Of a DNA stretch of 64,000 nt, positions 1 to 64,000 are shown in pieces. The stretch lies in the NCBI GenBank assembly GCA_000337115.1, contig AOIR01000059.1, positions 235,653 through 299,652 of the forward strand, read 5' to 3'. A model generated the notes under the pieces. It saw nothing but the letters and a program-made list of their open reading frames with translations, was not told the origin of the DNA and did no database searches. The DNA is from Natrinema thermotolerans DSM 11552. GTDB taxonomy: Archaea; Halobacteriota; Halobacteria; Halobacteriales; Natrialbaceae. The stretch's first letter is position 1; each line of letters opens with the position of its first letter. The position numbers and the translations under genes were made by a program.

Positions 1-213
1 CCCCGAGATCTGGAGTGGACCGAAGAGGGTCGTCGCGGCAAGGGTCCCACGCAGGACGAGACGCCTGCCGACGAGACCGACGAGGACGAGGACCTCGAGA
101 CGGACGCCGACGACGAGGAAGACGCGCCCGCCGGTGACGACGCGGTCGACGAGACCGAGGAAGCGGAGGCCGACGAGGCCGAAGACGCCGAAACCGAGGC
201 CGAGGAAGCATGA
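1..213 (+). CDS. rpl24e: 50S ribosomal protein L24e, C-terminal part (cut by window edge)
   Basis: The reading frame is open from base 1 and ends with TGA at 211-213. Its first visible residues (PRDLEWTEEGRRGKG) match the end of the haloarchaeal L24e zinc-finger protein of the large ribosomal subunit. The zinc-binding N-terminus lies outside the window. After the conserved part there is an acidic tail of about 50 residues, mostly Asp, Glu and Ala, which is longer than I expect for this family. The stop overlaps the ATG of ndk (ATGA), so the two are co-transcribed; rpl24e-ndk is a familiar archaeal gene order. The identity rests on the short conserved stretch and on ndk next door. Confidence 0.85.
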   Translation, partial: PRDLEWTEEGRRGKGPTQDETPADETDEDEDLETDADDEEDAPAGDDAVDETEEAEADEAEDAETEAEEA

Positions 214-674
214 GCGATCACGAGCGAACCTTCGTGATGGTCAAGCCCGACGCCTTCGCGCGCGGCCTCGTGGGCGAGGTCGTCTCCCGACTCGAGGACC
301 GCGGGCTCAAGCTCGTCGGCATCAAAGTCGAGAACATGCCCCGCGAACGGGCTGAAGAACACTACGGTGAACACGAGGACAAGCCGTTCTACGACGACCT
401 CGTGGACTTCATCACCTCGGGACCGGTCGTCCCGATGGTCTGGGAGGGCCAGGACGCGACCCGGCAGGTCCGCCAGATGATCGGCGAGACCGACCCGCTC
501 GAGGCCGAACCCGGAACGATCCGGGGTGACTACGCGCTCGACCTCGGTCGAAACGTCGTTCACGCCGCCGACCACGAGGACGAGGGCGCAAACGTTCGCG
601 AGATCGCGATCCACTTCGACGAGGACGAGCTGATCGACTACGATCAGCACGACGCCGAGTGGCTCTACGAGTAA
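210..674 (+). CDS. ndk: Nucleoside diphosphate kinase
   Basis: A 154-residue NDK of normal length, which moves the gamma phosphate from ATP to other (d)NDPs through a phospho-histidine in the cytoplasm. The N-terminus FVMVKPDAF is the family signature. The catalytic histidine is His118 in NVVHAAD, where most homologues read N-x-x-H-G-S-D. The protein is rich in Asp and Glu, as usual for a salt-in proteome. The ATG overlaps the rpl24e stop by four bases, which fixes the start and implies translational coupling. Confidence 0.97.
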   Translation: MSDHERTFVMVKPDAFARGLVGEVVSRLEDRGLKLVGIKVENMPRERAEEHYGEHEDKPFYDDLVDFITSGPVVPMVWEGQDATRQVRQMIGETDPLEAEPGTIRGDYALDLGRNVVHAADHEDEGANVREIAIHFDEDELIDYDQHDAEWLYE

Positions 675-758
675 CGCATTCCGGACCGAACGGCGGCTTC
701 ACCGCCGGTTTTGGCTGTCGCTAGTATTAGTTACGGCGAGCTGAGACGTTGTCACACA

Positions 759-766
759 TATATTTT
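759..766 (+). promoter_or_regulatory. TATA box of the DUF7344 gene
   Basis: TATATTTT stands out in a GC-rich background. Its centre is about 26 bp before an in-frame GTG at 788, the spacing expected for a leaderless haloarchaeal transcript. Confidence 0.55.
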
Positions 767-787
767 CAGACAGACGTAAAGTCTAAT

Positions 788-1258
788 GTGGCGGCCGAAG
801 TAGACGCCCGTGGTGGTTTCGAATGGGAACAGACGGTAGGTGGTTCGTGGATGCGTGAACGGGAGGGTGCATCGACCTTGCAGGCCGACGCGATGCCGTC
901 GCTGGACCTCGTTTTCGATCTCCTCTCGAACAGACGACGGCGCTACGCGCTGTACTACCTCAATCAGCAATCCGATGGCGTCGCGACGATCACAGCTCTA
1001 GCACAGAACGTCGTCGCGTTCGAGCGGATCGCCGCCGAGGACGCCGACCGCGACTCGGCACGGTCGCCGCCCGACCGGGACGCGGACCCCGCCGACGAAC
1101 GGGAAACCGTTCGGGTGGAACTCCGACACGTCCACCTCCCGAAACTCGAGGATGCCGGTGTTCTCGAACACGACCGGCGAAGCGAGACGGTGCGGTACTG
1201 GGGACAGCCGTCGCTCGAGGAGTGGCTCGAGCATGCACATCACAAGGAGATGTCGTAG
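788..1258 (+). CDS. DUF7344-type winged-helix protein
   Basis: A 156-residue protein from the GTG at 788. The core (LVFDLLSNRRRRYALYYL, then LRHVHLPKLEDAGVLEHD and a closing YWG) is the ArsR-like winged-helix arrangement of haloarchaeal DUF7344 proteins, with recognition-helix and wing regions separated by a charged insert at about residues 80-115. It is probably a DNA-binding regulator; its targets are unknown. Start choice: a TATA box lies 26 bp upstream of GTG 788, whereas a TTG at 749 would precede the TATA box. ATGs at 851 and 893 are later alternatives that keep the domain intact. It is a single gene between ndk and the sod promoter. Confidence 0.72.
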   Translation: MAAEVDARGGFEWEQTVGGSWMREREGASTLQADAMPSLDLVFDLLSNRRRRYALYYLNQQSDGVATITALAQNVVAFERIAAEDADRDSARSPPDRDADPADERETVRVELRHVHLPKLEDAGVLEHDRRSETVRYWGQPSLEEWLEHAHHKEMS

Positions 1259-1542
1259 ACCGCCTGTCACGGACCGCGAACGCGGAGACGACGGTGAGCG
1301 GTCGGGTTGGGGTCGCTGATGTGGTTTGCTGTCCCGAGCCCTGGGCTCACAGGCCAGTCGCGGTCCCACCGGCAATGACGGACCGGAGACGGTCTGAAAG
1401 GTTTAAGTCCGAGTCCGTAGTGGTTCCGGTGACGTATCGGGAAATCGCCAGCGGGAGCGGCGATACCTTATGAAGTGTGATATCGTCTCTCTCCTCAAAA
1501 CTTAACAGGCGAGAAACCGATACGATTCATGAGGTGTATACT

Positions 1543-2145
1543 ATGGCTGACCACGAACTTCCACCACTGCCGTACGATTACGACGCGCTCGAACCGGCAC
1601 TGTCCGAACAGGTACTGACCTGGCATCACGACACGCACCACCAGGGCTACGTCAACGGCCTCAATGCAGCCGAGGAAACCCTCGCCCAGAACCGCGAGGA
1701 GGGCGACTTCGGCTCGACGCCGGGCGCGCTCAGCGACGTCACCCACAACGGCTGTGGCCACTATCTCCACACGCTGTTCTGGGAGAACATGTCCCCCAAC
1801 GGCGGCGGCGAACCCGAGGGCGACCTCGCCGACCGCATCGAGGAGGACTTCGGCTCCTACGAGGGCTGGAAGGGCGAGTTCGAGGCCGCTGCCGGTGCCG
1901 CCGGTGGCTGGGCACTGCTGGTCTACGACCCGGTTGCGAAACAGCTTCGCAACGTCGCGGTCGACAAGCACGACCAGGGCGCACTCTGGGGCTCTCACCC
2001 CATCCTCGCGCTGGACGTCTGGGAACACTCCTACTACTACGACTACGGTCCGGACCGTGGCGAGTTCATCGACGGCTTCTTCGATGTCGTCAACTGGGAG
2101 AAGGCCGAAGAAGAGTACCAGACCTGCCTCGACCACTTCGAGTAA
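1543..2145 (+). CDS. sod: Superoxide dismutase (Mn/Fe family)
   Basis: A 200-residue SOD, the usual length, which dismutates superoxide to oxygen and peroxide in the cytoplasm. Metal ligands are visible: His28 in TWHHDTHH, the His of YLHTLFW, and Asp and His in LDVWEHSYYYDYG. Haloarchaeal enzymes of this type generally use manganese; the metal cannot be read with certainty here. The ATG is followed directly by the family N-terminus ADHELPPLPYDYDALEP. Upstream, AT-rich patches near 1500 and 1535 could serve as promoter elements. No operon partner is evident. Confidence 0.95.
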   Translation: MADHELPPLPYDYDALEPALSEQVLTWHHDTHHQGYVNGLNAAEETLAQNREEGDFGSTPGALSDVTHNGCGHYLHTLFWENMSPNGGGEPEGDLADRIEEDFGSYEGWKGEFEAAAGAAGGWALLVYDPVAKQLRNVAVDKHDQGALWGSHPILALDVWEHSYYYDYGPDRGEFIDGFFDVVNWEKAEEEYQTCLDHFE

Positions 2146-2321
2146 GCGACGAGCCAGTCGATCCCGAATTTTTCTTGTGCCAGTCCCGGTAGCCGCCGCT
2201 GACGGCTCCGACCCGACGCCATTGCCGAACCCGCTCGAGTCGATCGCCCGGCGCTCGCTCGCAGACAGTGGCTGTGAATGACTGCCATGGTTTAACTGTT
2301 CGTGGGACGATCCCCCATTCT

Positions 2322-5300
2322 ATGGCTGCCGAGGACAGCGGCGTCGACGCGAGGGTCGAGAATCGAGACGAGACGCGACACCGGCCGTCGCTCGAGACGG
2401 GAGCGGGCGGCAACGATGCCGGCGGGGAACTCGCGGCCGACCTGCGGGCGGCCGTCGACGGCGACGTTCGGTTCGACGAGTACACGCGGGTCCTCTACGC
2501 GACGGACGGGAGCATCTACGGCGCACAGCCGGCCGGCGTCGTCTTCCCGCGGGACACCGCCGACGTCCGCGCGGCGATGACCGTCGCGGCCGACCACGAC
2601 GTGCCTGTCCTGCCACGCGGTGCGGGGTCGTCGCTCGCCGGGCAGACCGTGGGACCGGGCTGTGTCGTCCTCGACCTATCGCGGCATATGGACGAGATCC
2701 GCGAGATCGAGCCCGACGACCGGACTGCCGTCGTCCAGCCGGGGGTCGTTCAGGACGATCTCGACGACGCCCTCGAGCCCCACGGACTGCGGTTCGCGCC
2801 CGATCCGGCCTCCTCGAACCGGGCGACGATCGGCGGCGGGATCGGGAACAACTCGACGGGTGCCCACTCGGTCCGGTACGGAATCACCGACGCCTACGTC
2901 GAGGAGTGTCGGGTCGTGTTGGCCGACGGCTCGCTGATTCGGACGCGAGACGTCGTCCTCGATAGTCCGGAGTGGGACCGGATCGTCTCGAAGGACAGCC
3001 ATGAAGCCGAAATCTACCGGACGGTGCGGGCGCTCGTCGAGGACAACGCCGACGAGATCGAGGAGCGCTACCCCGATCTCAAGCGCAGCGTCAGCGGCTA
3101 CAATCTGCAGAAAGTCATCAGAGAGACGGCGGACGGCGATCGAGTCATCAACCTCTCGAAACTGCTCGTCGGCGCGGAAGGAACCCTCGGCGTCGTCGTC
3201 GAGGCCACGCTCTCGCTCGTGACCCGGCCCGACGAGACCGCGCTCGCGGTCTACTGCTACGACGACCTGCTCGAGGCGCTGGCCGCCGTCCCCGAGGCGC
3301 TCGAACTCGAGGCCAGCGCGGTCGAACTGATGGACGACGAGGTGTTCCGGCTGGCGGCCGAGTCGGCGGAGTACGCCGAGTACGCCGAGCCGATTCCCGA
3401 GGGCACCGCGGCCGCGCTGCTGCTCGAGTTCGACTCGGAGGTCGTCGACGACCTGCCTGTGGCCGTCGAAACCGCGACAGCCGATCTCGTCGGTGGCGGG
3501 GCGGCGTTCGACTCGCTCGAGGCGTTCGACGCCGCGAAACAGGATCGGCTCTGGAAGCTCCGGAAGGCCGCCATCCCGCTGTTGATGAGCATGGACGGCG
3601 ATCCGAAGCCCTACCCCTTCGTCGAGGACGCTTCCGTGCCCCCCGCGGAACTGGCGGCATACGTCGCGGGGTTTCAGGAGATCCTCGAGGACCACGACAC
3701 CGAGGCCGCGTATTTCGCCCACGCGGGCGTCGGAACGTTGCACATCCGGCCGGTCCTGAACCTCAAAGAAGGCGAGGACGTCGAGAAAATGCGGGCCATC
3801 GCCGACGACGTGACGGACCTCGTCCGCGAACACAACGGCTCGTTTTCGGGCGAACACGGGGACGGCCTCGCGCGGACGGCGTTCAACCCCAAGCTGTACG
3901 GGCCGGACCTCTGGGCGGCGTTTCAGGACCTCAAATCTGCGTTCGATCCGGACTGGCGCATGAACCCCGGCAAGGTCGTCTACCGGGACGGCGATCCGAC
4001 CGACAGCCGGGAGAACCTGCGGTACGGCCCCGACTACGCTTCGCTTGAGCCCCGGACCACCCTCGACTTCGACGACGAGGGCGGCTTCTCGGAACTCGTC
4101 GAACTCTGTAACGGCTGTGGGACCTGTCGCCAGACCGACGGCGACGTGATGTGTCCGACCTATCGGGCGACCGAGGAGGAGATCGCCACGACCCGCGGGC
4201 GGGCCAACCTGCTCCGGGCGGCGATCAGCGGCGAGATCGACCCCGAGGAGCTGTACAGCGAGCGGTTCCAGTCCGACGTCCTCGACCTTTGTGTCGGCTG
4301 CAAGGGCTGTCAAAGCGACTGCCCGACCGGCGTCGACCTCGCGAAGCTCAAGGCCGAAGTCAAACACGGGTATCACGAGCGAGAGGGTGTGAGCCTGCGC
4401 GAGCGACTGTTCGCGAACGTCGACCGACTGGCGTCGCTGGGGAGTACGTTCGCGCCGGTGACGAACCACGCGACGGACCTGCCAGGCGCGCGGACGGTCC
4501 TCGAGAAGACGATCGGAATCGCACCCGAACGGACGCTGCCGACGTTCCGGCGGGAGTCGTTGGTCGAGTGGTTCCAGCAGCGAGACGTCGACGACGTCTC
4601 GGAAACGCGAGCGGTAGCGCCGCGAGCGCGCGGCGGACCCCAGGTGGCCCCCGAGGACGCAACGGCCGGCGTCGTCCTCTTTCCCGACACGGACACCAAC
4701 TATTCCCATCCCGAGATCGGAAAGGCGGCCGTCGGCGTGCTGGAAGCCGCCGGTATCCGGGTCGCGATCCCCGACCTTGGCCCGACCGGACGCGCGGCCT
4801 ACTCCGAGGGGCTGCTCGAGACCGCGGCCGAGCAGGGTCGCGAGCTGCTCGACGACATCGAGCCGTATCTCGAGCGCGGGTGGTCGGTCCTGTTCGTCGA
4901 GCCCTCGGACGCGGCGATGGTCGTCGACGAGTACCGATCGCTGCTCGCGGACGACCGGGTGGAGCGGCTCGCGGCGAACGCCTACGGCGTCTGTGAGTAC
5001 GTCGACGAGCGCCGACTGGACGAGGACCTGTCGGTCGACGAGTCGGCGACGGCGGGGACGCCGGTGACGTTCCACGGTCACTGCCACCAGAAAGCGCGCG
5101 GCGCGGACCACCACGCCGTGGGCGTCCTCCGGCGGGCGGGCTATGCCGTCGAGCCGGTCGATTCGACGTGCTGTGGGATGGCCGGGAGTTTCGGCTACGA
5201 GGCCGAACACTACGCTCTCTCGAAAGCGATGGGATCGTTGCTTCGGGAGCAACTCGAGGCGAGTTCGGCCGGGCGGGCGGGCGACGGCGGCGAGACGATC

Positions 5301-5408
5301 GTCGCCGCGCCCGGCACCTCCTGTCGGACGCAGGTCGGTGACCTCGAGGGGTACGACCGGCCGGTCCACCCCGTCGAACTGCTCGCTCGAGGGATCGAAT
5401 CGGCGTAG
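2322..5408 (+). CDS. FAD-linked oxidase / Fe-S 2-hydroxyacid dehydrogenase (GlcD-GlcF-like fusion)
   Basis: A 1028-residue single-chain enzyme. In order: FAD-binding PCMH domain (about residues 45-230, with LPRGAGSSLAGQ), FAD-oxidase C-terminal domain (about 280-560), two 4Fe-4S motifs (CNGCGTC near 597 and CVGCKGCQSDCPTG near 656), then CCG cysteine-rich repeats (CHQKARG near 920 and CCGMAGSFG near 950). This architecture fits D-lactate, glycolate or D-2-hydroxyglutarate dehydrogenases of the YdiJ/Dld type, which pass electrons to the quinone pool. The substrate cannot be assigned from sequence. The ATG at 2322 is preferred because the upstream in-frame extension is short and lacks homology features. 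It is transcribed alone. Confidence 0.9.
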   Translation: MAAEDSGVDARVENRDETRHRPSLETGAGGNDAGGELAADLRAAVDGDVRFDEYTRVLYATDGSIYGAQPAGVVFPRDTADVRAAMTVAADHDVPVLPRGAGSSLAGQTVGPGCVVLDLSRHMDEIREIEPDDRTAVVQPGVVQDDLDDALEPHGLRFAPDPASSNRATIGGGIGNNSTGAHSVRYGITDAYVEECRVVLADGSLIRTRDVVLDSPEWDRIVSKDSHEAEIYRTVRALVEDNADEIEERYPDLKRSVSGYNLQKVIRETADGDRVINLSKLLVGAEGTLGVVVEATLSLVTRPDETALAVYCYDDLLEALAAVPEALELEASAVELMDDEVFRLAAESAEYAEYAEPIPEGTAAALLLEFDSEVVDDLPVAVETATADLVGGGAAFDSLEAFDAAKQDRLWKLRKAAIPLLMSMDGDPKPYPFVEDASVPPAELAAYVAGFQEILEDHDTEAAYFAHAGVGTLHIRPVLNLKEGEDVEKMRAIADDVTDLVREHNGSFSGEHGDGLARTAFNPKLYGPDLWAAFQDLKSAFDPDWRMNPGKVVYRDGDPTDSRENLRYGPDYASLEPRTTLDFDDEGGFSELVELCNGCGTCRQTDGDVMCPTYRATEEEIATTRGRANLLRAAISGEIDPEELYSERFQSDVLDLCVGCKGCQSDCPTGVDLAKLKAEVKHGYHEREGVSLRERLFANVDRLASLGSTFAPVTNHATDLPGARTVLEKTIGIAPERTLPTFRRESLVEWFQQRDVDDVSETRAVAPRARGGPQVAPEDATAGVVLFPDTDTNYSHPEIGKAAVGVLEAAGIRVAIPDLGPTGRAAYSEGLLETAAEQGRELLDDIEPYLERGWSVLFVEPSDAAMVVDEYRSLLADDRVERLAANAYGVCEYVDERRLDEDLSVDESATAGTPVTFHGHCHQKARGADHHAVGVLRRAGYAVEPVDSTCCGMAGSFGYEAEHYALSKAMGSLLREQLEASSAGRAGDGGETIVAAPGTSCRTQVGDLEGYDRPVHPVELLARGIESA

Positions 5409-5529
5409 TTGGTGAGTGAACAGCGGTTTGGTGGGTGGATTACCGGTTTCGTCGAGTGGACAGCGGCTCGAGCGTCCTGCTACCGTGGCAACACGGAGTA
5501 ACCACACCCTCCCCAACCGATTTCTCCTC

Positions 5530-5657
5530 ACGGGTGCGACGCACCCGTTCGGATGGTTCGCGGGACCTGCGGTCCCGCGCTAACGCTCTCTCCTTTCAGT
5601 CGGTCGCTCATCCCTCGCACGAAGTCGCGCCGCGGTTCGCCCTGACGGCGAACCGCG
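5530..5657. repeat. Cluster of three perfect hairpins
   Basis: In the 280-bp gap between two convergent genes there are three perfect inverted repeats: 5530-5548 (8-bp stem, 3-nt loop), 5559-5579 (9-bp stem, 3-nt loop) and 5631-5657 (11-bp stem, 5-nt loop). Their sequences differ from one another. Because the flanking genes converge, they could act in transcript ending or 3'-end stability on either strand. The function is inferred from position only. I see no coding potential in the rest of 5409-5688. Confidence 0.6.
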
Positions 5658-5688
5658 ACCCAGCGCGCGCCACCGCATCGCGGGGGGA

Positions 5689-6375
5689 TCAGCCCTCGTC
5701 GTCGACGCCGACCGCCCGCAGGTACTCCTCGAGCAGCGTGGGGAACCGACCGCCGCGGACGTACCGCAGGCCGAACTCGTCGGCCCAGGAGATGATCCCG
5801 CGGTCCTCGGTGACGACGCCGGCGTCGAGTTCGCGCGCGAGGATCAGCAGATCGAAGTCCTCGCGGGAGTCGAGGACGCCCTGGCGAAGCGCCCGCCGAT
5901 ATTTGTCGCGCAGGTCCGAGACGACGCGGTCGGCGTCGGTCATGTACTCCTCGCGGTCGCCGTCGCCCGAGCCGTGGGCGAGTTCGTCCGGATCGAGCTG
6001 TTCGACCTCGCGGATCGCCTGTTCGGAGACGCGAAGCCCCCGATCGACCCGGTCGCTCATCTCGTCGATGAACTCGTAGACGATGTTCGCCGGAATGGTA
6101 ACGCCGTACCGGTCGGGGCTCTTGCGGACGACCCACGTGTCGAGCCGCGAGAAGACCTCGTCGTCGACGTCGCGCTCGCGCAGCATCGTCGCGAGTTCGT
6201 CGTGGATCGACGGGGGGACATAACAGGAGATGTTGAGTTCGAGCCGTGCGGTCGCAACGAGGTCGAGCAGGCGGATTACGGCCGTCTCTATTCCCTCGTC
6301 GTCCCGTCGGATCTCCTCGGTGATGAACAGCGACGTGTCGAGGACGAACCGCTGGCGTGGGGGGTCACCGGACAT
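5689..6375 (-). CDS. RNA ligase partner protein (PIN-like)
   Basis: A 228-residue protein that matches the archaeal 'RNA ligase partner' family: it opens with [14 protein letters not shown], has acidic residues spaced as in PIN-type nucleases, and ends with [18 protein letters not shown], a typical C-terminal PIN segment. The family name comes from its recurrent linkage to archaeal RNA ligase genes, and here the ligase is divergent only 121 bp away. It may be a ribonuclease or end-processing factor working with the ligase; that is inference. The ATG at 6375 gives [10 protein letters not shown]; longer in-frame extensions would run into the ligase gene. Confidence 0.88.
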
Positions 6376-6496
6376 ACGCGGGGGTTCGACGGTCCGACAC
6401 AAAGAGGTCGGCCCGAAAACGGGTCGTGACCCGGCTGCTCGCGACCGGTCCGAGGACGGCCCGGTGTTTTTGGGCCGGTGCGTGGTCGGACGACGT

Positions 6497-7627
6497 ATGG
6501 ACCGGGACGCGTATCGCGAGCGGCTCGCGGCCACGACCGACGATCCCGTGGACCTCTTCGAACACTTCGAGGAGCGGTCGGTGGCGGGCCGGACCCACCA
6601 CGTCCTCACGGCCGCGCGCCACGGCGTCGAACGCGGGACCGTCGTCGTTGAGGACGCCGACGTCGTCGTCCGCGGCTACCCGAGCATCCCGCGGATCCTC
6701 GTTCTCGAGCCCGGCATCGAGTCGTTCTTCGCGGGCACCGAGACGGTCGTCGTCGAGGAGAAACTCGACGGGTTCAACGTCCGGATCGCAGCCGTCGGCG
6801 GCGAGCCGCTGGCGTTTACCAGAAGCGGCTACGTCTGCCCGTACACGACCGCCCGAGCGCGGGCCCTGCTCGACCTCGATCCCTTCTTCGACGCACACCC
6901 GGACAGGGTTCTCTGTGCGGAGCTGATCGGTCCGGAGACGCCCTATACGACCACCGACTACGAGGGGATCGACTCCCACGACATCCGCGTGTTCGACGTT
7001 CGGGACGGGGAGTCCGGTGAGCCGGTGCCGGTCGCCGACCGGCGCGCGCTCTGTCGGGCGTTCGACTTCGGCCAGCCGCGGTGTTTCGGGCGGGCGGCCC
7101 CGTCGGACGCGGTCGAGATAGCCGCGGCCGCCATCGCCGACCTCGACGCCGCCGGCCGGGAGGGCGTCGTGTTGAAGTCGGCCGACGGGGAATCGATGGT
7201 CAAGTACACGACGGCATCCCAGCATCGCGAGGAACTGGCCTACGCGTTCTCCTTGCCGTTCGAGTGCGGCCGCGATTTCGTCTTCTCGCGGATCGTCCGC
7301 GAGGCGTTTCGGGCCGCCGAGTTCGCCGAGAGCGACGACCGGCTCCGGGAGCGAGCCCACGGCCTCGGCGAAGCGATCCTGCTACCGATGGTCGCGACGA
7401 TCCGTGCGGTGGCCGTCGGTAAACCGATCGGCCAGCGCCACACCGTCAGGGGCGACCCCGACGCGCTCGAGGCGCTGTTCGATCACCTCCGCGAGCAGTC
7501 GCTGACCATCGAAATCGAGACCGACCGCCGCGAGGACGGCGACCGCGTCGTCGCGTTCCGGAAGGTAGCCGACTCGAGCCGGGATCGGATCCGACACTAC
7601 CTCGACGGCGGGACGCGAGACGAGTGA
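6497..7627 (+). CDS. ATP-dependent RNA ligase (archaeal Rnl3-type)
   Basis: A 376-residue member of the archaeal RNA ligase family typified by the Pyrococcus Pab1020 and Methanothermobacter enzymes. Motif I is [11 protein letters not shown], with the adenylated lysine near residue 89; a motif IV-like REGVVLKS and a motif V-like SMVKYTT follow. The C-terminal about 120 residues form the family-specific helical domain. The reaction joins 3'-OH and 5'-phosphate RNA ends through an AMP-lysine intermediate; the physiological substrate is unsettled. The ATG at 6497 is chosen because it leaves a short divergent spacer with the partner gene. Confidence 0.92.
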
Positions 7628-7636
7628 CGGCGCGAG

Positions 7637-9415
7637 TCAGGACGACGTGGTGTCCGTCGCTGACTCGGGGCGGTCGGACGCCGAAGGTGCGGCCTCGTTG
7701 TCGGCGTCCGGTGTCGCCTCGACGCCGGTGAACTCGAAGCGGGCGCCCCCGGCTTCGCTCTCGGTGGCCGTCGCGGTCCAGCCGTGAGCGGCCGCGATCC
7801 CGCGGACGATGCTCAGCCCGAACCCGGTTCCGTCCGCGTTCGTCGTGTACCCGTCCTCGAAGACGTCCGCTCCGTCCGGCAGTCCCCGCCCGTCGTCGGC
7901 GACGTAGAACCCCGTCTCACCGTCGTCCTCGGTCGCGTCGATCGCACCCACTTCGACCGTGAGCGAGTCGGGACTCGTCGAACCGTGTTCGACGGCGTCC
8001 TGCTGAGCGTTCGAAGCAGGGGTTGTCGTGCCATGCTCGACTGCGTTGCGGAACAGGTTCTCGAACAGGCGCGTCACCCGATCGCCGTCCGCGAGGACGG
8101 TCGCGTCCGAGGCGACCCGCAGGGTGGCACCACCGGTGTCGACGGTCTCCCAGGCCGTCTCCGCGAGGTCGGCGATCGAGACCGGTTCGGGATCGGTGAC
8201 GTCGGCACCGTGGCGGGCGAGCGCGAGGACGTCCTCGATGATCGCTTCCATGCGGTCGAGCGACTCGTCGACCTCGTCGAGATACGGCTCCGGATCGTCC
8301 CCCTCCCGGGCCAGATCGAGATAGCCGTCGGCGACGTTCAGGGGATTCCGGAGGTCGTGGGAAACCACGTCGGCGAACCGCTCGAGGCGTTCGTTTTGTC
8401 GTCTGAGTCGTACTTCGTTTCGCTTGCGCTCGGTGATGTCACGGACGATGACGAGCCAGCCGATGTAGCGGTCCCGGTCGTCGTCGATCGGTGTTACCGA
8501 AACGTCGTAGTAGGTGCCGTCGACCCCGAGTTCCCGGCCGTCGCTTTCCACGGTCGCAGTCAGATCGTGGTAGCTCTCGAGCAGTTTCGGAGCGTCGGCG
8601 AACAGCGAGCCGATGGATTTTCCGATCGGCGACGCGTCGTACGCCGAGAGGAGCGACCGGCCGACGGGATTGGCGTCGATCACGCGGTCTCGCTCGTCGA
8701 TGACGAAGATCGCGTCGGAGACGGTATCGACGACCCGGTCGCGGGCGACGGGGACGATGTCGGTCAGTCGGTAGCGGAGGATCGCGACCGTGTAGAGGAC
8801 GCTGGTGACGACGAACCCGATCGGCGAGGTATCGAAGTCGACGTAGCCCACGACGAAGACGCCGTTGGCGACCCACGCCACGAGCGTCCCGACGAGCAAC
8901 GCCGCGCTCTGTCCCCGGTACAGCGACCGGGTTCGAAAGAGGAAGCCGACGATCATCGCCGTCACCAGCGCTAGCATGAGATACGAGTAGCCGAGGTGAA
9001 TCCAGAAGAGGACGCCGGTCTCGACGCCCGTCTCGGTCGTTTCGAAGAAGAGGCCTGCCGGATTGACGGCGGCGAGGACGGTGATCAGTGCCGGCTGGAT
9101 CGAGAGGGCAGCGAGCGTCCGCCGCGTGACGTACCGTTCTCTGCCGGTGTAGGTCAGCGTGAAGACGAGCAGCGTCAGCGTTGCGAGGCCAACGCCGAGG
9201 AACACCGCACCGTTCAGCAGGGACACGAGGGACGGTCGATCGACGAGTTCCAGCCCAGCGAGGGACGCCGACCACAGCGTCCCCGACAGAACGTTCCCCA
9301 GCAGCGGGATCGCGCCGGTCCGGTGACGGTGTTTCCAGAGCAACGCCGCGAGCAGGAGGCCGAAAAGCGTCGAGACGACGTAAACGAACCAGATCGAGTC
9401 GACGCTCAGTACCAT
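7637..9415 (-). CDS. Membrane sensor histidine kinase (7TM-PAS-HisKA-HATPase)
   Basis: A 592-residue kinase. The first about 220 residues contain seven hydrophobic segments (haloarchaeal histidine-kinase 7TM domain), followed by a PAS domain (about 225-335, ending in the PAC-like VIVRDITERKRNE), a HisKA dimerisation helix with the phospho-acceptor in VVSHDLRNPLNV, and a HATPase domain with GLPDGADVF and GTGFGLSIV boxes. No response regulator is adjacent, so the partner is unknown. The start at 9415 (MVLSVDSIW) puts the first membrane helix right at the N-terminus; an in-frame start six codons upstream is possible. It converges with the RNA ligase, 9 bp apart. Confidence 0.9.
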   Translation of the reverse strand: MVLSVDSIWFVYVVSTLFGLLLAALLWKHRHRTGAIPLLGNVLSGTLWSASLAGLELVDRPSLVSLLNGAVFLGVGLATLTLLVFTLTYTGRERYVTRRTLAALSIQPALITVLAAVNPAGLFFETTETGVETGVLFWIHLGYSYLMLALVTAMIVGFLFRTRSLYRGQSAALLVGTLVAWVANGVFVVGYVDFDTSPIGFVVTSVLYTVAILRYRLTDIVPVARDRVVDTVSDAIFVIDERDRVIDANPVGRSLLSAYDASPIGKSIGSLFADAPKLLESYHDLTATVESDGRELGVDGTYYDVSVTPIDDDRDRYIGWLVIVRDITERKRNEVRLRRQNERLERFADVVSHDLRNPLNVADGYLDLAREGDDPEPYLDEVDESLDRMEAIIEDVLALARHGADVTDPEPVSIADLAETAWETVDTGGATLRVASDATVLADGDRVTRLFENLFRNAVEHGTTTPASNAQQDAVEHGSTSPDSLTVEVGAIDATEDDGETGFYVADDGRGLPDGADVFEDGYTTNADGTGFGLSIVRGIAAAHGWTATATESEAGGARFEFTGVEATPDADNEAAPSASDRPESATDTTSS

Positions 9416-9601
9416 CGTCCCTATTCGAGTCACGAGTCAATAAAGTGTACCGGCCGGACCGGTCTCGCCGGTGACCGGACGATAGATGCGCCGTATCGGT
9501 CGACGTCGGGTCCGACAGCCCGCCGGTCTTGCGATCGACGTCGGCCCGGGTCCCGGCTCCCGAACGAATCATTTAGGCGTCAGCCGGCGGTACGAGGGTG
9601 T

Positions 9602-9868
9602 ATGCCCGTACCCAAATCGGAGTTCGAGAGTCTCCCGCCGTGTGACTTCTATACCCCCGCGGAACTGCTCGAGGAGGACCGGATGTACACCGTCTACGAG
9701 ATCGCCCGCCTGCTCCAGGGGATCGAACCGGACGCCGACATCGACCGCGAGACGGAGGACATCCTGCTCGACTGGGCGATTCCGTGGGTGATGACCAACG
9801 CCGACGACCTCGTGGTCGCCGAACCCCGCGACGAGGACGAACCCGGCTACTACGGCCTGCGGGAATGA
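9602..9868 (+). CDS. DUF5827 small haloarchaeal protein
   Basis: An 88-residue acidic protein that I place in the haloarchaeal DUF5827 family. Visible features are a Phe/Tyr-rich N-terminus (CDFYTPAELLEEDRMYTVYEIA), a helical middle, and the tail DEPGYYGLRE. No catalytic or metal motif is evident and no function is known. Its stop overlaps the ATG of the following P-loop ATPase (ATGA), so the two are very likely translated together, which suggests a shared task. Confidence 0.8.
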   Translation: MPVPKSEFESLPPCDFYTPAELLEEDRMYTVYEIARLLQGIEPDADIDRETEDILLDWAIPWVMTNADDLVVAEPRDEDEPGYYGLRE

Positions 9869-10695
9869 TCCTGCTCGTGGTCGGTGCCGACCGTGTCGAC
9901 GCCGGCAAGACCACGTTCTCGGCCGGCCTCCTCGAGCGGACCGGCGCGGTCGGCTACAAGCCCCGCGCCGGCAACGACTTCTGGTTCGACCACGACGACT
10001 GTCGCCGGGCACTCGCCGACGGGCGACTGTACGGCAAAGACGCCGCGCGACTCTCGGCGGCCGGCGGCCGCGAGCGGCTACCCGAACGGCTCAACCCCGT
10101 CCATCGGCTGTGGCGGCCCGATCCCGACGGCGGGACGGGGCTGCTCGGCCGCTCGGACCGGGAGTTCGTGATCGATCGGGTCGGCCGGGACCCCGACGAC
10201 CCGCTGTTCGTTCGCAACGCCACCGCGGACGTGCCGGACCGGGTCGCCGAGGCGCTCCCGCTTTCCGACGCCGTCCCCGTCGAGACCGTCGACGAGTTCA
10301 ACGCCCTCGCCGAGCGCGAGTACGTCCCCGCCTTCGAGCGACTGGCCGCCGAGATCGAGGCCACGGAGGTGGCCGTCGTCGAGTCCTACAGCGACATCGC
10401 GCTCCCGCTCGACTCCCTCGAGCCGGCGTCGATCGCGGCCGTCGCGGCCGTCGAGCCGGGCCGTGCCCGGATCTATCCGGGTGAACGCTACTGTCGCGCC
10501 TGCGAGGTCGCCAGTTCCAGTCCCAGGGACGGTGCCGTCGAGAAACGCGTCCCCGACGTTCTCGAGTATCTCGATCCCCTCGAGCGGGTTCGACTGCCGG
10601 CGCTCGGGGGCGACGAACGGGACGATTCCGCACGGATCGCTCGCGCGTATGCGGACGCGTACGACGCACTGCTGGACGCCGCCGGGCGGGCGTAG
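9865..10695 (+). CDS. P-loop ATPase of unknown role, coupled to DUF5827
   Basis: A 276-residue protein with an N-terminal Walker A-type loop, VVGADRVDAGKTTFS (residues about 5-19). The D-x-G-K-T form recalls SIMIBI-class ATPases such as BioD, MinD or CooC. A pair of cysteines (YCRACEV) sits in the last third and could bind metal. There is no obvious membrane-targeting helix. The ATG overlaps the DUF5827 stop by four bases, which fixes the start. I cannot assign a substrate; a dethiobiotin-synthetase-like or metallochaperone-like role is a guess. Confidence 0.75.
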   Translation: MILLVVGADRVDAGKTTFSAGLLERTGAVGYKPRAGNDFWFDHDDCRRALADGRLYGKDAARLSAAGGRERLPERLNPVHRLWRPDPDGGTGLLGRSDREFVIDRVGRDPDDPLFVRNATADVPDRVAEALPLSDAVPVETVDEFNALAEREYVPAFERLAAEIEATEVAVVESYSDIALPLDSLEPASIAAVAAVEPGRARIYPGERYCRACEVASSSPRDGAVEKRVPDVLEYLDPLERVRLPALGGDERDDSARIARAYADAYDALLDAAGRA

Positions 10696-10716
10696 CTCGC
10701 AAAAAACGCTCGCAGG

Positions 10717-11295
10717 TCAGGACTGTCGGGCCATCCGCCCCGAGAGTTCGACGTGATCGTACGGATCCGTCGTCACGCTCGGGCCGTGGCCGGTGTGCAT
10801 CTCCTCGAGGTCGGGATCGATCCGCTCGCGGACCCGATCGATGCTCTCGACAAGCGTCCCACGGTCGCCCTCCTCGAGGTCGGTGCGGCCGAAGCTCCCG
10901 TTCTGGAAGATCAGGTCGCCGGCGAAGAGGACGCCGGCCGATTCCGAGTAGAAACAGAGGTGATCGTCCTTGTGACCGGGGGTATGCAGTGCGACGTACT
11001 CGTCGTCGCCCAGTCGGACGGTCGCCTCGTCGTCGATGGCGTGATCGACGCCGTCGATCGACGGGTCGAAACCCCATGCGTCGACGCCGAAGGCGTCTTT
11101 GACCGCCGCGAGGTTCCCGACGTGGTCGCGGTGAGTGTGAGTGAGGATCACCGCCTCGAGGTCGTCGACGTGGTTACGAGCGGCCGCGACGACGTCGAAA
11201 TTCGCACCGGTATCGATGACGACGGGTCGGTCGCCGTCGACGAGGAAGACGTTGCTGGTAAACACCTGGACGCCCTGCGCGAGATTGGCAATCAT
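10717..11295 (-). CDS. MBL-fold metallo-hydrolase
   Basis: A 192-residue metallo-beta-lactamase-fold hydrolase. The dinuclear zinc motif THTHRDHVG is present, followed by the His of LHTPGHKDDH, the bridging Asp in LFAGDLIF and a final His in MHTGHGP. This compact form resembles glyoxalase II or general thioesterase-like hydrolases; the substrate is unknown. The ATG at 11295 gives MIANLAQGVQVFTSN, the usual beginning of such enzymes, so longer in-frame extensions are unlikely. It is divergent from the membrane winged-helix gene, with 158 bp between starts. Confidence 0.88.
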   Translation of the reverse strand: MIANLAQGVQVFTSNVFLVDGDRPVVIDTGANFDVVAAARNHVDDLEAVILTHTHRDHVGNLAAVKDAFGVDAWGFDPSIDGVDHAIDDEATVRLGDDEYVALHTPGHKDDHLCFYSESAGVLFAGDLIFQNGSFGRTDLEEGDRGTLVESIDRVRERIDPDLEEMHTGHGPSVTTDPYDHVELSGRMARQS

Positions 11296-11453
11296 AGCCA
11301 GCGGTACGCGGCCGATCGGTTTGTGGGTATCGACACGCAGCCGTGGCGTCCGCCACGACAGGTACGCCGAGCGTACCGACCGAACTGCCGACCCCATCGG
11401 TTCGGTAGCGATATTCACAAGCATTTTTAGCTCCGGCACGTAGTGGAAGACGA

Positions 11454-12680
11454 ATGAATCGGCCGGGATCCGTCGGACTCGTCGTCCTTCTCGTTCTCTC
11501 GTCCGTCCTCGCCGTCGGCACAACGGCATCGCTGGCGGCCGGCGGGCCGGGCGACGCCGTCTCGACGACGCCGGTCGAGCCACAGACTGGGGCCGCGATC
11601 GCACCTCAAGACTCACGGGGATTGCTCAGACAGGAGACGCGGGAGTTCGACAATACGACGTTCGAGATCCGCGTCCACGAGAACGGCAGCGCGACCTGGA
11701 CGTTCCGATACGAACAGCGGTTCACCGACGACGAGAACGCGACCAGAACCCGGGAGAACTTCGAGGCCTTCGCCGAGGAGTTCCGAGCGAACGAAACGGG
11801 CCTCTACGATCGGTTTACCAACCAGTCACGCGAACTGACCCGGGCCGGCATGCAGGAATCCGGCCGGGAGATGGAAGCGACGAACTTCCGGCGATCGGTA
11901 CGGGTCGAAGACCAGTTCACGCCGACCGGGGTCGTCGAGATGTCGTTTACGTGGACGAACTTCGCCGACGTTCAGGACGACCGGATCGTCGTCGGGGACG
12001 TCTTCGACGGGGTTCCGCTCTCCGCGGATCAGGCGATCGTCATCGAAGCCGCCGGCGATCTGACCTTCCGGTCGATCGAACCCGATGACGCCCAGTACGC
12101 CGGCGGTTCGCTCACGGACGCGGAGTCGGTTCGCTGGAGCGGCAAACGGGAGTTCATCGACGGACGGCCGCGAGTCGTGTTCGACCGCTCCGATTCGGCC
12201 GCCATCGGCGACGGCAACGCGGGGCTGCTCGGCGGGAACCTCGTTCCGATCCTCGTCGGTGTCCTGCTGCTCGTCGTCGGCGTCGTGGCCGCCGTCTGGT
12301 ACCGACGATACGGTCACGGCAGCGACGGCGAATCGGCGTCTGACGACGCCGAACCGACGCCTCCTGCCGGAGGGGCGGCCACCGGTGCCGGCTCGACCGT
12401 CGATCCGGCCACCGACGCCGCGGACGACTCCGAGTCGATCCCCAACGAGGAGTTACTGACCGACGAGGACCGCGTCGTCAAACTCATCCGCGAGAACGGC
12501 GGCCGAATGAAACAGGTCAACATCGTCGAGGACACCGGCTGGTCGAAGTCCAAAGTGAGCATGCTGCTCTCCGACATGGAAGAGGAAGGCACGATCAGCA
12601 AACTCCGCGTCGGCCGCGAGAACATCATCAGCCTCGAGGGGTTCGAACCCGAGGCGACCAAGTCGCCGTTCGAAGAGTAG
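11454..12680 (+). CDS. Membrane-anchored winged-helix regulator (signal peptide, exported domain, TM, HTH)
   Basis: A 408-residue protein with a clear layout: signal-peptide-like N-terminus (residues about 5-30, VVLLVLSSVLAVG), an exported domain of about 230 residues rich in Thr, Asn and acidic residues, one membrane helix (about 263-283, LVPILVGVLLLVVGVVAAVW), a Ser/Asp/Ala-rich cytoplasmic linker, and a C-terminal winged helix (about 335-400, MKQVNIVEDTGWSKSKVSMLL) like haloarchaeal DUF7343/IclR-type HTHs. The topology predicts that an outside signal alters DNA binding inside. The ligand and target genes are unknown. Confidence 0.85.
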   Translation: MNRPGSVGLVVLLVLSSVLAVGTTASLAAGGPGDAVSTTPVEPQTGAAIAPQDSRGLLRQETREFDNTTFEIRVHENGSATWTFRYEQRFTDDENATRTRENFEAFAEEFRANETGLYDRFTNQSRELTRAGMQESGREMEATNFRRSVRVEDQFTPTGVVEMSFTWTNFADVQDDRIVVGDVFDGVPLSADQAIVIEAAGDLTFRSIEPDDAQYAGGSLTDAESVRWSGKREFIDGRPRVVFDRSDSAAIGDGNAGLLGGNLVPILVGVLLLVVGVVAAVWYRRYGHGSDGESASDDAEPTPPAGGAATGAGSTVDPATDAADDSESIPNEELLTDEDRVVKLIRENGGRMKQVNIVEDTGWSKSKVSMLLSDMEEEGTISKLRVGRENIISLEGFEPEATKSPFEE

Positions 12681-12800
12681 CTCGATCGACAAATACCTGC
12701 GTGAGAGCGTTCAACACCCCCGGGACGAAACGGAATGCTTAAACGTCAGACGGCGCTACGATGGAATGCACTCGCGACGCGTCGGGACACGACGCAGCGC

Positions 12801-12875
12801 GCTCCGATGGTGTAGTCCGGCCAATCATATTGCCCTCTCACGGCAATGACCAGGGTTCGAATCCCTGTCGGAGCA
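12801..12875 (+). tRNA. tRNA-Glu (anticodon CTC)
   Basis: A complete 75-nt cloverleaf without intron. The acceptor stem GCTCCGA pairs with TCGGAGC (12868-12874), the discriminator is A12875, the anticodon stem TTGCC/GGCAA encloses loop CTCTCAC with anticodon CTC at 12837-12839, and the T-arm contains GGTTCGAATCC. CCA is not encoded. A TATA-like CTTAAA at 12738-12743 would start transcription about 30 nt upstream, leaving a short leader to be trimmed. The gap 12681-12800 holds nothing else. Confidence 0.95.
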
Positions 12876-12993
12876 TTTCTCTCACTTCGAATCGACCAGT
12901 GATATTTGGAGGCGGACTCCGGTTTTGATCCCGTTACCGACGCGACTGCGACGGGAGACGAGTCGATGACAGCCAAAGCGAACGCTGTCGGAA

Positions 12994-14067
12994 CTACGAT
13001 CGTCCCTGTAGCAAGCCGTCGTTTACGACGAGCGGGTCCTCGAAGTCACCGACCAGCGCCTCGAGGGCGTCGGTCGCCGTCAGGAGTCCGACGACGGTCC
13101 CGTCGGCCTCGACGAGCGCGAGTTCCTGCTGTGCCGCCTGTAGTTCGTCGATCGCGTCGCTGACGTGCATATCGGCGGGCAGCGTCATCGGCGGCGTCGC
13201 GATGTCGGCGAAGGACACGTCGCCGTTTCGCAGGTCGTCGATCCGGTCGACGACCGTCGGGGCGTAGACGATCCCGACAAACGACTCCGGACTCTCCTCG
13301 ATCAGTGGAAACCGGGTGTGGGGACTCGAGCCGATCCGATCGACGTTCTCCGCAGTGGAGGCCGTCGTCGAGAGGAACGTGACGTCCTCGACGGACGTCA
13401 TCTCGTCCTCGACCGGTCGGTCGCCGACCGTCAGGGCGTTGATGATCTCCTCGCGTCGGTCGTCGGGGACGTCGCCCCGCTCGAGGACCGACGCGAGTCG
13501 GTTCCGGAGTTCGGCACGCGTTTCGATGATCTCCGTCTCGGTCTCGAGCCACGCACCGGTCATCTCGATCCCGAACCGGTGTAACGTCCACTTCGCGACG
13601 GCGTCTCCGAACCAGATCACGGGCGAGAGGAGTTTTGCGAACCAGTACAGCGGGGTGGCCCCATATCTCGCGACGAACTTCGTTCGCTCGACGCCGAGAT
13701 AGGTCGGCGTCTGCTCGCCGTGAGTGAGATGAAGGAGATTGATGATGACGAACGCGAGGACGGCACCCGCGCCTGCGGAGGCGAGTGCAGTGTTCTCGAA
13801 GACGGGACGGATGATCGTCGCGAGGGCCGGTTCGGCGACGATACCGACGGCGATGCTCGTCCCGCTGATGCCTACCTGACAACTGGTCAGGTATATCTCG
13901 AGTTCGTTGGTCATTTCCCACGCACGCCGCAGCCCCGGTTCGTCGAACTCCGACTCGGGGTACTGTCGGACGCGAGTGAGCGCGAACTCGATCGCGACGA
14001 AGAAGGCGTTCGCCAGAATGAGGGCGATGCCAGCGATCAACCGTCCGCCGATTTCGATCGGCTCCAT
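12994..14067 (-). CDS. CNNM/hemolysin-type membrane protein with CBS domains
   Basis: A 357-residue protein with an N-terminal DUF21/CNNM transmembrane domain (about residues 1-175, four hydrophobic stretches beginning ILANAFFVAIEFALTRVR) and two CBS domains (about 200-345). Proteins of this type are divalent-cation (Mg or Co) transporters or regulators; the bacterial transporter-associated CorC domain is missing. The start at 14067 (MEPIEIGGRLIAG) begins just before the first helix and is preferred to the 27-codon upstream extension. It is the first gene left of the Usp cluster and on the same strand. Confidence 0.88.
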   Translation of the reverse strand: MEPIEIGGRLIAGIALILANAFFVAIEFALTRVRQYPESEFDEPGLRRAWEMTNELEIYLTSCQVGISGTSIAVGIVAEPALATIIRPVFENTALASAGAGAVLAFVIINLLHLTHGEQTPTYLGVERTKFVARYGATPLYWFAKLLSPVIWFGDAVAKWTLHRFGIEMTGAWLETETEIIETRAELRNRLASVLERGDVPDDRREEIINALTVGDRPVEDEMTSVEDVTFLSTTASTAENVDRIGSSPHTRFPLIEESPESFVGIVYAPTVVDRIDDLRNGDVSFADIATPPMTLPADMHVSDAIDELQAAQQELALVEADGTVVGLLTATDALEALVGDFEDPLVVNDGLLQGRS

Positions 14068-14233
14068 GAACTGACGATTCGTCGAGAGTTCATATAAAAA
14101 CACTTCTACTTTCCGGCAGGCTGGAACGTCGGTATCTACCGGCGGCACTGCCAGTACACTGTCACTTCGATCGGTGGCCGGCCGTCCTCGTTCGACCGAC
14201 GGGCGTCGGTCCCGAGGAGAGCTGTCGACCGAT

Positions 14234-14662
14234 TCAGTCGCGAACGACGATGACTGGCACCGGTGATCGGCGGACCACCTTTTCCGCGACGCTGCCGAGC
14301 ATGATACGCGACATTCGCTCGCGGCCGTGGCTTCCGATAACGACCGTCTCGTAGTCGTCTACCGTCGCCAGCTCGACGATCTCCTGGTCGGGTTTCCCCG
14401 TCGCGATTTCGGTATCGATATCGTTGCCGTGGTCCGCGGCGATGTCGACTGCTTCGTCGAGGATATCGCGCCCATCATCGCGGCCGCGTTCAACGGCCGG
14501 AACCCGATCCTCGGGGTCCTGAAACGCCGTCCAGTACCCGTCCGGAACCGGAACGACGTACAGGGCGGTGACGTCCGCATCCGGGAACTTCTCGAGCGCG
14601 TACTCGAGTGCGTCTTTCGCCGGCGCTGACCCGTCGTAGGGAACGAGGAGTCGGTCACTCAT
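14234..14662 (-). CDS. Universal stress protein, single Usp domain
   Basis: A 142-residue UspA-family protein. N-terminus LLVPYDGSAPAKDALEYAL; the ATP-binding loop is intact as GSHGRERMSRIMLGSVAEKVV (G-x2-G-x9-G-S pattern), followed by PVPVIVVRD at the C-terminus. It is probably an ATP-binding stress factor. It is the nearest of four same-strand usp genes to the CBS membrane protein gene (167 bp between its stop and that gene's ATG), a pairing that also suggests ion or stress homeostasis. Confidence 0.93.
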   Translation of the reverse strand: MSDRLLVPYDGSAPAKDALEYALEKFPDADVTALYVVPVPDGYWTAFQDPEDRVPAVERGRDDGRDILDEAVDIAADHGNDIDTEIATGKPDQEIVELATVDDYETVVIGSHGRERMSRIMLGSVAEKVVRRSPVPVIVVRD

Positions 14663-14813
14663 ACCGGCCGCTACGACGACCGTCGGTATAATACCGGCAC
14701 CGTGTTCGAACCGCCGGCCGATCGGCCGGCGACAGCGACCCGTCGGCCGGACTCGCCGACTGTCTCCGGTTGACGGGGTCGGCGGGGGACATCCGGCGTC
14801 CCGGTTATCGCTC

Positions 14814-15728
14814 TCAGGTGGCGTTCATCGGAACACAAAACACCGGCAACTCGGCGTTCCGGACGACGTTTTCGGTCACGCTCCCGAGGAAGTGTCGCTC
14901 GAGTCCCGAGCGGCCGTGTGTCCCCATCGCGATGAGATCGATATCGTTGCCGTCGGCGTAATCCAGGATGACTCTCGCCGGCGGCCCCGTCGCGACGGTT
15001 CCCGTGAGGGTGCAGCCGCGTTCGCGCGCTCGTTCGCGGACCGACTCGAGGGCGTCCTCCCCGGGGCGCTCGAGTTCGGACAGGACCTCACTGGGCGCTC
15101 GCTGTGACGAGAACCGCCTCGTGTCGACCGAGTAGACCGCGTGGGTCATCGCGTCGAAGGCCGCCGCGAGCGCCAGTCCCCAGTCGACGGCGACCGCCGC
15201 ACCGTCGCTCCCGTCCGTCGGCAGGAGGACGTTCCGGACGGTGTCCTCGGTAAGCGGCTCGTCACTCGCTGCCGGCGGCACGACGAGTATCGGGGCCCCG
15301 ACGGTCCGGAGGACGTTTTCGGTCACGCTTCCGAGAACGACTCGTCTGACTCCCGTTCGTCCCTTCGTTCCCATCGCGACGACGTCGATATCGTGTTCGT
15401 CGACGTAGCGATCGATGACCCGAAAGGGTGTCCCCTGCTCGGTCGCCGTCGTGACCTCGAGATCCGGCCGCCGGTCGCGGACCATCGACGAGACGGATTC
15501 GACGGCCGACTCGGCGTCGGCCTCGAGCGCGGCCCGTTGTTCGTCCAGATCCGACTCGAGAACGGACGCGACGCCCTCAATCGCAGAGGTGTCGACGACC
15601 GAGAGGACGTGAACGGTCGCGTCGGCCATCGCGGCGAGATCGGCGCCCCGTTTCGCCCCCGCCAGCGCACCGTCGCTGCCGTCCGTCGGCAGGAGGATCG
15701 AATCGATCGCGTCGGTTGTCGGTGACAT
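14814..15728 (-). CDS. Tandem universal stress protein (two Usp domains)
   Basis: A 304-residue protein made of two consecutive Usp domains (about 8-150 and 163-304). Both ATP loops are intact: GTKGRTGVRRVVLGSVTENV and GTHGRSGLERHFLGSVTENV. Both halves open with the same ILLPTDGSDGA/VLLPTDGSDGA strand, so the gene arose by internal duplication. The ATG at 15728 gives MSPTTDAID; a longer in-frame extension lacks support. It lies between two single-domain usp genes on the same strand with gaps of 151 and 59 bp. Confidence 0.93.
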   Translation of the reverse strand: MSPTTDAIDSILLPTDGSDGALAGAKRGADLAAMADATVHVLSVVDTSAIEGVASVLESDLDEQRAALEADAESAVESVSSMVRDRRPDLEVTTATEQGTPFRVIDRYVDEHDIDVVAMGTKGRTGVRRVVLGSVTENVLRTVGAPILVVPPAASDEPLTEDTVRNVLLPTDGSDGAAVAVDWGLALAAAFDAMTHAVYSVDTRRFSSQRAPSEVLSELERPGEDALESVRERARERGCTLTGTVATGPPARVILDYADGNDIDLIAMGTHGRSGLERHFLGSVTENVVRNAELPVFCVPMNAT

Positions 15729-15787
15729 GGCGAAAGACTTCGGTTCCTCGGTGATTAATGGTGTGGGTACGGGGGCCCGGCTGACGG

Positions 15788-16189
15788 TCACTCGACGAGT
15801 AACACCGGGACCGTCGCCGCCTCGGAGACGCGTTTCGAGACGCTCCCGCGAACGAGGTGGTCGAGTTCCCGATGGCGACCGATAACGATCAGGTCGATAT
15901 CATGGTCGGCGGCGTAGTCGAGGATCGCGCGATGGCGGAGGCCGTGTGTCACGGCACACGCGACCCGATCGACACCGGCGGCCGTCGCCCGATCGCGGAC
16001 GTGTTCGACCGCCTGTCTGCCGACCTCCTCGAGATCGCTAAACTCGATGCCGGGAGCGATCGCAGCGGAGTTGACCACGTACAGCGTGTGCAGCGTCGCG
16101 TCGTGTTCGGCAGCGAGCGCGATCGCTTCGTCGATCGCCCGTTCGGTCTCCTCGCGCCCGTCGGTCGGAACGAGAATTCGGTCGTACAT
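15788..16189 (-). CDS. Universal stress protein, single Usp domain
   Basis: A 133-residue Usp protein starting MYDRILVPTDGREETERA. The nucleotide loop is altered: IGRHRELDHLVRGSVSKRV lacks the first small-residue spacing of the G-x2-G motif while keeping the downstream G-S, so ATP binding may be weakened. The ATG at 16189 is the standard N-terminus; upstream in-frame sequence is unconvincing. It is the third of four usp genes in a row. Confidence 0.9.
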   Translation of the reverse strand: MYDRILVPTDGREETERAIDEAIALAAEHDATLHTLYVVNSAAIAPGIEFSDLEEVGRQAVEHVRDRATAAGVDRVACAVTHGLRHRAILDYAADHDIDLIVIGRHRELDHLVRGSVSKRVSEAATVPVLLVE

Positions 16190-16307
16190 ACCGTCTCCTT
16201 GGTCGACGTGATCATTAATCGCTGGGCTCGGTGACGACGTTCGTACGACGGCGGAGGCGACGGGTTCGCCTCCTGCCTCGAGTCGGCCGGCGATCGCTCG
16301 TCGGTCG

Positions 16308-16802
16308 CTACGTCGCGTCGGATTCCCGGTAGAACTCGGGATGGGGGTCGAGAGCCTCGAGCGCCGGCGGCGTCGGCTGGCGAACGATGAAGACGTCGTA
16401 CGCTTCATCGGCGGCGACGTGAACGCCGACGCTCGTCAACGGCGTGACGACGCGGCCGACGTTGTCGCTGCCGAGGAACACGACGCTCGGATCGTGGTTC
16501 CGTATCAGTCGCTCGATGTGGCCGGCCAGTTGGGCCTCGGGCGGAAACTCGCGGATCCGTTCGCACTCGAACGCCGCCGACGGTGCGAGCGTCCGCACTC
16601 GTTCGCGAAGGCGGTCGACGACCGCATCGACGTCGTACGGTTCGTCCTCGTCGATCCAGCCTTTCTCCCGTGCGTATCCTTTTCGCTCCGGGACGACAGC
16701 CACGGCCGCGACCCCCTCCTCGAGGGCAGCGTCGTATTCGACGGCTCTGACGAGCGCGGCTTCCGCGAGTTCCGATCCGTCAAACGGGACGACAAAGGTC
16801 AT
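16308..16802 (-). CDS. Degenerate universal stress protein
   Basis: A 164-residue Usp-fold protein with N-terminus MTFVVPFDGSELAEAALVRA. The usual G-x2-G-x9-G-S/T nucleotide loop is replaced by FLGSDNVGRVVTPLTSVG, so it probably belongs to the non-ATP-binding branch. The C-terminus carries a short extra segment (PPALEALDPHPEFYRES). It is the first gene of the usp run and is divergent from the cytochrome-d1-type propeller gene, sharing a 234-bp spacer. The start at 16802 is the only one near the domain. Confidence 0.85.
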   Translation of the reverse strand: MTFVVPFDGSELAEAALVRAVEYDAALEEGVAAVAVVPERKGYAREKGWIDEDEPYDVDAVVDRLRERVRTLAPSAAFECERIREFPPEAQLAGHIERLIRNHDPSVVFLGSDNVGRVVTPLTSVGVHVAADEAYDVFIVRQPTPPALEALDPHPEFYRESDAT

Positions 16803-17036
16803 ACGGTCCGTCTCGACGCCGTAGCCAATAACTCCGAGGGTAATCGCCGCCCGTCCGGACGCCCGCCGCGCACTCGTGTTTCGCGTGCTTTTCCGTCCGC
16901 GGCTGGGCCGTGGCCGCTCTCGAGCGGACACCACGATCCACCCCGACCCGGCTCGGCTCACTGTCCGTCGTCCGTCCCGAACGTCTTCGCGGACGTGTAT
17001 TTTCGAGTCAGGTCGAAAGGAGTACCGAGAGACTCG

Positions 17037-18293
17037 ATGAGCGAGCAACTCGCCGCCAGCACCGTCAGACCCCCGTCGTTTCGCGAATTGGGGCTCGAGG
17101 AGATCGCCGATTCCCTCGAGGTTCACCGTGAGGAGACTGATCCACCGGCAACGCCACAATACGACTGTCCGGACCTGCGGGACCTGCTGCTCGTTGCGGA
17201 ACGCCAGCCGGGGTCGGTAGCAGTGATCGATACCACGCGTCACGAGCGGCTCGGTCGCATCGAGAACGTGGGGAGAGCGCCCCATTCGATCGTCTTTCAC
17301 CGGTCTCTCGCCGAAAACGACCCCGAAGCGTCCGCGTACGTCCAGTCCCGGCAAGGGTGGGTGAGCAAGCTCGATCTCTCCAGCGGCGACCTCGTCCGCC
17401 GCGTCCGGGCCGGCACCTCCGGGCGGGCCATCGCGATCTCCGCGGACTCGAACTACCTCCTCGCGGGGTACTACAACCCCAACCACGCGGTCGTCCTCGA
17501 TGCCGAGACGCTCGAGCCGCTGCATCGGCTCCCGGCCCACGCGGTCGATCCGGACGGTCAGTCGATCGCCTCGCGGATCTGTACCGTCCGGGACGTGCCG
17601 GGCGAGCGCTGCTTTCTGGTCGTCCTGAAAGACGCCGGCAGGGTCTGGCTCGTCGACTACGACGATCCCTCGTTCCCGATCGTCGATGAGGTCGCCGTCG
17701 GCCGGACCCTCCACGACGGCGTCTACGGACCCGACGAGCGGTACTGCTACCTCGCCTCGCAGGGCGACGAGTGCCTGTATGTCCTCGACGTCCGGGAGCG
17801 GGCGGTCGTCGACCGGGTGCCGACGGCCGGGCCGCCGCATCCGACACCCGGCGCGATCGACGAGTCCCGCGGGCTCGGCTTTACGGGGACCGTGATGAGC
17901 GACGCGGTCACGGCGTGGGACCTCGAGAGCCGCGAGCCGGTCGCCGATATCGAGGTCCCCGGCCACGGGATGTTTTGCAACTCCCACCCCGACAGCGACT
18001 ATGTCTGGGGCGACGTGATCTTCGACGACACGGACCGGGACAACGAGGGGGTCATCTACGTCATCGACCCCGACGACCTGCGCGTATCGACGGTCGTCGA
18101 TACGACCGAGTGGGCCCCCGGCCGGTCGCTGCATCCCGAGTTCACCCGCGACGGGGACCACGTCTACGTCAGCTGCTGGGACGCGGGGAAACTGTTGGTC
18201 TTCGACAGTTCGACGGGGGCGTTGACCGCCGAAATCGACGGGCTCGAGACGCCGACCGGGACCTTCCTCGGGGACCGGGCCACGGAGCCCTGA
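17037..18293 (+). CDS. Cytochrome-d1 / NirF-like beta-propeller protein
   Basis: A 418-residue protein without signal peptide or heme-c motif. Repeated blades such as LLVAERQPGSVAVIDTTRHE, YCYLASQGDECLYVLDV and VYVSCWDAGKLLVFDSS are the YVTN/cytochrome-d1 type of seven- or eight-bladed propeller. NirF and the d1 domain of NirS are the nearest named relatives. No nir genes surround it, so a role in heme d1 is unproven; it could bind another cofactor. An AAGGAG stretch lies about 14-19 bp upstream of the ATG. It is convergent with the molybdopterin oxidoreductase gene, 24 bp apart. Confidence 0.78.
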   Translation: MSEQLAASTVRPPSFRELGLEEIADSLEVHREETDPPATPQYDCPDLRDLLLVAERQPGSVAVIDTTRHERLGRIENVGRAPHSIVFHRSLAENDPEASAYVQSRQGWVSKLDLSSGDLVRRVRAGTSGRAIAISADSNYLLAGYYNPNHAVVLDAETLEPLHRLPAHAVDPDGQSIASRICTVRDVPGERCFLVVLKDAGRVWLVDYDDPSFPIVDEVAVGRTLHDGVYGPDERYCYLASQGDECLYVLDVRERAVVDRVPTAGPPHPTPGAIDESRGLGFTGTVMSDAVTAWDLESREPVADIEVPGHGMFCNSHPDSDYVWGDVIFDDTDRDNEGVIYVIDPDDLRVSTVVDTTEWAPGRSLHPEFTRDGDHVYVSCWDAGKLLVFDSSTGALTAEIDGLETPTGTFLGDRATEP

Positions 18294-18317
18294 CCCCGGC
18301 CTCGTCGCACCGCCAGC

Positions 18318-18818
18318 TCACTCGAGCCGCGACAGCGCCACGTCCTTCGCGGTGTCGTCCGCGGTCGGTTCCGTCTCGCGGACCTCGATCTCGCGTACCC
18401 ACTTGATACTCTCCCAGCAGTCGGCCGCCTCGCCGGTGGGGACGAGCCGTGCCGGGCCGCCGTGTTCGACCGGGAGCGCGTCGCCGTCGAGTGCCACGGC
18501 CAGCACCGCTTCGGAGAGCCGCTCGAGGGGGAACGCGCAGGCGTAGCCCTCGTCCATCCCGTCGACGAGCGCGTACGCGCTCGCGTCGGCCGGCTCGACC
18601 CGCTCGAGCAGTCGGGCGACCCGAACCCCGCGCCACGATAGCCCCTCGGCAACCCACCCCTCGGCGCAGGCGAAGTCGTCCGTATCGGTCTCGAGCGGAA
18701 GGTCGGTGAGGTCCTCGAGCGCGAAGTCGATCGGGTGCCGGACCGCGCCGGTCACCGACAGCCGCCACTCGTCGGGCTCGACGCTCTCGGGCACGTCGAA
18801 CTGCCTGAGATCGACCAT
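18318..18818 (-). CDS. Molybdopterin-dependent oxidoreductase (sulfite-oxidase fold, short)
   Basis: A 166-residue protein of the sulfite oxidase/YedY-like fold. The substrate-pocket region shows DDFACAEGWVAEGLSWRGVRV with the molybdenum-ligating cysteine in FACAEGW, and GEAADCWESIKWVREIEV near the end is a typical closing segment. It is shorter than classic sulfite oxidases, with the molybdopterin domain only and no Tat signal, so it may be cytoplasmic. The substrate is unknown. The ATG at 18816-18818 is the natural start. Confidence 0.85.
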   Translation of the reverse strand: MVDLRQFDVPESVEPDEWRLSVTGAVRHPIDFALEDLTDLPLETDTDDFACAEGWVAEGLSWRGVRVARLLERVEPADASAYALVDGMDEGYACAFPLERLSEAVLAVALDGDALPVEHGGPARLVPTGEAADCWESIKWVREIEVRETEPTADDTAKDVALSRLE

Positions 18819-18899
18819 ACCGACGGAACGGCGGCGAATCGGATAAGAGACGATCCGAACGGGTTCGGGCCGAAATCGACCCGCGGTCGCCGCGGGGGA

Positions 18900-19424
18900 T
18901 CAGGGCCGCCAGCCGACGAACGCCTCCTCGGTCGCGACGTCGAACGCGTCGAGTACCCGGGCCGTCGCGACGTAGTGGGCCGCGAGCATGGCGACGCCGA
19001 CGACGGTCTCGACGCCGTAGTACTCGCCGAGTCGGTCGTGGTCCCCGTCGCGGGGATCGCCGAGGGCGACGCTACGGGCGTAGGTGACCAGCGCCGCGTC
19101 GCGGTCCGAAAGCGCCGCGAGGTCGCCCTCGCTGATGGCGGTGATCTCTGCGTCCGTCACGCCGGCCTCGCGGCCCAGCCGGACGTGTTGGTGCCACTCG
19201 TACTCGTGTTCGAGGGCGCGCGCGGCCGCCAGGATGACCACCTCGCGCTCGCGGGCCGGCAGGACGTCCCAGAGCCGCGTCGAGTAGCGCATGTACCACT
19301 GGAGCAGCTCCGGCGCGTTGGCCATCGACCGAAAGATGTGGGCGTCGCCCACGTCGTTCTCGGTGATCAGATAGCGGTACTCCTCGGGGAGGTCGTCGGC
19401 CTCGAGCAGCGGCACCCGGGCCAT
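18900..19424 (-). CDS. Carboxymuconolactone decarboxylase family protein
   Basis: A 174-residue all-helical CMD/AhpD-like protein (LPAREREVVILAAARALEHEYEWHQHVRLGREAG is the conserved region). It lacks the C-x-x-C redox pair of AhpD, so a peroxidase role is unlikely; related proteins act as decarboxylases or have unknown roles. It starts 2 bp after the stop of the MaoC-like gene, so the two form an operon and may act on the same acyl or aromatic substrate. Confidence 0.85.
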   Translation of the reverse strand: MARVPLLEADDLPEEYRYLITENDVGDAHIFRSMANAPELLQWYMRYSTRLWDVLPAREREVVILAAARALEHEYEWHQHVRLGREAGVTDAEITAISEGDLAALSDRDAALVTYARSVALGDPRDGDHDRLGEYYGVETVVGVAMLAAHYVATARVLDAFDVATEEAFVGWRP

Positions 19425-19426
19425 CC

Positions 19427-19882
19427 TTACTCCTCCGCGTCGCCCGGCCGGCGGGCGATCATGCCCAGCCCGATCCAGGAGATGACCACGTCGTCGTCCT
19501 GGTTGATCCCCTCGAGTTTGCTGTCGACGTAACCGCGGGTCGGATCGCTCTCGGAGACCCGCTTGTCGACGATTTCGGTCCGGACAGAGAGCGTGTCCCC
19601 GGGTTTGACCGGCTGTTTCCACCGGAGTTCGTCGACGCCGCGAGCGCCCATGCTGGCGCGGTCCTGAATCGGGCCGTCGACGAGCATCCGCATACACATC
19701 GCGGCGGTGTGCCAGCCCGAGGCGACCAGTTCGCCGAACGCGGACTCTTCGGCGGCCTCTTCGTCCGTGTGAAACGGCTGCGGGTCGTACTGCTCGGCGA
19801 ACTCGAGTACCTCCTCTTTGGTCACGTGGTACTCGCCGAACTCGCGGGTCTCCCCGACCTCGATGTCCTCGTAGTAGCGCAT
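19427..19882 (-). CDS. MaoC-like hot-dog dehydratase
   Basis: A 151-residue MaoC-family protein. The hydratase motif region is VLEFAEQYDPQPFHTDEEAA, with Asp and His of the catalytic pair, and ELVASGWHTAAMCMRML follows as in R-specific enoyl-CoA hydratases. It probably hydrates enoyl-CoA or a related thioester. It is first in a two-gene operon with the CMD protein. Confidence 0.9.
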   Translation of the reverse strand: MRYYEDIEVGETREFGEYHVTKEEVLEFAEQYDPQPFHTDEEAAEESAFGELVASGWHTAAMCMRMLVDGPIQDRASMGARGVDELRWKQPVKPGDTLSVRTEIVDKRVSESDPTRGYVDSKLEGINQDDDVVISWIGLGMIARRPGDAEE

Positions 19883-19962
19883 GACCGTGTGGTGTGGTAC
19901 GTATCGGCAAGTAGCTGTGGGCTGAGGCAGGCGACGGTGTGTGGTCGTCCGGAACTCGAACG

Positions 19963-21285
19963 TCAGTCGGTCGGCTGCTCGAGGTCGGTCCCGGTCTCGA
20001 GGGGCCGTTCGGCCCGCGTCCGGACGTGAAGCAGGATCGCACAGGCCGCGGCGAGCAATCCCGCAGCGGCCGCGATGGCGAACGCGACCCGGTAGCCCAA
20101 CTCGGTGTAGACCCGCGTCCCGTTGACGGTGTCGCCGGTCCAGTAGGCATCCAGTGCGGCCCCGAGGACGACCGGGAAGACGGCCGCGCCGATCCAGCCC
20201 ATCGTGTTGACGATGCCGATCACGGTCCCGCTGGCTCCCTCCGGGTGGCGCTCTTTGATGACGGTAAAGGCGAGCGGCACGCCGCCGCGCAGGACGCGAG
20301 AGAAGAGGAAGATCGCGCCGACGAGCAACAGGGGGACGGTCCCGAAGGCGGCGAAGACCGCCCAGGTCAGCCCGAACACGACCGTCGAGAAGACGATGAG
20401 GCCGGTTCGCTGCCCCCACCGGTCCGAGAGCCAGCCGAAGGCCGTCGGCCCGATCATGCCGCCGACGTTGCCCACCAGCAGGTAGACCGACGCCTCCGTC
20501 ACGGAGATCCCGTGGGTCTGGACGAGATAGGGGATCCCCCACAGACCGAAGATCGTGATCCCGATGCCGGTCATGAAAAAGAGCATGATCCCCAACAGCC
20601 ACGTTTCCGGTTCGCGAACCGCGTCCGAGACGTACCGCTTGAGCGTCGCGGCGTCGGTCACGTCCGGTCGGTCCGGCACGTCGTCGATCGGCTCGAGGCC
20701 GGCGTCGGCCGGCGAGTCGTGGGAGACGAGGAGGATGCCGACCGCGGCCGCGAGGCCGGCCACGCCGAGGCCGACCATCGACCCCCGCCAGCCGAGCCGC
20801 GAAATGGCGATCGCGAGCGGCGTCGTCGCCGCGAGGCCGCCCAGAATGCCGACGCTGAACGTCGCGCCGGTCATCGTCCCGAACTCGTCGGGTCGGAACC
20901 AGTTCGCACAGAACCGCAGCGCCGCGACGAAGAGGACGCTGGCCCCCAGCCCGACCAGCACGCGGCCGCCGAACGCGACCGGATAGGTCGACGCCAGCCC
21001 GAACGCGACCGCGCCGGCGCTCATCACGGCGGTCCCCGTTGCGGCGATCGCCCGCGCACCGTATCGGTCCGTCAACAGCCCCGCGGGCACCTGAAACGCC
21101 GCGTACAGGTAGAAAAACGAGGAATGCAGCAGGCCGAGGCTCGTCGCCGTCGTGTCGAACGCACGCATCAACTCCCCCGAGAGGACCGCGGTCGACGACC
21201 GGTGGAGGCTGACGAGGAAGAACGACGCCACGAGCAGTCCCCAGCCGATCCAGCGCCGTCGATACGGGTTCGAGAGCAGTCTCAC
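19963..21285 (-). CDS. Major facilitator superfamily transporter
   Basis: A 440-residue membrane protein with about twelve hydrophobic segments. The MFS signature after helix 2 is visible as LLTDRYGARAIA, and a second version appears as LSDRWGQRTG at the start of the second half. Overall it resembles anion:cation-symporter-like permeases; the substrate is unknown. The start is a GTG (VRLLSNPYRRRWIGW), supported by a TATA-like TTTAA centred 28 bp upstream. It is divergent from the sugar epimerase gene. Confidence 0.9.
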   Translation of the reverse strand: MRLLSNPYRRRWIGWGLLVASFFLVSLHRSSTAVLSGELMRAFDTTATSLGLLHSSFFYLYAAFQVPAGLLTDRYGARAIAATGTAVMSAGAVAFGLASTYPVAFGGRVLVGLGASVLFVAALRFCANWFRPDEFGTMTGATFSVGILGGLAATTPLAIAISRLGWRGSMVGLGVAGLAAAVGILLVSHDSPADAGLEPIDDVPDRPDVTDAATLKRYVSDAVREPETWLLGIMLFFMTGIGITIFGLWGIPYLVQTHGISVTEASVYLLVGNVGGMIGPTAFGWLSDRWGQRTGLIVFSTVVFGLTWAVFAAFGTVPLLLVGAIFLFSRVLRGGVPLAFTVIKERHPEGASGTVIGIVNTMGWIGAAVFPVVLGAALDAYWTGDTVNGTRVYTELGYRVAFAIAAAAGLLAAACAILLHVRTRAERPLETGTDLEQPTD

Positions 21286-21310
21286 TGTTTGGGGTATGGT
21301 ATCATATACA

Positions 21311-21315
21311 TTAAA
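21311..21315 (-). promoter_or_regulatory. TATA box of the MFS gene
   Basis: Read on the minus strand the element is TTTAATGTATATG, centred about 28 bp upstream of the GTG start at 21285. This spacing supports that GTG as a leaderless start. Confidence 0.5.
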
Positions 21316-21547
21316 GCTACGTTCAGCGGTAGGTCGGCGGCGTCACTCGAGGCGACTCGAGCGTCGATCCCCAGCCGGTCGCCCCGCTGACGATGTCGCC
21401 GTCCGTTCCGAGGGGGAGGTCGCGGGCCGCGATCGATCGCGGCCGACCGGTCGGTCGGCAGCCGCCGCCCGTTCGAGTCAGTCGCGTCGCCTCGCAACCG
21501 CTCGGGCTTTCAAAACACCTATGGATCACCGACCTGGGATTTTCGAT

Positions 21548-22477
21548 ATGACTCTGGACGATCGGACCGTTCTCGTCACCGGCGGGGCGGGATTCATCGG
21601 CTCGAACCTGGCGAACCACCTCGCCACGAACAACGACGTGACCGTCGTCGACGACCAGTATCTGGGCACGCCGGAGAACCTCGACGAGGACGTCGACTTC
21701 GTCGACGCGAGCGTCCTCGAGGACGACCTGCCAACCGACGTCGACGTCGTCTTCCACCTCGCGGCGCTGTCGTCCTATGCGATGCACGAGGAGGACCCGA
21801 CCACGGGCGCTCGCGTGAACGTCGAGGGCTTCGTCAACGTGGTCGAACAGGCCAGACAGGACGGCTGTGACACGGTGGTCTACGCCTCGACGTCGTCGAT
21901 CTACGGCAGCCGTACCGAGCCCTCGCCCGAGGACATGGACGTGGGCGTCGACACCGGCTACGAGGCCTCGAAGCTCGCGCGGGAGCGCTACGGCGAGTAC
22001 TTTGCGAACCACTACGACATGTCGATGGCCGGCATGCGCTTTTTCTCGGTGTATCAGGGCTACGGCGGCGCGGAGGAACACAAGGGCGAGTACGCCAACG
22101 TGATCGCGCAGTTCGCCGACGACATCGCAAACGGCGAGTCGCCGGTCCTGTACGGCGACGGGACCCAGACCCGGGACTTCACCCACGTCTCCGACATCGT
22201 CCGCGGGCTCGAGGGGGCCGCAGCGGCCGAACTCGACGGGATCTACAACCTCGGGACCGGCGAAGCCTACGACTTCGACACGGTCGTCGAGATGATCAAC
22301 GACGAACTCGGGACCGACGTCGAGCCCGAGTACGTCGAGAATCCCATCCCCGAGGATGTCTACGTGCATGACACCTGTGCCGACGCCTCGAAGATCCGCG
22401 AGGCGATCGGCTGGGACCCACAGATCGACTTCGAGGAGGGGATCCGGCGGGTCTGTGCGCAGTACACTGACGAGTGA
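21548..22477 (+). CDS. NAD-dependent sugar epimerase/dehydratase (extended SDR)
   Basis: A 309-residue extended SDR. It has the NAD loop VTGGAGFIGSNLANHL near the N-terminus, the catalytic region with Ser in YASTSSIYG and Tyr/Lys in GYEASKLARERY, and a C-terminal sugar-nucleotide part (YGDGTQTRDFTHVSDIVRG). It is closest to UDP-glucose 4-epimerase or dTDP-glucose dehydratase types; the exact sugar is not readable. The ATG at 21548 is chosen; an in-frame ATG nine codons upstream is possible. No glycosyltransferase lies beside it. Confidence 0.88.
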   Translation: MTLDDRTVLVTGGAGFIGSNLANHLATNNDVTVVDDQYLGTPENLDEDVDFVDASVLEDDLPTDVDVVFHLAALSSYAMHEEDPTTGARVNVEGFVNVVEQARQDGCDTVVYASTSSIYGSRTEPSPEDMDVGVDTGYEASKLARERYGEYFANHYDMSMAGMRFFSVYQGYGGAEEHKGEYANVIAQFADDIANGESPVLYGDGTQTRDFTHVSDIVRGLEGAAAAELDGIYNLGTGEAYDFDTVVEMINDELGTDVEPEYVENPIPEDVYVHDTCADASKIREAIGWDPQIDFEEGIRRVCAQYTDE

Positions 22478-22665
22478 CGAATCGCGGGGCTGTGATCTCC
22501 CGGAGTCCGATCGAGAACCCGCCGCCCCCTCGGTCGTCGCATCCGGCACGGATACGTTTCGTGCAACTAGTGAGTTGGTGAACCAATTGGGGGCGAGGAC
22601 TACCCGCTATTCGAAATTGAATGCCGCAGTCGTTCGTATAGTACATCCGAAACCAACCATCTAGA

Positions 22666-22695
22666 GAGATAATTTATATTTGTAGTAAATATCTC
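22666..22695. repeat. AT-rich imperfect inverted repeat
   Basis: The arms GAGATAATTTA (22666-22676) and TAAATATCTC (22686-22695) are complementary apart from one bulged base. The site is about 170 bp upstream of ppc and could be an operator or a second promoter. There is no independent evidence for binding. Confidence 0.35.
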
Positions 22696-22831
22696 CAGGA
22701 CTGGTTGTGGTATCGATAGCGATCGGGCCGGCAAGCGAACGGATCAGCAGGAGTCGCTCGTCGACCCAACATCACCGCCAGTAACTATCACGGAAAACGA
22801 TGTATGAGTCGGGTAGCACTCCTGCTAGGGG

Positions 22832-22837
22832 TTTTTA
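22832..22837 (+). promoter_or_regulatory. TATA box of ppc
   Basis: TTTTTA is centred 27 bp upstream of the ppc ATG at 22862, which predicts a leaderless mRNA. Confidence 0.6.
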
Positions 22838-22861
22838 CTATGGCACGCACATCCACACGAT

Positions 22862-25552
22862 ATGCGACTTCACAACAGGAACGTCCGGCAGGACGTTCGC
22901 GAACTCGGGGCGTTGCTCGGCGACGTCCTCGAGGACCAGACTTCCCGACGCGCGTTCGAGACCGTCGAGTCCTGTCGCCGGACCGCGATCGAGTACCGGT
23001 CGGGCGACCTCGAGTCCCGGGAGCCGCTGATCGCGGAACTCGAGGGACTGTCGCCCCACCAGCAACGGATCGTCGCCCGGGCGTTTACCACCTACTTCGA
23101 GTTGATCAACCTCGCCGAGGAGCGCGAGCGGGTCCGGACCATTCGGACCGCGTCTCAGGAGGGGACCCTCGAGGACAGCCTCGAGACCGCGGCCGCCGAG
23201 TTGGGCGAGGCCGACGTCGAGACTGTCCGGCAGGTACTCGACGACGTCCTGATCGAGCCGACGTTTACCGCCCACCCGACCGAGGCCCGTCGGAAGACGG
23301 TCAAGTCCAAACTGCGGGAGATTTCGACGTCGCTCGAGACCGTCGACGAGCGGCTGCTGACCGACAAGGAAGAGGGGCAGGTCTGGCGGGACGTCGACGC
23401 GGAGGTTACGAGCCTCTGGCAAACGCCGCAGGTCCGCAATCGCCAGCCCGAACCCGAAGACGAGGCGCGCAACGTCCAGTGGTACCTCGAGAACACGCTG
23501 TTCGACGTGGTCGGCGAGGTCTACGACGAACTCGCCGACGCGATCGACGAGGAAGTCCCCGGCAGTCTCGAGATCCCGAAGCTCTTCGAGTTCCGGTCGT
23601 GGGCCGGCAGCGACCGCGACGGCAACCCCTACGTGACCCCCGAGGTCACCGCCAACACCCTCGAACGGCAGCGCTCGGTCGTCTTAGAGCAGTACCGCGA
23701 TCAGCTCAAGCGCCTCTCCGGCGTGTTGAGCCAGGACGGCAGCCGGATCGACGCCGGCTCGGCGTTTCAGGCCTCGCTCGAGGAAGATCGCGAGCGGCTG
23801 CCGGGGACCGCTCGGACGGCCGAGGAGCGCTACCCCGACGAGCCGTACCGACAGAAGCTCAAGTTGATGCGCGAGCGGCTCCGCCGGGTCGGCGACGTTC
23901 GCCCCGGCGGCTACGAGACGGTCGCGGGCCTGCGTGACGACCTCGCGGTCATCGCCGAGAGCCTCCGGGACAACGGGGCCGAAAGCGTCGTCGACGCCCA
24001 CGTCGATCCGATTCGGCGGCGGGTCGCAACCTTCGGCTTCTCGCTGGCGAGTCTGGACCTGCGGGATCACCAGCAGAAACACACCGACGCTATTGCCGAG
24101 GCCCTCGAGGCCGAAGGGATCGACTACCACGCCCTCTCGGAGGACGAGCGCGTCGAATTCCTGACCGACGCCGTCCTGCAGGACGAGCCCGTGATCGACC
24201 TCGAGCGGACGGCGGACCTCTCGGACGACGCCGCCCGCGTCCTCGACCTGTTCGATCGCCTCGCGGCGTGGCAAACGGAGTACGGGAGCAACGCGATCGA
24301 CACCTACTGCATCTCGATGACCGAAGAGCCGAGCCACGTCCTCGAGGTGCTGTTCCTCGCGGATCAGGCCGGCGTCGTCTCCCTGCCCGAACACTCGGGG
24401 ATCGATATCGTGCCGCTACTCGAGACGGAATACGCCCTCTCGGGGGCCCGCCGGATCATGGGGACGCTGTTCGAGAACGAGGCCTACGCGCAGGCGCTGG
24501 AGGCCCGCGGGCGGACCCAAGAGATCATGCTGGGGTACTCCGACTCGAACAAGGAGAACGGCTTTCTCGCGGCCAACTGGTCGCTGTACAAGAACCAGCG
24601 CCGGCTCGGCGAGATTTGCGACGATCACGACGTGACGATGCGGCTGTTTCACGGCCGCGGCGGCTCGATCTCGCGGGGCGGCGGCCCGATGAACGAGGCG
24701 CTGCTGGCCCTGCCCAACTCCACGGTCACGGGCCAGGTCAAGTTCACCGAGCAGGGCGAAGCCATCGCCGAGAAGTACGCCAACCCCCGCATCGCCGAGC
24801 GCAACATCGAACAGATGCTCAACGCCCAACTGCGGGCGCGCAAGCAGGCGCTGGACCAGCCCGAGGAAGAGGTCCCCGAGGAGTGGGTCGACGCGATGGA
24901 AACGATGGCCGACGCCGCCCGCCGGGAGTACCGCGACCTCTTAGAGAGCGACGGGTTCGTCCGCTACTTCGAGCAGGCGACGCCGATCACCGTCATCGAG
25001 GATCTGGATCTGGGCTCGCGGCCGGCCTCCCGCAGCGGCGAGCGCACGGTCGAGGACCTGCGGGCGATCCCGTGGGTGTTCTCCTGGACCCAGTCGCGGT
25101 GTATCCTCCCGGGCTGGTACGCGCTCGCGACGGGGATCGACGCCTACGTAGACGACGGCGGCTCGATGGAGACGCTCCAAGAGATGTACGAGGAGTGGCC
25201 GTTCTTCCGGACGACGCTGGACAACGCCGCGCTCTCGCTGTCCCGTACCGAACTCGAGATCGCCGAGCGCTACGCCGAAATGGCCGACGACGACCTCCGG
25301 GAGCGCTTTTTCCCCCGGGTGACCGACGAGTACGCGCGGGCAAGCGAGTTGATCACCGAGATCGGCCAGCGCGAACAGTTACACACCCGCGACTGGCTCG
25401 GCGAGAACCTCGAGCGACGAAACCCCTACGTCGACCCGCTGAACATGCTTCAGGTCTACCTGCTCGACCGGACCCACCGGACCGACATCGAGGAGCGAAC
25501 GCTGCGACTGACGGTCAAGGGGATCGCGGCCGGGATGAAGAACACGGGGTAA
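22862..25552 (+). CDS. ppc: Phosphoenolpyruvate carboxylase
   Basis: An 896-residue bacterial-type PEP carboxylase, normal in length. It makes oxaloacetate from PEP and bicarbonate to refill the TCA cycle. Landmarks are FTAHPTEARRKTV near residue 140 (catalytic His), GYSDSNKENGF near 560, and the glycine-rich loop FHGRGGSISRGGGP near 597. The C-terminus is MKNTG; the usual bacterial enzyme also ends with NTG. The ATG at 22862 has a TATA box 27 bp upstream. It is transcribed alone, followed by tRNA-Ser. Confidence 0.97.
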   Translation: MRLHNRNVRQDVRELGALLGDVLEDQTSRRAFETVESCRRTAIEYRSGDLESREPLIAELEGLSPHQQRIVARAFTTYFELINLAEERERVRTIRTASQEGTLEDSLETAAAELGEADVETVRQVLDDVLIEPTFTAHPTEARRKTVKSKLREISTSLETVDERLLTDKEEGQVWRDVDAEVTSLWQTPQVRNRQPEPEDEARNVQWYLENTLFDVVGEVYDELADAIDEEVPGSLEIPKLFEFRSWAGSDRDGNPYVTPEVTANTLERQRSVVLEQYRDQLKRLSGVLSQDGSRIDAGSAFQASLEEDRERLPGTARTAEERYPDEPYRQKLKLMRERLRRVGDVRPGGYETVAGLRDDLAVIAESLRDNGAESVVDAHVDPIRRRVATFGFSLASLDLRDHQQKHTDAIAEALEAEGIDYHALSEDERVEFLTDAVLQDEPVIDLERTADLSDDAARVLDLFDRLAAWQTEYGSNAIDTYCISMTEEPSHVLEVLFLADQAGVVSLPEHSGIDIVPLLETEYALSGARRIMGTLFENEAYAQALEARGRTQEIMLGYSDSNKENGFLAANWSLYKNQRRLGEICDDHDVTMRLFHGRGGSISRGGGPMNEALLALPNSTVTGQVKFTEQGEAIAEKYANPRIAERNIEQMLNAQLRARKQALDQPEEEVPEEWVDAMETMADAARREYRDLLESDGFVRYFEQATPITVIEDLDLGSRPASRSGERTVEDLRAIPWVFSWTQSRCILPGWYALATGIDAYVDDGGSMETLQEMYEEWPFFRTTLDNAALSLSRTELEIAERYAEMADDDLRERFFPRVTDEYARASELITEIGQREQLHTRDWLGENLERRNPYVDPLNMLQVYLLDRTHRTDIEERTLRLTVKGIAAGMKNTG

Positions 25553-25651
25553 CGCCGCTCGGCTCGAGGTGCCATCGCCCTCGGGCGAACCGTTCGCACG
25601 GAGCGAAAAAATCGAAACGGGTAAAAACGTCTCTCGAGTAGAGAGGAGTGA

Positions 25652-25736
25652 GCCGAGATAGCCTAGCCCGGCCAAGGCGGCAGATTCGAAATCTGCTGTC
25701 CTCACGGACACGGGAGTTCGAATCTCCCTCTCGGCG
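25652..25736 (+). tRNA. tRNA-Ser (anticodon CGA)
   Basis: An 85-nt type II tRNA without intron. The acceptor stem GCCGAGA pairs with TCTCGGC (25729-25735), the discriminator is G25736, the anticodon stem GCAGA/TCTGC holds loop TTCGAAA with CGA at 25687-25689, a long variable arm (TGTCC..GGACA) follows, and the T-arm has GAGTTCGAATCTC. Five T residues after position 25736 probably end transcription. Confidence 0.96.
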
Positions 25737-25905
25737 TTTTTGCGGCAGCAAAAAATAGTGAGCGGAGCGTAACGCTGCGCCACACAGAACAGCGAACGGC
25801 GAGACCATGAGTATAACGACTCGTCCTACTCCTGAAAATACCGAGAGGGAGATGTCAACTGCCCGCTTACTACGCTCACTCTGACGAGTTCGCTCGTTAA
25901 GGGTT

Positions 25906-25926
25906 CCGTCAGACGTGGTCTGACGG
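25906..25926 (-). ncRNA. Hairpin overlapping the tnpB stop: candidate omegaRNA scaffold part
   Basis: A perfect 9-bp stem (CCGTCAGAC / GTCTGACGG) with a 3-nt loop spans the tnpB stop codon. In IS200/IS605 elements the guide RNA (omegaRNA, also seen as sotRNA in Halobacterium) overlaps the 3' end of tnpB and extends into the flanking DNA. This hairpin sits where that RNA would be. The full extent of the RNA cannot be told from sequence alone. Confidence 0.4.
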
Positions 25927-27192
25927 CATACAGGCTGTGGGCCTGCGGTGGAGCTTGTCCGTGGACTTGACCTCGAATCCGTCGGGGTACGGGGTGTATC
26001 CCCGATTCGGCGTCACTGTCCCGGACTTCAGGGCGTATTGACTGACGCCCCTCCGACGTGAAGACTGTTGCTCACGACGGAGATACATATCGGCTACGTT
26101 CTTGGCAGCGTTGTAGTCAGCGTGATTCCGATTTCCGCACTTCTGACACTCAAACGAATCTCGTGTCGAGCGGTTGTCGTCGTGAATGAATCCGCACTCG
26201 GCACACCGCTTGCTGGTATGCTTCGGATTCGTCGTGTCTACGAACAACCCTGCCGCTTCGGCCTTGTATTCAACGTACTCGTAAAGACGGGCGAACGCCC
26301 ATTCAGAGTGCCACGCCGCTCCAGACAGTCGTTCGCGGATGCCGTCTAACTCCTCGAAAGCGATGCCGTCACAGTCGTAGCGCAGGGCTTCCTCGACAAT
26401 TCCGTTCGCCACGCTGTGCAGGACGTGTTTCACGTACTCGTCTTCCCGTCCGCTCACGGCTTCGAGTGTCCGATGGGCGTTCCGTGAGTCATGGTCCTGC
26501 AGATTACCGCGAATACGCTCGAACTCCCGTCGGTTGTGGTTCAACTCTCCAGCCGAGAAGAACCGTGCCGTACTGGTGACGGCGATTTCGTTCACGCCGA
26601 GGTCGACGCCAAGAACCGTTCCGTTCTCGGTCGCTTCGCCCTTGGTGTCGTGCTTTGGCTTCCGGAAGCCGAGGTGCAGGTACCAGCCGCCATCACGATA
26701 GTGAAGCGTAGATTCGGTGGGTTCCCACTCGTCGCTGTCGAGATACTGGTGTTGATAGCCGTCCTCGTTATCAGGGAGTTCGAGGTCTGCTCGAACTCGA
26801 GAGTGATCTCCGTGCGTGGTGAGCGACACTCGTTCTTGGTCGGGGAAGAGGGTCATCGTCCGACTGTCGTAGGTGACGGTCGGGCTCGTATACGTGGGTT
26901 TACTCGCTTTCTTCCCGTCTTGACGACGGGAGATGCAGGATTTGATGTTCTCGGCAGCTTGGTGGCACGCGAGAATGGCGTGTTGGCTGCCGAGATCGGT
27001 GTTCTCCCGCACGTCGTCGTAGGCGAGTTGTTGTACGTCGGACTTGGAGTGACACCGCGTCCATGCTTTGTCAACGGCGGTTTGGCATCCTCGCTTCCAC
27101 TCCGAGACTGTCTCTCGGAGGAGTGGCTCGGCGGTAGAGGAGACGACTAACCGTGTGATGGCGGTTCGACGGTGGTAGTTGTCGTCCGACAC
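25909..27192 (-). CDS. tnpB: TnpB RNA-guided nuclease (IS200/IS605 OrfB)
   Basis: A 427-residue TnpB, full length. The RuvC-like site is complete: Asp in LGVDLGVNEIAV, Glu in GIAFEELDGIRERL and Asp in NHADYNAAKNVA. The zinc ribbon is CAECG..CQKCG with 17 residues between the pairs. TnpB proteins are RNA-guided DNA nucleases that help their element persist. No frameshift or stop interrupts the gene, so it may be active. Codon use is less GC-biased than in neighbours, consistent with transfer. No tnpA is present on either side. Confidence 0.93.
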   Translation of the reverse strand: MSDDNYHRRTAITRLVVSSTAEPLLRETVSEWKRGCQTAVDKAWTRCHSKSDVQQLAYDDVRENTDLGSQHAILACHQAAENIKSCISRRQDGKKASKPTYTSPTVTYDSRTMTLFPDQERVSLTTHGDHSRVRADLELPDNEDGYQHQYLDSDEWEPTESTLHYRDGGWYLHLGFRKPKHDTKGEATENGTVLGVDLGVNEIAVTSTARFFSAGELNHNRREFERIRGNLQDHDSRNAHRTLEAVSGREDEYVKHVLHSVANGIVEEALRYDCDGIAFEELDGIRERLSGAAWHSEWAFARLYEYVEYKAEAAGLFVDTTNPKHTSKRCAECGFIHDDNRSTRDSFECQKCGNRNHADYNAAKNVADMYLRREQQSSRRRGVSQYALKSGTVTPNRGYTPYPDGFEVKSTDKLHRRPTACMPSDHV

Positions 27193-27879
27193 TACTCCCG
27201 ATGTTGGTCCACTATCACTTAATGAGCGGTGGTTGCTGGTTCTTCCCCTCCCTACTGGTCCTCAGAACGTTTTGCGTTCTGCTATGCGAACGAGAACTCC
27301 GTCCTCGGTAACACTACTCACCCGCTTCACCCGTCCGATCACCTCTTGTGAAGTAATAGTCTCACCTCGAAAAGAACCCATACGCGGCGAGTTACAGCGC
27401 GAATAGTGCGAGACCGGAGGTTCCTCGGATCGAACACGCAACGTTGCCGTGCGAAGACAAAGTGAGAGAGGTTTCGACGTTGTTCTTACGCCATCCCTCG
27501 ACCGTTTCGCGGCGACAAGACCAGTGAGCGATGCGTAGCGTACACGCCACGGGACACCGTCTTCGAGGGGGAGGGCAGCGACGCGACGGCGAGGCCGTGA
27601 GCGTAGCGAGCCTCCGCATCGTGAATCAGGGCGGGGAGGACAGTCTGCGGAAACGAGACTCGGGCGCGGAGGTCGTCCAAACTGCCACCGCCGGTTCGTG
27701 GTGATCGGACACTTCAATTCTCGAACCGCTCCCTCCGGCGGAAGTTCACGACACGTCCCGCTCCGGGAGCCGGCTACCCCGTCATTTGCAGGCTGGGTCT
27801 CTTTGCGAAGACTTGTGATAGGTGTGGGAACACGAGCCACAATGAACGGTACTCGAGCGACACCGGACCGGTGGGGACG
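27193..27879. other. Gene-poor 687-bp region between tnpB and the Fe-S gene
   Basis: No recognisable gene. It should contain the 5' end of the TnpB element and the promoter of the gene at 27880. A short minus-strand frame (27262-27381, 39 codons, ATG start) has protein-like composition but no identity. Short repeats of the type GTGAGCGTAGCGAGC lie near 27598-27612. The segment could hold decayed transposon sequence. Confidence 0.5.
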
Positions 27880-29538
27880 ATGAGTTTCGACGACGACACC
27901 TCGGACGACGAGGCGTTTCACCCCCTCGGCGAGTCGTGGCAGGACGATCTCGAGGAGATGCTCGACGAGACCGAGTACGACACCGAACTCGGGATGGAGA
28001 TGGGGAGAGACGCCATGCGGGTCACGAAGGGCGAACTCTCGGAAGAGGAGTTCCATGAGCGGTATCACGACGACGTGATGGCGGAGTTCGGCGAGGACGA
28101 ACGGCCGATTGCCAGTCCGGACGATGTGGACGGCAACGAGGATGGGATCGGGTCGACGCTGTTGGAATTCGCCAACGGCGACGGATCCCGTCGTGAGATG
28201 CTCAAAAAGACCGGGGCCGGGCTGGGGTTCGCGAGTCTCGGCTGGGGCGCGGTCGATCAGCAGGAGCCGGAACCTGCCGTCGAGGAAGCGGGAGAAGTCC
28301 AGGACGCAGACGAGGGAACCCAGTGGGGAATGACGATCGACCTCGAGAACTGTGACGGCTGTCTCGCCTGCGTAACGGCCTGCAATCAGGAACACAACTG
28401 GGACCAGGGGGCAAACTGGATGTACGTCCTCGCTTTCGAGGACGGCGCGGTCGAGTCCCCGGACCCCGATACCGTCGACGTCGATCCCGAGGACTGTGGA
28501 GACAACCCGGTCGTTCACGACTTCAACTACCTCGTCCGCCCGTGTCAGCACTGCACCGATGCGCCCTGCGAGAAGGTCTGTCCGACGACGGCCCGCCATA
28601 CCCGCGACAGAGGCGGGCTGGTGCTGACCGACTACGACGTCTGCATCGGCTGCCGGTACTGTCAGGTCGCCTGCCCGTACGGCGTTAACTACTTCCAGTG
28701 GGGGGAACCGGAAACCGACGAGGACGAACTCAGTGCGGACATGGTCTATGACTATCGTGACCGGCGCGTCAGCAGTCGTGCCCCTCGCGGCGTCATGTCG
28801 AAGTGCGTCTTCGATCCCGCCCGTCAGGACGGCAACTTCGGCGAGGGCAACATCGGCACGAGCGCCTGCGAGGTCGCCTGCCCGCCGAACGTGATCCAGT
28901 TCGGCGACAAGAACAACCCCGCGAGCGATCCCGAACGGTACAGGGAGAACCCGGCTCGATCGCGAACGATCATCAATCTGGATGCGGCGCTTCCGTCCGC
29001 GGATTCGGTTTCGTCGTCGCTCGAGGGCGTCAGCGGCGACCTGGACGCGGTCATCGATGCCGTCGACGAATTCACGAGGAGGCGAATCGCGCTCGCGACG
29101 GGGGTCCAAATTACCCAAGAGGAGTACGAGGAGGAAGCGCCGCCGGGCGATTCGCTCCCGGACAAGGAAGCGGGCATCCTCGAAGTCGTCAGCGCGATCG
29201 AAGAAACCGGCCTCGACCTCGAAAGCGACGAGGTGCGCCGAGAACTCGGGCTGATGCCGGACCAGTTCGAGGGTCCGAGTCAGGACGTCCAGGTCGCCGA
29301 CACGGCGGAGGTCGCCCAGGAATTGTTCGAGGATTACGTCAACGCGCCCCAAAACGAGTTCGAGTTGCTCGCGGATATCGGAACGAACCCGAACGTCGAC
29401 TACCTCGGTCACCAACCCGGGCCCGAAGCTCATCAGGTCAGGGGGCCGGTTTCGTACGAGGACGTCGGAATGCTCGATACGCGCCAGAACGCCCTCGAGG
29501 AGGAGACCGTCGGCCTCGGGCCGATCGACTCGTCTTGA
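27880..29538 (+). CDS. 4Fe-4S electron-transfer subunit of a molybdopterin-type oxidoreductase (DmsB/PsrB-like), orphan
   Basis: A 552-residue Fe-S protein. Residues 1-100 form an acidic extension; a Tat-like SRREMLKKTGAG lies at about 103-114, well inside the chain. Ferredoxin motifs follow: CDGCLACVTAC (from 158), CQHCTDAPCEKVC (from 222), CIGCRYCQVAC (from 255), and a last set KCVFDP (Cys309) with SACEVAC (330, 334), where the second Cys of the usual C-x2-C is Asp312. A helical tail of about 200 residues has no known motif. Such subunits normally pair with a molybdenum catalytic subunit and a NrfD membrane subunit, and neither is in this window. Confidence 0.82.
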   Translation: MSFDDDTSDDEAFHPLGESWQDDLEEMLDETEYDTELGMEMGRDAMRVTKGELSEEEFHERYHDDVMAEFGEDERPIASPDDVDGNEDGIGSTLLEFANGDGSRREMLKKTGAGLGFASLGWGAVDQQEPEPAVEEAGEVQDADEGTQWGMTIDLENCDGCLACVTACNQEHNWDQGANWMYVLAFEDGAVESPDPDTVDVDPEDCGDNPVVHDFNYLVRPCQHCTDAPCEKVCPTTARHTRDRGGLVLTDYDVCIGCRYCQVACPYGVNYFQWGEPETDEDELSADMVYDYRDRRVSSRAPRGVMSKCVFDPARQDGNFGEGNIGTSACEVACPPNVIQFGDKNNPASDPERYRENPARSRTIINLDAALPSADSVSSSLEGVSGDLDAVIDAVDEFTRRRIALATGVQITQEEYEEEAPPGDSLPDKEAGILEVVSAIEETGLDLESDEVRRELGLMPDQFEGPSQDVQVADTAEVAQELFEDYVNAPQNEFELLADIGTNPNVDYLGHQPGPEAHQVRGPVSYEDVGMLDTRQNALEEETVGLGPIDSS

Positions 29539-29621
29539 CCTCCCCTCACCCCGATCGAGACGGCAGTCAGGGGCCGTTCGAAACCCCACGCATTCAAGCG
29601 ACTCGAGCCGAACGGGCGACT

Positions 29622-29822
29622 ATGGACCGTCGAAAACGAGCGATCGTCGGCTCCCTCTGGATCGGGGTCGCGATCGTGATGGCGACGACCCTCGAGATCG
29701 GCGTCCCCACGTCTGCGAGCGCGGTCGCTCGCCTGTTCGTCGTCGCTGTCGCCCTGTTTCTGGCCGCCATCTACGCGCTCGACCCGTGGAACGTCGTGAG
29801 CGATCCGTTCCGGCAGGGCTAG
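29622..29822 (+). CDS. Small membrane protein (66 aa)
   Basis: Two hydrophobic segments (about residues 7-27, RAIVGSLWIGVAIVMATTLE, and 34-54, VARLFVVAVALFLAAIYAL) separated by a short loop; N- and C-termini are short. It begins 83 bp after the Fe-S gene on the same strand, so it could be co-transcribed. It is not a recognisable NrfD fragment. Function unknown. Confidence 0.6.
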   Translation: MDRRKRAIVGSLWIGVAIVMATTLEIGVPTSASAVARLFVVAVALFLAAIYALDPWNVVSDPFRQG

Positions 29823-29888
29823 ACCAGCGCCGACGCCGTCGCTCTCCGGTGGATCGGACCGCGAGAACCGAGTCGGCCCCCGAACTCC

Positions 29889-31421
29889 TCAGTCGTCGGC
29901 CGGTGCGAGCGGCTGCTGGTCGGTCGCGAGCAGCCGATCGAGCGCGTCGACCATCGCTTTCACGCTCGCACGAGTGATGTCGGCCTCGCTGCGGGCGACC
30001 GTCACCGAGCGGTCATTGCGGACCATCGTGACCTCGACAGTGACGACGGCGTCGGTGCCGCCGGTGACGGCGTCGACGTGGTAGGACTCGAGTTCGGCGT
30101 CGGCCATCGAGCCCAGCGCCTCGCGGACGGCGGAGACGGCGGCGTCGACGGGGCCGGAACCGGTGCCGCTTGCGACGCGTTCCTCGCCGTCGACGGACAG
30201 TCGGACGCTCGCGGTCGGGACCGCCCCGCCGCTGGTTGCGGAGAGATCGAGGAGGTCGACGACGCGCTCGCGATCGTCACCGGTGACGTCCTCGGCGATC
30301 GCCAGCAGATCTGCGTCGGTGACCCGGCGGCCGCGGTCGCCCAGTTCCGTCACGCGGGTCGCGATCTCGGCGACCTCGTCGTCGTCGGCCGCGACGTCGT
30401 GTTCCTCGAGCGCGGCCCTGACGCCGGCGCGACCGGTGTGTTTGCCCAGCGCGAGCCGGCGTTCGCGCCCGACCGTCCCGGGGGCGTAGGGCTCGTACAT
30501 CTTGTCGTCTTTGAGCGTGCCGTCGGTGTGGATGCCGCTCTCGTGGGTGAAGGCGTTCTCGCCGATGACGGCCTTGTTCGGCGGGAGCTGGACGCCCGTC
30601 GCCCGGGCGACGGTCTGGGCGAGGTCGTACACCTCTTCGAGATCGAGCGTTTCGACGTCGTAGACGTGATCGAGCGCGATCGCGACCTCCTCTAAGGCGA
30701 CGTTGCCGGCGCGTTCGCCGAGGCCGTCGACCGTGCAGTGGACCAGATCGGCCCCTGCGGAGACGGCCGCGAGCGCGTTCGTGACGCCCAGCCCGAGGTC
30801 GTCGTGAGTGTGGGCGCTCACCGGACCGAGGTCGGCGAGTCGGGAGACGGCCTCGTGGGTGTGTTCGGGGCCGGTGTGGCCGACGGTGTCGGCGAAACAG
30901 AACCGGTCCGCGCCGGCCTCGAAAGAGGTCTCGGCGAGTTCCTCGAGGTAGTCGAGATCGGCCCGCGAGCCGTCCTCGCCGATGACCTCGACCCAGAGGT
31001 CGTGATCTTTGGCGTAGGCGACCAGTTCGGCGGTGTTCTCGAGGTTATCCGCGCGGGAGGTCCCGACTTTGCCCTCGACGTGACGGTCGCTGGCTGGGAC
31101 GACGATGTGAACCCCGTCGACGTCACACTCGAGCGCGAGGTCGATGTCGCCTTTCATGCCGCGACAGAAGCTGGTGACGCGGGCGTCGAGATCGAGGTCG
31201 GTCACCCGCGAGATGGCCTGTCGCTCACCCGCACCGGTACAGGCGCTGCCGGCTTCGATGACGGAGACGCCCGCGCGCTCGAGCGAGCGGGCGATCTCGA
31301 CTTTCTCGTCCGGCGAGAGCGAGACGCCCGGCGCTTGCTCGCCGTCGCGAAGCGTCGTGTCCAGCAGGCGTACTGTACGGTCCGATGCGATCGTCTGTTC
31401 GGGTGAGTGAGTTACAGGCAA
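29889..31421 (-). CDS. 2-isopropylmalate synthase / (R)-citramalate synthase family
   Basis: A 510-residue enzyme of the LeuA/CimA family. The HMGL-like TIM barrel has [20 protein letters not shown] near the N-terminus, [17 protein letters not shown] with the metal-binding His pair, and an allosteric LeuA dimer domain at the C-terminus (from about 385). It condenses acetyl-CoA with 2-oxoisovalerate (leucine) or pyruvate (isoleucine via citramalate); the substrate cannot be told with certainty. Start: no ATG precedes the catalytic motif, so a TTG at 31421 (MPVTHSPEQ) is the best choice, about 48 bp below a TATA box. An alternative GTG lies far upstream. Confidence 0.88.
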
Positions 31422-31466
31422 GAGTGGTGAATTGCGGGAACTGCGGGTGTTGTCGTCGGAACGGTG

Positions 31467-31472
31467 ATTATA
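31467..31472 (-). promoter_or_regulatory. TATA box of the LeuA/CimA gene
   Basis: TATAAT on the minus strand is centred about 48 bp upstream of the proposed TTG start, predicting a leader of about 20 nt rather than a leaderless message. Confidence 0.45.
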
Positions 31473-31607
31473 CTCGTCGGAGAATTTCACGCCCAGCCGG
31501 GTCGCCCCGACTTCCTCTATCCTCGTCAGATGGCGTATGGCGTGCCATTGTATCCCGTCACAACGTATCACGGTGTCTTAAAACCGCCGGTTCCGGATAC
31601 CGATCCG

Positions 31608-31985
31608 TCAGGCGTCCTCGAGTCGCACCCGGTCGCCGGGGTCGACGGTCGCGGCGCTGCCGGCGGGGAGTTCGACGATGAGATCGGCTCGGGCGCGGGC
31701 GAAACTCCGCCACGGCCGGAGCCGCTCGACGCGCTGGACGACCCCGTCCTCGACCCAGAGGGCGTCGATGGGGAAGAACACGAACAGCATATGGAGATCC
31801 CGGACCGCCGCGTCGTCGAACCGAAAGGCGAGCGCGTAGTCGTCCGGCACGGATCGGCGGAACATGAGCCCGCGGGCCTGGCTCACGAGCGTGTCCGCGA
31901 CCTCGACTGTCATCGCCAGCGTTTCCGTCCGCTCCTCGAATATCTCGTCGTCGGCGTCGGAAGCCGGCTCGTGGACGAGTCGCAC
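31608..31985 (-). CDS. DUF192 family protein
   Basis: A 125-residue DUF192 protein. The core VSQARGLMFRRSVPDDYALAF followed by LHMLFVFFPIDALWVEDG matches the family, in which the LMFR motif is well conserved. There is no clear signal peptide, although many relatives are exported. The GTG at 31985 is the only start close to the domain. It follows a winged-helix gene on the same strand by 45 bp and may share its transcript. Confidence 0.85.
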   Translation of the reverse strand: MRLVHEPASDADDEIFEERTETLAMTVEVADTLVSQARGLMFRRSVPDDYALAFRFDDAAVRDLHMLFVFFPIDALWVEDGVVQRVERLRPWRSFARARADLIVELPAGSAATVDPGDRVRLEDA

Positions 31986-32030
31986 GACCTCGAGTCCGAA
32001 CGGCGACGAGAAAAAGGTCTCGGGCCGCGC

Positions 32031-32417
32031 CTAGAGATCCGCGACCGTCGCTGCGGCGTCGAACGCCGCCAGCACGCCCTCCTCGAGCAGGAGCCGGCCG
32101 AACTCGGTCAGTTCGTACTCGGGGCCGTCGACCGACGGGTCGACGAGACACGGCATCCGTTCGGCGAGGACGCCGCCGTCGACGAGCGCGTCGATGGCGG
32201 TTTCGACCGCCGCTTCCCCGTCGTCCGTTTCGGTCGCGATCTCGGGAACCGTCACGCCGTCGTCCGGGTGTGCGTACACCGCGTACGCGACCGCAAACTG
32301 GTCGCGGTCGCCGATCGCGTCGACGGCCGCGAGGACGTCGTCGGTCGAGAGGAGGGTGTCGGGATCGTCGGTCGGAAGCACGACCGGCGGTAACGCGGGC
32401 CGGGGGCAAAACCCCAT
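32031..32417 (-). CDS. Winged-helix protein of unknown target
   Basis: A 128-residue protein with a helix-turn-helix pattern: DRDQFAVAYAVYAHPDDG, then VPEIATETDDGEAAVETAIDAL as a helix pair, and GPEYELTEFGRLLLEEG as the wing and final helix. It resembles MarR/PadR-like archaeal regulators but has no named family I recognise. It lies upstream of DUF192 on the same strand and is divergent from the HNH-like gene (73 bp apart). The ATG at 32417 is preferred. Confidence 0.68.
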   Translation of the reverse strand: MGFCPRPALPPVVLPTDDPDTLLSTDDVLAAVDAIGDRDQFAVAYAVYAHPDDGVTVPEIATETDDGEAAVETAIDALVDGGVLAERMPCLVDPSVDGPEYELTEFGRLLLEEGVLAAFDAAATVADL

Positions 32418-32490
32418 CGGCGGCGACGGCTGACTTCCCCCGGACGCGGGCGGTCGATTCAACATCCCCGGAACCCTAGTGCCGGCGACG

Positions 32491-33021
32491 ATGGAGAAAA
32501 CGCCGCAGGGGACCTCGGTCGGCGTCGACGACCCCTACGAGTTCGCGGGCGTCTGTGACTACCTGACCGGCGAGGGGACGTGCCGGTACGCCTTCGATCA
32601 CTACGAACACGACCCCGAGTTCGCCCGCGAGCGTGCTGACGACGACTACGAGTGTCCCGTCGTCGACCCCGAGTCCGACTGGACGTGGGCCGACTGCCCC
32701 CACTTCCGGTCGCGCAACCGCGATCGGGAGTGCGTCCGCTGTGGCCTCGAGGAAAAGCGCATGGCCCACGACGACGAGCGGCCGCTGCTCGAGGAACATC
32801 ACCTCTCCTATGACCGCGACGGCGAGACCCTCTCCCACGAGATCACGGTCTATCTCTGTCGCTGGTGCCACTCGAAGGTCCACGACTCGTGGGCGCGGAT
32901 CACCGACGACGCCGCGCCCGAGCCCGAGGCGATCGCGGCCCTCGAGCAGCGCCGTGGGCGCGAACAGTCGGAACTGGGGTTCGAGTCGGCGGCCGAGCGG
33001 TACGACGACTCGGAGCGGTAG
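32491..33021 (+). CDS. HNH-like zinc protein (DUF7097-type)
   Basis: A 176-residue protein rich in Cys and His. Pairs of cysteines occur at CDYLTGEGTC and CVRCG, and the centre has LLEEHHLSY, then LCRWCHSKVHDSW. The order H-H..C-x2-C-H-x3-H is the layout of HNH-type nuclease folds, so a nuclease or zinc-binding role is possible. The N-terminal Cys-rich part is of unknown function. The ATG at 32491 is preferred over a GTG four codons earlier. Confidence 0.7.
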   Translation: MEKTPQGTSVGVDDPYEFAGVCDYLTGEGTCRYAFDHYEHDPEFARERADDDYECPVVDPESDWTWADCPHFRSRNRDRECVRCGLEEKRMAHDDERPLLEEHHLSYDRDGETLSHEITVYLCRWCHSKVHDSWARITDDAAPEPEAIAALEQRRGREQSELGFESAAERYDDSER

Positions 33022-33049
33022 GCGGCCGCGTGCGGCCGGCGGACGGCGT

Positions 33050-34006
33050 TCAGACCAGCTTGCGGACCAGTCCGTAGAGCCTGTCGCGAATCGAGGCCGG
33101 GAGGAACCGGGCGTACAGCCCGTACTGCGCGAGGGGACCGACCGGGTATCGGGCCGGCGGATCGGGGCTGGTCGCCGACTCGAGGATCGCTTCGGCGACG
33201 TCCTCGGCCTCGGAGGCGAAGGGGCCGCCGCTGCCGCCGCCGATCAGTTGGGCGTCGTCGTAGAGTTCGTACAGCGACTCGTAGTCGGCCGTCCGTTCGT
33301 TCTCCGGGAGTTCCTCGTCGACGCGGGTCGTGAACGCCGTCTCGACCGGACCGGGCTCGATCAGCACCACGTCGATGTCGAACTCGTCGACTTCGGCCCG
33401 TAACGCGTCGCTCATCCCCTCGAGGGCGAACTTCGAGCCGGAGTACGCGCCCGAACCGGGCATGGAGATCCGACCGGAGACGCTCGAGACGTTGACGATC
33501 CGGCCCTCGCCCTGCGCTCGCATGTGCGGGAGAGCGGCGCGGGTCAGCCGGTGGGGCCCATAGACGTTGACGTCGAACTGCCGGTGGAGATCGCTCGTCG
33601 AGACGTCCTCGAGCGGCCCCATCTGGGCGTAGCCGGCGTTGTTCACGACGCAGTCGATCGAGCCGGCGACGTCGACGACCTCCTCGACGGTCCGGGCGAC
33701 CTGTTCGGGGTCGGTGACGTCCAGTGCGAGGGTCTCACAACCCTCGTCCGCGAGGTCGGCGATGTCGTCGACGTTGCGTGCCGTGGCGAAGACCTGCCAG
33801 TCGTCGTCGAGGAAGGCGCGGGCGGTCGCGCGACCGATGCCGGACGAGCAGCCGGTGATGAGTACCGACTGCTTGCGCGTGTAGCGGTCCTCGTCGCCTG
33901 CAGGGCCCGCGTCGTCCGCGGCGGTCTCGCGGCCGGGGTCGTCCTCGACGACGGTCCCGTCGGAGCCATCGTCGGCTGTCCTCTCGACGTCCGCATCGGT
34001 AGCCAT
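33050..34006 (-). CDS. Short-chain dehydrogenase/reductase
   Basis: A 318-residue SDR. The first about 45 residues are an acidic, disordered extension. The NAD(P) loop is VLITGCSSGIGRATA, NNAG appears as VVNNAGYAQMG, and the catalytic region is NVSSVSGRISMPGSGAYSGSKFALEG (Ser and Tyr-x3-Lys). It is closest to classical SDRs acting on ketones or retinol-like substrates; the substrate is unknown. The ATG at 34006 is the only start upstream of the core. It is convergent with the HNH-like gene, 28 bp apart. Confidence 0.92.
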   Translation of the reverse strand: MATDADVERTADDGSDGTVVEDDPGRETAADDAGPAGDEDRYTRKQSVLITGCSSGIGRATARAFLDDDWQVFATARNVDDIADLADEGCETLALDVTDPEQVARTVEEVVDVAGSIDCVVNNAGYAQMGPLEDVSTSDLHRQFDVNVYGPHRLTRAALPHMRAQGEGRIVNVSSVSGRISMPGSGAYSGSKFALEGMSDALRAEVDEFDIDVVLIEPGPVETAFTTRVDEELPENERTADYESLYELYDDAQLIGGGSGGPFASEAEDVAEAILESATSPDPPARYPVGPLAQYGLYARFLPASIRDRLYGLVRKLV

Positions 34007-34291
34007 ACGCGACGGGTTCGTGCGACGATACCTAAGTATCGATGGTTTGTCGCGCTGATCGTACTGTTCGGATCGGATTCACGTTCGATCGGCTCTACCG
34101 ATCGTCTCGAGACGGCAAACGACCAGAAAGCTCCCGGATCGATCGCCTCGCGCGCCTCGGTGCGCTCCTCGCTCCCGACGGTCGCTGCGGTGCTTCCGTC
34201 GTCGTGCTTCGTCGATCGGTCCGGCCCCTTTCAGTCCCACCCGCTGCAGGTGGCTGATCAGCAGGCTGTAGCCGGTGGACGGTCGAATCGG

Positions 34292-35083
34292 CTACGCGTC
34301 GACCTCTCCCTTGGCCGCGTCGGCGTACTTGTCGGCGAGTCGGACCGGTTCGGGGAGTTTGTACGAGGTAGCCAGCGCGAGCGCAACTTCGGCTGCCGTC
34401 TCGGGACCCACGCGGTGACCGGGGCTGACGTAGAGCGGATTGATATGCCGGTTTGGCGACTCGTACTGGCGCGTCTGGACCGCGTAGCCCAGTAGGGTAC
34501 CGTCGGGCGCGTCGACCCTCGAGTTCGCTTCGATACCGATCGTCGTCCCCTCGGGGAGGTCGTCGGTATTCTCCCGTGGAGTGCCACAGAGCAGGCTCTT
34601 GGCGACGCCGACGCTTGGCACGTCCCGGACCACGCCGATGTGGGTCGCGATGCCGGCCTGTCGGAAGTGGATGCGGCCGCTGCCGTCGAACAGCAGCAGA
34701 TCGGGCTCGACGGACAACTCCTCGAGCGCCGCGAGGATCGGCCGCCCCTCGCGGAAGGAGAGCAGGCCGGGGATGTAGGGAATCTCGAGGTCGGTCACCG
34801 CGTGGATGCGCTCGATCACCTCGCCGCCGCGGGTGGCGACGACGGCGCTCAAGGCGCGGTCCTGCTCGCCCTCGGCGTTCGTCAGGAAGGACTGGTCGAC
34901 GCCGACGACGACCGGTCGCTCACCGCCGCTCGCAGTCGCCTCGAGCGGGTTCGACAGCACTGCGTGATCGAACGAGAAGTCGTCCTCGAAGGTCGCGACG
35001 GCGGCGATCTCGCGCTGGAGCGACTCCATCTCCGCGCGCGAGAGCGAGCCGTCGGGAGCGAGGTCGGGACGGGGCTGGTGCAT
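34292..35083 (-). CDS. nfi: Endonuclease V
   Basis: A 263-residue EndoV, which cuts DNA or RNA one base 3' of deaminated adenine (inosine). Family motifs are VVGVDQSF (catalytic Asp), IPYIPGLLSFREG, LFDGSGRIHFRQAGIATHIG (second acidic site and substrate pocket) and VGVAKSLLCG. The common HPR at the pocket is HFR here. About 25 extra residues at the N-terminus are usual in haloarchaea. It is transcribed alone. The 285-bp region upstream of its stop (34007-34291) holds no gene. Confidence 0.92.
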   Translation of the reverse strand: MHQPRPDLAPDGSLSRAEMESLQREIAAVATFEDDFSFDHAVLSNPLEATASGGERPVVVGVDQSFLTNAEGEQDRALSAVVATRGGEVIERIHAVTDLEIPYIPGLLSFREGRPILAALEELSVEPDLLLFDGSGRIHFRQAGIATHIGVVRDVPSVGVAKSLLCGTPRENTDDLPEGTTIGIEANSRVDAPDGTLLGYAVQTRQYESPNRHINPLYVSPGHRVGPETAAEVALALATSYKLPEPVRLADKYADAAKGEVDA

Positions 35084-35143
35084 TCGGTCGGGGGTAGACG
35101 CCGGGCGAAAATCAGTTGCGGGGTCCTGCGACGGGTTCGGGAG

Positions 35144-36091
35144 TCAGAACCGACCGCGGCCGGGACCACCCGGACCACCGGGGCCCCCGGGACCGCCCGG
35201 ACCGCCACCGCCGCCGAACTCGAGACGACTGGGCGCGCTGACGTTTCGGTTCTGTTTGACGTACTGGCCGTAGGCGAGGCCGATCACGAGGCCGACGAGA
35301 TGGGCCATGTGTGCGATATTTCCGCCACCGCCGGTACTGAGGAAGAAGATACTGAACAGTGCGTAGCCACCGGTGAGTACCCAGATCGGAACGGGGAGGA
35401 TGAAGTAGAGGTACACCTTGAGGTCCGGATTCAGGATGGTCAGGACACCTAAAATCGCGAGTGCGGCCCCGCTCGCACCGACGACGCCCGGGGTGAGCGG
35501 GGTCACCATCGCCGTCTGGAGCGTCTGGATGGTGATCTGCCCGAGTCCGGCGAGGGCACCGCTTACCAGAAAGAGGATTGCGAACTTTCTGGATCCGATG
35601 TATCGTTCGACCAGCGGACCGAAGAAGAACAGCACGACGCTGTTGCCGACGATGTGGTAGAAACCGCCGTGGGCGAAGACCGACGTAACCCACGTCCAGA
35701 CGTATTCGGGATAGTAGGGTCGGAGGACGAACAGGGTTCGCATCGTTTCGGTCCCGAAGAAAGTACCGACGACGAACTGGGCAGCGAACGTGAGCCACAT
35801 CAGCGCGAGGAACGTGTAGGTCATGTTCCCGCGGAAGTACGCCAGCGGGCCGCCCGGGCCGGTATCGATCGGGAGTTTGTCCATGATCCCGGAGGCCCGC
35901 GACGTCCCCCCGCCGGAACTGACGTTGTCGTCGAACCCGCTGTCGAAGACACCCTGCGGGTCGTTCCAGTTCTCGAGTCCCGAGCAGTCGTGGTTCTCGG
36001 GCAGCCGATGGTCGCCACAGTAGGTGCCGCCGCAGTGACGACAGTTGTACGGCATGTTTTCGTCGTTCCCACACGCGTCGCACTTCGCCAT
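35144..36091 (-). CDS. Rhomboid protease with N-terminal AN1-type zinc finger
   Basis: A 315-residue intramembrane serine protease. Residues 3-37 contain Cys/His pairs (CDACG, CRHCGGTYCGDHRLPENHDC) that look like an AN1-type zinc finger. Six membrane segments follow (about 85-280) with the HGGFYHIVGN loop (His146, Asn150), catalytic Ser207 in GASGAAL and His264 in HMAHLVG. The C-terminus is a Gly-Pro repeat ending GRGRF. It cleaves membrane-protein substrates; the zinc finger suggests recognition of a specific partner, by inference. Confidence 0.93.
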   Translation of the reverse strand: MAKCDACGNDENMPYNCRHCGGTYCGDHRLPENHDCSGLENWNDPQGVFDSGFDDNVSSGGGTSRASGIMDKLPIDTGPGGPLAYFRGNMTYTFLALMWLTFAAQFVVGTFFGTETMRTLFVLRPYYPEYVWTWVTSVFAHGGFYHIVGNSVVLFFFGPLVERYIGSRKFAILFLVSGALAGLGQITIQTLQTAMVTPLTPGVVGASGAALAILGVLTILNPDLKVYLYFILPVPIWVLTGGYALFSIFFLSTGGGGNIAHMAHLVGLVIGLAYGQYVKQNRNVSAPSRLEFGGGGGPGGPGGPGGPGGPGRGRF

Positions 36092-36203
36092 TGACCGGGG
36101 GTATGTGCGGCGTCGCTAAGGGATTTGGGGTTTGTCACTAGTTTCGAAGAGCTGTCAGGTACGGCGGCGGCCCCGGCGGTCACATCGCTTCCCGGCGGAC
36201 TGT

Positions 36204-36211
36204 ACATTTTT
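36204..36211 (+). promoter_or_regulatory. TATA box of the DUF5788-polX operon
   Basis: ACATTTTT is centred 29 bp upstream of the GTG at 36237, which supports a leaderless start at that GTG. Confidence 0.5.
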
Positions 36212-36236
36212 GCCCGGCGGGCTCCCATATCCGGGC

Positions 36237-36677
36237 GTGCAAGAGTACGAGCGCAAGCAACTGCTCGAGCGCGTCGAGCGCGAGGGCGCGACCGTCGGCG
36301 CGGACATCCCGGAGACGATCTCGGTCCAGGACGAGGAGATCGATCTCCGGACCTTCGTCTTCGAGATCAAGCGCCGCGAGACGGTGCCGTCCGGCGAACG
36401 CGACCGCGTCGAACAGGCCAAGCGGAACCTGCGACGCGAGCGGCTCGAGCGACTCGAGCGGATCGAGGAGGGCACGATCACCCGCGAGGAGGGCGAGGCA
36501 CTCGCCCAGAGCATCATCGGCATCGACCGGGCGTTGAACGCCCTCGAGAGCCTCGGCCCGACGGATCTCGAGCGCGAGCAACAGGCCAAGCAGGCCCAGG
36601 ACCGCAAGCGCTGGATGTCCTTCCTGAAGAAGGCGCTGGGACGGGAGGACGACGGAGCCTCCCGGAGGGGCCGATGA
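36237..36677 (+). CDS. DUF5788 charged helical protein
   Basis: A 146-residue protein with very many Arg, Glu and Lys in heptad-like spacing (LLERVERE, RRERLERLERIEEG, LEREQQAKQ), so it is probably a coiled coil. It matches the haloarchaeal DUF5788 group. Its stop overlaps the polX ATG by four bases (ATGA), so the pair is translationally coupled and may work together in DNA repair; that is inference. The GTG start is supported by the TATA box 29 bp upstream. Confidence 0.8.
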   Translation: MQEYERKQLLERVEREGATVGADIPETISVQDEEIDLRTFVFEIKRRETVPSGERDRVEQAKRNLRRERLERLERIEEGTITREEGEALAQSIIGIDRALNALESLGPTDLEREQQAKQAQDRKRWMSFLKKALGREDDGASRRGR

Positions 36678-38425
36678 CGACCAACGCCGAGATCGCGGCC
36701 CGGTTCGAGGAGTTCGCCGACCTGCTCGAGGCCGACGATGTCGAGTACAAGCCCCGCGCCTACCGGCGCGCGGCCGAGAACGTCCGGGCCCATCCGTCGC
36801 CGATCGCCGACCGGGTCGCGGCCGGCGACCGCGAGGTCCTCGAGAACATCGACGGCGTCGGCGACGCCATCTCCGCGAAGATCGTCGAGTACGTCGAGAC
36901 CGGCGGAATCGAGGAACTCGCGGAACTGCGGGCCGAGCTGCCGATCGACATTGCCGACATCACCCGCATCGAGGGCGTCGGCCCCAAGACCGCGGGGAAG
37001 CTCTACCGCGAACTCGGGGTCGAGACGTTGGACGACCTCGAGGACGCGGCCGAAGCGGGCGAGATACAGGACGTCAAGGGCTTCGGCCCCAAAACCGAGG
37101 CGAACATCCTCGAGAACCTCGAGTTCGCCCGAACGGTCGGCCAACGCCAACTCCTGGGTGAGGCCCGGCCGCTGGCCGACGACGTCCTCGCGTACCTCGA
37201 GGGGCTCGAGGCGGTCGAGCGGTGTGAAGTCGCGGGTTCGATCCGCCGGTGGCGCGAGACGATCGGCGACGTGGACGTCCTCGCGGCGACCGAAGACGGC
37301 GAGGCGGTCGTCGAGCAGTTCGTTTCGTGGGAGTCGGTCGACGATGAGATCGAGTCCGGCCCCGAGAAGGCCAGCGTCCGCGTCGGCGAGAGCCGCGTCG
37401 ACCTGCGAGTGGTCGTCCCCGCGGAGTTCGGCTCGGCGCTGCAGTACTTCACGGGGAGCAAGGACCACAACGTTGCCCTGCGCAACTACGCGATCGACCG
37501 CGGGATGAAATTAAACGAGTACGGGGCCTTCGACGTCAGCGGGGTCGAAGACCACGAGGCGGACCAGCGCATCGGCGACCGCATCGCGGGCGAGACCGAG
37601 GCGGGGATGTACGAGGCGCTCGGGTTGGACTGGATTCCGCCCGAACTCCGAACCGACCGCGGCGAGATCGACGCCGCGGCGGCCGGCGAACTACCGACCC
37701 TGCTCGAGCGCGACGATATCCGTGGCGACCTGCATACCCACACCGAGTGGTCCGACGGCAACACCTCGATCGAGGCGATGGTCGAGGCTGCCGCGGACCG
37801 GGGCTACGACTACTTCGGGATCGCCGATCACGCCGAGGGCCCGGGCGTCGTCGGCGGCATGGGCCTCGCCGACGACGAGATCTTAGAGCAGGTCGCGGAG
37901 ATCCGTGCAGTCGGCGACGACGCTGACATCGAGGTCCTCGCGGGGATCGAGGCCAACGTCGACGCCGCGGGCGAAATCGACCTCTCCGAGGACGTGATCG
38001 ACGCGCTGGACGTGATCGTCGCCTCGACCCACAGCGCCCTGAGCCAGGACGCCGAGACCGCGACCGAACGGCTCGTTCGCGCCGTCGAGAACCCGGCGAT
38101 CGACGTGCTGGGCCACCCTAGCGGCCGCCTGCTCAACGAGCGCTCCGGCCTCGAGTTCGACGCGACCGCGCTCGGGGCGGCCGCCGCCGACCACGACACG
38201 GCCCTCGAGGTCAACAGCAATCCCCGGCGGCTCGACCTCTGGGGCAGCGCCGTCCAGGCGGCCATCGACGAGGGCGCGGTGATCGCGGTCAACACCGACT
38301 CCCACCGGCCCGCGACGCTCGAGTACATGCGTTGGGGCGTCCACACCGCACGCCGGGGCTGGGCCGAGCCCGCGGACGTGATCAACACCTGGGGGCTCGC
38401 CGCGTTACGGGAGTTCCTCCACTGA
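36674..38425 (+). CDS. polX: DNA polymerase X with PHP domain
   Basis: A 583-residue PolX. An N-terminal helix-hairpin-helix region (about 50-150, ENIDGVGDAIS and IEGVGPKTAGKL) precedes the nucleotidyltransferase core: GSIRRWRETIGDVDVL (two Asp) and SRVDLRVVV (third Asp). A C-terminal PHP domain (about 345-575) has its metal ligands intact: GDLHTHTEWSDG, IADHAEG, GIEANVDAAGEID, THSALS, LGHPSG and NTDSHRP. Such enzymes fill short gaps and carry 3'-5' exonuclease or end-processing activity. It overlaps DUF5788. Confidence 0.95.
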   Translation: MTTNAEIAARFEEFADLLEADDVEYKPRAYRRAAENVRAHPSPIADRVAAGDREVLENIDGVGDAISAKIVEYVETGGIEELAELRAELPIDIADITRIEGVGPKTAGKLYRELGVETLDDLEDAAEAGEIQDVKGFGPKTEANILENLEFARTVGQRQLLGEARPLADDVLAYLEGLEAVERCEVAGSIRRWRETIGDVDVLAATEDGEAVVEQFVSWESVDDEIESGPEKASVRVGESRVDLRVVVPAEFGSALQYFTGSKDHNVALRNYAIDRGMKLNEYGAFDVSGVEDHEADQRIGDRIAGETEAGMYEALGLDWIPPELRTDRGEIDAAAAGELPTLLERDDIRGDLHTHTEWSDGNTSIEAMVEAAADRGYDYFGIADHAEGPGVVGGMGLADDEILEQVAEIRAVGDDADIEVLAGIEANVDAAGEIDLSEDVIDALDVIVASTHSALSQDAETATERLVRAVENPAIDVLGHPSGRLLNERSGLEFDATALGAAAADHDTALEVNSNPRRLDLWGSAVQAAIDEGAVIAVNTDSHRPATLEYMRWGVHTARRGWAEPADVINTWGLAALREFLH

Positions 38426-38442
38426 CACGTCCCTGCTACACC

Positions 38443-38907
38443 ATGCGACTCCTCCTCGATCTCATGTGCGGCGGGCTCCGTGCCTATCTGCGGATGTGCG
38501 ACCACGACACCGCCTACGCCGGCGACCGCGGGCTCGAGGCCGACGACGACCTCATCGCCGTCGCCAGCGACGAGGACCGAACCGTCGTCACGCGAGGCGT
38601 CGCCCTCGCGGCTCGCGCCGACGAGTCGATCCTCCTCGAGTCCCGCGACGTCGAAGCTCAGCTCGCCGAACTCGACGCCGCGGGCGTCGATCTCATGCTG
38701 GCCGACGAGCCCGCGTTCTGCGGACGGTGTAACGGCCCGCTCGAGTCGGTCGATCCAAGCGCGTCGACGCCGGAGTACGCGCCCGATCCGACGGCAGTCG
38801 AGATCTGGGTCTGTCGGGACTGCGGCCAGCACTTCTGGCGGGGGAGCCACTGGGACCGGGTCGCGGAGACGCTCTCGGGAGTACGCGACGCCGACGAGGC
38901 GGAGTAG
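38443..38907 (+). CDS. Mut7-C RNase-like domain protein
   Basis: A 154-residue Mut7-C protein: LLLDLMCGGLRAYLRMCDHDTAY is the conserved opening, and the C-terminal half carries the zinc pairs CGRCNGPLE and CRDCGQHFW. The family is PIN-related and predicted to be an RNase. It begins 17 bp after the polX stop on the same strand, so it may be part of the same transcript. Confidence 0.9.
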   Translation: MRLLLDLMCGGLRAYLRMCDHDTAYAGDRGLEADDDLIAVASDEDRTVVTRGVALAARADESILLESRDVEAQLAELDAAGVDLMLADEPAFCGRCNGPLESVDPSASTPEYAPDPTAVEIWVCRDCGQHFWRGSHWDRVAETLSGVRDADEAE

Positions 38908-39012
38908 TACGGTTCTCCGTCTGGAACGGAGTCGAGTTACACAACGTGTATCTTGCGTAAAGCGCGCCTATAATTCTCCTCGTCTCATAATACTGCCCCC
39001 AACGGCGGAGAG

Positions 39013-39018
39013 TTTATT
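39013..39018 (+). promoter_or_regulatory. TATA box of the PAS histidine kinase
   Basis: TTTATT is centred 29 bp upstream of the GTG at 39045, the spacing of a leaderless promoter. Confidence 0.5.
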
Positions 39019-39044
39019 CATCGGTATCGCGAGTAACCGGAGTA

Positions 39045-41048
39045 GTGACCGGCTCACAATTGACGAGTATACTTCGAGAGACTCTTTCCCTCTTCGAAGC
39101 GGGAGGGGCACCTATGACGACAACCGAAGTAGCCGAACAACTTGATCTCGGCCGCCGGAGTACCTACGAGCGTTTAGAACGACTCGTCGATCACGACCGA
39201 CTCGAAACCAAGAAAGTCGGGGGAAACGGGCGCGTGTGGTGGCAGCCATCGATGAACGGGCAAGCGTTCACGAAGGGGCGAGAAAGAGATGCGGCAGAAA
39301 GCGAACTCGGCGAAGTCTTCGATCGAATATCGGACAGCTTCTTTGTCCTCGACGAAGAGTTCCGCTTTCGCTATCTGAACGACCGCGCAGCAGACTTTCT
39401 GGAACTGGACGAGACCGCAGTTGGTTCGGATATTCGTAACGAGAACCTCACTGAGACGTTCGAGAGCGCACTGTATGAGGCTCTTGAAACACGAGAGTCC
39501 GTAGTTTTCGAAGACTACTATCCTCCGTGGGACGGGTGGTTCCAGAACGTCATCTATCCCTCAGAAGCGGGTCTGTCGGTCTTCTCCCGCGACATCACCG
39601 AACAGAAGCGACGTGAACGAGAATTGGTCCGCTACGAAACGATCGTCGAGACGAGTCCGATCGGCATCACGATCGTCGACAGTGACGGCGAAATGCAGTT
39701 CGCCAATGACCGCGCCGAGGAGATCTACGGTCGGAGCAAAGCCCAGATCAACGACCTCAGCTTTGACGATCCCGAGTGGACCGAAGTCGACGTTGACGGC
39801 ACCCCACTTCCGGATGGCGAGAAGCCCTTCCCGAAAATTATGGAGTCCGGTGAACCCGTGTTCGACCAGATCAGTGGAACGTCTCGTCCGGATGGAGAAC
39901 GAGTCTGGCTCTCCATCAACGGTGCGCCAGTCTACGACGACCGCGGAGAGATCGAGAGTGCCGTGTTCACCATCCAAAACATCACCGGCCGGTTCGAGCG
40001 GAAACGGAAACTCGAACAGTACGAGACGGTCGTCGAAACGGCTCACGATGGAATCTACGTCCTCGACGAGGAACGACGGTTCGAACTCGTCAACGATTCG
40101 TTTGCCGAGTTGACCTCGTTTTCTCAAACAGAGTTACTGGGTCAACACGCCTCGACGGTGTTCGGAGACGAGTTCGCGTCCATCGAAGCCGAACAGTGGG
40201 GGCGTACGACCGGGGATGAGCCCCCGTCGTTCGAAGAGACGATCAACGCTGGCCCGAACGAAAACCGAACGGTAGAGAACCGGTTCGTCATTACGGATGA
40301 AGGCGCGCGAGACCGGCGCATCGGTGTCATCAGGGATGTCACAGAGCGCGAGGAGTATCGCCGAAAGCTGGAGGAATCGAACGAACGGCTAGAACAGTTC
40401 GCGTACACTGCCAGCCACGACCTCCAAGAGCCGCTGCGGATGGTCACGAGCTACCTCCAGTTGCTCGAACAGCGCTATAGCGACGACCTCGACGAGGATG
40501 CCGGCGAGTTCATCGACTACGCGGTCGACGGTGCCGACCGGATGCGAGAGATGATCGACGGACTGCTCGAGTACGCCCGCATCGAAACGCGAGGGAATCC
40601 GTTCGAACCCGTCGAATTGGACGACGTGTTCGACGACGTGCGCACCGACCTACAACTGCAGATCCAGAACTCCAACGCACATATCGAGGGTAGCTCACTC
40701 CCGCAGGTCAACGGGGACAGAGAACAACTCCGCCGGGTGTTCCAGAACTTATTATCGAATGCGATCGAATACAGCGGCGACGAACCACCCCGGGTTGCCG
40801 TCTCGGCGGAGCGGGCCGGATCAATGTGGCAAATATCGGTTCGCGACGAGGGTATCGGCATTGATTCAGAGAAGACCGATCGCGTCTTCGAGGTGTTTCA
40901 ACGCCTCCACAGCCGCGAAGAGTCTGAAGGATCCGGTCTCGGACTGGCGCTCTGTCGGCGGATCGTCGAGCGCCACGGCGGCGAGATCTGGGTCGAGTCA
41001 GAGCCCGGCACGGGATCGACGTTCTCGCTTACGCTACCGTCTGTCTAA
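39045..41048 (+). CDS. Multi-PAS sensor histidine kinase with N-terminal winged helix
   Basis: A 667-residue soluble kinase with no membrane segment. Residues 1-70 hold a winged-helix-like region (TTTEVAEQLDLGRRSTYERLERL), followed by three PAS domains (about 80-180, 195-315, 325-440) with PAC tails such as RDITEQKRRERE. HisKA has its phospho-acceptor in ASHDLQEPLRMV, and HATPase_c shows NLLSNAIEYSG and GSGLGLALCRRI. No response regulator is near. The GTG start fits the TATA box. Base composition is visibly lower in GC than in its neighbours. Confidence 0.9.
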   Translation: MTGSQLTSILRETLSLFEAGGAPMTTTEVAEQLDLGRRSTYERLERLVDHDRLETKKVGGNGRVWWQPSMNGQAFTKGRERDAAESELGEVFDRISDSFFVLDEEFRFRYLNDRAADFLELDETAVGSDIRNENLTETFESALYEALETRESVVFEDYYPPWDGWFQNVIYPSEAGLSVFSRDITEQKRRERELVRYETIVETSPIGITIVDSDGEMQFANDRAEEIYGRSKAQINDLSFDDPEWTEVDVDGTPLPDGEKPFPKIMESGEPVFDQISGTSRPDGERVWLSINGAPVYDDRGEIESAVFTIQNITGRFERKRKLEQYETVVETAHDGIYVLDEERRFELVNDSFAELTSFSQTELLGQHASTVFGDEFASIEAEQWGRTTGDEPPSFEETINAGPNENRTVENRFVITDEGARDRRIGVIRDVTEREEYRRKLEESNERLEQFAYTASHDLQEPLRMVTSYLQLLEQRYSDDLDEDAGEFIDYAVDGADRMREMIDGLLEYARIETRGNPFEPVELDDVFDDVRTDLQLQIQNSNAHIEGSSLPQVNGDREQLRRVFQNLLSNAIEYSGDEPPRVAVSAERAGSMWQISVRDEGIGIDSEKTDRVFEVFQRLHSREESEGSGLGLALCRRIVERHGGEIWVESEPGTGSTFSLTLPSV

Positions 41049-41315
41049 CACGTTTTCTGGTAAGCGACTATGCCTGGTTACCGGCATATAATCGCTCAGT
41101 AGGCGCGTATGGTGAGTAGATATTCGACAGCTGAAGCGTGAAACAACAGCGCCATCGTACTGAACTCGTCCTCGGTGTTCAGCACGTAGTTTCGGCTATC
41201 CCCCGAACAAATTGGTCGTCGCTCCGTTACCGACTCCAACGGACACGGGTTTCGTATTTTGCTCCCAATAGAATCCCAGATAGATCTACCGAAATGAACG
41301 GTGGCTGCGTGTCGC

Positions 41316-42539
41316 TCAGTCGAAGCCGTCGGTCCCGGACAGTAGATGCGCCTCGAGAACGCCCTCGTCCAGTTCGATCCCCAGCCCCGGTTCGGTCGGC
41401 ACGTCGATGTAGCCGTCCTCGATAAGCGGCCCCTCGCGTGCGAGCAGATCGTCCCACCAGTCCACCTCGAGGGCGTGATATTCCAGCACGTCGGCGTTGG
41501 GGACGGCGGCACAGAGGTGGACGCAGGCCATCGTGCCGACGGGGCTACAGACGTTGTGCGGCGAGAACGGAATGTAGCGCTCCTCGGCGCGCTGGGCGAT
41601 CCGTTTCGACTCGGCGAGGCCGCCGCAAGTGGTCGGGTCGGGCGTGATCACGTCGACCGCGTAGTCGTCGAGCAGGTCGCTTAGTTCGTGGATTCGAAAG
41701 CGGTTCTCGCCCGTCGCGAGCGGTGTCTCGGTCCGGCGAGCGACCTCTCTCTGGGCGTCGGTCTCCTCCGGCGGGACGAGGTCCTCGAGCCACATGAGAT
41801 CGTAGGGCTCGAGTGTGCGGGCGAGCCGAGTTGCGCTCTCGACGGTGTAGTCCCAGTGGCAGTCGAAGGCGAGGTCGACCTCGCGCCCGACGGCGTCACG
41901 GACGGCCTCGACGACCGAGACTTTGTGGTCGATCGCGGCGTTGGTGAGCCGGCCATTGTAGGGATCGGGCTCTGTGTCCCGGTCCATATCGAGGTCGAAC
42001 TTGATCGCGTCGAAGCCCATGTCGACGACGCGCTCGGCTTCGGCGGCGTAGGCCTCGGGGGTGTAGGCGTCCGCGTCGGCGTACTCGGTGAACCCGCCGT
42101 CGTCGACCGCGTAGGCCTCGCCGGCGTGACAGTCGCAGTAGAGCCGGACCCGATCGCGGTAGCGCGAGCCGAGCAACTGGTAGACCGGCAGGTCCAGGAT
42201 CTTCCCGGCGGCGTCCCAGAGCGCGATCTCGATGCCCGAGGCGGCGGTGACGACTTTCCCCGTCGTCCCGCCGTGGCCCGACGTCTCCTGCACGATGCGC
42301 CGGAACAGCCGCTCGACGTCCAATGGGTTTTCGCCGACCAGAAACCGGTTCGCGTACTCGATCAGTTCCGGGACGCCGCCCCCGCGGTAGGCCTCGCCGA
42401 TCCCCGTCACGCCCGCGTCCGTGTGGACTTTCACGAGGTTCCACTCGAAGTTTCCGTCGACGACCGCCGATTCGATTCCGGTGATCGCGACGTCGTGACC
42501 CGCCGGGCGATCCGTGGCGTGGTTCGAAAAATCCCTCAC
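41316..42539 (-). CDS. Mandelate racemase/enolase-superfamily sugar-acid dehydratase
   Basis: A 407-residue enolase-superfamily enzyme. Metal ligands and acid-base residues are visible as FDAIKFDLDM, LAFDCHWDY, WLEDLVPPEE, TGENRF and FSPHNVCSP. It is a paralogue of the GnaD-like enzyme at 47445 (shared blocks VDGNFEWNLVKV / VDGNFPWTLVRV and AASGIEIALWDAAGKIL / AISGIEVALHDLAGKIL), but divergent enough for another sugar acid. The start is a GTG at 42539. The 267 bp between the PAS kinase and this gene hold nothing I recognise. Confidence 0.88.
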   Translation of the reverse strand: MRDFSNHATDRPAGHDVAITGIESAVVDGNFEWNLVKVHTDAGVTGIGEAYRGGGVPELIEYANRFLVGENPLDVERLFRRIVQETSGHGGTTGKVVTAASGIEIALWDAAGKILDLPVYQLLGSRYRDRVRLYCDCHAGEAYAVDDGGFTEYADADAYTPEAYAAEAERVVDMGFDAIKFDLDMDRDTEPDPYNGRLTNAAIDHKVSVVEAVRDAVGREVDLAFDCHWDYTVESATRLARTLEPYDLMWLEDLVPPEETDAQREVARRTETPLATGENRFRIHELSDLLDDYAVDVITPDPTTCGGLAESKRIAQRAEERYIPFSPHNVCSPVGTMACVHLCAAVPNADVLEYHALEVDWWDDLLAREGPLIEDGYIDVPTEPGLGIELDEGVLEAHLLSGTDGFD

Positions 42540-42697
42540 CGCCGATCACCGACGACGACGGTGGTACTGGGTTCGCGGTCGAACGACGACGCGGCGAGAC
42601 GGGGACTCGAGATCATCGTGGGATCTACTGGCACACATTCGCACGTCAAACCACCGGCTCGAGCATCGATGGCGGACGGCATGCGGCTCTGGCGGTA

Positions 42698-43450
42698 CTA
42701 ATAGACGGCGGCGTCGTCGAACCGCCCGTCGTAGGCGATGTGTTGTGGATGGGTCGGCTCGGTTCCCGAGAGGAAGAGCCGGTCGACCTTCTCCCAGGTG
42801 TTCTCGTAGACGAGATGGCCGAGTTCCGAAGCGGTCGTCGACCAGCGATACGGCCCGTCGTCGTAGATCACGCGGCGAGCGACCCCGTCGTCGAACGCCT
42901 CGAGGAGGTCGGCTTCCGTCTCGATCGCGGCCTCGAGGGCGGTGTGGGCGACCCCGACGGACCGCGGGAGGTGTGCGTACGACGACGTGAAGGGCGGCAG
43001 CGAGAGGGAGTCGGCGAGGTCGCGGGCACGTCGGTTATCCCACGGGAAGTGTCGCGGGTTGAAGATCTCGATGGCGTCGATCACGTCGGCGTACCGGCGC
43101 AGATCCGCCTCGGAGAGGCTCACGTTCGCAAACTCCGGATGCGGGACGAGTACCGTCGCTCCCTGGCGCTCGAACTCGGCCATCGCCGTCTCGAGCGGGA
43201 TGAAATCGGGAACCGGCTCCTCGAGGCCCAGCGCGAGGACGTGTTTGCGGTTCCGCCACGTTCCGGTGAACACCTCGCGGGCGGGGATCACCAGCAGGTC
43301 GTCGTCGGAATAGGCCGCCGCCCGCTCGCGGGTCTCCGGAAGCCGGGTGAAATGCGGTGCGTAGACGATCGCGTCGAGGCCGGCCCGTTTTGCCCGCTCG
43401 ACAACGCGATCGGTCAGCACCTTCACGTGGGGGTCGACTCGGTACGTCAC
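42698..43450 (-). CDS. PHP-domain phosphoesterase-like protein
   Basis: A 250-residue PHP-fold protein. Metal-type residues occur as DPHVKV near the start, IVYAPHF, LVIPAREVF and LVPHPEFANVSL. The usual opening HxH is VDPHVK here, so the metal site may be modified. The family includes histidinol-phosphate phosphatases and nucleases; the substrate is unknown. The start is a GTG at 43450. It is upstream of the enolase-superfamily gene on the same strand, 158 bp apart. Confidence 0.82.
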   Translation of the reverse strand: MTYRVDPHVKVLTDRVVERAKRAGLDAIVYAPHFTRLPETRERAAAYSDDDLLVIPAREVFTGTWRNRKHVLALGLEEPVPDFIPLETAMAEFERQGATVLVPHPEFANVSLSEADLRRYADVIDAIEIFNPRHFPWDNRRARDLADSLSLPPFTSSYAHLPRSVGVAHTALEAAIETEADLLEAFDDGVARRVIYDDGPYRWSTTASELGHLVYENTWEKVDRLFLSGTEPTHPQHIAYDGRFDDAAVY

Positions 43451-43587
43451 TCCTCGATCACGCCCCCCACTTTCGGGACAGCCGAGTTATGAATTCTGAT
43501 TCGGCGGCCGATCGGCCACCTGTCTTCCGACCGATGGGCTCGGCTGCGAAAGGATGATTAGGGCGGCCGTGCGAGTTCCGGTATCGA

Positions 43588-43875
43588 ATGGCCTGGGAAT
43601 GCGGAATCGACGGCTGTGGATCGGTCTTCGAAGACGTCGAGTCGGCCGTCGTCCATCAGGCGACGGAACACCAGCGCCGCGAGTGTAAGGTCTGTGGCAC
43701 CGTCGTCCCCGACGGCTACCTCGCGATCCGACACGCCTTCACCGAACACAGTCGCGCCGAGTACGTCCGCGCCTACGGTGCCAGCTCCGAGGCGGTCCGG
43801 GAACGCGAGGAACTGCTCGAGGAGATCGAATCGGTCGCGGACATGAAAACGATCGCGAACGAACTGAAGCGGTAA
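43588..43875 (+). CDS. Small C2H2-like zinc-finger protein (DUF7565-type)
   Basis: A 95-residue protein with two zinc-binding-like units: CGIDGCGSVFEDVESAVVHQ..H and CKVCGTVVPDGYLAIRHAFTEH. The remainder is a charged helix (REREELLEEIESVADMKTIANEL). It is probably a nucleic-acid-binding or structural zinc protein; no function is known. The ATG at 43588 opens right at the first cysteine pair. Confidence 0.8.
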   Translation: MAWECGIDGCGSVFEDVESAVVHQATEHQRRECKVCGTVVPDGYLAIRHAFTEHSRAEYVRAYGASSEAVREREELLEEIESVADMKTIANELKR

Positions 43876-43942
43876 CGACAATCGTCGTCCCTGCCGTGGC
43901 GCCCTCACTCTCGTCGTCCGCTCGAGCCACGTTGTATCGGCG

Positions 43943-44743
43943 TCAGTAGTTGTCGATAATCGCCGAGACGCAGCCGGTACTCTCCTTGTAGGAGGTATGG
44001 TCGGGGACGGCGTCGCTCACGTCGACGTCGGCATAGTTACTCGCCGTCTCCCCGTCGGAGAACCAGCCGCCGCAGTCGGCCGGTCCGCTCCCGAGTCGGG
44101 CGATGCTGTCGTTGGTCGAGTAGTAGTTGTGGACCTCGCCAGCCGAGGACTCGATAGCGTCGTCAAAGTCCCCGCTCTCACAGGGGGCGTCGTCCACCTC
44201 GTAAGAGCCGATGCTGTCAGCCGTTTCGACGGTGAAGTCGCCGCCGATGGCCGCGAGCGTCTCCATCTGGACGATCCCGCCCATCGAGTGGCCGAGGATG
44301 CGGATCGTCGTGTCCGGGTTCGCGTTCGTGTAGTCCCCGAGCCAGGCAGCGAAGGCGTCGCCGGTGTCTCGAGCGCTCGCTTCGGCCGAACTCGGGAGGC
44401 CGCTGTCGTCCCACGTCACGGCGGTCACGGTCTCGGTATAGCCGAGGTCCCTGGCGGTCTGCTGGAAGGTCGCGGCCTCGCTGACGCTCTCCGAGGATCC
44501 CGTATAGCCGTGGACGTTGAAGACGACCTCGTCCTCGTTTTGTGGCGCGTCGTCGATGCTGGGCGTCCCATACCGGAAGTCGACCTCCATGATCTCGTCG
44601 GTGTCGGCCGCGACCGACCCCGACGCGACGCTCAACCCGGTCCCGGCGACGACCGTCGCCGCCGTCGTCCGCAGCATTCGCCGCCGCGAGAGCGTCGTAT
44701 CACTGTTCCCCGCAGTCGAATCCGCGTGTTCTTCGTGAGTCAT
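43943..44743 (-). CDS. Tat-exported alpha/beta hydrolase (lipase-like)
   Basis: A 266-residue secreted hydrolase. The Tat signal is SRRRMLRTTAATVVAG (about residues 19-34), with likely cleavage after SVA near 46. The alpha/beta-hydrolase core has VVFNVHGYTGSS (oxyanion loop), the nucleophile elbow ILGHSMGG, and C-terminal Asp/His candidates in ADVDVSDAVPDHTSY. Two cysteine pairs near the end could form disulfides outside the cell. It is probably an esterase or lipase; the substrate is unknown. Confidence 0.9.
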   Translation of the reverse strand: MTHEEHADSTAGNSDTTLSRRRMLRTTAATVVAGTGLSVASGSVAADTDEIMEVDFRYGTPSIDDAPQNEDEVVFNVHGYTGSSESVSEAATFQQTARDLGYTETVTAVTWDDSGLPSSAEASARDTGDAFAAWLGDYTNANPDTTIRILGHSMGGIVQMETLAAIGGDFTVETADSIGSYEVDDAPCESGDFDDAIESSAGEVHNYYSTNDSIARLGSGPADCGGWFSDGETASNYADVDVSDAVPDHTSYKESTGCVSAIIDNY

Positions 44744-45163
44744 CAGTTATCGTTCGCGTTGTGGTAGCGAACGACAACCCCATTCTCGTGTCCGTCGTTA
44801 CCGCTTTATCTTCGGAACTGAGCGTTTTTATTACAGGGCAGGTGGCTGGCTCGTCCCGACTAGCCGTCGATCGGTTTCGCGACCGCTGGTAAATGTCGTG
44901 GGTAGGTTGACGACGGATGTGACTCGCCCGCTCGGATTACGATGCCGGGTGCCCGCGGACAATCACCTCCGTCGTTACTGTGTCTCGCAAACTGGCGTAG
45001 AAACGTCCGCGAGGCTCACTTCGTTCGCGCCGAGCGACCCCATCCGCGACCGCTCGTTACTGTCCGTTTACGGGTGCATCGCATCCGCTCGCATGGTCCG
45101 ACGAACTACCGTTCGTCGCTATATTCAGCGCGGCTTCGCCGCGCTGACTGCCTGACGAGCGCG
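44744..45163. other. Gene-free 420-bp region
   Basis: No convincing coding frame on either strand. The left part holds the promoter region of the Tat hydrolase (AT-rich near 44805-44835). The right part ends in three consecutive perfect hairpins leading into the nusG stop. Confidence 0.55.
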
Positions 45164-45176
45164 TTAGCGCTCGTCA
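45099..45176. repeat. Three perfect hairpins at the 3' end of nusG
   Basis: The hairpins are 45099-45118 (8-bp stem, 4-nt loop), 45126-45146 (9-bp stem, 3-nt loop) and 45153-45176 (10-bp stem, 4-nt loop). The last one encloses the nusG stop codon in its loop. They resemble the cluster at 5530-5657 and may act in transcript ending or 3'-end protection. Confidence 0.6.
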
Positions 45177-45601
45177 CTGTCCAGCACGCGAATCTGGTCG
45201 CCCCGCACCGTCACCGGAATCGGAACCGTCGCCTCGTACAGTTCGACGGTCACCTGGTCTTTGCCTTCGTCGATTCGCTGTACCTGTGCCTTCTCACCCT
45301 TGAACGGCCCGGCGATGAGTTCGACGATGTCGCCCTCGGCGATCCCCTCGACGTCCGGCTTCGGCGAGAGGAAGTGTTCTACTTCCGAAATGTCTGACTC
45401 GCCGGGGACGATGCTGCGGGCGTGGGGAATGTCCTCGAGGACGCGGTTGAGGACGGCGTTGCCCTCGGCCTCGACCATCACGTAGGAGGTCAGCGAGTCG
45501 GGGGCCAGCGCCGCGTGGATCTCCGTCTCCTCGCGGTTGATGATCATGTCGGCGACGGTTCGTTCCTGACTCGCCGTCGTTTTGACAGCGTAGATCCCCA
45601 T
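45164..45601 (-). CDS. nusG: Transcription elongation factor Spt5/NusG
   Basis: A 145-residue archaeal Spt5. The NGN domain (about 1-85, [19 protein letters not shown]) binds the RNA polymerase clamp, and the KOW domain (about 88-145) shows [19 protein letters not shown]. The ATG overlaps the last base of the secE stop (TAATG), the standard archaeal secE-nusG order. The stop codon sits inside a perfect hairpin. Confidence 0.96.
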
Positions 45602-45780
45602 TAGATGCCACCACCGCCCGAGATGAACAGCATAATCGCGCCGATGATGAAGCCGACGAGGCCAACCAGGAAGATCCCCGCACCGGCGATCTTCGACACT
45701 TGGAGGAACTCCTCGGTCGTGGGTGTCGTCGCCATTTTCAACACCCGAACGTACGAGGTGAGGTCGTAGGGAACGTCCAT
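45601..45780 (-). CDS. secE: Protein translocase subunit SecE/Sec61-gamma
   Basis: A 59-residue single-span protein, the typical archaeal SecE length. An N-terminal amphipathic helix ([20 protein letters not shown]) is followed by one membrane helix (about 30-54, [20 protein letters not shown]) and a glycine tail. It is part of the SecYEG channel in the membrane. It overlaps the start of nusG by one base. A TATA box lies 28 bp upstream of the ATG. The ftsZ gene often found upstream of secE in haloarchaea is not here. Confidence 0.95.
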
Positions 45781-45804
45781 ATCTGTCTATTCACAGCGCG
45801 GGGT

Positions 45805-45811
45805 CTTTTAT
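45805..45811 (-). promoter_or_regulatory. TATA box of secE-nusG
   Basis: ATAAAAG on the minus strand is centred 28 bp upstream of the secE ATG and predicts a leaderless operon. Confidence 0.55.
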
Positions 45812-45935
45812 CTGTCTTTCGTGTCAGCCGAAGGGTTGCCACGATCGCCCCCGCTCAGCGGGCCGACTCGAGGCAGCTATCGACGTTGCACTCGACGGCC
45901 CGGCGTCCAAACCGCTCGCCCCCCAAGCGCGCCGC

Positions 45936-46130
45936 ATGGCCGAAGACGATACCGACAGAACCGACGAGTACGAGGCCGAACGGGAAGCCGAAATCGAAGA
46001 CGAACTCGAGCGGATCGACCGCGACCCCGACGAAGTCGACGACGGCGACGGTACTCTCGGGACGCAGAACGCGCCCCGGGAGAACGCGGAGACCCTCGAG
46101 GAAGCGGAAGGCGAAGCCGAGGAGGAGTAA
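45936..46130 (+). CDS. Small highly acidic protein (64 aa)
   Basis: More than a third of the residues are Asp or Glu, with EYEAEREAEIEDELERIDRD as a likely helix. No motif or family is recognised. It is divergent from secE. The composition is what a genuine haloarchaeal small protein would have and not what a GC-rich shadow frame gives (those are rich in Arg and Ser), so I keep it. Confidence 0.55.
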   Translation: MAEDDTDRTDEYEAEREAEIEDELERIDRDPDEVDDGDGTLGTQNAPRENAETLEEAEGEAEEE

Positions 46131-46219
46131 CGCCGAACGACTCGCAGACCGCGACGAAAGCGGGTCGGAAACGGCAGTAACCGGGACGGGCCGGTTTTTG
46201 TGACCAAGATCAACGGCGA

Positions 46220-47371
46220 TCAGGGCCGGGGGCCCGGCGGTCGCTCGCCTGGGCCCGGACCGCCCGGAATCGGGGGCCGCTGCCGTTCCGGCTCCGGCCG
46301 GGAGCCAAGCGTCAGTTCGACGGTCCCCCGCTCGCCGTCGCGGACGATCTCGACCTCGACCGTCTCGTCCGGCGACGCCTCGAGCGCGAGATACGAGGAG
46401 AGTTGGTCCTGCGTGGGGATCGGCGTCCCCTCGATGGCGACGATCACGTCGCCGGTCCCGGGCCGTCCCGTTGCCGCCGGCTCGAGGACGCCGTCCGCGG
46501 GGGAGTTCGGGACGACCTCGGCGACCAGCACGCCGGTCGCCTCCTCGAGGCCGATTTCCTCGGCGACGCTCGGGCCGACCGGTCGGACTCCCACGCCCAT
46601 GTAGGGATGTTCGTAGTCGCCGTCCTCGATGAGCGCGGGGACGACGCGGGTCGCCAGTTGTGCGGAGATCGCGAAGCCGATCGTCTGGCCGGCCCCGGCG
46701 AAGACGACGCCCAGCACCTCGTTGTCGAGGCTCACCAGCGGCCCGCCGCTGTTGCCGGGGTTGATCGGCGCGTCGGTCTGGATCGCGGCCGGGATCGAGA
46801 ACCCGGTCGGGCTGGGAAGCGCCCGATCGAGCCCGCTGACGATCCCCTGTGAGACGGAGGCGTCGAGCCCCAGCGGGTTGCCGATGGCGAGGACTTCCTG
46901 CCCGATCACCGGCCGGAAGTCGGCCAGCGAGAGCCCGTCGGCGACATCCGGCACGTCCTCGACTTCGAGGACGGCGAGGTCGCTGTAGACGTCGGTACCG
47001 ACGACGGCGGCCGTCCGCCACTCGCCGTTGTTGAACTGGAGTTCGATCCCGCCCTCACTGGCAGCCTCGACGACGTGGTTGTTCGTCAGGACGTATCCGT
47101 TCTCGAGGACGAATCCGGTACCGATCCCGCCTCGACCACCACCGTCTGGCGCACCCATTCCGGCGACGGACACCAGTACGACGGAGTCGATCGACTCCTC
47201 GTACACCGCCGCGTACTCGCTGTCGACGTCGGGGCCCTCGCCCGACGCGCTCGAGTCGCCGTCGTCCTGTGCAGCGCCGGTTCCCGCCCCGCCGAGGCCC
47301 AGCGCCGCGATGGTGCTGATCGTTCCAGCCGTCCGCAAGAACCGTCGTCGCGTCCGTTCGTTCGATGGCAC
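46220..47371 (-). CDS. Tat-exported HtrA/Deg-type serine protease with PDZ domain
   Basis: A 383-residue secreted protease. The Tat signal is RRRFLRTAGTIS near the start. The trypsin-like domain (about 55-250) has the triad His in LTNNHVVE, Asp in YSDLAVLEV and Ser in PGNSGGPL. A PDZ domain (about 255-355, GVLVAEVVPNSPA) precedes a Pro/Gly-rich tail. It probably handles misfolded envelope proteins. The GTG at 47371 is chosen because a TATA box lies 28 bp upstream; an ATG at 47397 would sit inside that box. Confidence 0.93.
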   Translation of the reverse strand: MPSNERTRRRFLRTAGTISTIAALGLGGAGTGAAQDDGDSSASGEGPDVDSEYAAVYEESIDSVVLVSVAGMGAPDGGGRGGIGTGFVLENGYVLTNNHVVEAASEGGIELQFNNGEWRTAAVVGTDVYSDLAVLEVEDVPDVADGLSLADFRPVIGQEVLAIGNPLGLDASVSQGIVSGLDRALPSPTGFSIPAAIQTDAPINPGNSGGPLVSLDNEVLGVVFAGAGQTIGFAISAQLATRVVPALIEDGDYEHPYMGVGVRPVGPSVAEEIGLEEATGVLVAEVVPNSPADGVLEPAATGRPGTGDVIVAIEGTPIPTQDQLSSYLALEASPDETVEVEIVRDGERGTVELTLGSRPEPERQRPPIPGGPGPGERPPGPRP

Positions 47372-47395
47372 GCGGATAGCCACCCCGACGAGCGA

Positions 47396-47401
47396 CATAA
47401 A
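47396..47401 (-). promoter_or_regulatory. TATA box of the HtrA-like gene
   Basis: TTTTAT on the minus strand is centred 28 bp upstream of the GTG at 47371. This argues against the ATG that overlaps the element. Confidence 0.5.
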
Positions 47402-47444
47402 ACGGGAGCCGGCAGGGGCAGCCGATCGGCCCCGAACAGCAGGG

Positions 47445-48683
47445 TCAGGCCTCGTCGAAGAGGTCTTCGCCCTCGACCGCGTGTTCCGCAACGGCGTCCA
47501 TGTCGAGCGTGACGCCCAGGCCGGGCTCCTCGGGGATCTCGATGGAGCCGTCCTCGATGACAGTCTCCTCGACCAAGTCCTCCCACCAGTCGAGTTCGTA
47601 GGAGTGGTACTCGACGGCCAGGGCGTTCGAGATGGCCGCGCCGACGTGGGCGCTGGCGACCGTCGCGACCGGCGAGGCGACGTTGTGCATCGCGACCGGG
47701 ACGTAGTACATGTCCGCCAGATCCGCGATCTTGCGGGTTTCGCGCATCCCGCCGACCTTCGGCATATCGGGCGCGATGATGTCGACGGACTGCTCCTCGA
47801 GCAGGCGGCGCTGGCCGTGTTTCCGGTAGACGTTCTCGCCGACGGTGATCGGCGTCGTCGTCGACTGCGTGATTTCGCGTTGCACGTCGTGGTTCTCCGG
47901 CGGCACGGGGTCCTCGAGCCACCAGACCTCGTACTCCTCCAAGCGCTTCGCGAGCCGCTTGGCGCTGCCGCCGGAGAAACTCCAGTGGCAGTCGAAGGCC
48001 ACGTCGGCGCGCGAGCCGACGCGCTCGGTGACTGCCTCGACGATCGAGGCTTTGTGTTCGATTTCGGGAGCCCGGAGGTGGCGGTTCGCGCGGTCCTTCT
48101 CGTGGCCGCTTGGCACGTCGAGGTCGAACTTCAGGGCGTCGTAGCCCAACTCCTCGACGACGCGCTCGGCCTCGTCCGCACAGGCGATTGGGTCCGCTTC
48201 CTCCTCGGTGTGGCAGTCACAGTAGACCCGGACCTCGTCGCGGTACTTGCCGCCCAGCAGCTGGTAGGCCGGCACCTCGAGGATCTTGCCGGCCAGATCG
48301 TGCAGGGCGACCTCGATGCCCGAAATCGCGGTGACCGTGACGCCGCCGATCGAGCCCTCGCCGGACATCTTCTGGACGAGGTGTTCGGTCAGTCGGTCGA
48401 TGTCCAGCGGGTTCTCGCCCTGCAGGAACGGCGTCATCCGCTCGATCAGTTCCGGCGCGCCGGCACCCCAGTAGGCCTCGCCGGTGCCGACGATCCCCGC
48501 GTCCGTGTAGACCCGCACGAGCGTCCACGGGAAGTTGCCGTCGACCATCGTCGTCTGGACGTCAGTGATCTCGATATCGCGCCCGCCGCCGCGCTCGCGC
48601 GTGACTCCCATCGTCTCCGCCGAGAGGTCCCGCATCGTGTACTCGGCGTTCGGGTCGTGCAGCCTCGAGTAATCGACTCCCAT
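47445..48683 (-). CDS. gnaD: Gluconate dehydratase-like enzyme (GnaD)
   Basis: A 412-residue enolase-superfamily dehydratase that closely resembles haloarchaeal GnaD, which makes 2-keto-3-deoxygluconate from gluconate in the semi-phosphorylative Entner-Doudoroff path. Landmarks are YDALKFDLDVPSG, VAFDCHWSF, WWLEDPVPPEN, ITVGENVYR and AMHNVASPVA. Xylonate dehydratase is a close relative and cannot be excluded. It starts at ATG 48683 with a TATA box 28 bp upstream. KDG kinase and aldolase genes are not in the window. Confidence 0.88.
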   Translation of the reverse strand: MGVDYSRLHDPNAEYTMRDLSAETMGVTRERGGGRDIEITDVQTTMVDGNFPWTLVRVYTDAGIVGTGEAYWGAGAPELIERMTPFLQGENPLDIDRLTEHLVQKMSGEGSIGGVTVTAISGIEVALHDLAGKILEVPAYQLLGGKYRDEVRVYCDCHTEEEADPIACADEAERVVEELGYDALKFDLDVPSGHEKDRANRHLRAPEIEHKASIVEAVTERVGSRADVAFDCHWSFSGGSAKRLAKRLEEYEVWWLEDPVPPENHDVQREITQSTTTPITVGENVYRKHGQRRLLEEQSVDIIAPDMPKVGGMRETRKIADLADMYYVPVAMHNVASPVATVASAHVGAAISNALAVEYHSYELDWWEDLVEETVIEDGSIEIPEEPGLGVTLDMDAVAEHAVEGEDLFDEA

Positions 48684-48707
48684 AGTCGGACGTTCACTCG
48701 CACGGTA

Positions 48708-48714
48708 GTAATAA
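48708..48714 (-). promoter_or_regulatory. TATA box of gnaD
   Basis: TTATTAC on the minus strand is centred 28 bp upstream of the gnaD ATG. Confidence 0.5.
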
Positions 48715-48777
48715 CTGTCACCTGCGGTGGGCGGGGTTGCGCAGTCGTGCCGGACGGGACGGAGTATCCTGGCCGGT

Positions 48778-50004
48778 TCACGTACTGGACTCGTCCGAAA
48801 CGGCGTCCGTCGCCGCTACCACCCCGTCGGGTGAGAGTGCGTACACCCCGTTCGCGTTCATGACGAGATTCGAGACGATCGAGTGCGACGACGCTTGCCA
48901 CTGAGTGGAGCCGTCCGATTGCGAGAGAGCGACCAGTCCGCCGGGTGCAGCCCCGACCAATACTGACTCGGGTGTACAGACAGGGGCCGACAGCGTCGTT
49001 GACGACTCGCCTGTTCCGTCGTCGCGCGGGATCGGCGCCTCCCACGTTCGCTCGCCGGTTTCGGCGTCGAGGGCGACGGTCTGTCCGCCGGACTCGTTCG
49101 AGACATAGACGGTCCCGTCCCGAACGGCTGGGATCGTATACCGGTCGGGCGTGTCGGTCACGCGCTCCCGCCACTCGAGGTCGCCGGTTTCCGCCTCGAG
49201 CGCGTACAGCGTTCCCTCGTTGTTCAGGACGTAGACGGCGTTGCCGACGACCGGCGACGAATACGTTTCGCCGATCACGTCGGTCGTCCAGCGGATCTCC
49301 CCCGTACCCTTCTCGAGGGCAGTGAGCGTCCCGCCCTCGCCCGCGGTAGCGTCGATCACGAAAACCCTCTCGTCCGAGCTGCTGATACCGACTGCCGTCC
49401 ACTCGGGTTCGAGCGACCACGCCGGCTCGCCCGTGTCGACTGCAAACGTCTGGATTCCGCCGCCGAGTTGAAGATAGGCGAAGTCGTCGTCAACAAGCAC
49501 GTCCATGAGCGGTGTACTCGCGGATGTCTTCGAGACGATGTTCCACTCATCGATATCGATCCAGTACACTGTTGATTTCGTGTGGACTCCCAACAGCGAG
49601 CAGTGGATTGCCGGATAGACACGTAACCGAGATTGCAGCGAGAGTGAGTCGACCCTACCCGACGGTATATGATACCGATGAACGGTCTTTCCCTGCTCGA
49701 GATGCCAAATAACGTACTCGTCGGTACACACAACCATTGCCCGTCCCGAAATAGAATTCACAGGCCTCCCTTCGCTTCGCAACGCGGGCTGACGCTTCAT
49801 CGATTGGTCGATGGCAGCATTTCGTTTTGGATCGCGCTGGAGCGTCGGCCAAGCGGCTCGCTCACTGCACCCGTCTACTGGGATGGAGTTCGGTAGCAAC
49901 GGCTCATTCGAACCGACGCCACCTGTGATGGCGAGCGTTCCGTAGCCCAGTACGCTACCACCACCAAGCAGTAATGCCGCCCTCCGACGCGATATTTCGA
50001 CCAT
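48778..50004 (-). CDS. PQQ-like beta-propeller repeat protein, exported
   Basis: A 408-residue protein with a Tat-like N-terminus (ISRRRAALLLGGGSVLG) and at least four PQQ-type blades, for example GTLTALEKGTGEIRW, GTLYALEAETGDLEW, QTVALDAETGERTW and GLVALSQSDGSTQW. It is probably a surface propeller scaffold; no PQQ-enzyme catalytic residues are obvious. The coding sequence and the 203-bp upstream gap (50005-50207) are lower in GC than the neighbours, consistent with later acquisition. A TATA-like TTTTTACT lies 24 bp upstream of the ATG. Confidence 0.82.
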   Translation of the reverse strand: MVEISRRRAALLLGGGSVLGYGTLAITGGVGSNEPLLPNSIPVDGCSERAAWPTLQRDPKRNAAIDQSMKRQPALRSEGRPVNSISGRAMVVCTDEYVIWHLEQGKTVHRYHIPSGRVDSLSLQSRLRVYPAIHCSLLGVHTKSTVYWIDIDEWNIVSKTSASTPLMDVLVDDDFAYLQLGGGIQTFAVDTGEPAWSLEPEWTAVGISSSDERVFVIDATAGEGGTLTALEKGTGEIRWTTDVIGETYSSPVVGNAVYVLNNEGTLYALEAETGDLEWRERVTDTPDRYTIPAVRDGTVYVSNESGGQTVALDAETGERTWEAPIPRDDGTGESSTTLSAPVCTPESVLVGAAPGGLVALSQSDGSTQWQASSHSIVSNLVMNANGVYALSPDGVVAATDAVSDESST

Positions 50005-50207
50005 ATCTAACGTAAGATCAGGCAGTAAAAATCACTGGTGCAGTATTATTATACTACCTCACCGATCCATGATAGCTGATATCCGTATGTTGGTATAAAC
50101 GAGAAAAACGTTTCAGATCTATTTGTAGCTTCAGTCACACACTGTCCCAATTGAATCCTACTAATCATGTATGATAGCGAAAATACGACAGGCGACGTCA
50201 GTATCGG

Positions 50208-51074
50208 CTACGACTCGAGGTCGTCGGGTACGTCCTCGAGGGCGGCGTCGGTCGCCCCCATCGCGGCGAATGCGGCCCGCTTTTCGGCCGTTCGCCGTTC
50301 GATCGCCGCCGGGCCGACGGCGAGTTCGATCCGGGTCACGTCCGCGTCGGGGCTCGAGGTACCCAGCAGGGTGACGGGACCGATCTCGCGGGTGTTGCGG
50401 ACGTGAGTCCCGCCGCAGGCTCGCGCGTCCCACGGCTCCGGGGAGCCGGTCGTCGCGGTGAACCGACCCGTACGCTGGCGGTCCTTCTCGTCCTCGATCG
50501 AGACGGTTCGGACGCGGCCCTTCGCCACCGCGGCATCGTCGGCGTGGTCGTCGAAGACGACGGCGTCACGCTCGCGGACCGCCGACACCGGCTCGTCGTC
50601 CCACGATACCGGCCGGGACTCCCAGACCACGCGGTTGACCGCCTCGTCGAGTTCGAGCAGGCGCTCGTCGTCGACCGTCGCCGCCGTCTCGAGGTCGACC
50701 CGGACCGTCTCGGGGCCGATCTCGAGGCCGGCATAAGAGCTGTCGGGAAGCAGTCGGTCGGCGACCCGGAGCAGGACGTGACTGGCAGTGTGGGCCCGCA
50801 TGCAGTACATCCGGAAGGACCAGTCGACCGAACAGAGAACGCGGTGGCCGACCGAAAACGAGGGGGCGTCGGCCAGCACGTGGACCTGTTCGCCGTCGAC
50901 CAGTTCGACGTCGGTGACCGCGGTGGCGGCGACTGTCCCCCTATCGGCCGGTTGGCCGGCGCTCGCTCCGAAGAAGTGACTGCGCTCGAGCCAGACCCGT
51001 CGCCCGTCGATCGACGTCACCTCGGTCTCGAACCGCGTCGCGTACGGCTCCGCCGCCGCCCGTTGCCCGGTCAT
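50208..51074 (-). CDS. Alanyl-tRNA editing protein (AlaX-like)
   Basis: A 288-residue free-standing editing domain that removes Ser or Gly wrongly attached to tRNA-Ala. Metal site: HTASHVLL (H-x3-H) and ARACGGTHVRN (C-x3-H). The ATG at 51074 (MTGQRAAAEPYATRF) is preferred because a TTTTA element lies about 30 bp upstream; a GTG at 51098 is an alternative. There is no aminoacylation domain. Confidence 0.9.
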   Translation of the reverse strand: MTGQRAAAEPYATRFETEVTSIDGRRVWLERSHFFGASAGQPADRGTVAATAVTDVELVDGEQVHVLADAPSFSVGHRVLCSVDWSFRMYCMRAHTASHVLLRVADRLLPDSSYAGLEIGPETVRVDLETAATVDDERLLELDEAVNRVVWESRPVSWDDEPVSAVRERDAVVFDDHADDAAVAKGRVRTVSIEDEKDRQRTGRFTATTGSPEPWDARACGGTHVRNTREIGPVTLLGTSSPDADVTRIELAVGPAAIERRTAEKRAAFAAMGATDAALEDVPDDLES

Positions 51075-51151
51075 CGGTTCCAGTCGGTTCTCGGTCACTA
51101 AAAGTCTGCCCGCCGAGACCGTCGCCCGACGCGAGAAAAACTACCGGTCGC

Positions 51152-51673
51152 TTACTCCGCGAGCGTCACGTCCAGTCGCTCCTCGAGGGCGTCGATCAGG
51201 CCGCCGCCGACGCCGGCCTGGGTCGCTCGACCCTGTTCGACCGCGAGGATGTCCTTCTCGGGTGCGCCGAGTTCCTCGGCGAGTTCCTCGCGCTGGAGGC
51301 CGGCCTCCCGTCGGGCCTCGACGAGGGCCTCGCCGTAGTCCGAGACGAGGTAGGGAAGGGGGTCGTCGTCGTAGTTGGTACCCTCGCTCTCCCAGTGTTC
51401 GGAGTCGCCGTCCCAGACCGGATTGGCCTTCGCGACGTTCTGAGCCGCCTTCCGCTTGCGGTTCGGTTCGTCGGTCGAGCCCGCGTCCTGCTCGCTTCGC
51501 TTTCGGTCTCCCCCGCCGTGGGCCTTCGAATCGTCGTGTGGCGCGCAGTCAGGACAGACCTCGAGTTCCGCGCCGGCGACCGACGCGAGCGTCAGCGAGT
51601 CGCTCTCGGTACCACAGAGTTCGCAGTTCGTCCCGCCGCCACCGCCGGACGAACCGGTCGAGTATTTGGCCAT
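51152..51673 (-). CDS. Multiprotein bridging factor 1 (MBF1)
   Basis: A 173-residue MBF1. It has a zinc ribbon (about 17-44, CELCG and CPDCAPH), a charged linker with Lys/Arg-rich patches, and a C-terminal Cro-like HTH (about 110-170, LVEARREAGLQREELAEELG). It is a transcription coactivator-like protein widespread in Archaea. The ATG at 51673 is the first residue before the glycine stretch; the 30-residue upstream extension is unlikely. Confidence 0.93.
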   Translation of the reverse strand: MAKYSTGSSGGGGGTNCELCGTESDSLTLASVAGAELEVCPDCAPHDDSKAHGGGDRKRSEQDAGSTDEPNRKRKAAQNVAKANPVWDGDSEHWESEGTNYDDDPLPYLVSDYGEALVEARREAGLQREELAEELGAPEKDILAVEQGRATQAGVGGGLIDALEERLDVTLAE

Positions 51674-51763
51674 GCGGACGTTTGGCATCTGCCGCATTTC
51701 AACGGTTCGGTAGCGTACACGCCGTCGCGACGGACACGGGCCGTGGGGGATTCCGTCGGTCAA

Positions 51764-53104
51764 TCAGCGCCCGAACCGTTTCCTGATCGTCGCTCGCAAC
51801 GGCAGCCCCAGCCCGCCGAGCAACGGTAGGACGACGACCGCCGCGATGTCGAGCGGGAGGCTGGCGACGCCCGCTGCCGCCGCGCCGACGGCCGCAAGTG
51901 GGGCAAGCACCGGGAGGACATAGAGATACGACGGCGTCCACCCCGGGCCGCGTCGCGTGTGTCGGACGACGACGCCGAACAGCAGCGGCATGAGGACCGC
52001 ACCGGCAAGCAGCGGGCCGCCGATCAGCGTCGTCGGCACCGCCACCGACAGCGCGACGACGATCGTCTCGTCGATCGTCACCGGCCCCCAGGTCTCCTCC
52101 CGGCGGACGACCCGCGAGACGAGCAGTCCGAGGGCGGCGAGGGCGACGACGCCCGCCAGCGCGCCGTACCACAGCGGCCGCTCGAGGGGCGGGGTCACGA
52201 CCTCGAGACCGCGCATGAACGCGACGGTCGTCTCGACGCCCCCACGGTCGGCCGAGAGCGCGGTCCAGAGCCCTTGCGGGTCGGCACCGATCCCGGCCAG
52301 TTCGGCCCGGAGCGAGCGAAGCGCGCCCTCGTTCGCGAGTCCGTACTGGACGAGGCCGGCGGCGTAGACGATCACCGACAGCCAGAGCAGCGGCAGCGAG
52401 AAGTTCTGTCGCCGCCACCAGCCGGCGATCGGATTGGCCGTCGACCCGTCGTCGCTGTCCGCCGCCCGCGACCGATCGGTATCGTCGGCCGTGCCGTCCG
52501 ACCCGCCGGTCCGACTGCTCGTTCCCGAGCCCGTCCCGCCGCCGGTCCCCGTCGCGGTTCCGGTGGCGGTCGCACTCGAGGCGTCGGCCGTCGCGCCGGC
52601 TGCTGACGTGTCCGTACTCGAGGTCGCGCCACCGGTTCCGGCGGCCGAGCCGGTTGCGCTCGAACCGGCGCTCGAGGTCGACGTCGAACCGCGACTCGAG
52701 GTCGACGTCGAACCGCGACTCGAGGTCCCAGCGCTACTGCTCGCGGAGCCGGCCGCCGACGCGCCGGCGGCCGACGCCGACGCGGAGGCCGTCTCCGACT
52801 CCGAGTAGCTCACCTCCGTTCCCCCGTCGTCGCCGTCGTCGCTCTGCCAGACGTCGGGGGAGGGGAGGCCGCTGGTCCGTTTGGCGACGTAGTCCTCGTG
52901 GCCCAGTCGGTCGTAGGCCTGTCGTTCGACGGGATCGCCGAGGATGTCGTAGGCGGTCTTGACTGCGGTGAACTGCGCCTGTGCGCGGTCGTCGTCGTTC
53001 ACGTCAGGATGATAGACACGGACCTGCTCGCGGTAGGCGTCCTTGATCTCGTCCTGATCGGCGTCGGGCGAGATCTCGAGCAGATCGTAGAAGTCCTCTG
53101 TCAT
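51764..53104 (-). CDS. J-domain membrane protein
   Basis: A 446-residue DnaJ-type co-chaperone. The J domain (residues 4-66) has the HPD at 32-34 (VYHPDVND). A long Ser/Thr/Gly/Ala-rich linker (about 95-225) follows and then five to six membrane helices (about 235-440). The J domain is expected to stimulate DnaK at the membrane. The linker includes a tandem DNA repeat. The ATG at 53104 is directly before the domain. Confidence 0.9.
   Translation of the reverse strand: MTEDFYDLLEISPDADQDEIKDAYREQVRVYHPDVNDDDRAQAQFTAVKTAYDILGDPVERQAYDRLGHEDYVAKRTSGLPSPDVWQSDDGDDGGTEVSYSESETASASASAAGASAAGSASSSAGTSSRGSTSTSSRGSTSTSSAGSSATGSAAGTGGATSSTDTSAAGATADASSATATGTATGTGGGTGSGTSSRTGGSDGTADDTDRSRAADSDDGSTANPIAGWWRRQNFSLPLLWLSVIVYAAGLVQYGLANEGALRSLRAELAGIGADPQGLWTALSADRGGVETTVAFMRGLEVVTPPLERPLWYGALAGVVALAALGLLVSRVVRREETWGPVTIDETIVVALSVAVPTTLIGGPLLAGAVLMPLLFGVVVRHTRRGPGWTPSYLYVLPVLAPLAAVGAAAAGVASLPLDIAAVVVLPLLGGLGLPLRATIRKRFGR
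52671..52727. repeat. 24-bp tandem repeat inside the J-domain protein gene
   Basis: A perfect 24-bp unit occurs twice (52671-52694 and 52695-52718), with a partial third copy. It encodes the linker repeat SRGSTSTS. Its length is a multiple of three, so copy-number change keeps the frame. Confidence 0.8.
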
Positions 53105-53248
53105 ATGAGCGTAGGGAAGTGTAGTCTGTCCCCGAGTTGTGGGGGAGGGGTTATAGTTTCAATGTTATTGCCGATCCGAGCGGAGGCTCGGTCTCGAGCG
53201 CCGAGTGCGTTGTGGCCGCCGCCGGTCGGATCGGACGCGGACGGGCAG

Positions 53249-54559
53249 TCACGAGAAGTCCGCGAGCGACGACTGTCCGCTCGAGCGATCGCCGCCGAGC
53301 GCCCCCGGTTCCGGCTCGTCGTCGGTTGCGTCGGCAGTTGATTCGTCGTCGGTCGGCTCGAGGTTCGACCCCCCGTCGGCATCGTTCCCGCCCCCTTCCC
53401 AACTCTCGAGGCTGGCCTGATCGGCGGCCGCGAACTCGAGGTTGGCGACGCGGACGCCGACCTTGCGGACGGGTTCGGACTCGAACTCGGTGAAGAGATC
53501 GCGCGCGACGCGGTCGACCAGTTCGGGGTCGTCGACGGGGCCGGGCAGGGACCGTTCGCGCGTGTTCACGTCGTACGGCGGCGTGACCGCCTTGACGCCG
53601 ATGGTTCGATACAGCGCGCCCTCCCGGCGGGCGCGGTCGGCGACGGCGGCCGCGAGCGTCTCGATCTGGTCGTACTTCGGCTCGGGTTCCGCGACGGCCT
53701 CGGCGAAGGCCGACTCCCGCGAGAAACTCTTGGGGTCGCCCTTGGGCTCGACGCGGCGGTCGTCGTCGCCGCGTGCGCGGTCGTACAGTTCTTGGCCGCG
53801 CTCGCCGAAGCGCTCGACCAGCGGCTCCGGGTCGGCAGCCGCCACGTCGCCGGCCGTCTCGAGGCCCATCTCCCGAAGCTCGCGGGCCGTTACCGGGCCG
53901 ACGCCGTGCAGCAGGTCGACCGCGAGTGGGGCGAGAAACTCGCGGATCTCGTCGGGTCGGACGACGGTGAGGCCGTCGGGTTTGTCGAAGTCGCTGGCGA
54001 TCTTGGCCGTACTCATCGTCGGCGCGACGCCGACGCTGACGGCCACGCCGACTTCCCGGCGGATGCGGTCCTTGATATGCCGGGCGAAGCCGTCGGCGAC
54101 CTCCCACGCCGTCCGCTCGGTCACGTCGAGGTAGGCCTCGTCGATGCTGACCTCCCGGACCACGTCCGCGCAGTCGTGGAGGATCTCCCGGACGTCGGCC
54201 GCGACCGACTCGTAGTAATCCATGTCGACGGAGCGGTAGTAGCCGGTCTCCTCGCGGTCCGTCTCCCCGTCGAGGTCGCCGACCTCGTGCGCCGCGCGTC
54301 TGGGCAACCGCTCGAGGGCCGTCGAAATCGCTTGGGCGCTCTCGACGCCGAACTCGCGGGCCTCGTAGCTGGCGGTGGCGACGGCACCGACGGTCTCGCC
54401 GGGTTCGTACCCCATGCCGACGACGACCGGCTCGCCCCGGAGTTCGGGCTCGCGCAGCCGCTCGCAGGACGCGTAGAAACAGTCGGCGTCGACGTGACAG
54501 ACGATCCGGTCCTCGTCGGCCTCGCGCTCGACGCCCGGCAGCCGGGGCCCGTCGGACAT
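53249..54559 (-). CDS. dinB: DNA polymerase IV (Y-family, DinB)
   Basis: A 436-residue Y-family polymerase for lesion bypass. The catalytic residues lie in VCHVDADCFYAS (first Asp) and VSIDEAYLDV (Asp-Glu). HhH and little-finger domains follow. An acidic linker precedes a C-terminal QSSLADFS, which fits the PCNA-interacting Q-x2-L-x2-F motif. The ATG at 54559 gives MSDGPRLPGVE; the upstream extension is unlikely. Confidence 0.95.
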   Translation of the reverse strand: MSDGPRLPGVEREADEDRIVCHVDADCFYASCERLREPELRGEPVVVGMGYEPGETVGAVATASYEAREFGVESAQAISTALERLPRRAAHEVGDLDGETDREETGYYRSVDMDYYESVAADVREILHDCADVVREVSIDEAYLDVTERTAWEVADGFARHIKDRIRREVGVAVSVGVAPTMSTAKIASDFDKPDGLTVVRPDEIREFLAPLAVDLLHGVGPVTARELREMGLETAGDVAAADPEPLVERFGERGQELYDRARGDDDRRVEPKGDPKSFSRESAFAEAVAEPEPKYDQIETLAAAVADRARREGALYRTIGVKAVTPPYDVNTRERSLPGPVDDPELVDRVARDLFTEFESEPVRKVGVRVANLEFAAADQASLESWEGGGNDADGGSNLEPTDDESTADATDDEPEPGALGGDRSSGQSSLADFS

Positions 54560-54640
54560 TCGTCTACCGATCGATTCGTCCGGACGGACGTGAACGTTGC
54601 GCCCGCCGGCGGCGGACACGGTCCGCCCGGATCGCCGCCG

Positions 54641-55372
54641 CTACAGCTCGTAGGCCATCATCACCTCATCGACGTACTCGCCGTCGATCGTGTAGTGGTC
54701 CTTGCGGATCGCCTCGGTGTCCCAGCCGTGGACGGTCAGGAACTCGAGTGCGGTGTCGTTGACCACGGGAACGCTGTTGTAGAGCTTCCGGTAGCCGTTG
54801 GCTTCGGCCCACTCGATCCCGCGTTGCAGGAGCGTACTCCCGATCCCGTGGCCACGGTAGGCCTCGCGGACGCCGACGGTCTGTTGGGCGACCTCCCGGA
54901 CCGGTTCGACCCGGTGGAGATCGAGGTGCGTCCAGCCGACGACCGCGCCGTCGACGGTCGCGACGAAGAACTGGCGGGTCTCGATCGCGTTGTGTCTGGT
55001 GACGGTGTCGTCGTAGAGCAGTTGTTCGGCGACCGTCTCGGCGACGACGTAGGTGTCCTCGGCCGTGACGTCCCTGATCGTCTCGATCAGTCCGTCGAAG
55101 TCGTCCTGTCTGGCGGGGCGGACGGTGACGGTAAACTCGTCCAACTCGTGTTTCTCGACGGCCCCGAACTCGAGCGCGAGTCGGAGGGTCCCGCCGTCCT
55201 CCGCGAGATAGCCGTCCTGCTTTAGCTCCTCGAGACGGGTCTGGAACTCCTCGACCGGGAGGGAGACGATCTCGCGCAGTTTGTGCCGTTCGACGGTCCC
55301 GTGGCGCTCGACGTACTCGTAGAGACGCCGGCTGGCCTCGGAAGCGAACGTCGGCCGCTCGAGCGCATCCAT
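54641..55372 (-). CDS. GNAT acetyltransferase with N-terminal winged helix
   Basis: A 243-residue fusion. Residues 1-75 form a winged-helix-like region (RLYEYVERHGTVERHKLREIV). The GNAT domain (about 80-240) includes the acetyl-CoA loop QQTVGVREAYRGHGIGSTLL. It is probably a regulatory or protein acetyltransferase; the substrate is unknown. It is on the same strand as dinB, 81 bp upstream of that gene's start. Confidence 0.88.
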   Translation of the reverse strand: MDALERPTFASEASRRLYEYVERHGTVERHKLREIVSLPVEEFQTRLEELKQDGYLAEDGGTLRLALEFGAVEKHELDEFTVTVRPARQDDFDGLIETIRDVTAEDTYVVAETVAEQLLYDDTVTRHNAIETRQFFVATVDGAVVGWTHLDLHRVEPVREVAQQTVGVREAYRGHGIGSTLLQRGIEWAEANGYRKLYNSVPVVNDTALEFLTVHGWDTEAIRKDHYTIDGEYVDEVMMAYEL

Positions 55373-55468
55373 ACGCCCGCTACGGGGGACCGGCGCTTAT
55401 TCCTTGCCCATCGGTATCAATTGACACAATAATCCGGACGGAACCGTCGAACGGACCCGACAGAGTAG

Positions 55469-55798
55469 TTAGTTGTACTCCCGCCACCGATTCCCGCACT
55501 CGGTACACTTGAAAAAGCGCGTCGGCGGCTCGTCGGCCGACGCGGTCTGTTTGAGCGTGTACCACGCCTCCTCGGCACCGCACTCGTCACAGATCACGTC
55601 GTTTGCCTTCGGTTTCCCCTCGAAGTTGGCGTTCTCGTCGGATTCGATCACGTCGTCGTCGGTCTGGGACTCCGTCGTGACGAAGGCATCTTCCTGCTCG
55701 CGGTCGCGTTCGCTCGAGGCCCCGCAGTCGTCGTTCGTACAGACCATGCGGTCACCGCGAGCCTTCATCATCGAGCCGCAGTCGTCGCAGAATTGCAT
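55469..55798 (-). CDS. tfs: Transcription factor S (TFS, TFIIS/RPB9-like)
   Basis: A 109-residue TFS that stimulates RNA cleavage by paused RNA polymerase. The N-terminal ribbon is CDDCGSMM..CTNDDCG and the C-terminal ribbon CDECG..CTECGNRW. The catalytic acidic hairpin is present as ASADEPPTRF. It starts at ATG 55798. Confidence 0.96.
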   Translation of the reverse strand: MQFCDDCGSMMKARGDRMVCTNDDCGASSERDREQEDAFVTTESQTDDDVIESDENANFEGKPKANDVICDECGAEEAWYTLKQTASADEPPTRFFKCTECGNRWREYN

Positions 55799-55846
55799 AC
55801 CCGGCCGGTACGTGCCCGAGCGGCAAAAACACTCGAGATCGGTGGG

Positions 55847-56347
55847 TCACCGCTCCCGGTCGCCCGCCTCGTCCGCGAGGACGAACGGACAGTCCGCGAC
55901 TCGGACCGTCTCGATCGTCGGCACCGCCAGGATCTCGGCGTCCGCGTGGGTGCAGGCGACGTCGGGCGGCTCGGTGAGATATTCACAGCCCTGACAGTAG
56001 GCTCGCTTGTCGACCTCGCGGACCTCGCTGTCGTCCGCGTCCGTCGGTGCCGGCAGATTGTCGCCCTCGAGTTGCTCCCAGAGTCGGTCGGCGTCGATAT
56101 CGGCGGTGTCCTGCCGATCGAATAGGTCGTCGAACTCGGTCGTCTCGGAGCCGCTGTCGGCCGGTTCCGCGACGGGCGAGGCGAGGCCATCGAGCGGACC
56201 GGCATGGTCGTCCGATTCGGAATCGTCGGACTCGAGCGGAGTCGCGTCCGCGTCGTGAGTGATCTCGATTCCGGCGTCTCCGTCCGTGGATTCGGCTCCG
56301 GCATCCGTCTCGAACTCGCTCTCGTCGTCTCCGGTGTCGTCAGTCAT
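55847..56347 (-). CDS. Acidic protein with C-terminal Cys/His cluster
   Basis: A 166-residue protein. Residues 1-110 are mostly Asp, Glu, Ser and Thr and probably disordered. The last about 55 residues contain AYCQGCEYLTEPPDVACTHADA and a final Cys, a likely small zinc site. No family is recognised. The ATG at 56347 overlaps the stop of the upstream RHH-like gene by 8 bp, so the two are co-translated. Confidence 0.7.
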   Translation of the reverse strand: MTDDTGDDESEFETDAGAESTDGDAGIEITHDADATPLESDDSESDDHAGPLDGLASPVAEPADSGSETTEFDDLFDRQDTADIDADRLWEQLEGDNLPAPTDADDSEVREVDKRAYCQGCEYLTEPPDVACTHADAEILAVPTIETVRVADCPFVLADEAGDRER

Positions 56348-56588
56348 CGGACTCACCGCCGGTCTCGGGGCCGGTGCCGTCGTTGTGCGTCGCCACTGCC
56401 GAGTCGGTCGATTCGGCCGTCGGCGTCGGGTCGTCGTCGGTCGCGACCGCGGCCGAAGCGGTCACCAGCCGCCGACAGATCTCGTCACGACTCTCGCCGC
56501 GCCGGGTGGCTTCGTCGGCCAGCCAGTCGTCGGCCTCGTCGGGAACGGCAAAGGAGACGGCGCGCTCATCGTGGTTTCGGCTGGACAT
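56340..56588 (-). CDS. Small RHH-like protein
   Basis: An 82-residue protein. The N-terminal half (RAVSFAVPDEADDWLADEATRRGESRDEICRRL read as strand-helix-helix) fits a ribbon-helix-helix DNA-binding fold, and the C-terminal half is acidic and disordered. It overlaps the next gene and may regulate that pair. Function unknown. The ATG at 56588 is the only nearby start. Confidence 0.65.
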   Translation of the reverse strand: MSSRNHDERAVSFAVPDEADDWLADEATRRGESRDEICRRLVTASAAVATDDDPTPTAESTDSAVATHNDGTGPETGGESDD

Positions 56589-56655
56589 CTGTCCGTACTT
56601 GGGATATCGAGCGTATAAGCGTTGGTCCGAACTCGAGGGGGAGCCGCGCCGCCGG

Positions 56656-57492
56656 TCACCTGATCTTGCGGACGTTGCTGATGTCGAAGCCGCCGTCGTG
56701 GATCTCCGTCTCGAAGCGGACGATGTCCTCGTCCTCGAGCCGGGAGAGGACGCCCCGGAACTGCTCGACGACGAGGGTGCGGGCGCGTTCGGAGCCGCCG
56801 CTTTCCCACTCGAACAGCAGCGTGCCATCGGTAGCCTCCTTGAGCCGGCCGAGTTCCGTCGGGCCCAGCAGTTCGGCGTTGACCAGCAGGAGGATGACGC
56901 CGCCCCAGCGATGTGAGGCGCGTTTGAGTCCCTTCAGCAGGACGGTCAGGTCCGACCAGTTCAGCCGATCATCGGCCGCCGCCACGAGATCGGTGAGCGA
57001 ATCGATCACAACGAGGTTGTCGGTAGCGTGGTCGGTCAGGTACTCGCCCAGCGCCTCGAGGACGTCAGTACGTTCGTTGTGGCTGCCGAGTTCGGTGATG
57101 TCGGCCATCCCGTCGGCGTACCAGTCGGTCGGCACCGGCGTCAGCTGGAAGTACTCCTCGGCGAGTTCGACGAACCGGACGTCGTCCATCCCCGCGTCGA
57201 CGAGGGCCTCGTCCATGACGAACTGCATCTCGTCGACGACGGCGCTCGGTTCGTCGGTAAACGAGACGTAGTGGACGTCCTCGGGGAGGGTCACGTCGGA
57301 TGCGAGGTCGCCGTAGTAGAGGTCGAAGAGATCGGGGTCGGCCTCGACGAGCCCGTTCAGCACGGCGCTGGTGTAGCAGAACTCCCGCGCGCCGGCACCG
57401 GACTCGCCGGCCAGTAAGACGACGCTGCCGGTTGGCGCGCCGCCACCGATCATCCGATCGAGCCGCGAGACGCCGAGCGGCATCCGTTCCAT
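56656..57492 (-). CDS. RecA-superfamily HTR-like protein (degenerate P-loop)
   Basis: A 278-residue RecA/KaiC-like domain. The Walker A region reads LLAGESGAGAREFCY, which lacks the expected Lys-Thr/Ser, while the Walker B-like NLVVIDSLTDLV is kept. ATP hydrolysis is therefore doubtful. Haloarchaeal relatives are annotated HTR-like proteins and are often linked with signal or motility genes. It lies upstream of the RHH/Cys gene pair on the same strand. Confidence 0.82.
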   Translation of the reverse strand: MERMPLGVSRLDRMIGGGAPTGSVVLLAGESGAGAREFCYTSAVLNGLVEADPDLFDLYYGDLASDVTLPEDVHYVSFTDEPSAVVDEMQFVMDEALVDAGMDDVRFVELAEEYFQLTPVPTDWYADGMADITELGSHNERTDVLEALGEYLTDHATDNLVVIDSLTDLVAAADDRLNWSDLTVLLKGLKRASHRWGGVILLLVNAELLGPTELGRLKEATDGTLLFEWESGGSERARTLVVEQFRGVLSRLEDEDIVRFETEIHDGGFDISNVRKIR

Positions 57493-57687
57493 ACGGGGTC
57501 GTTTGCTCGCGTCCGTTTACCGGTTGCGGCCGACCGTTTGCGCTCCGCTCCCTCGCGTCGCTCGTTTCACTCGCTTCAGGTCGGTCGTCGGCCCGCTCGC
57601 TCATTGACTCGCGGCCGTCGGCCGCTCGTCTTACCGCAGCGCGTAGCGCCGCGGTTTCGTTCGCTCGCGGTGACAATATTTCCATCA

Positions 57688-58674
57688 CTATCGGCGACCG
57701 ACATCCGTCTCGACTCGAGCCCCACTCTCGGCCGCTTCGGCGAGGATCACGCGACCCTCGAGCCCGCGCTCCGCGAGCGCGTCCCGAGCCGCGGCCGCAG
57801 CCTCCTCGGCGTGGGGGGTATCGGTCACGCCGTAGACGACCGGGCCCCACGAGGACTGGCCGACGCCCGAGAGGACCGGGCAGTCCTCGAGCGCGTCGAC
57901 GAGTTCGCCCGCGGGCGGCCGGAAGACCCCGCCCTGTGCGTCGGCGTACCAGGCACCGTTCTTGCGGCCGATCTCGGCGACGGCCTCGCCGAAGGGCTCG
58001 AGGCTGCCCCCGGCCGCGGCGGGCAGCAGTTTCCGGGTGACGACGCCGGCGATCTCGTCGGCGATCGCGGGGTCGGCCCGCTCGACGACCGCGCGCATGC
58101 TCTCGTCCTCGTCGTCGCCGCTGCGGCCGGGCTCGGCGTCGGGGACGACGACCAGAAAGCGCCAGTCATCGGGCAGGTCGTGGCGGGCGACGACCGGCGG
58201 CACCGTCCAGTCGCCCTCCGCCGGCGGCTCCGTGGTAAAGCGGTTCGTCGGGTGGCCGGCGTCGACGACGAATCCGCCACTCTCGAAGGTCGCGACGCCG
58301 ACGCCGCTGCGGCCGCCCCGCCCCATCGCAGGCGCGTTCTCGCGGACCCGCGGCTCGAGTCCGTGGGCCCGTGCCGTCGCCGTCAGCACTGCCAGCGCGA
58401 GTTGGGTGCCGCTCCCGAGGCCGACGTGGCGCGGCAGCCGCTCCTCGAGTGCCACCGCGACGCCGGGAAGGTCCAGCACGTCGACGGCACGGCGGGCGTA
58501 CTCTCCGACCAGCGGGTCGTCGGTCGCGACCTCGGTGGCGGGCTCGGCGGTGACGGTCGCCCGCGGCTCCGCGAGCCCGACGCCGATGCCCCCGTAGAGC
58601 CGCCCGCGGGCAAGCGACAGGTTCTGGAAGCCGACGTGGAGTCGCGCCCCGGTGCTGACGGTCGCGCTCGGCAT
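57688..58674 (-). CDS. Beta-ribofuranosylaminobenzene 5'-phosphate synthase
   Basis: A 328-residue GHMP-kinase-superfamily enzyme that condenses 4-aminobenzoate with PRPP in the archaeal pterin/folate-like pathway. The glycine-rich loop is PRHVGLGSGTQLALAVLTA, and the opening TGARLHVGFQNLS is typical of beta-RFAP synthases. The ATG at 58674 gives MPSATVSTGARLHVGF. It is transcribed alone. The 195-bp gap to its left holds short palindromes only. Confidence 0.92.
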   Translation of the reverse strand: MPSATVSTGARLHVGFQNLSLARGRLYGGIGVGLAEPRATVTAEPATEVATDDPLVGEYARRAVDVLDLPGVAVALEERLPRHVGLGSGTQLALAVLTATARAHGLEPRVRENAPAMGRGGRSGVGVATFESGGFVVDAGHPTNRFTTEPPAEGDWTVPPVVARHDLPDDWRFLVVVPDAEPGRSGDDEDESMRAVVERADPAIADEIAGVVTRKLLPAAAGGSLEPFGEAVAEIGRKNGAWYADAQGGVFRPPAGELVDALEDCPVLSGVGQSSWGPVVYGVTDTPHAEEAAAAARDALAERGLEGRVILAEAAESGARVETDVGRR

Positions 58675-58821
58675 GATCGTGGCCTCGCTACGGAGCCCCC
58701 CGGCAAGGGGGTTTCGACGGTGGCAACGCCTGACGATGGCTCTGACGGACCACTCGACGGGACCGTGGACTCGAGGGCAGCGGGACACAACCGATACCGA
58801 TTCCGCGGACGCGCTTCCACG

Positions 58822-58971
58822 ATGGCGCGTCCCGACGCCTCGGTAATCGTGCCAGCCTGTGACGAGGCCGACCTCTCCCTGCGGCTGCGCCGCGAGGGAA
58901 CGGTCGTCTACGATCCGACCTGTCCCGTCGGCAGGAGCGGGTCGCCGACGCGGGACTATAGTTGCCGCTGA
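58822..58971 (+). pseudogene. Remnant of a family 2 glycosyltransferase gene
   Basis: A 49-codon frame opens with MARPDASVIVPACDEAD, the N-terminus of GT2 glycosyltransferases, and moves straight into DLSLRLRREGTVVYDP, a segment found near the end of the GT-A domain in such enzymes (after the E-D-x-D-L motif). About 150-200 residues are missing between them. The simplest reading is an internal deletion that left a short fused frame. It is not expected to be active. Confidence 0.6.
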
Positions 58972-59160
58972 AAGTCATTGCACACCTGATCACACGACAG
59001 CGCTGCGATCAGTATATCAATCGTTTCAGCGGCTCCTATCCTTTTGAGTGCGTGAGTCCCTGCGTCGGTTCCGTTCCGTCGCTGCTCGCAGCCGTTGGCC
59101 TCGCGGACGAACGTATTCGGCTTTTTCCGAGTTTCCGAACCATTGGCCGAGAAAGGGTAA

Positions 59161-59166
59161 CTTATA
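59161..59166 (+). promoter_or_regulatory. TATA box of ilvD
   Basis: CTTATA is centred about 26 bp upstream of the ATG at 59190 and supports that start over an in-frame ATG 15 bases earlier. Confidence 0.6.
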
Positions 59167-59189
59167 CCGTTTCGATGCGACGTGAGACC

Positions 59190-60917
59190 ATGAGCAGCGA
59201 TACCGAATTCGACTACGGCAAGGACGAGGAGTTACGTAGTCGCGAGGTGACCGAGGGCGCAGACAAGGCCCCACACCGTGCGATGTTCCGGGCGATGGGA
59301 TTCGACGACGAGGACTTCGGCGCGCCGATGATCGGCGTTCCGAACCCCGCGGCCGACATCACGCCGTGTAACGTCCATCTGGACGACGTCGCCGACGCGG
59401 CCCTCGAGGGCGTCGACGAGACCGGCGGGATGCCGATCGAGTTCGGAACGATCACGATCTCGGACGCCATCTCGATGGGGACCGAGGGGATGAAGGCCTC
59501 GCTGATCTCCCGGGAAGTGATCGCCGACTCCGTCGAACTGGTGTCGTTCGGCGAGCGCATGGACGGGCTGGTCACGATCGGCGGCTGTGACAAGAACATG
59601 CCCGGAATGATGATGGCCGCGATCCGGACCGACCTGCCCTCGGTCTTTCTCTACGGCGGCTCGATCATGCCCGGCGAACACGAGGGCCGGGAGATCACCG
59701 TCCAGAACCTCTTCGAGGGCGTCGGTGCCGTCGCCGACGGCGAGATGAGTCCGGACGAACTCGACGAGATGGAGCGCAACGCCTGCCCCGGCGCGGGCTC
59801 GTGTGGCGGCATGTTCACCGCGAACACGATGGCCTCGATCTCCGAGGCGATCGGCTTCGCACCGCTTGGCAGCGCCAGCCCGCCCGCCGAAGCCGAGTCG
59901 CGCTACGAGGTCGCCCGCGAGGCCGGCGAGATCGCCGTCGAGGCCGTCGAAGCAGGGCGGAAACCCTCCGACTTCCTCAGCGAGGCGTCCTTCGAGAACG
60001 CCATCGCCCTGCAGGTCGCCGTCGGCGGCTCGACCAACGCCGTCCTCCACCTGCTAGCGATGGCCGCCGAGGCCGGCGTCGACTTAGACATCGAGACGTT
60101 CAACGAGATCAGCGCCCGCACGCCGAAGATCGCCAACCTCCAGCCCGGCGGCAAGCGCGTGATGAACGACCTCCACGAGGTCGGCGGCGTGCCGGTCGTC
60201 CTGCGTGAGCTGCTCGAGGCCGACCTGCTCCACGGCGACGCGCTGACGGTCACCGGTGAGACGATGGCCGAGGCCATCGAGCGGGTCGATCCGCCCGCGA
60301 TTTCGGATCTCGACGCCGACTTCTTGCATACCGTCGACGACCCGATCCACGAGCGCGGTGCCATCCGCATCCTCACCGGCAACCTCGCGCCCGAGGGGGC
60401 GGTCATCAAGATCACCGGCGAGGACCACCTCCACCACGAGGGACCGGTCCGGATCTTCGAGCGCGAGGAGGAGGCGATGGCCTACGTCCAGGAGGGCAAC
60501 GTCGAATCCGGCGATGTCATCGGGATCCGCAACGAGGGTCCCCGCGGCGGTCCCGGCATGCGCGAGATGCTCGGCGTCACGAGCGCCGTGGCCGGCCAGG
60601 GCCACGCCGAGGACGTCGCGCTCTTTACCGACGGCCGCTTCTCCGGTGCGACCCGCGGGTTCTCTATCGGCCACGTCGCCCCCGAGGCGGCGGCCGGCGG
60701 TCCCATCGCCGCCCTCGAGGACGGCGACACGATCACCATCGACATCGACGACCTCGAACTCTCCGTCGACCTCTCCGACGAAGAGATCGAGCAGCGACTC
60801 GCGGACCGTGAGCAGCCCGACCGCCAGTACACCAGCGGCGTGCTGGCGAAGTACGGGCAGGCCTTTGGCTCCGCGGCCAACGGTGCCGTGACCAACCCCG
60901 GCGTCAAAGACGAGTAG
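59190..60917 (+). CDS. ilvD: Dihydroxy-acid dehydratase
   Basis: A 575-residue IlvD, normal length, which converts dihydroxyvalerate or dihydroxymethylvalerate to the 2-oxo acids in branched-chain amino-acid synthesis. Fe-S ligands are visible: [10 protein letters not shown] and [16 protein letters not shown]; a third lies in ITPCNVHL. Near the C-terminus, [16 protein letters not shown] is the signature. It uses the ATG at 59190 with the TATA box 26 bp upstream. It is transcribed alone. Confidence 0.96.
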
Positions 60918-61042
60918 CGGCCGCAACCGGCTCGCGGCGTCTCACCGTCCGGGCCGTGTCCGTCCCGACCGCGGGGCGGTCCCTTCGATTTCCTGCACCG
61001 CTCTTTCCCGCCCTTGAGACCGAGTACCAGCTAGACTCCCGC

Positions 61043-61198
61043 ATGCGCAAATACTGTCTCGAGTGCGACTGGCAGGTCAGCACCGCCCACGGCTACACCG
61101 AAAAAGAGGTGTCCGAGGAGGCGATCGCCCACTTCGTCGAGACGGGACATACGGTCGATTCGCTGCGACTCCCGCCGCCCGTGATCCGCCAGAACTGA
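61043..61198 (+). CDS. Small zinc-finger-like protein (51 aa)
   Basis: A 51-residue protein with a Cys/His pattern (YCLECDWQVSTAHGYTEKEV, later HFVETGHTV) that could bind one zinc ion. It resembles short DUF1059-type proteins of haloarchaea. Function unknown. The ATG gives MRKYCLECDW; the long upstream extension is not supported. Confidence 0.7.
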   Translation: MRKYCLECDWQVSTAHGYTEKEVSEEAIAHFVETGHTVDSLRLPPPVIRQN

Positions 61199-61216
61199 TG
61201 CCGTCGGCGTCGCCGC

Positions 61217-61645
61217 TCAGCCGCGGCGCTCGAGGACCCGATCGATAATCAGCCGGGTCGAGAGCAGTTGCTCGTCGTCGGTCTCTCGGGCGCTCGCACG
61301 GCGCACCTCGCAGTCGATCCCCCGCCGCTCGAGTTCGGCTGCGATGGCCTCGTCGTCGTGGTGCTGGTCGTGTCCCAGCGCGATCACGTCGGGATCGATC
61401 TCCTCGATCGGAACGAAGATGTCCTCCTCGTGGCCGAGCAGGGCCTCGTCGACGGCCTCGAGTGCGCCGACTACGTCCCGGCGCTGGGTCGCCGGACAGA
61501 TCGGCTTCTCCTTGTGATCGACGTTCGTCTTGCGGGCGACGATCACGTAGAGTTCGTCGCCCATCGCGGCGGCTTCCGCCAGGTAGTGGACGTGGCCGGG
61601 ATGGATGATGTCGAAGGTCCCCTGCGCGATGACGGTCCGGCTCAT
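61217..61645 (-). CDS. ribL: Archaeal FAD synthase RibL
   Basis: A 142-residue nucleotidyltransferase that makes FAD from FMN. The HxGH site is [10 protein letters not shown], and the C-terminal [11 protein letters not shown] is the ISSTR-like motif. The CTP/glycerol-phosphate cytidylyltransferase family is similar, but the length and the pattern in archaea fit RibL. It is convergent with the 51-residue protein gene, 18 bp apart. Confidence 0.92.
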
Positions 61646-61739
61646 GTCGCCCCCGCGGTCGATCCGGCGGTACGTGGTTTCCGTGGCGATCCCGTCGTCG
61701 GTCCGGTACGTGGCATCGTCTCGAGCATGGCGAGTCTCG

Positions 61740-62234
61740 TCATCGCAGTTCCTCGTCGATATCCGCCTGCGTGAAATCGAAGAAGTCCTCGGTCTCGGGC
61801 AGGTCGACGTCGATCACGTTCAGTCCGGTCGGCTGGCCTTTCGAATCGAACGCCTTCCAGTCGGTCCGACGGTAGGGCGCGCCGATGATGACGTGAACGC
61901 TGCCCCGACCGAAGGTGTCCAGATCGGCGTTACTCGGGCTGATGACGCCGTTCGGATGGGAGTGGATGCTACCCAACGCCTTCACGTCGTTGGGAATCTG
62001 GTTCGTCTTGACCGTCGCGCTGACGCTGTTGGACTCGGTGCCGGGCACCACGAGGATGTCCGTGATGACGAGCCCGTCACGGTCCAGTCCCAGCCGATCG
62101 GCCTCGGTCCCCCGGAGAAACCCCATGTACTCGTTCGGGTGGGTCTCCTCGGAGGACTCGAGGGCGAACTCGAGGGTTTCCTCGGCGATGCCGAGGATCT
62201 CGCTCGAGCGAAACAGCGCGTCGAACAGCCCCAT
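61740..62234 (-). CDS. JAMM/MPN+ metalloprotease
   Basis: A 164-residue MPN+ protein. The zinc site is complete: Glu in PNEYMGFL and [14 protein letters not shown] (H-x-H-P-x6-S-x2-D). JAMM proteases of archaea can remove ubiquitin-like SAMP modifiers; this one is not the only possible desampylase and its target is unknown. It is 94 bp upstream of ribL on the same strand and may be co-transcribed. Confidence 0.9.
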
Positions 62235-62306
62235 GGTCTACGCTGGGGCCTTGCGGTTGCTAAACGTTCCGATGCGCTGGTTCGGAATCGACCCGACCGA
62301 CGCCGC

Positions 62307-64000
62307 CTACTCCTTCCCGTCGGTTGCCGACCGGTCGTCGGCCGCTCGAAGGGCACGACCGAGAGACTCTCTCGAGGTCGCGTTCGCCGGGCCGTCACCC
62401 GTCGACAGTGCGGTCGCGGCCCGCGAGACGGTACGCTCGAGTGTCTCGTCGGAGCGGACGAGTCCCGCCTCGGTCGCCCTCGCGATCGAGTCGTCGACGG
62501 CGTCGATACAGGTCTCCATCGCGACCTCCGTGTCGTGGTCCGTTGCGACTTCGACGATCGCCGCCGCGTAGACCGTCACCAGAAACGTCTCCGGGTCGTC
62601 GACGAGCGACCCCGTCGCCCACCCATGAAGCGTCGAGTCGACGCAGCGACACCACGCGTCGGCTCCGTCGCGGATCGATGCAGCGACTGCGCGAGCGGAG
62701 ACGGCGACGAGTACGCTCGAGGGATCGTCGGATGCCGCGTTCGTCGCCATCACCTCCGTCCGCTCGCCGACGGCCGCCAGCCACTCGTCCGCGTTCGTCC
62801 CGTCGGCGTGTTCGCGACCGACCGCCGCGAACGCGTCGCCGTAGATCCGCTCGAGGAGAGTCGTTCGGTCGACATCGAGCCACTCGAGCGCCGACTCCGT
62901 CATCACGGTCGCCACTACTTCGCTGACCCCGAACCGGACCGCGTCGCGCTCGGCGTCGGCCGCACGCGCCAGCGCGGTGCCGAATACCGAGACCGCGTAG
63001 TCCCGCGGCCGGCACGGATTGTCCGCCGCCGTCGCCGCCGTCTCGATCTGTGACAGCACCGTCTCGACCAGCCGATCGTGCGTCCGTTCGCCGGTATCGG
63101 TTCGCGTGAGTACGGCCGCGAGGATCGCCGCGTCCGTGGCTGCGAACGCCTCGAACCACGCCGTCCGGTCTGGTTCGTCGATCGCGTCGCGACGGCTCCG
63201 GTACGACTCGACGAGGGACGCGATCCACTCGCGACTGCGGCTGGCGTCGCCCTCGTTCGCCCAGGCCACTGCCGCGTCACCGTAGACCTCGGTCAGGAAC
63301 GAGTACGGCTCTTCGACTACCTCCGTCGCCGCGACGGTCAGTCGGTCAGTAATCCCCGTCCACCAGGTATGCTCGCTGCGAGGCGTGACACCGGTCGACG
63401 AATCGGCGTCGAACCCCCGCACGTGCGCCGACAGCGCACCGCTGTAAACCGCTGCCAGATACGAGTCGAGCGTCGCTCCGGACGCGTCTGCGGCCGCCCC
63501 TCGCGTCACGGTGTCGTCGTACAACTCGAGCCAGTCCGTGAATCCGAGAGCGTCCTCGGAGGGAATCGTCTGGTGGCCGTAGGGGTAGCTCCTGACACCC
63601 TCGTGGTTGTCCTGCTCAACGGCGGCGAACGCCGCGAGGGCGTCGGCGTGGAGGGCCGCTCGGCTCTCCCACTCGTCGTCCGAGCGGTCCGACTCGGCGA
63701 CAGCGTCGACAAGCCGGTCGTAGCCCGCAAACGACAGTTCGGCCCGCTCGAGGTCGCCGTCCGCGACGATGGCGTGAACGGCCTGTCCGTACGCCTCGGA
63801 GACGAACGCGTCGGAGTCATCGATGTCCGCGAGCGCGGCGGTTCGGCGCAGACTCCGACCGACCGCCTCGAACCAGGGGCCGACCCGATCCGCTGGACAG
63901 TCGTGTTCGAACGCCCATCGTCCGATCGAGCCAACGTAGACCTGTTGTAGCATCGTCGTTTGGACGTCCGGATCGACGATCAGCGTGGCCGATTCCCTGA
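62307..64000 (-). CDS. Large helical-repeat protein (N-terminus outside window)
   Basis: The frame runs from the stop at 62307 to the right edge without interruption, so the gene is cut and the ATG at 63953 need not be the start. Counting from that ATG there are about 549 residues. A pattern of the type V-Y-G-x-A-(x) in amphipathic helices recurs at residues about 6, 55, 170, 224, 324, 371, 419 and 462, with weaker copies near 106 and 275, a spacing of roughly 45-55 residues. This suggests a solenoid of about ten helical repeats. No catalytic motif or membrane segment is visible, and I recognise no family. Confidence 0.75.
   Translation of the reverse strand, partial: RESATLIVDPDVQTTMLQQVYVGSIGRWAFEHDCPADRVGPWFEAVGRSLRRTAALADIDDSDAFVSEAYGQAVHAIVADGDLERAELSFAGYDRLVDAVAESDRSDDEWESRAALHADALAAFAAVEQDNHEGVRSYPYGHQTIPSEDALGFTDWLELYDDTVTRGAAADASGATLDSYLAAVYSGALSAHVRGFDADSSTGVTPRSEHTWWTGITDRLTVAATEVVEEPYSFLTEVYGDAAVAWANEGDASRSREWIASLVESYRSRRDAIDEPDRTAWFEAFAATDAAILAAVLTRTDTGERTHDRLVETVLSQIETAATAADNPCRPRDYAVSVFGTALARAADAERDAVRFGVSEVVATVMTESALEWLDVDRTTLLERIYGDAFAAVGREHADGTNADEWLAAVGERTEVMATNAASDDPSSVLVAVSARAVAASIRDGADAWCRCVDSTLHGWATGSLVDDPETFLVTVYAAAIVEVATDHDTEVAMETCIDAVDDSIARATEAGLVRSDETLERTVSRAATALSTGDGPANATSRESLGRALRAADDRSATDGKE

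What the first reader, a model, noticed from the sequence alone, without database searches (positions are those of the whole stretch)
62307..64000. Unrecognised solenoid of about ten 50-residue helical repeats
The V-Y-G-x-A type helix recurs at regular steps through the visible 549 residues, and the frame goes on past the window edge. No catalytic, membrane or known repeat signature fits. It may be a scaffold or effector protein of a new family.
Basis: seen in the sequence. Interest (0 to 1): 0.55.

Follow-up and report, generated by a model that had tools for sequence, protein, structure and literature searches.

The report
Mobile haloarchaeal STAND-like helical-repeat protein
A salt-loving archaeon carries a large, horizontally moving protein with a worn-down ATP-binding front half and a long coil of about sixteen helical repeats, built like the sensor proteins of cell-autonomous immunity but not yet described or tested.

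Summary
The minus-strand frame 62307-64000 is the C-terminal 563 residues of a 1390-aa protein that runs past the window edge. AlphaFold2 gives a confident all-helical solenoid (pLDDT 86, pTM 0.85) with 11 two-helix hairpins of about 50 residues; the V-Y-G-x-A motif lies in the first helix. An HMM built only from tandem repeats of distant relatives recognises the repeat (E 3.4e-5; no shuffled hit below 0.1). But the N-terminal half, outside the window, is homologous (hhalign E 3.9e-41) to haloarchaeal proteins with a STAND-type NTPase (Pfam nSTAND3 above cut-off in one). In this family the P-loops are degenerate and the winged-helix motif of the relatives is missing. The gene is patchy (27 of 391 Halobacteria), sits in a variable site between conserved genes, and elsewhere travels with other solenoid partners. 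Best reading: a horizontally mobile STAND-like sensor of a haloarchaeal conflict or defence system. Architecture is well supported; function is inferred and untested.

The parts
62307..64000 (-). C-terminal part of the 1390-aa STAND-like solenoid gene; the start codon lies beyond the window at contig C59:302131 (L002:7479)
63831..63971 (-). hairpin 1 of the visible solenoid (residues 837-883)
   Evidence: AlphaFold2 helices
63693..63815 (-). hairpin 2 (residues 889-929)
63486..63674 (-). hairpin 3, irregular, with a long loop (residues 936-998)
63318..63479 (-). hairpin 4 (residues 1001-1054)
63183..63308 (-). hairpin 5, FLTEVYGDA motif (residues 1058-1099)
63033..63167 (-). hairpin 6 (residues 1105-1149)
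62901..63008 (-). hairpin 7 (residues 1158-1193)
62736..62867 (-). hairpin 8, LLERIYGDA motif (residues 1205-1248)
62616..62723 (-). hairpin 9 (residues 1253-1288)
62469..62594 (-). hairpin 10, FLVTVYAAA motif; recognised by the relatives' repeat HMM at E 3.4e-5 (residues 1296-1337)
62322..62444 (-). hairpin 11, C-terminal (residues 1346-1386)
61740..62234 (-). conserved left flank: JAMM-type gene (annotated 'proteasome protein' in N. thermotolerans A29; the name JAMM is recalled from its sequence); the left edge of the insertion is near 62283
61217..61645 (-). conserved left flank: FAD synthase-like cytidylyltransferase

Best explanation
This is the C-terminal sensor-type solenoid of a large, horizontally mobile haloarchaeal protein built on the STAND plan: an N-terminal P-loop-like domain, a second P-loop NTPase-like domain at residues ~410-560, then about sixteen two-helix repeats. 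Shown: the repeats, the homology to STAND-like relatives, the degenerate P-loops (second P-loop GxxxSGKR or GxxxTGKR with invariant Lys but Arg in place of Ser/Thr in 13 of 13; first P-loop Lys in 3 of 13), the patchy and transferred distribution, and the linked solenoid partners in other genomes. Inferred: the solenoid binds a ligand, most likely a protein of a virus or rival mobile element. Binding would shift the nucleotide-binding module, which probably binds but hydrolyses poorly, and this would assemble a complex. The harmful or blocking output would come from a partner (HEAT or 105-aa protein next to other members) or, for the orphan window copy, from an unidentified host factor.
For: Repeats and fold. 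Homology of the family profile to STAND-like relatives at hhalign probability 100, E 3.9e-41, over 955 columns; in the other direction a profile of relatives only finds this gene in its own genome at E 5.4e-41. Of six relatives scanned, the second P-loop matches nSTAND3 in five at E<0.01 and one, L093, is above the nSTAND3 cut-off; the sixth, L092, matches AAA_16 and nSTAND5. All five relatives of A4 keep GxxGxGK(S/T) there and four keep a GN(P/A)EI motif. Patchy: 16 of 125 genomes of its family, 27 of 391 of its class. Conserved flanks but variable cargo at the same site in 28 congeners. 90-93% identity between a Natrinema member and members in another haloarchaeal family, while most members are ~45-55% alike. 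Partner linkage: HEAT protein in 8 of 391 genomes, 7 directly downstream of this family; 105-aa protein in 12 of 391, 11 in genomes with the family and 9 within 2 kb; TPR-like giant in 5 of 391, all with the family and 4 within 1 kb by ORF ends.
Against: No function was tested. The window copy has none of the three partners; its own genome had no match to any of them. The N-terminal model is poor (pLDDT 54), so the NTPase fold rests on sequence profiles. The GNPEI region of relatives has no counterpart here. In the window protein itself no STAND family reaches a cut-off; 4 of 13 members match nSTAND3 and 10 of 13 match AAA_16 at E<0.1. Neighbouring genes are mostly housekeeping: 94 pooled neighbours gave only scattered hits to defence models. 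No member in phage or viral collections, so nothing links it to viruses directly. The nearest PDB sequence matches are ordinary P-loops such as ArsA.
Confidence: 0.5

Rival explanations
1. Pseudo-NTPase scaffold: the P-loops are dead and the protein is a pure protein-binding scaffold that holds HEAT, TPR-like or host proteins together, outside defence.
For: First P-loop Lys lost in 10 of 13 members; Ser/Thr of the second P-loop replaced by Arg in 13 of 13; no GNPEI motif; the large linked partners are themselves solenoids.
Against: Lys and glycines of the second P-loop are invariant, and residues 401-560 are the best conserved region (0.66 mean pairwise identity against 0.54-0.61 elsewhere), so nucleotide binding is probably under selection.
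Confidence: 0.22
2. Accessory gene of haloarchaeal megaplasmids or secondary chromosomes (replicon upkeep, exclusion or competition between replicons) rather than antiviral defence.
For: Relatives on pHME505, pNPA200 and the TuA4 record.
Against: The window copy lies among housekeeping genes (ilvD, FAD synthase, JAMM, RecJ) as a single-gene insert absent from the same site in 28 of 28 congeners. No shared neighbour cluster beyond the named partners recurs beside most members.
Confidence: 0.15
3. Decaying or neutral insert: a transferred gene that is inactivated soon after arrival.
For: Broken copies: a 1-nt deletion in N. thermotolerans A29, an internally deleted 332-aa remnant in G064, a split gene in G042 and a degraded second copy in G054.
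Against: The window copy is intact over 1390 codons; against A29 it shows 19 synonymous and 12 non-synonymous codon changes, 19 of 31 differences at third positions; long open copies exist in most carriers.
Confidence: 0.1

Closest known systems
STAND NTPases with C-terminal repeats (NLR-like; Avs/AVAST, MalT-type)
   Same: Order of modules (N-terminal domain, P-loop NTPase, C-terminal helical superstructure), patchy mobile distribution, profile homology to proteins that match Pfam nSTAND3 or nSTAND5.
   Different: Tandem degenerate P-loops, no recognised effector domain, no GNPEI motif, an unclassified ~49-residue hairpin repeat.
Inactive STAND (iSTAND) components of ternary conflict systems (PMC7159879, passages read)
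   Same: A STAND-like NTPase judged catalytically inactive that works with partner proteins.
   Different: iSTAND is described together with MoxR and vWA proteins; the recurrent neighbours seen here are a HEAT, a TPR-like and a 105-aa protein.
HEAT/ARM-like alpha solenoids
   Same: Two-helix repeats; structural matches are designed tandem repeats, karyopherins, beta-catenin and condensin subunits.
   Different: About 49 residues per repeat; no HEAT, ARM or TPR Pfam model matches; matches of this kind are generic for repeats.
Haloarchaeal tandem-repeat relatives (L088, L090, L091, L093)
   Same: Homologous N-terminal half and the same repeat, in near-identical tandem copies at 44-50 residue steps.
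   Different: They keep a canonical P-loop and a GN(P/A)EI motif.

Membership tests
STAND NTPases | P-loop NTPase with Walker A GxxxxGK[ST] (motif recalled) | tested here: not met
   Second P-loop has GKR in 13 of 13; first P-loop has GKS in only 3 of 13.
STAND NTPases | Sequence homology to curated STAND models | tested here: inconclusive
   Window protein: no STAND model. Members: nSTAND3 in 4 of 13 at E<0.1, best 0.0013. Relatives: L093 28.3 bits against cut-off 27.2, joined to this family at hhalign E 3.9e-41.
STAND NTPases | Winged-helix region with GxP-type motif after the NTPase (motif recalled) | tested here: not met
   GN(P/A)EI motif in four of five relatives; no counterpart in the family alignment.
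STAND NTPases | C-terminal superstructure-forming repeats | tested here: met
Avs/AVAST defence systems | N-terminal effector domain (recalled) | tested here: inconclusive
   No effector family matched; PADLOC gave only mad8 at E 0.0023 over the first P-loop region and PDC-M16A at 0.017.
Avs/AVAST defence systems | Restriction of viruses | not testable with these tools
   Needs an infection assay.
HEAT/ARM/TPR repeat families | Match to the curated repeat models | tested here: not met
   No HEAT, ARM or TPR model for P0001 up to E 5.

The most novel reading that the evidence does not exclude
A haloarchaea-specific, modular, horizontally moving 'solenoid immune locus': a pseudo-STAND sensor with its own helical repeat, in which assembly with interchangeable solenoid partners (HEAT, giant TPR-like, and a 105-aa protein) has replaced ATP hydrolysis. 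It would be an archaeal NLR-like system that current defence catalogues do not name.
Probability: 0.3. Interest if true: 0.8.

Novelty: new variant of a known kind. Interest (0 to 1): 0.5.

Why it matters
Archaeal antiviral systems are called poorly characterised in a 2026 survey (PMC12988326, abstract, passages). A mobile STAND-like family with degenerate catalytic sites and linked solenoid partners would widen the NLR-like principle in archaea. Members in Haloferax and Haloarcula make it testable in tractable haloarchaea, including whether sensing can work without canonical ATP hydrolysis.

Tried and rejected
Tried without result: phmmer of the whole protein against PDB (none at E<=5); first genome-contig scan with the single protein (none); viral contigs with the alignment (none); phages by tblastn (none); PHROGs (none for P0001); viral fold library (no match at E<=0.001). 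The N-terminal structure prediction was too poor to use as a whole (pLDDT 54, pTM 0.40), so no fold search was run on it. PDB fold matches of the solenoid are generic (best VIA Z 14.2, rmsd 6.4 over 359 residues, to a designed repeat protein).

Rejected: Alginate_lyase and phosphoglycerate mutase hits (E 0.033 and 0.098, below cut-offs). Membrane protein: the most hydrophobic 19-residue stretch of P0001 averages only 1.42; relatives reach 1.9-1.95 in one segment. A defence island in the strict sense: neighbours are mostly unrelated housekeeping genes. Literature: searches listed no paper whose title or abstract start describes this family; the library is partial and most listed papers were not opened.

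Full report
Observation. The frame 62307-64000 (minus strand) is open to the window edge and is the C-terminal part of a 1390-aa ORF in the source contig. A record of Natrinema thermotolerans A29 holds the same gene at 99.1% identity in the same gene order (RecJ-like, this gene, 'proteasome protein', FAD synthase, ilvD), so the window is probably from that species or a close one (inference).

Repeats. On the family profile (13 sequences) the autocorrelation peaks include 47-48, 97, 122, 146, 194 and 217 residues; lag 47 has z 4.3, against a 95th percentile of 3.5 and a maximum of 4.27 in 300 permuted profiles. From the single sequence alone the signal is at background. The stronger test is independent: distant relatives carry tandem copies of an 'F(L/V)xNVYxMAxxxLADxY...W...' unit at 44-50 residue steps, and an HMM from 15 such units of five relatives finds the window protein at residues 1295-1335 (E 3.4e-5). 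It gives 38 hits below E 0.1 in 29 family proteins, none in 580 shuffles and none in the other neighbour genes over 250 aa. AlphaFold2 on the window part with 12 relatives gives pLDDT 86 and pTM 0.85, all helical, 11 hairpins; the end of the second model adds about five hairpins upstream. Foldseek and VIA-align find only generic HEAT/ARM-like and designed repeat proteins.

The missing N-terminus. Residues 24-36 begin LVLGAPCVGKS and residues 420-436 read IVVLTGTKASGKRRLAS. Across 13 members the first P-loop keeps Lys in 3 and the second has GKR in all 13; the Walker B-like stretches (V(I/V)(V/L)(E/D)(D/N)F and LICD) are kept. Pfam and NCBIfam give nothing above cut-off for P0001. Among 13 members AAA_16 matches 10 and nSTAND3 matches 4 at E<0.1. 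The wider search brought in seven more distant proteins (L039, L088-L093) from six other genomes. Six were scanned: the second P-loop of five matches nSTAND3 at E<0.01, once above the cut-off (L093, 28.3 bits against 27.2), and L092 matches AAA_16 and nSTAND5. hhalign of the family against five of them gives probability 100 and E 3.9e-41, and a profile of those five alone finds this gene in its own genome at E 5.4e-41. Four of those five keep a GN(P/A)EI motif after the NTPase; the family does not. The N-terminal half of the second model failed (overall pLDDT 54), so the fold of residues 1-560 is not shown.

Distribution and mobility. Members: 16 of 125 genomes of the family and 27 of 391 of the class (19 of these with E 0 matches, the rest fragments or distant relatives; list). 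Named carriers are Natrinema, Natrialba, Halovivax, Halostagnicola, Haloferax, Haloarcula and Halovenus, plus plasmids pHME505 and pNPA200 and the TuA4 record. None in phages or viral contigs. A Natrinema member (G054) is 91-93% identical to members from another haloarchaeal family while other pairs compared are mostly 45-50% alike. In the tree the window gene is alone on its branch between rows followed by the 105-aa protein and the rows among which HEAT partners occur. At the window's site all 28 congeners keep the left flank (JAMM, FAD synthase); the right flank (RecJ) was found in 26 of 28 within the fetched 1.5 kb and in the other two (G065, G076) after fetching more. None of the 28 has this gene there: the interval measures from 118 bp to about 2.2 kb and holds nothing, a MaoC-like gene, a PQQ-propeller-like gene or a VapBC-like pair, names given by eye. 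So the gene is a single-gene insert in a variable site.

Partners elsewhere. In the same 391 genomes a 651-aa HEAT protein (E<=1e-40) occurs in 8, in 7 of them 87-169 bp downstream of a member on the same strand; the eighth genome (G002) has no member. A 105-aa protein (E<=1e-8) occurs in 12; 11 of these genomes have a member, 9 within 2 kb, 7 of these immediately downstream on the same strand (in G054 next to the degraded copy). A TPR-like giant (E<=1e-60) occurs in 5, all with a member; in 4 its ORF ends within 1 kb of the member, in G183 it lies about 72 kb away on the same contig. Hypergeometric P values 2.6e-8, 2.1e-13 and 1.1e-6; I chose the thresholds and the genomes are related, so these are guides. 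Haloferax mediterranei shows a TPR-like giant next to its member as well. The window genome has none of the three.

Interpretation. Shown: a mobile, patchily distributed, STAND-related protein with a genuine helical-hairpin solenoid and worn P-loops. Inferred: ligand sensing by the solenoid, nucleotide-bound switching without efficient hydrolysis, output through partners, and a role in conflict with viruses or mobile elements. STAND proteins with C-terminal repeats as sensors, and catalytically inactive STAND versions, are described in PMC7159879 (passages read). In PMC12988326 on archaeal immunity a word search found no NLR or Avs (passages). PMC3482391 was seen in passages; other papers as listings only.

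Verdict. Observation confirmed; interpretation partly supported; a new variant of a known kind; function open.

Noticed in passing
window 62235-62306 and L002:7480-7882: The JAMM-RecJ interval is a cargo site in Natrinema: PQQ-propeller-like genes (G051, G054, G060, G063, G064, G065), a MaoC-like gene (many) and VapBC- or PIN-like ORFs (G062, G053, G065) occupy it in different genomes (names by eye).
   Followed up: partly
L088:5761-10275: A distant relative carries five near-identical 50-residue repeats in tandem, suggesting recombination-driven change of repeat number.
   Followed up: no
L038:9357-10355: A 332-aa ORF joins the first ~122 residues to the C-terminal part of the family: an internally deleted remnant.
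   Followed up: no
L083, L037, L082, L033, L128: Giant TPR-like repeat ORFs (998 to 2343 aa) of 'LDRLETLA...P' units lie beside members of this family; best Pfam match DUF6584.
   Followed up: partly
L127 (CP031304.1): A 987-kb record labelled 'plasmid unnamed6' of N. thermotolerans A29 carries ilvD, FAD synthase, RecJ-like and adenine glycosylase genes; it may be chromosome or a second chromosome rather than a plasmid.
   Followed up: no
L039 ~289-307 and L089 ~248-266 (residues): Distant relatives have a hydrophobic Gly/Ala-rich segment (19-residue mean 1.91 and 1.95) between the two P-loop domains, possibly membrane-active; weaker in the window protein (1.35).
   Followed up: partly
L086:12490-12762 and homologues: A ~90-aa protein (core '...PYSYVLL...DGEWILTFLLG') recurs near members in nine loci; no Pfam match.
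   Followed up: no
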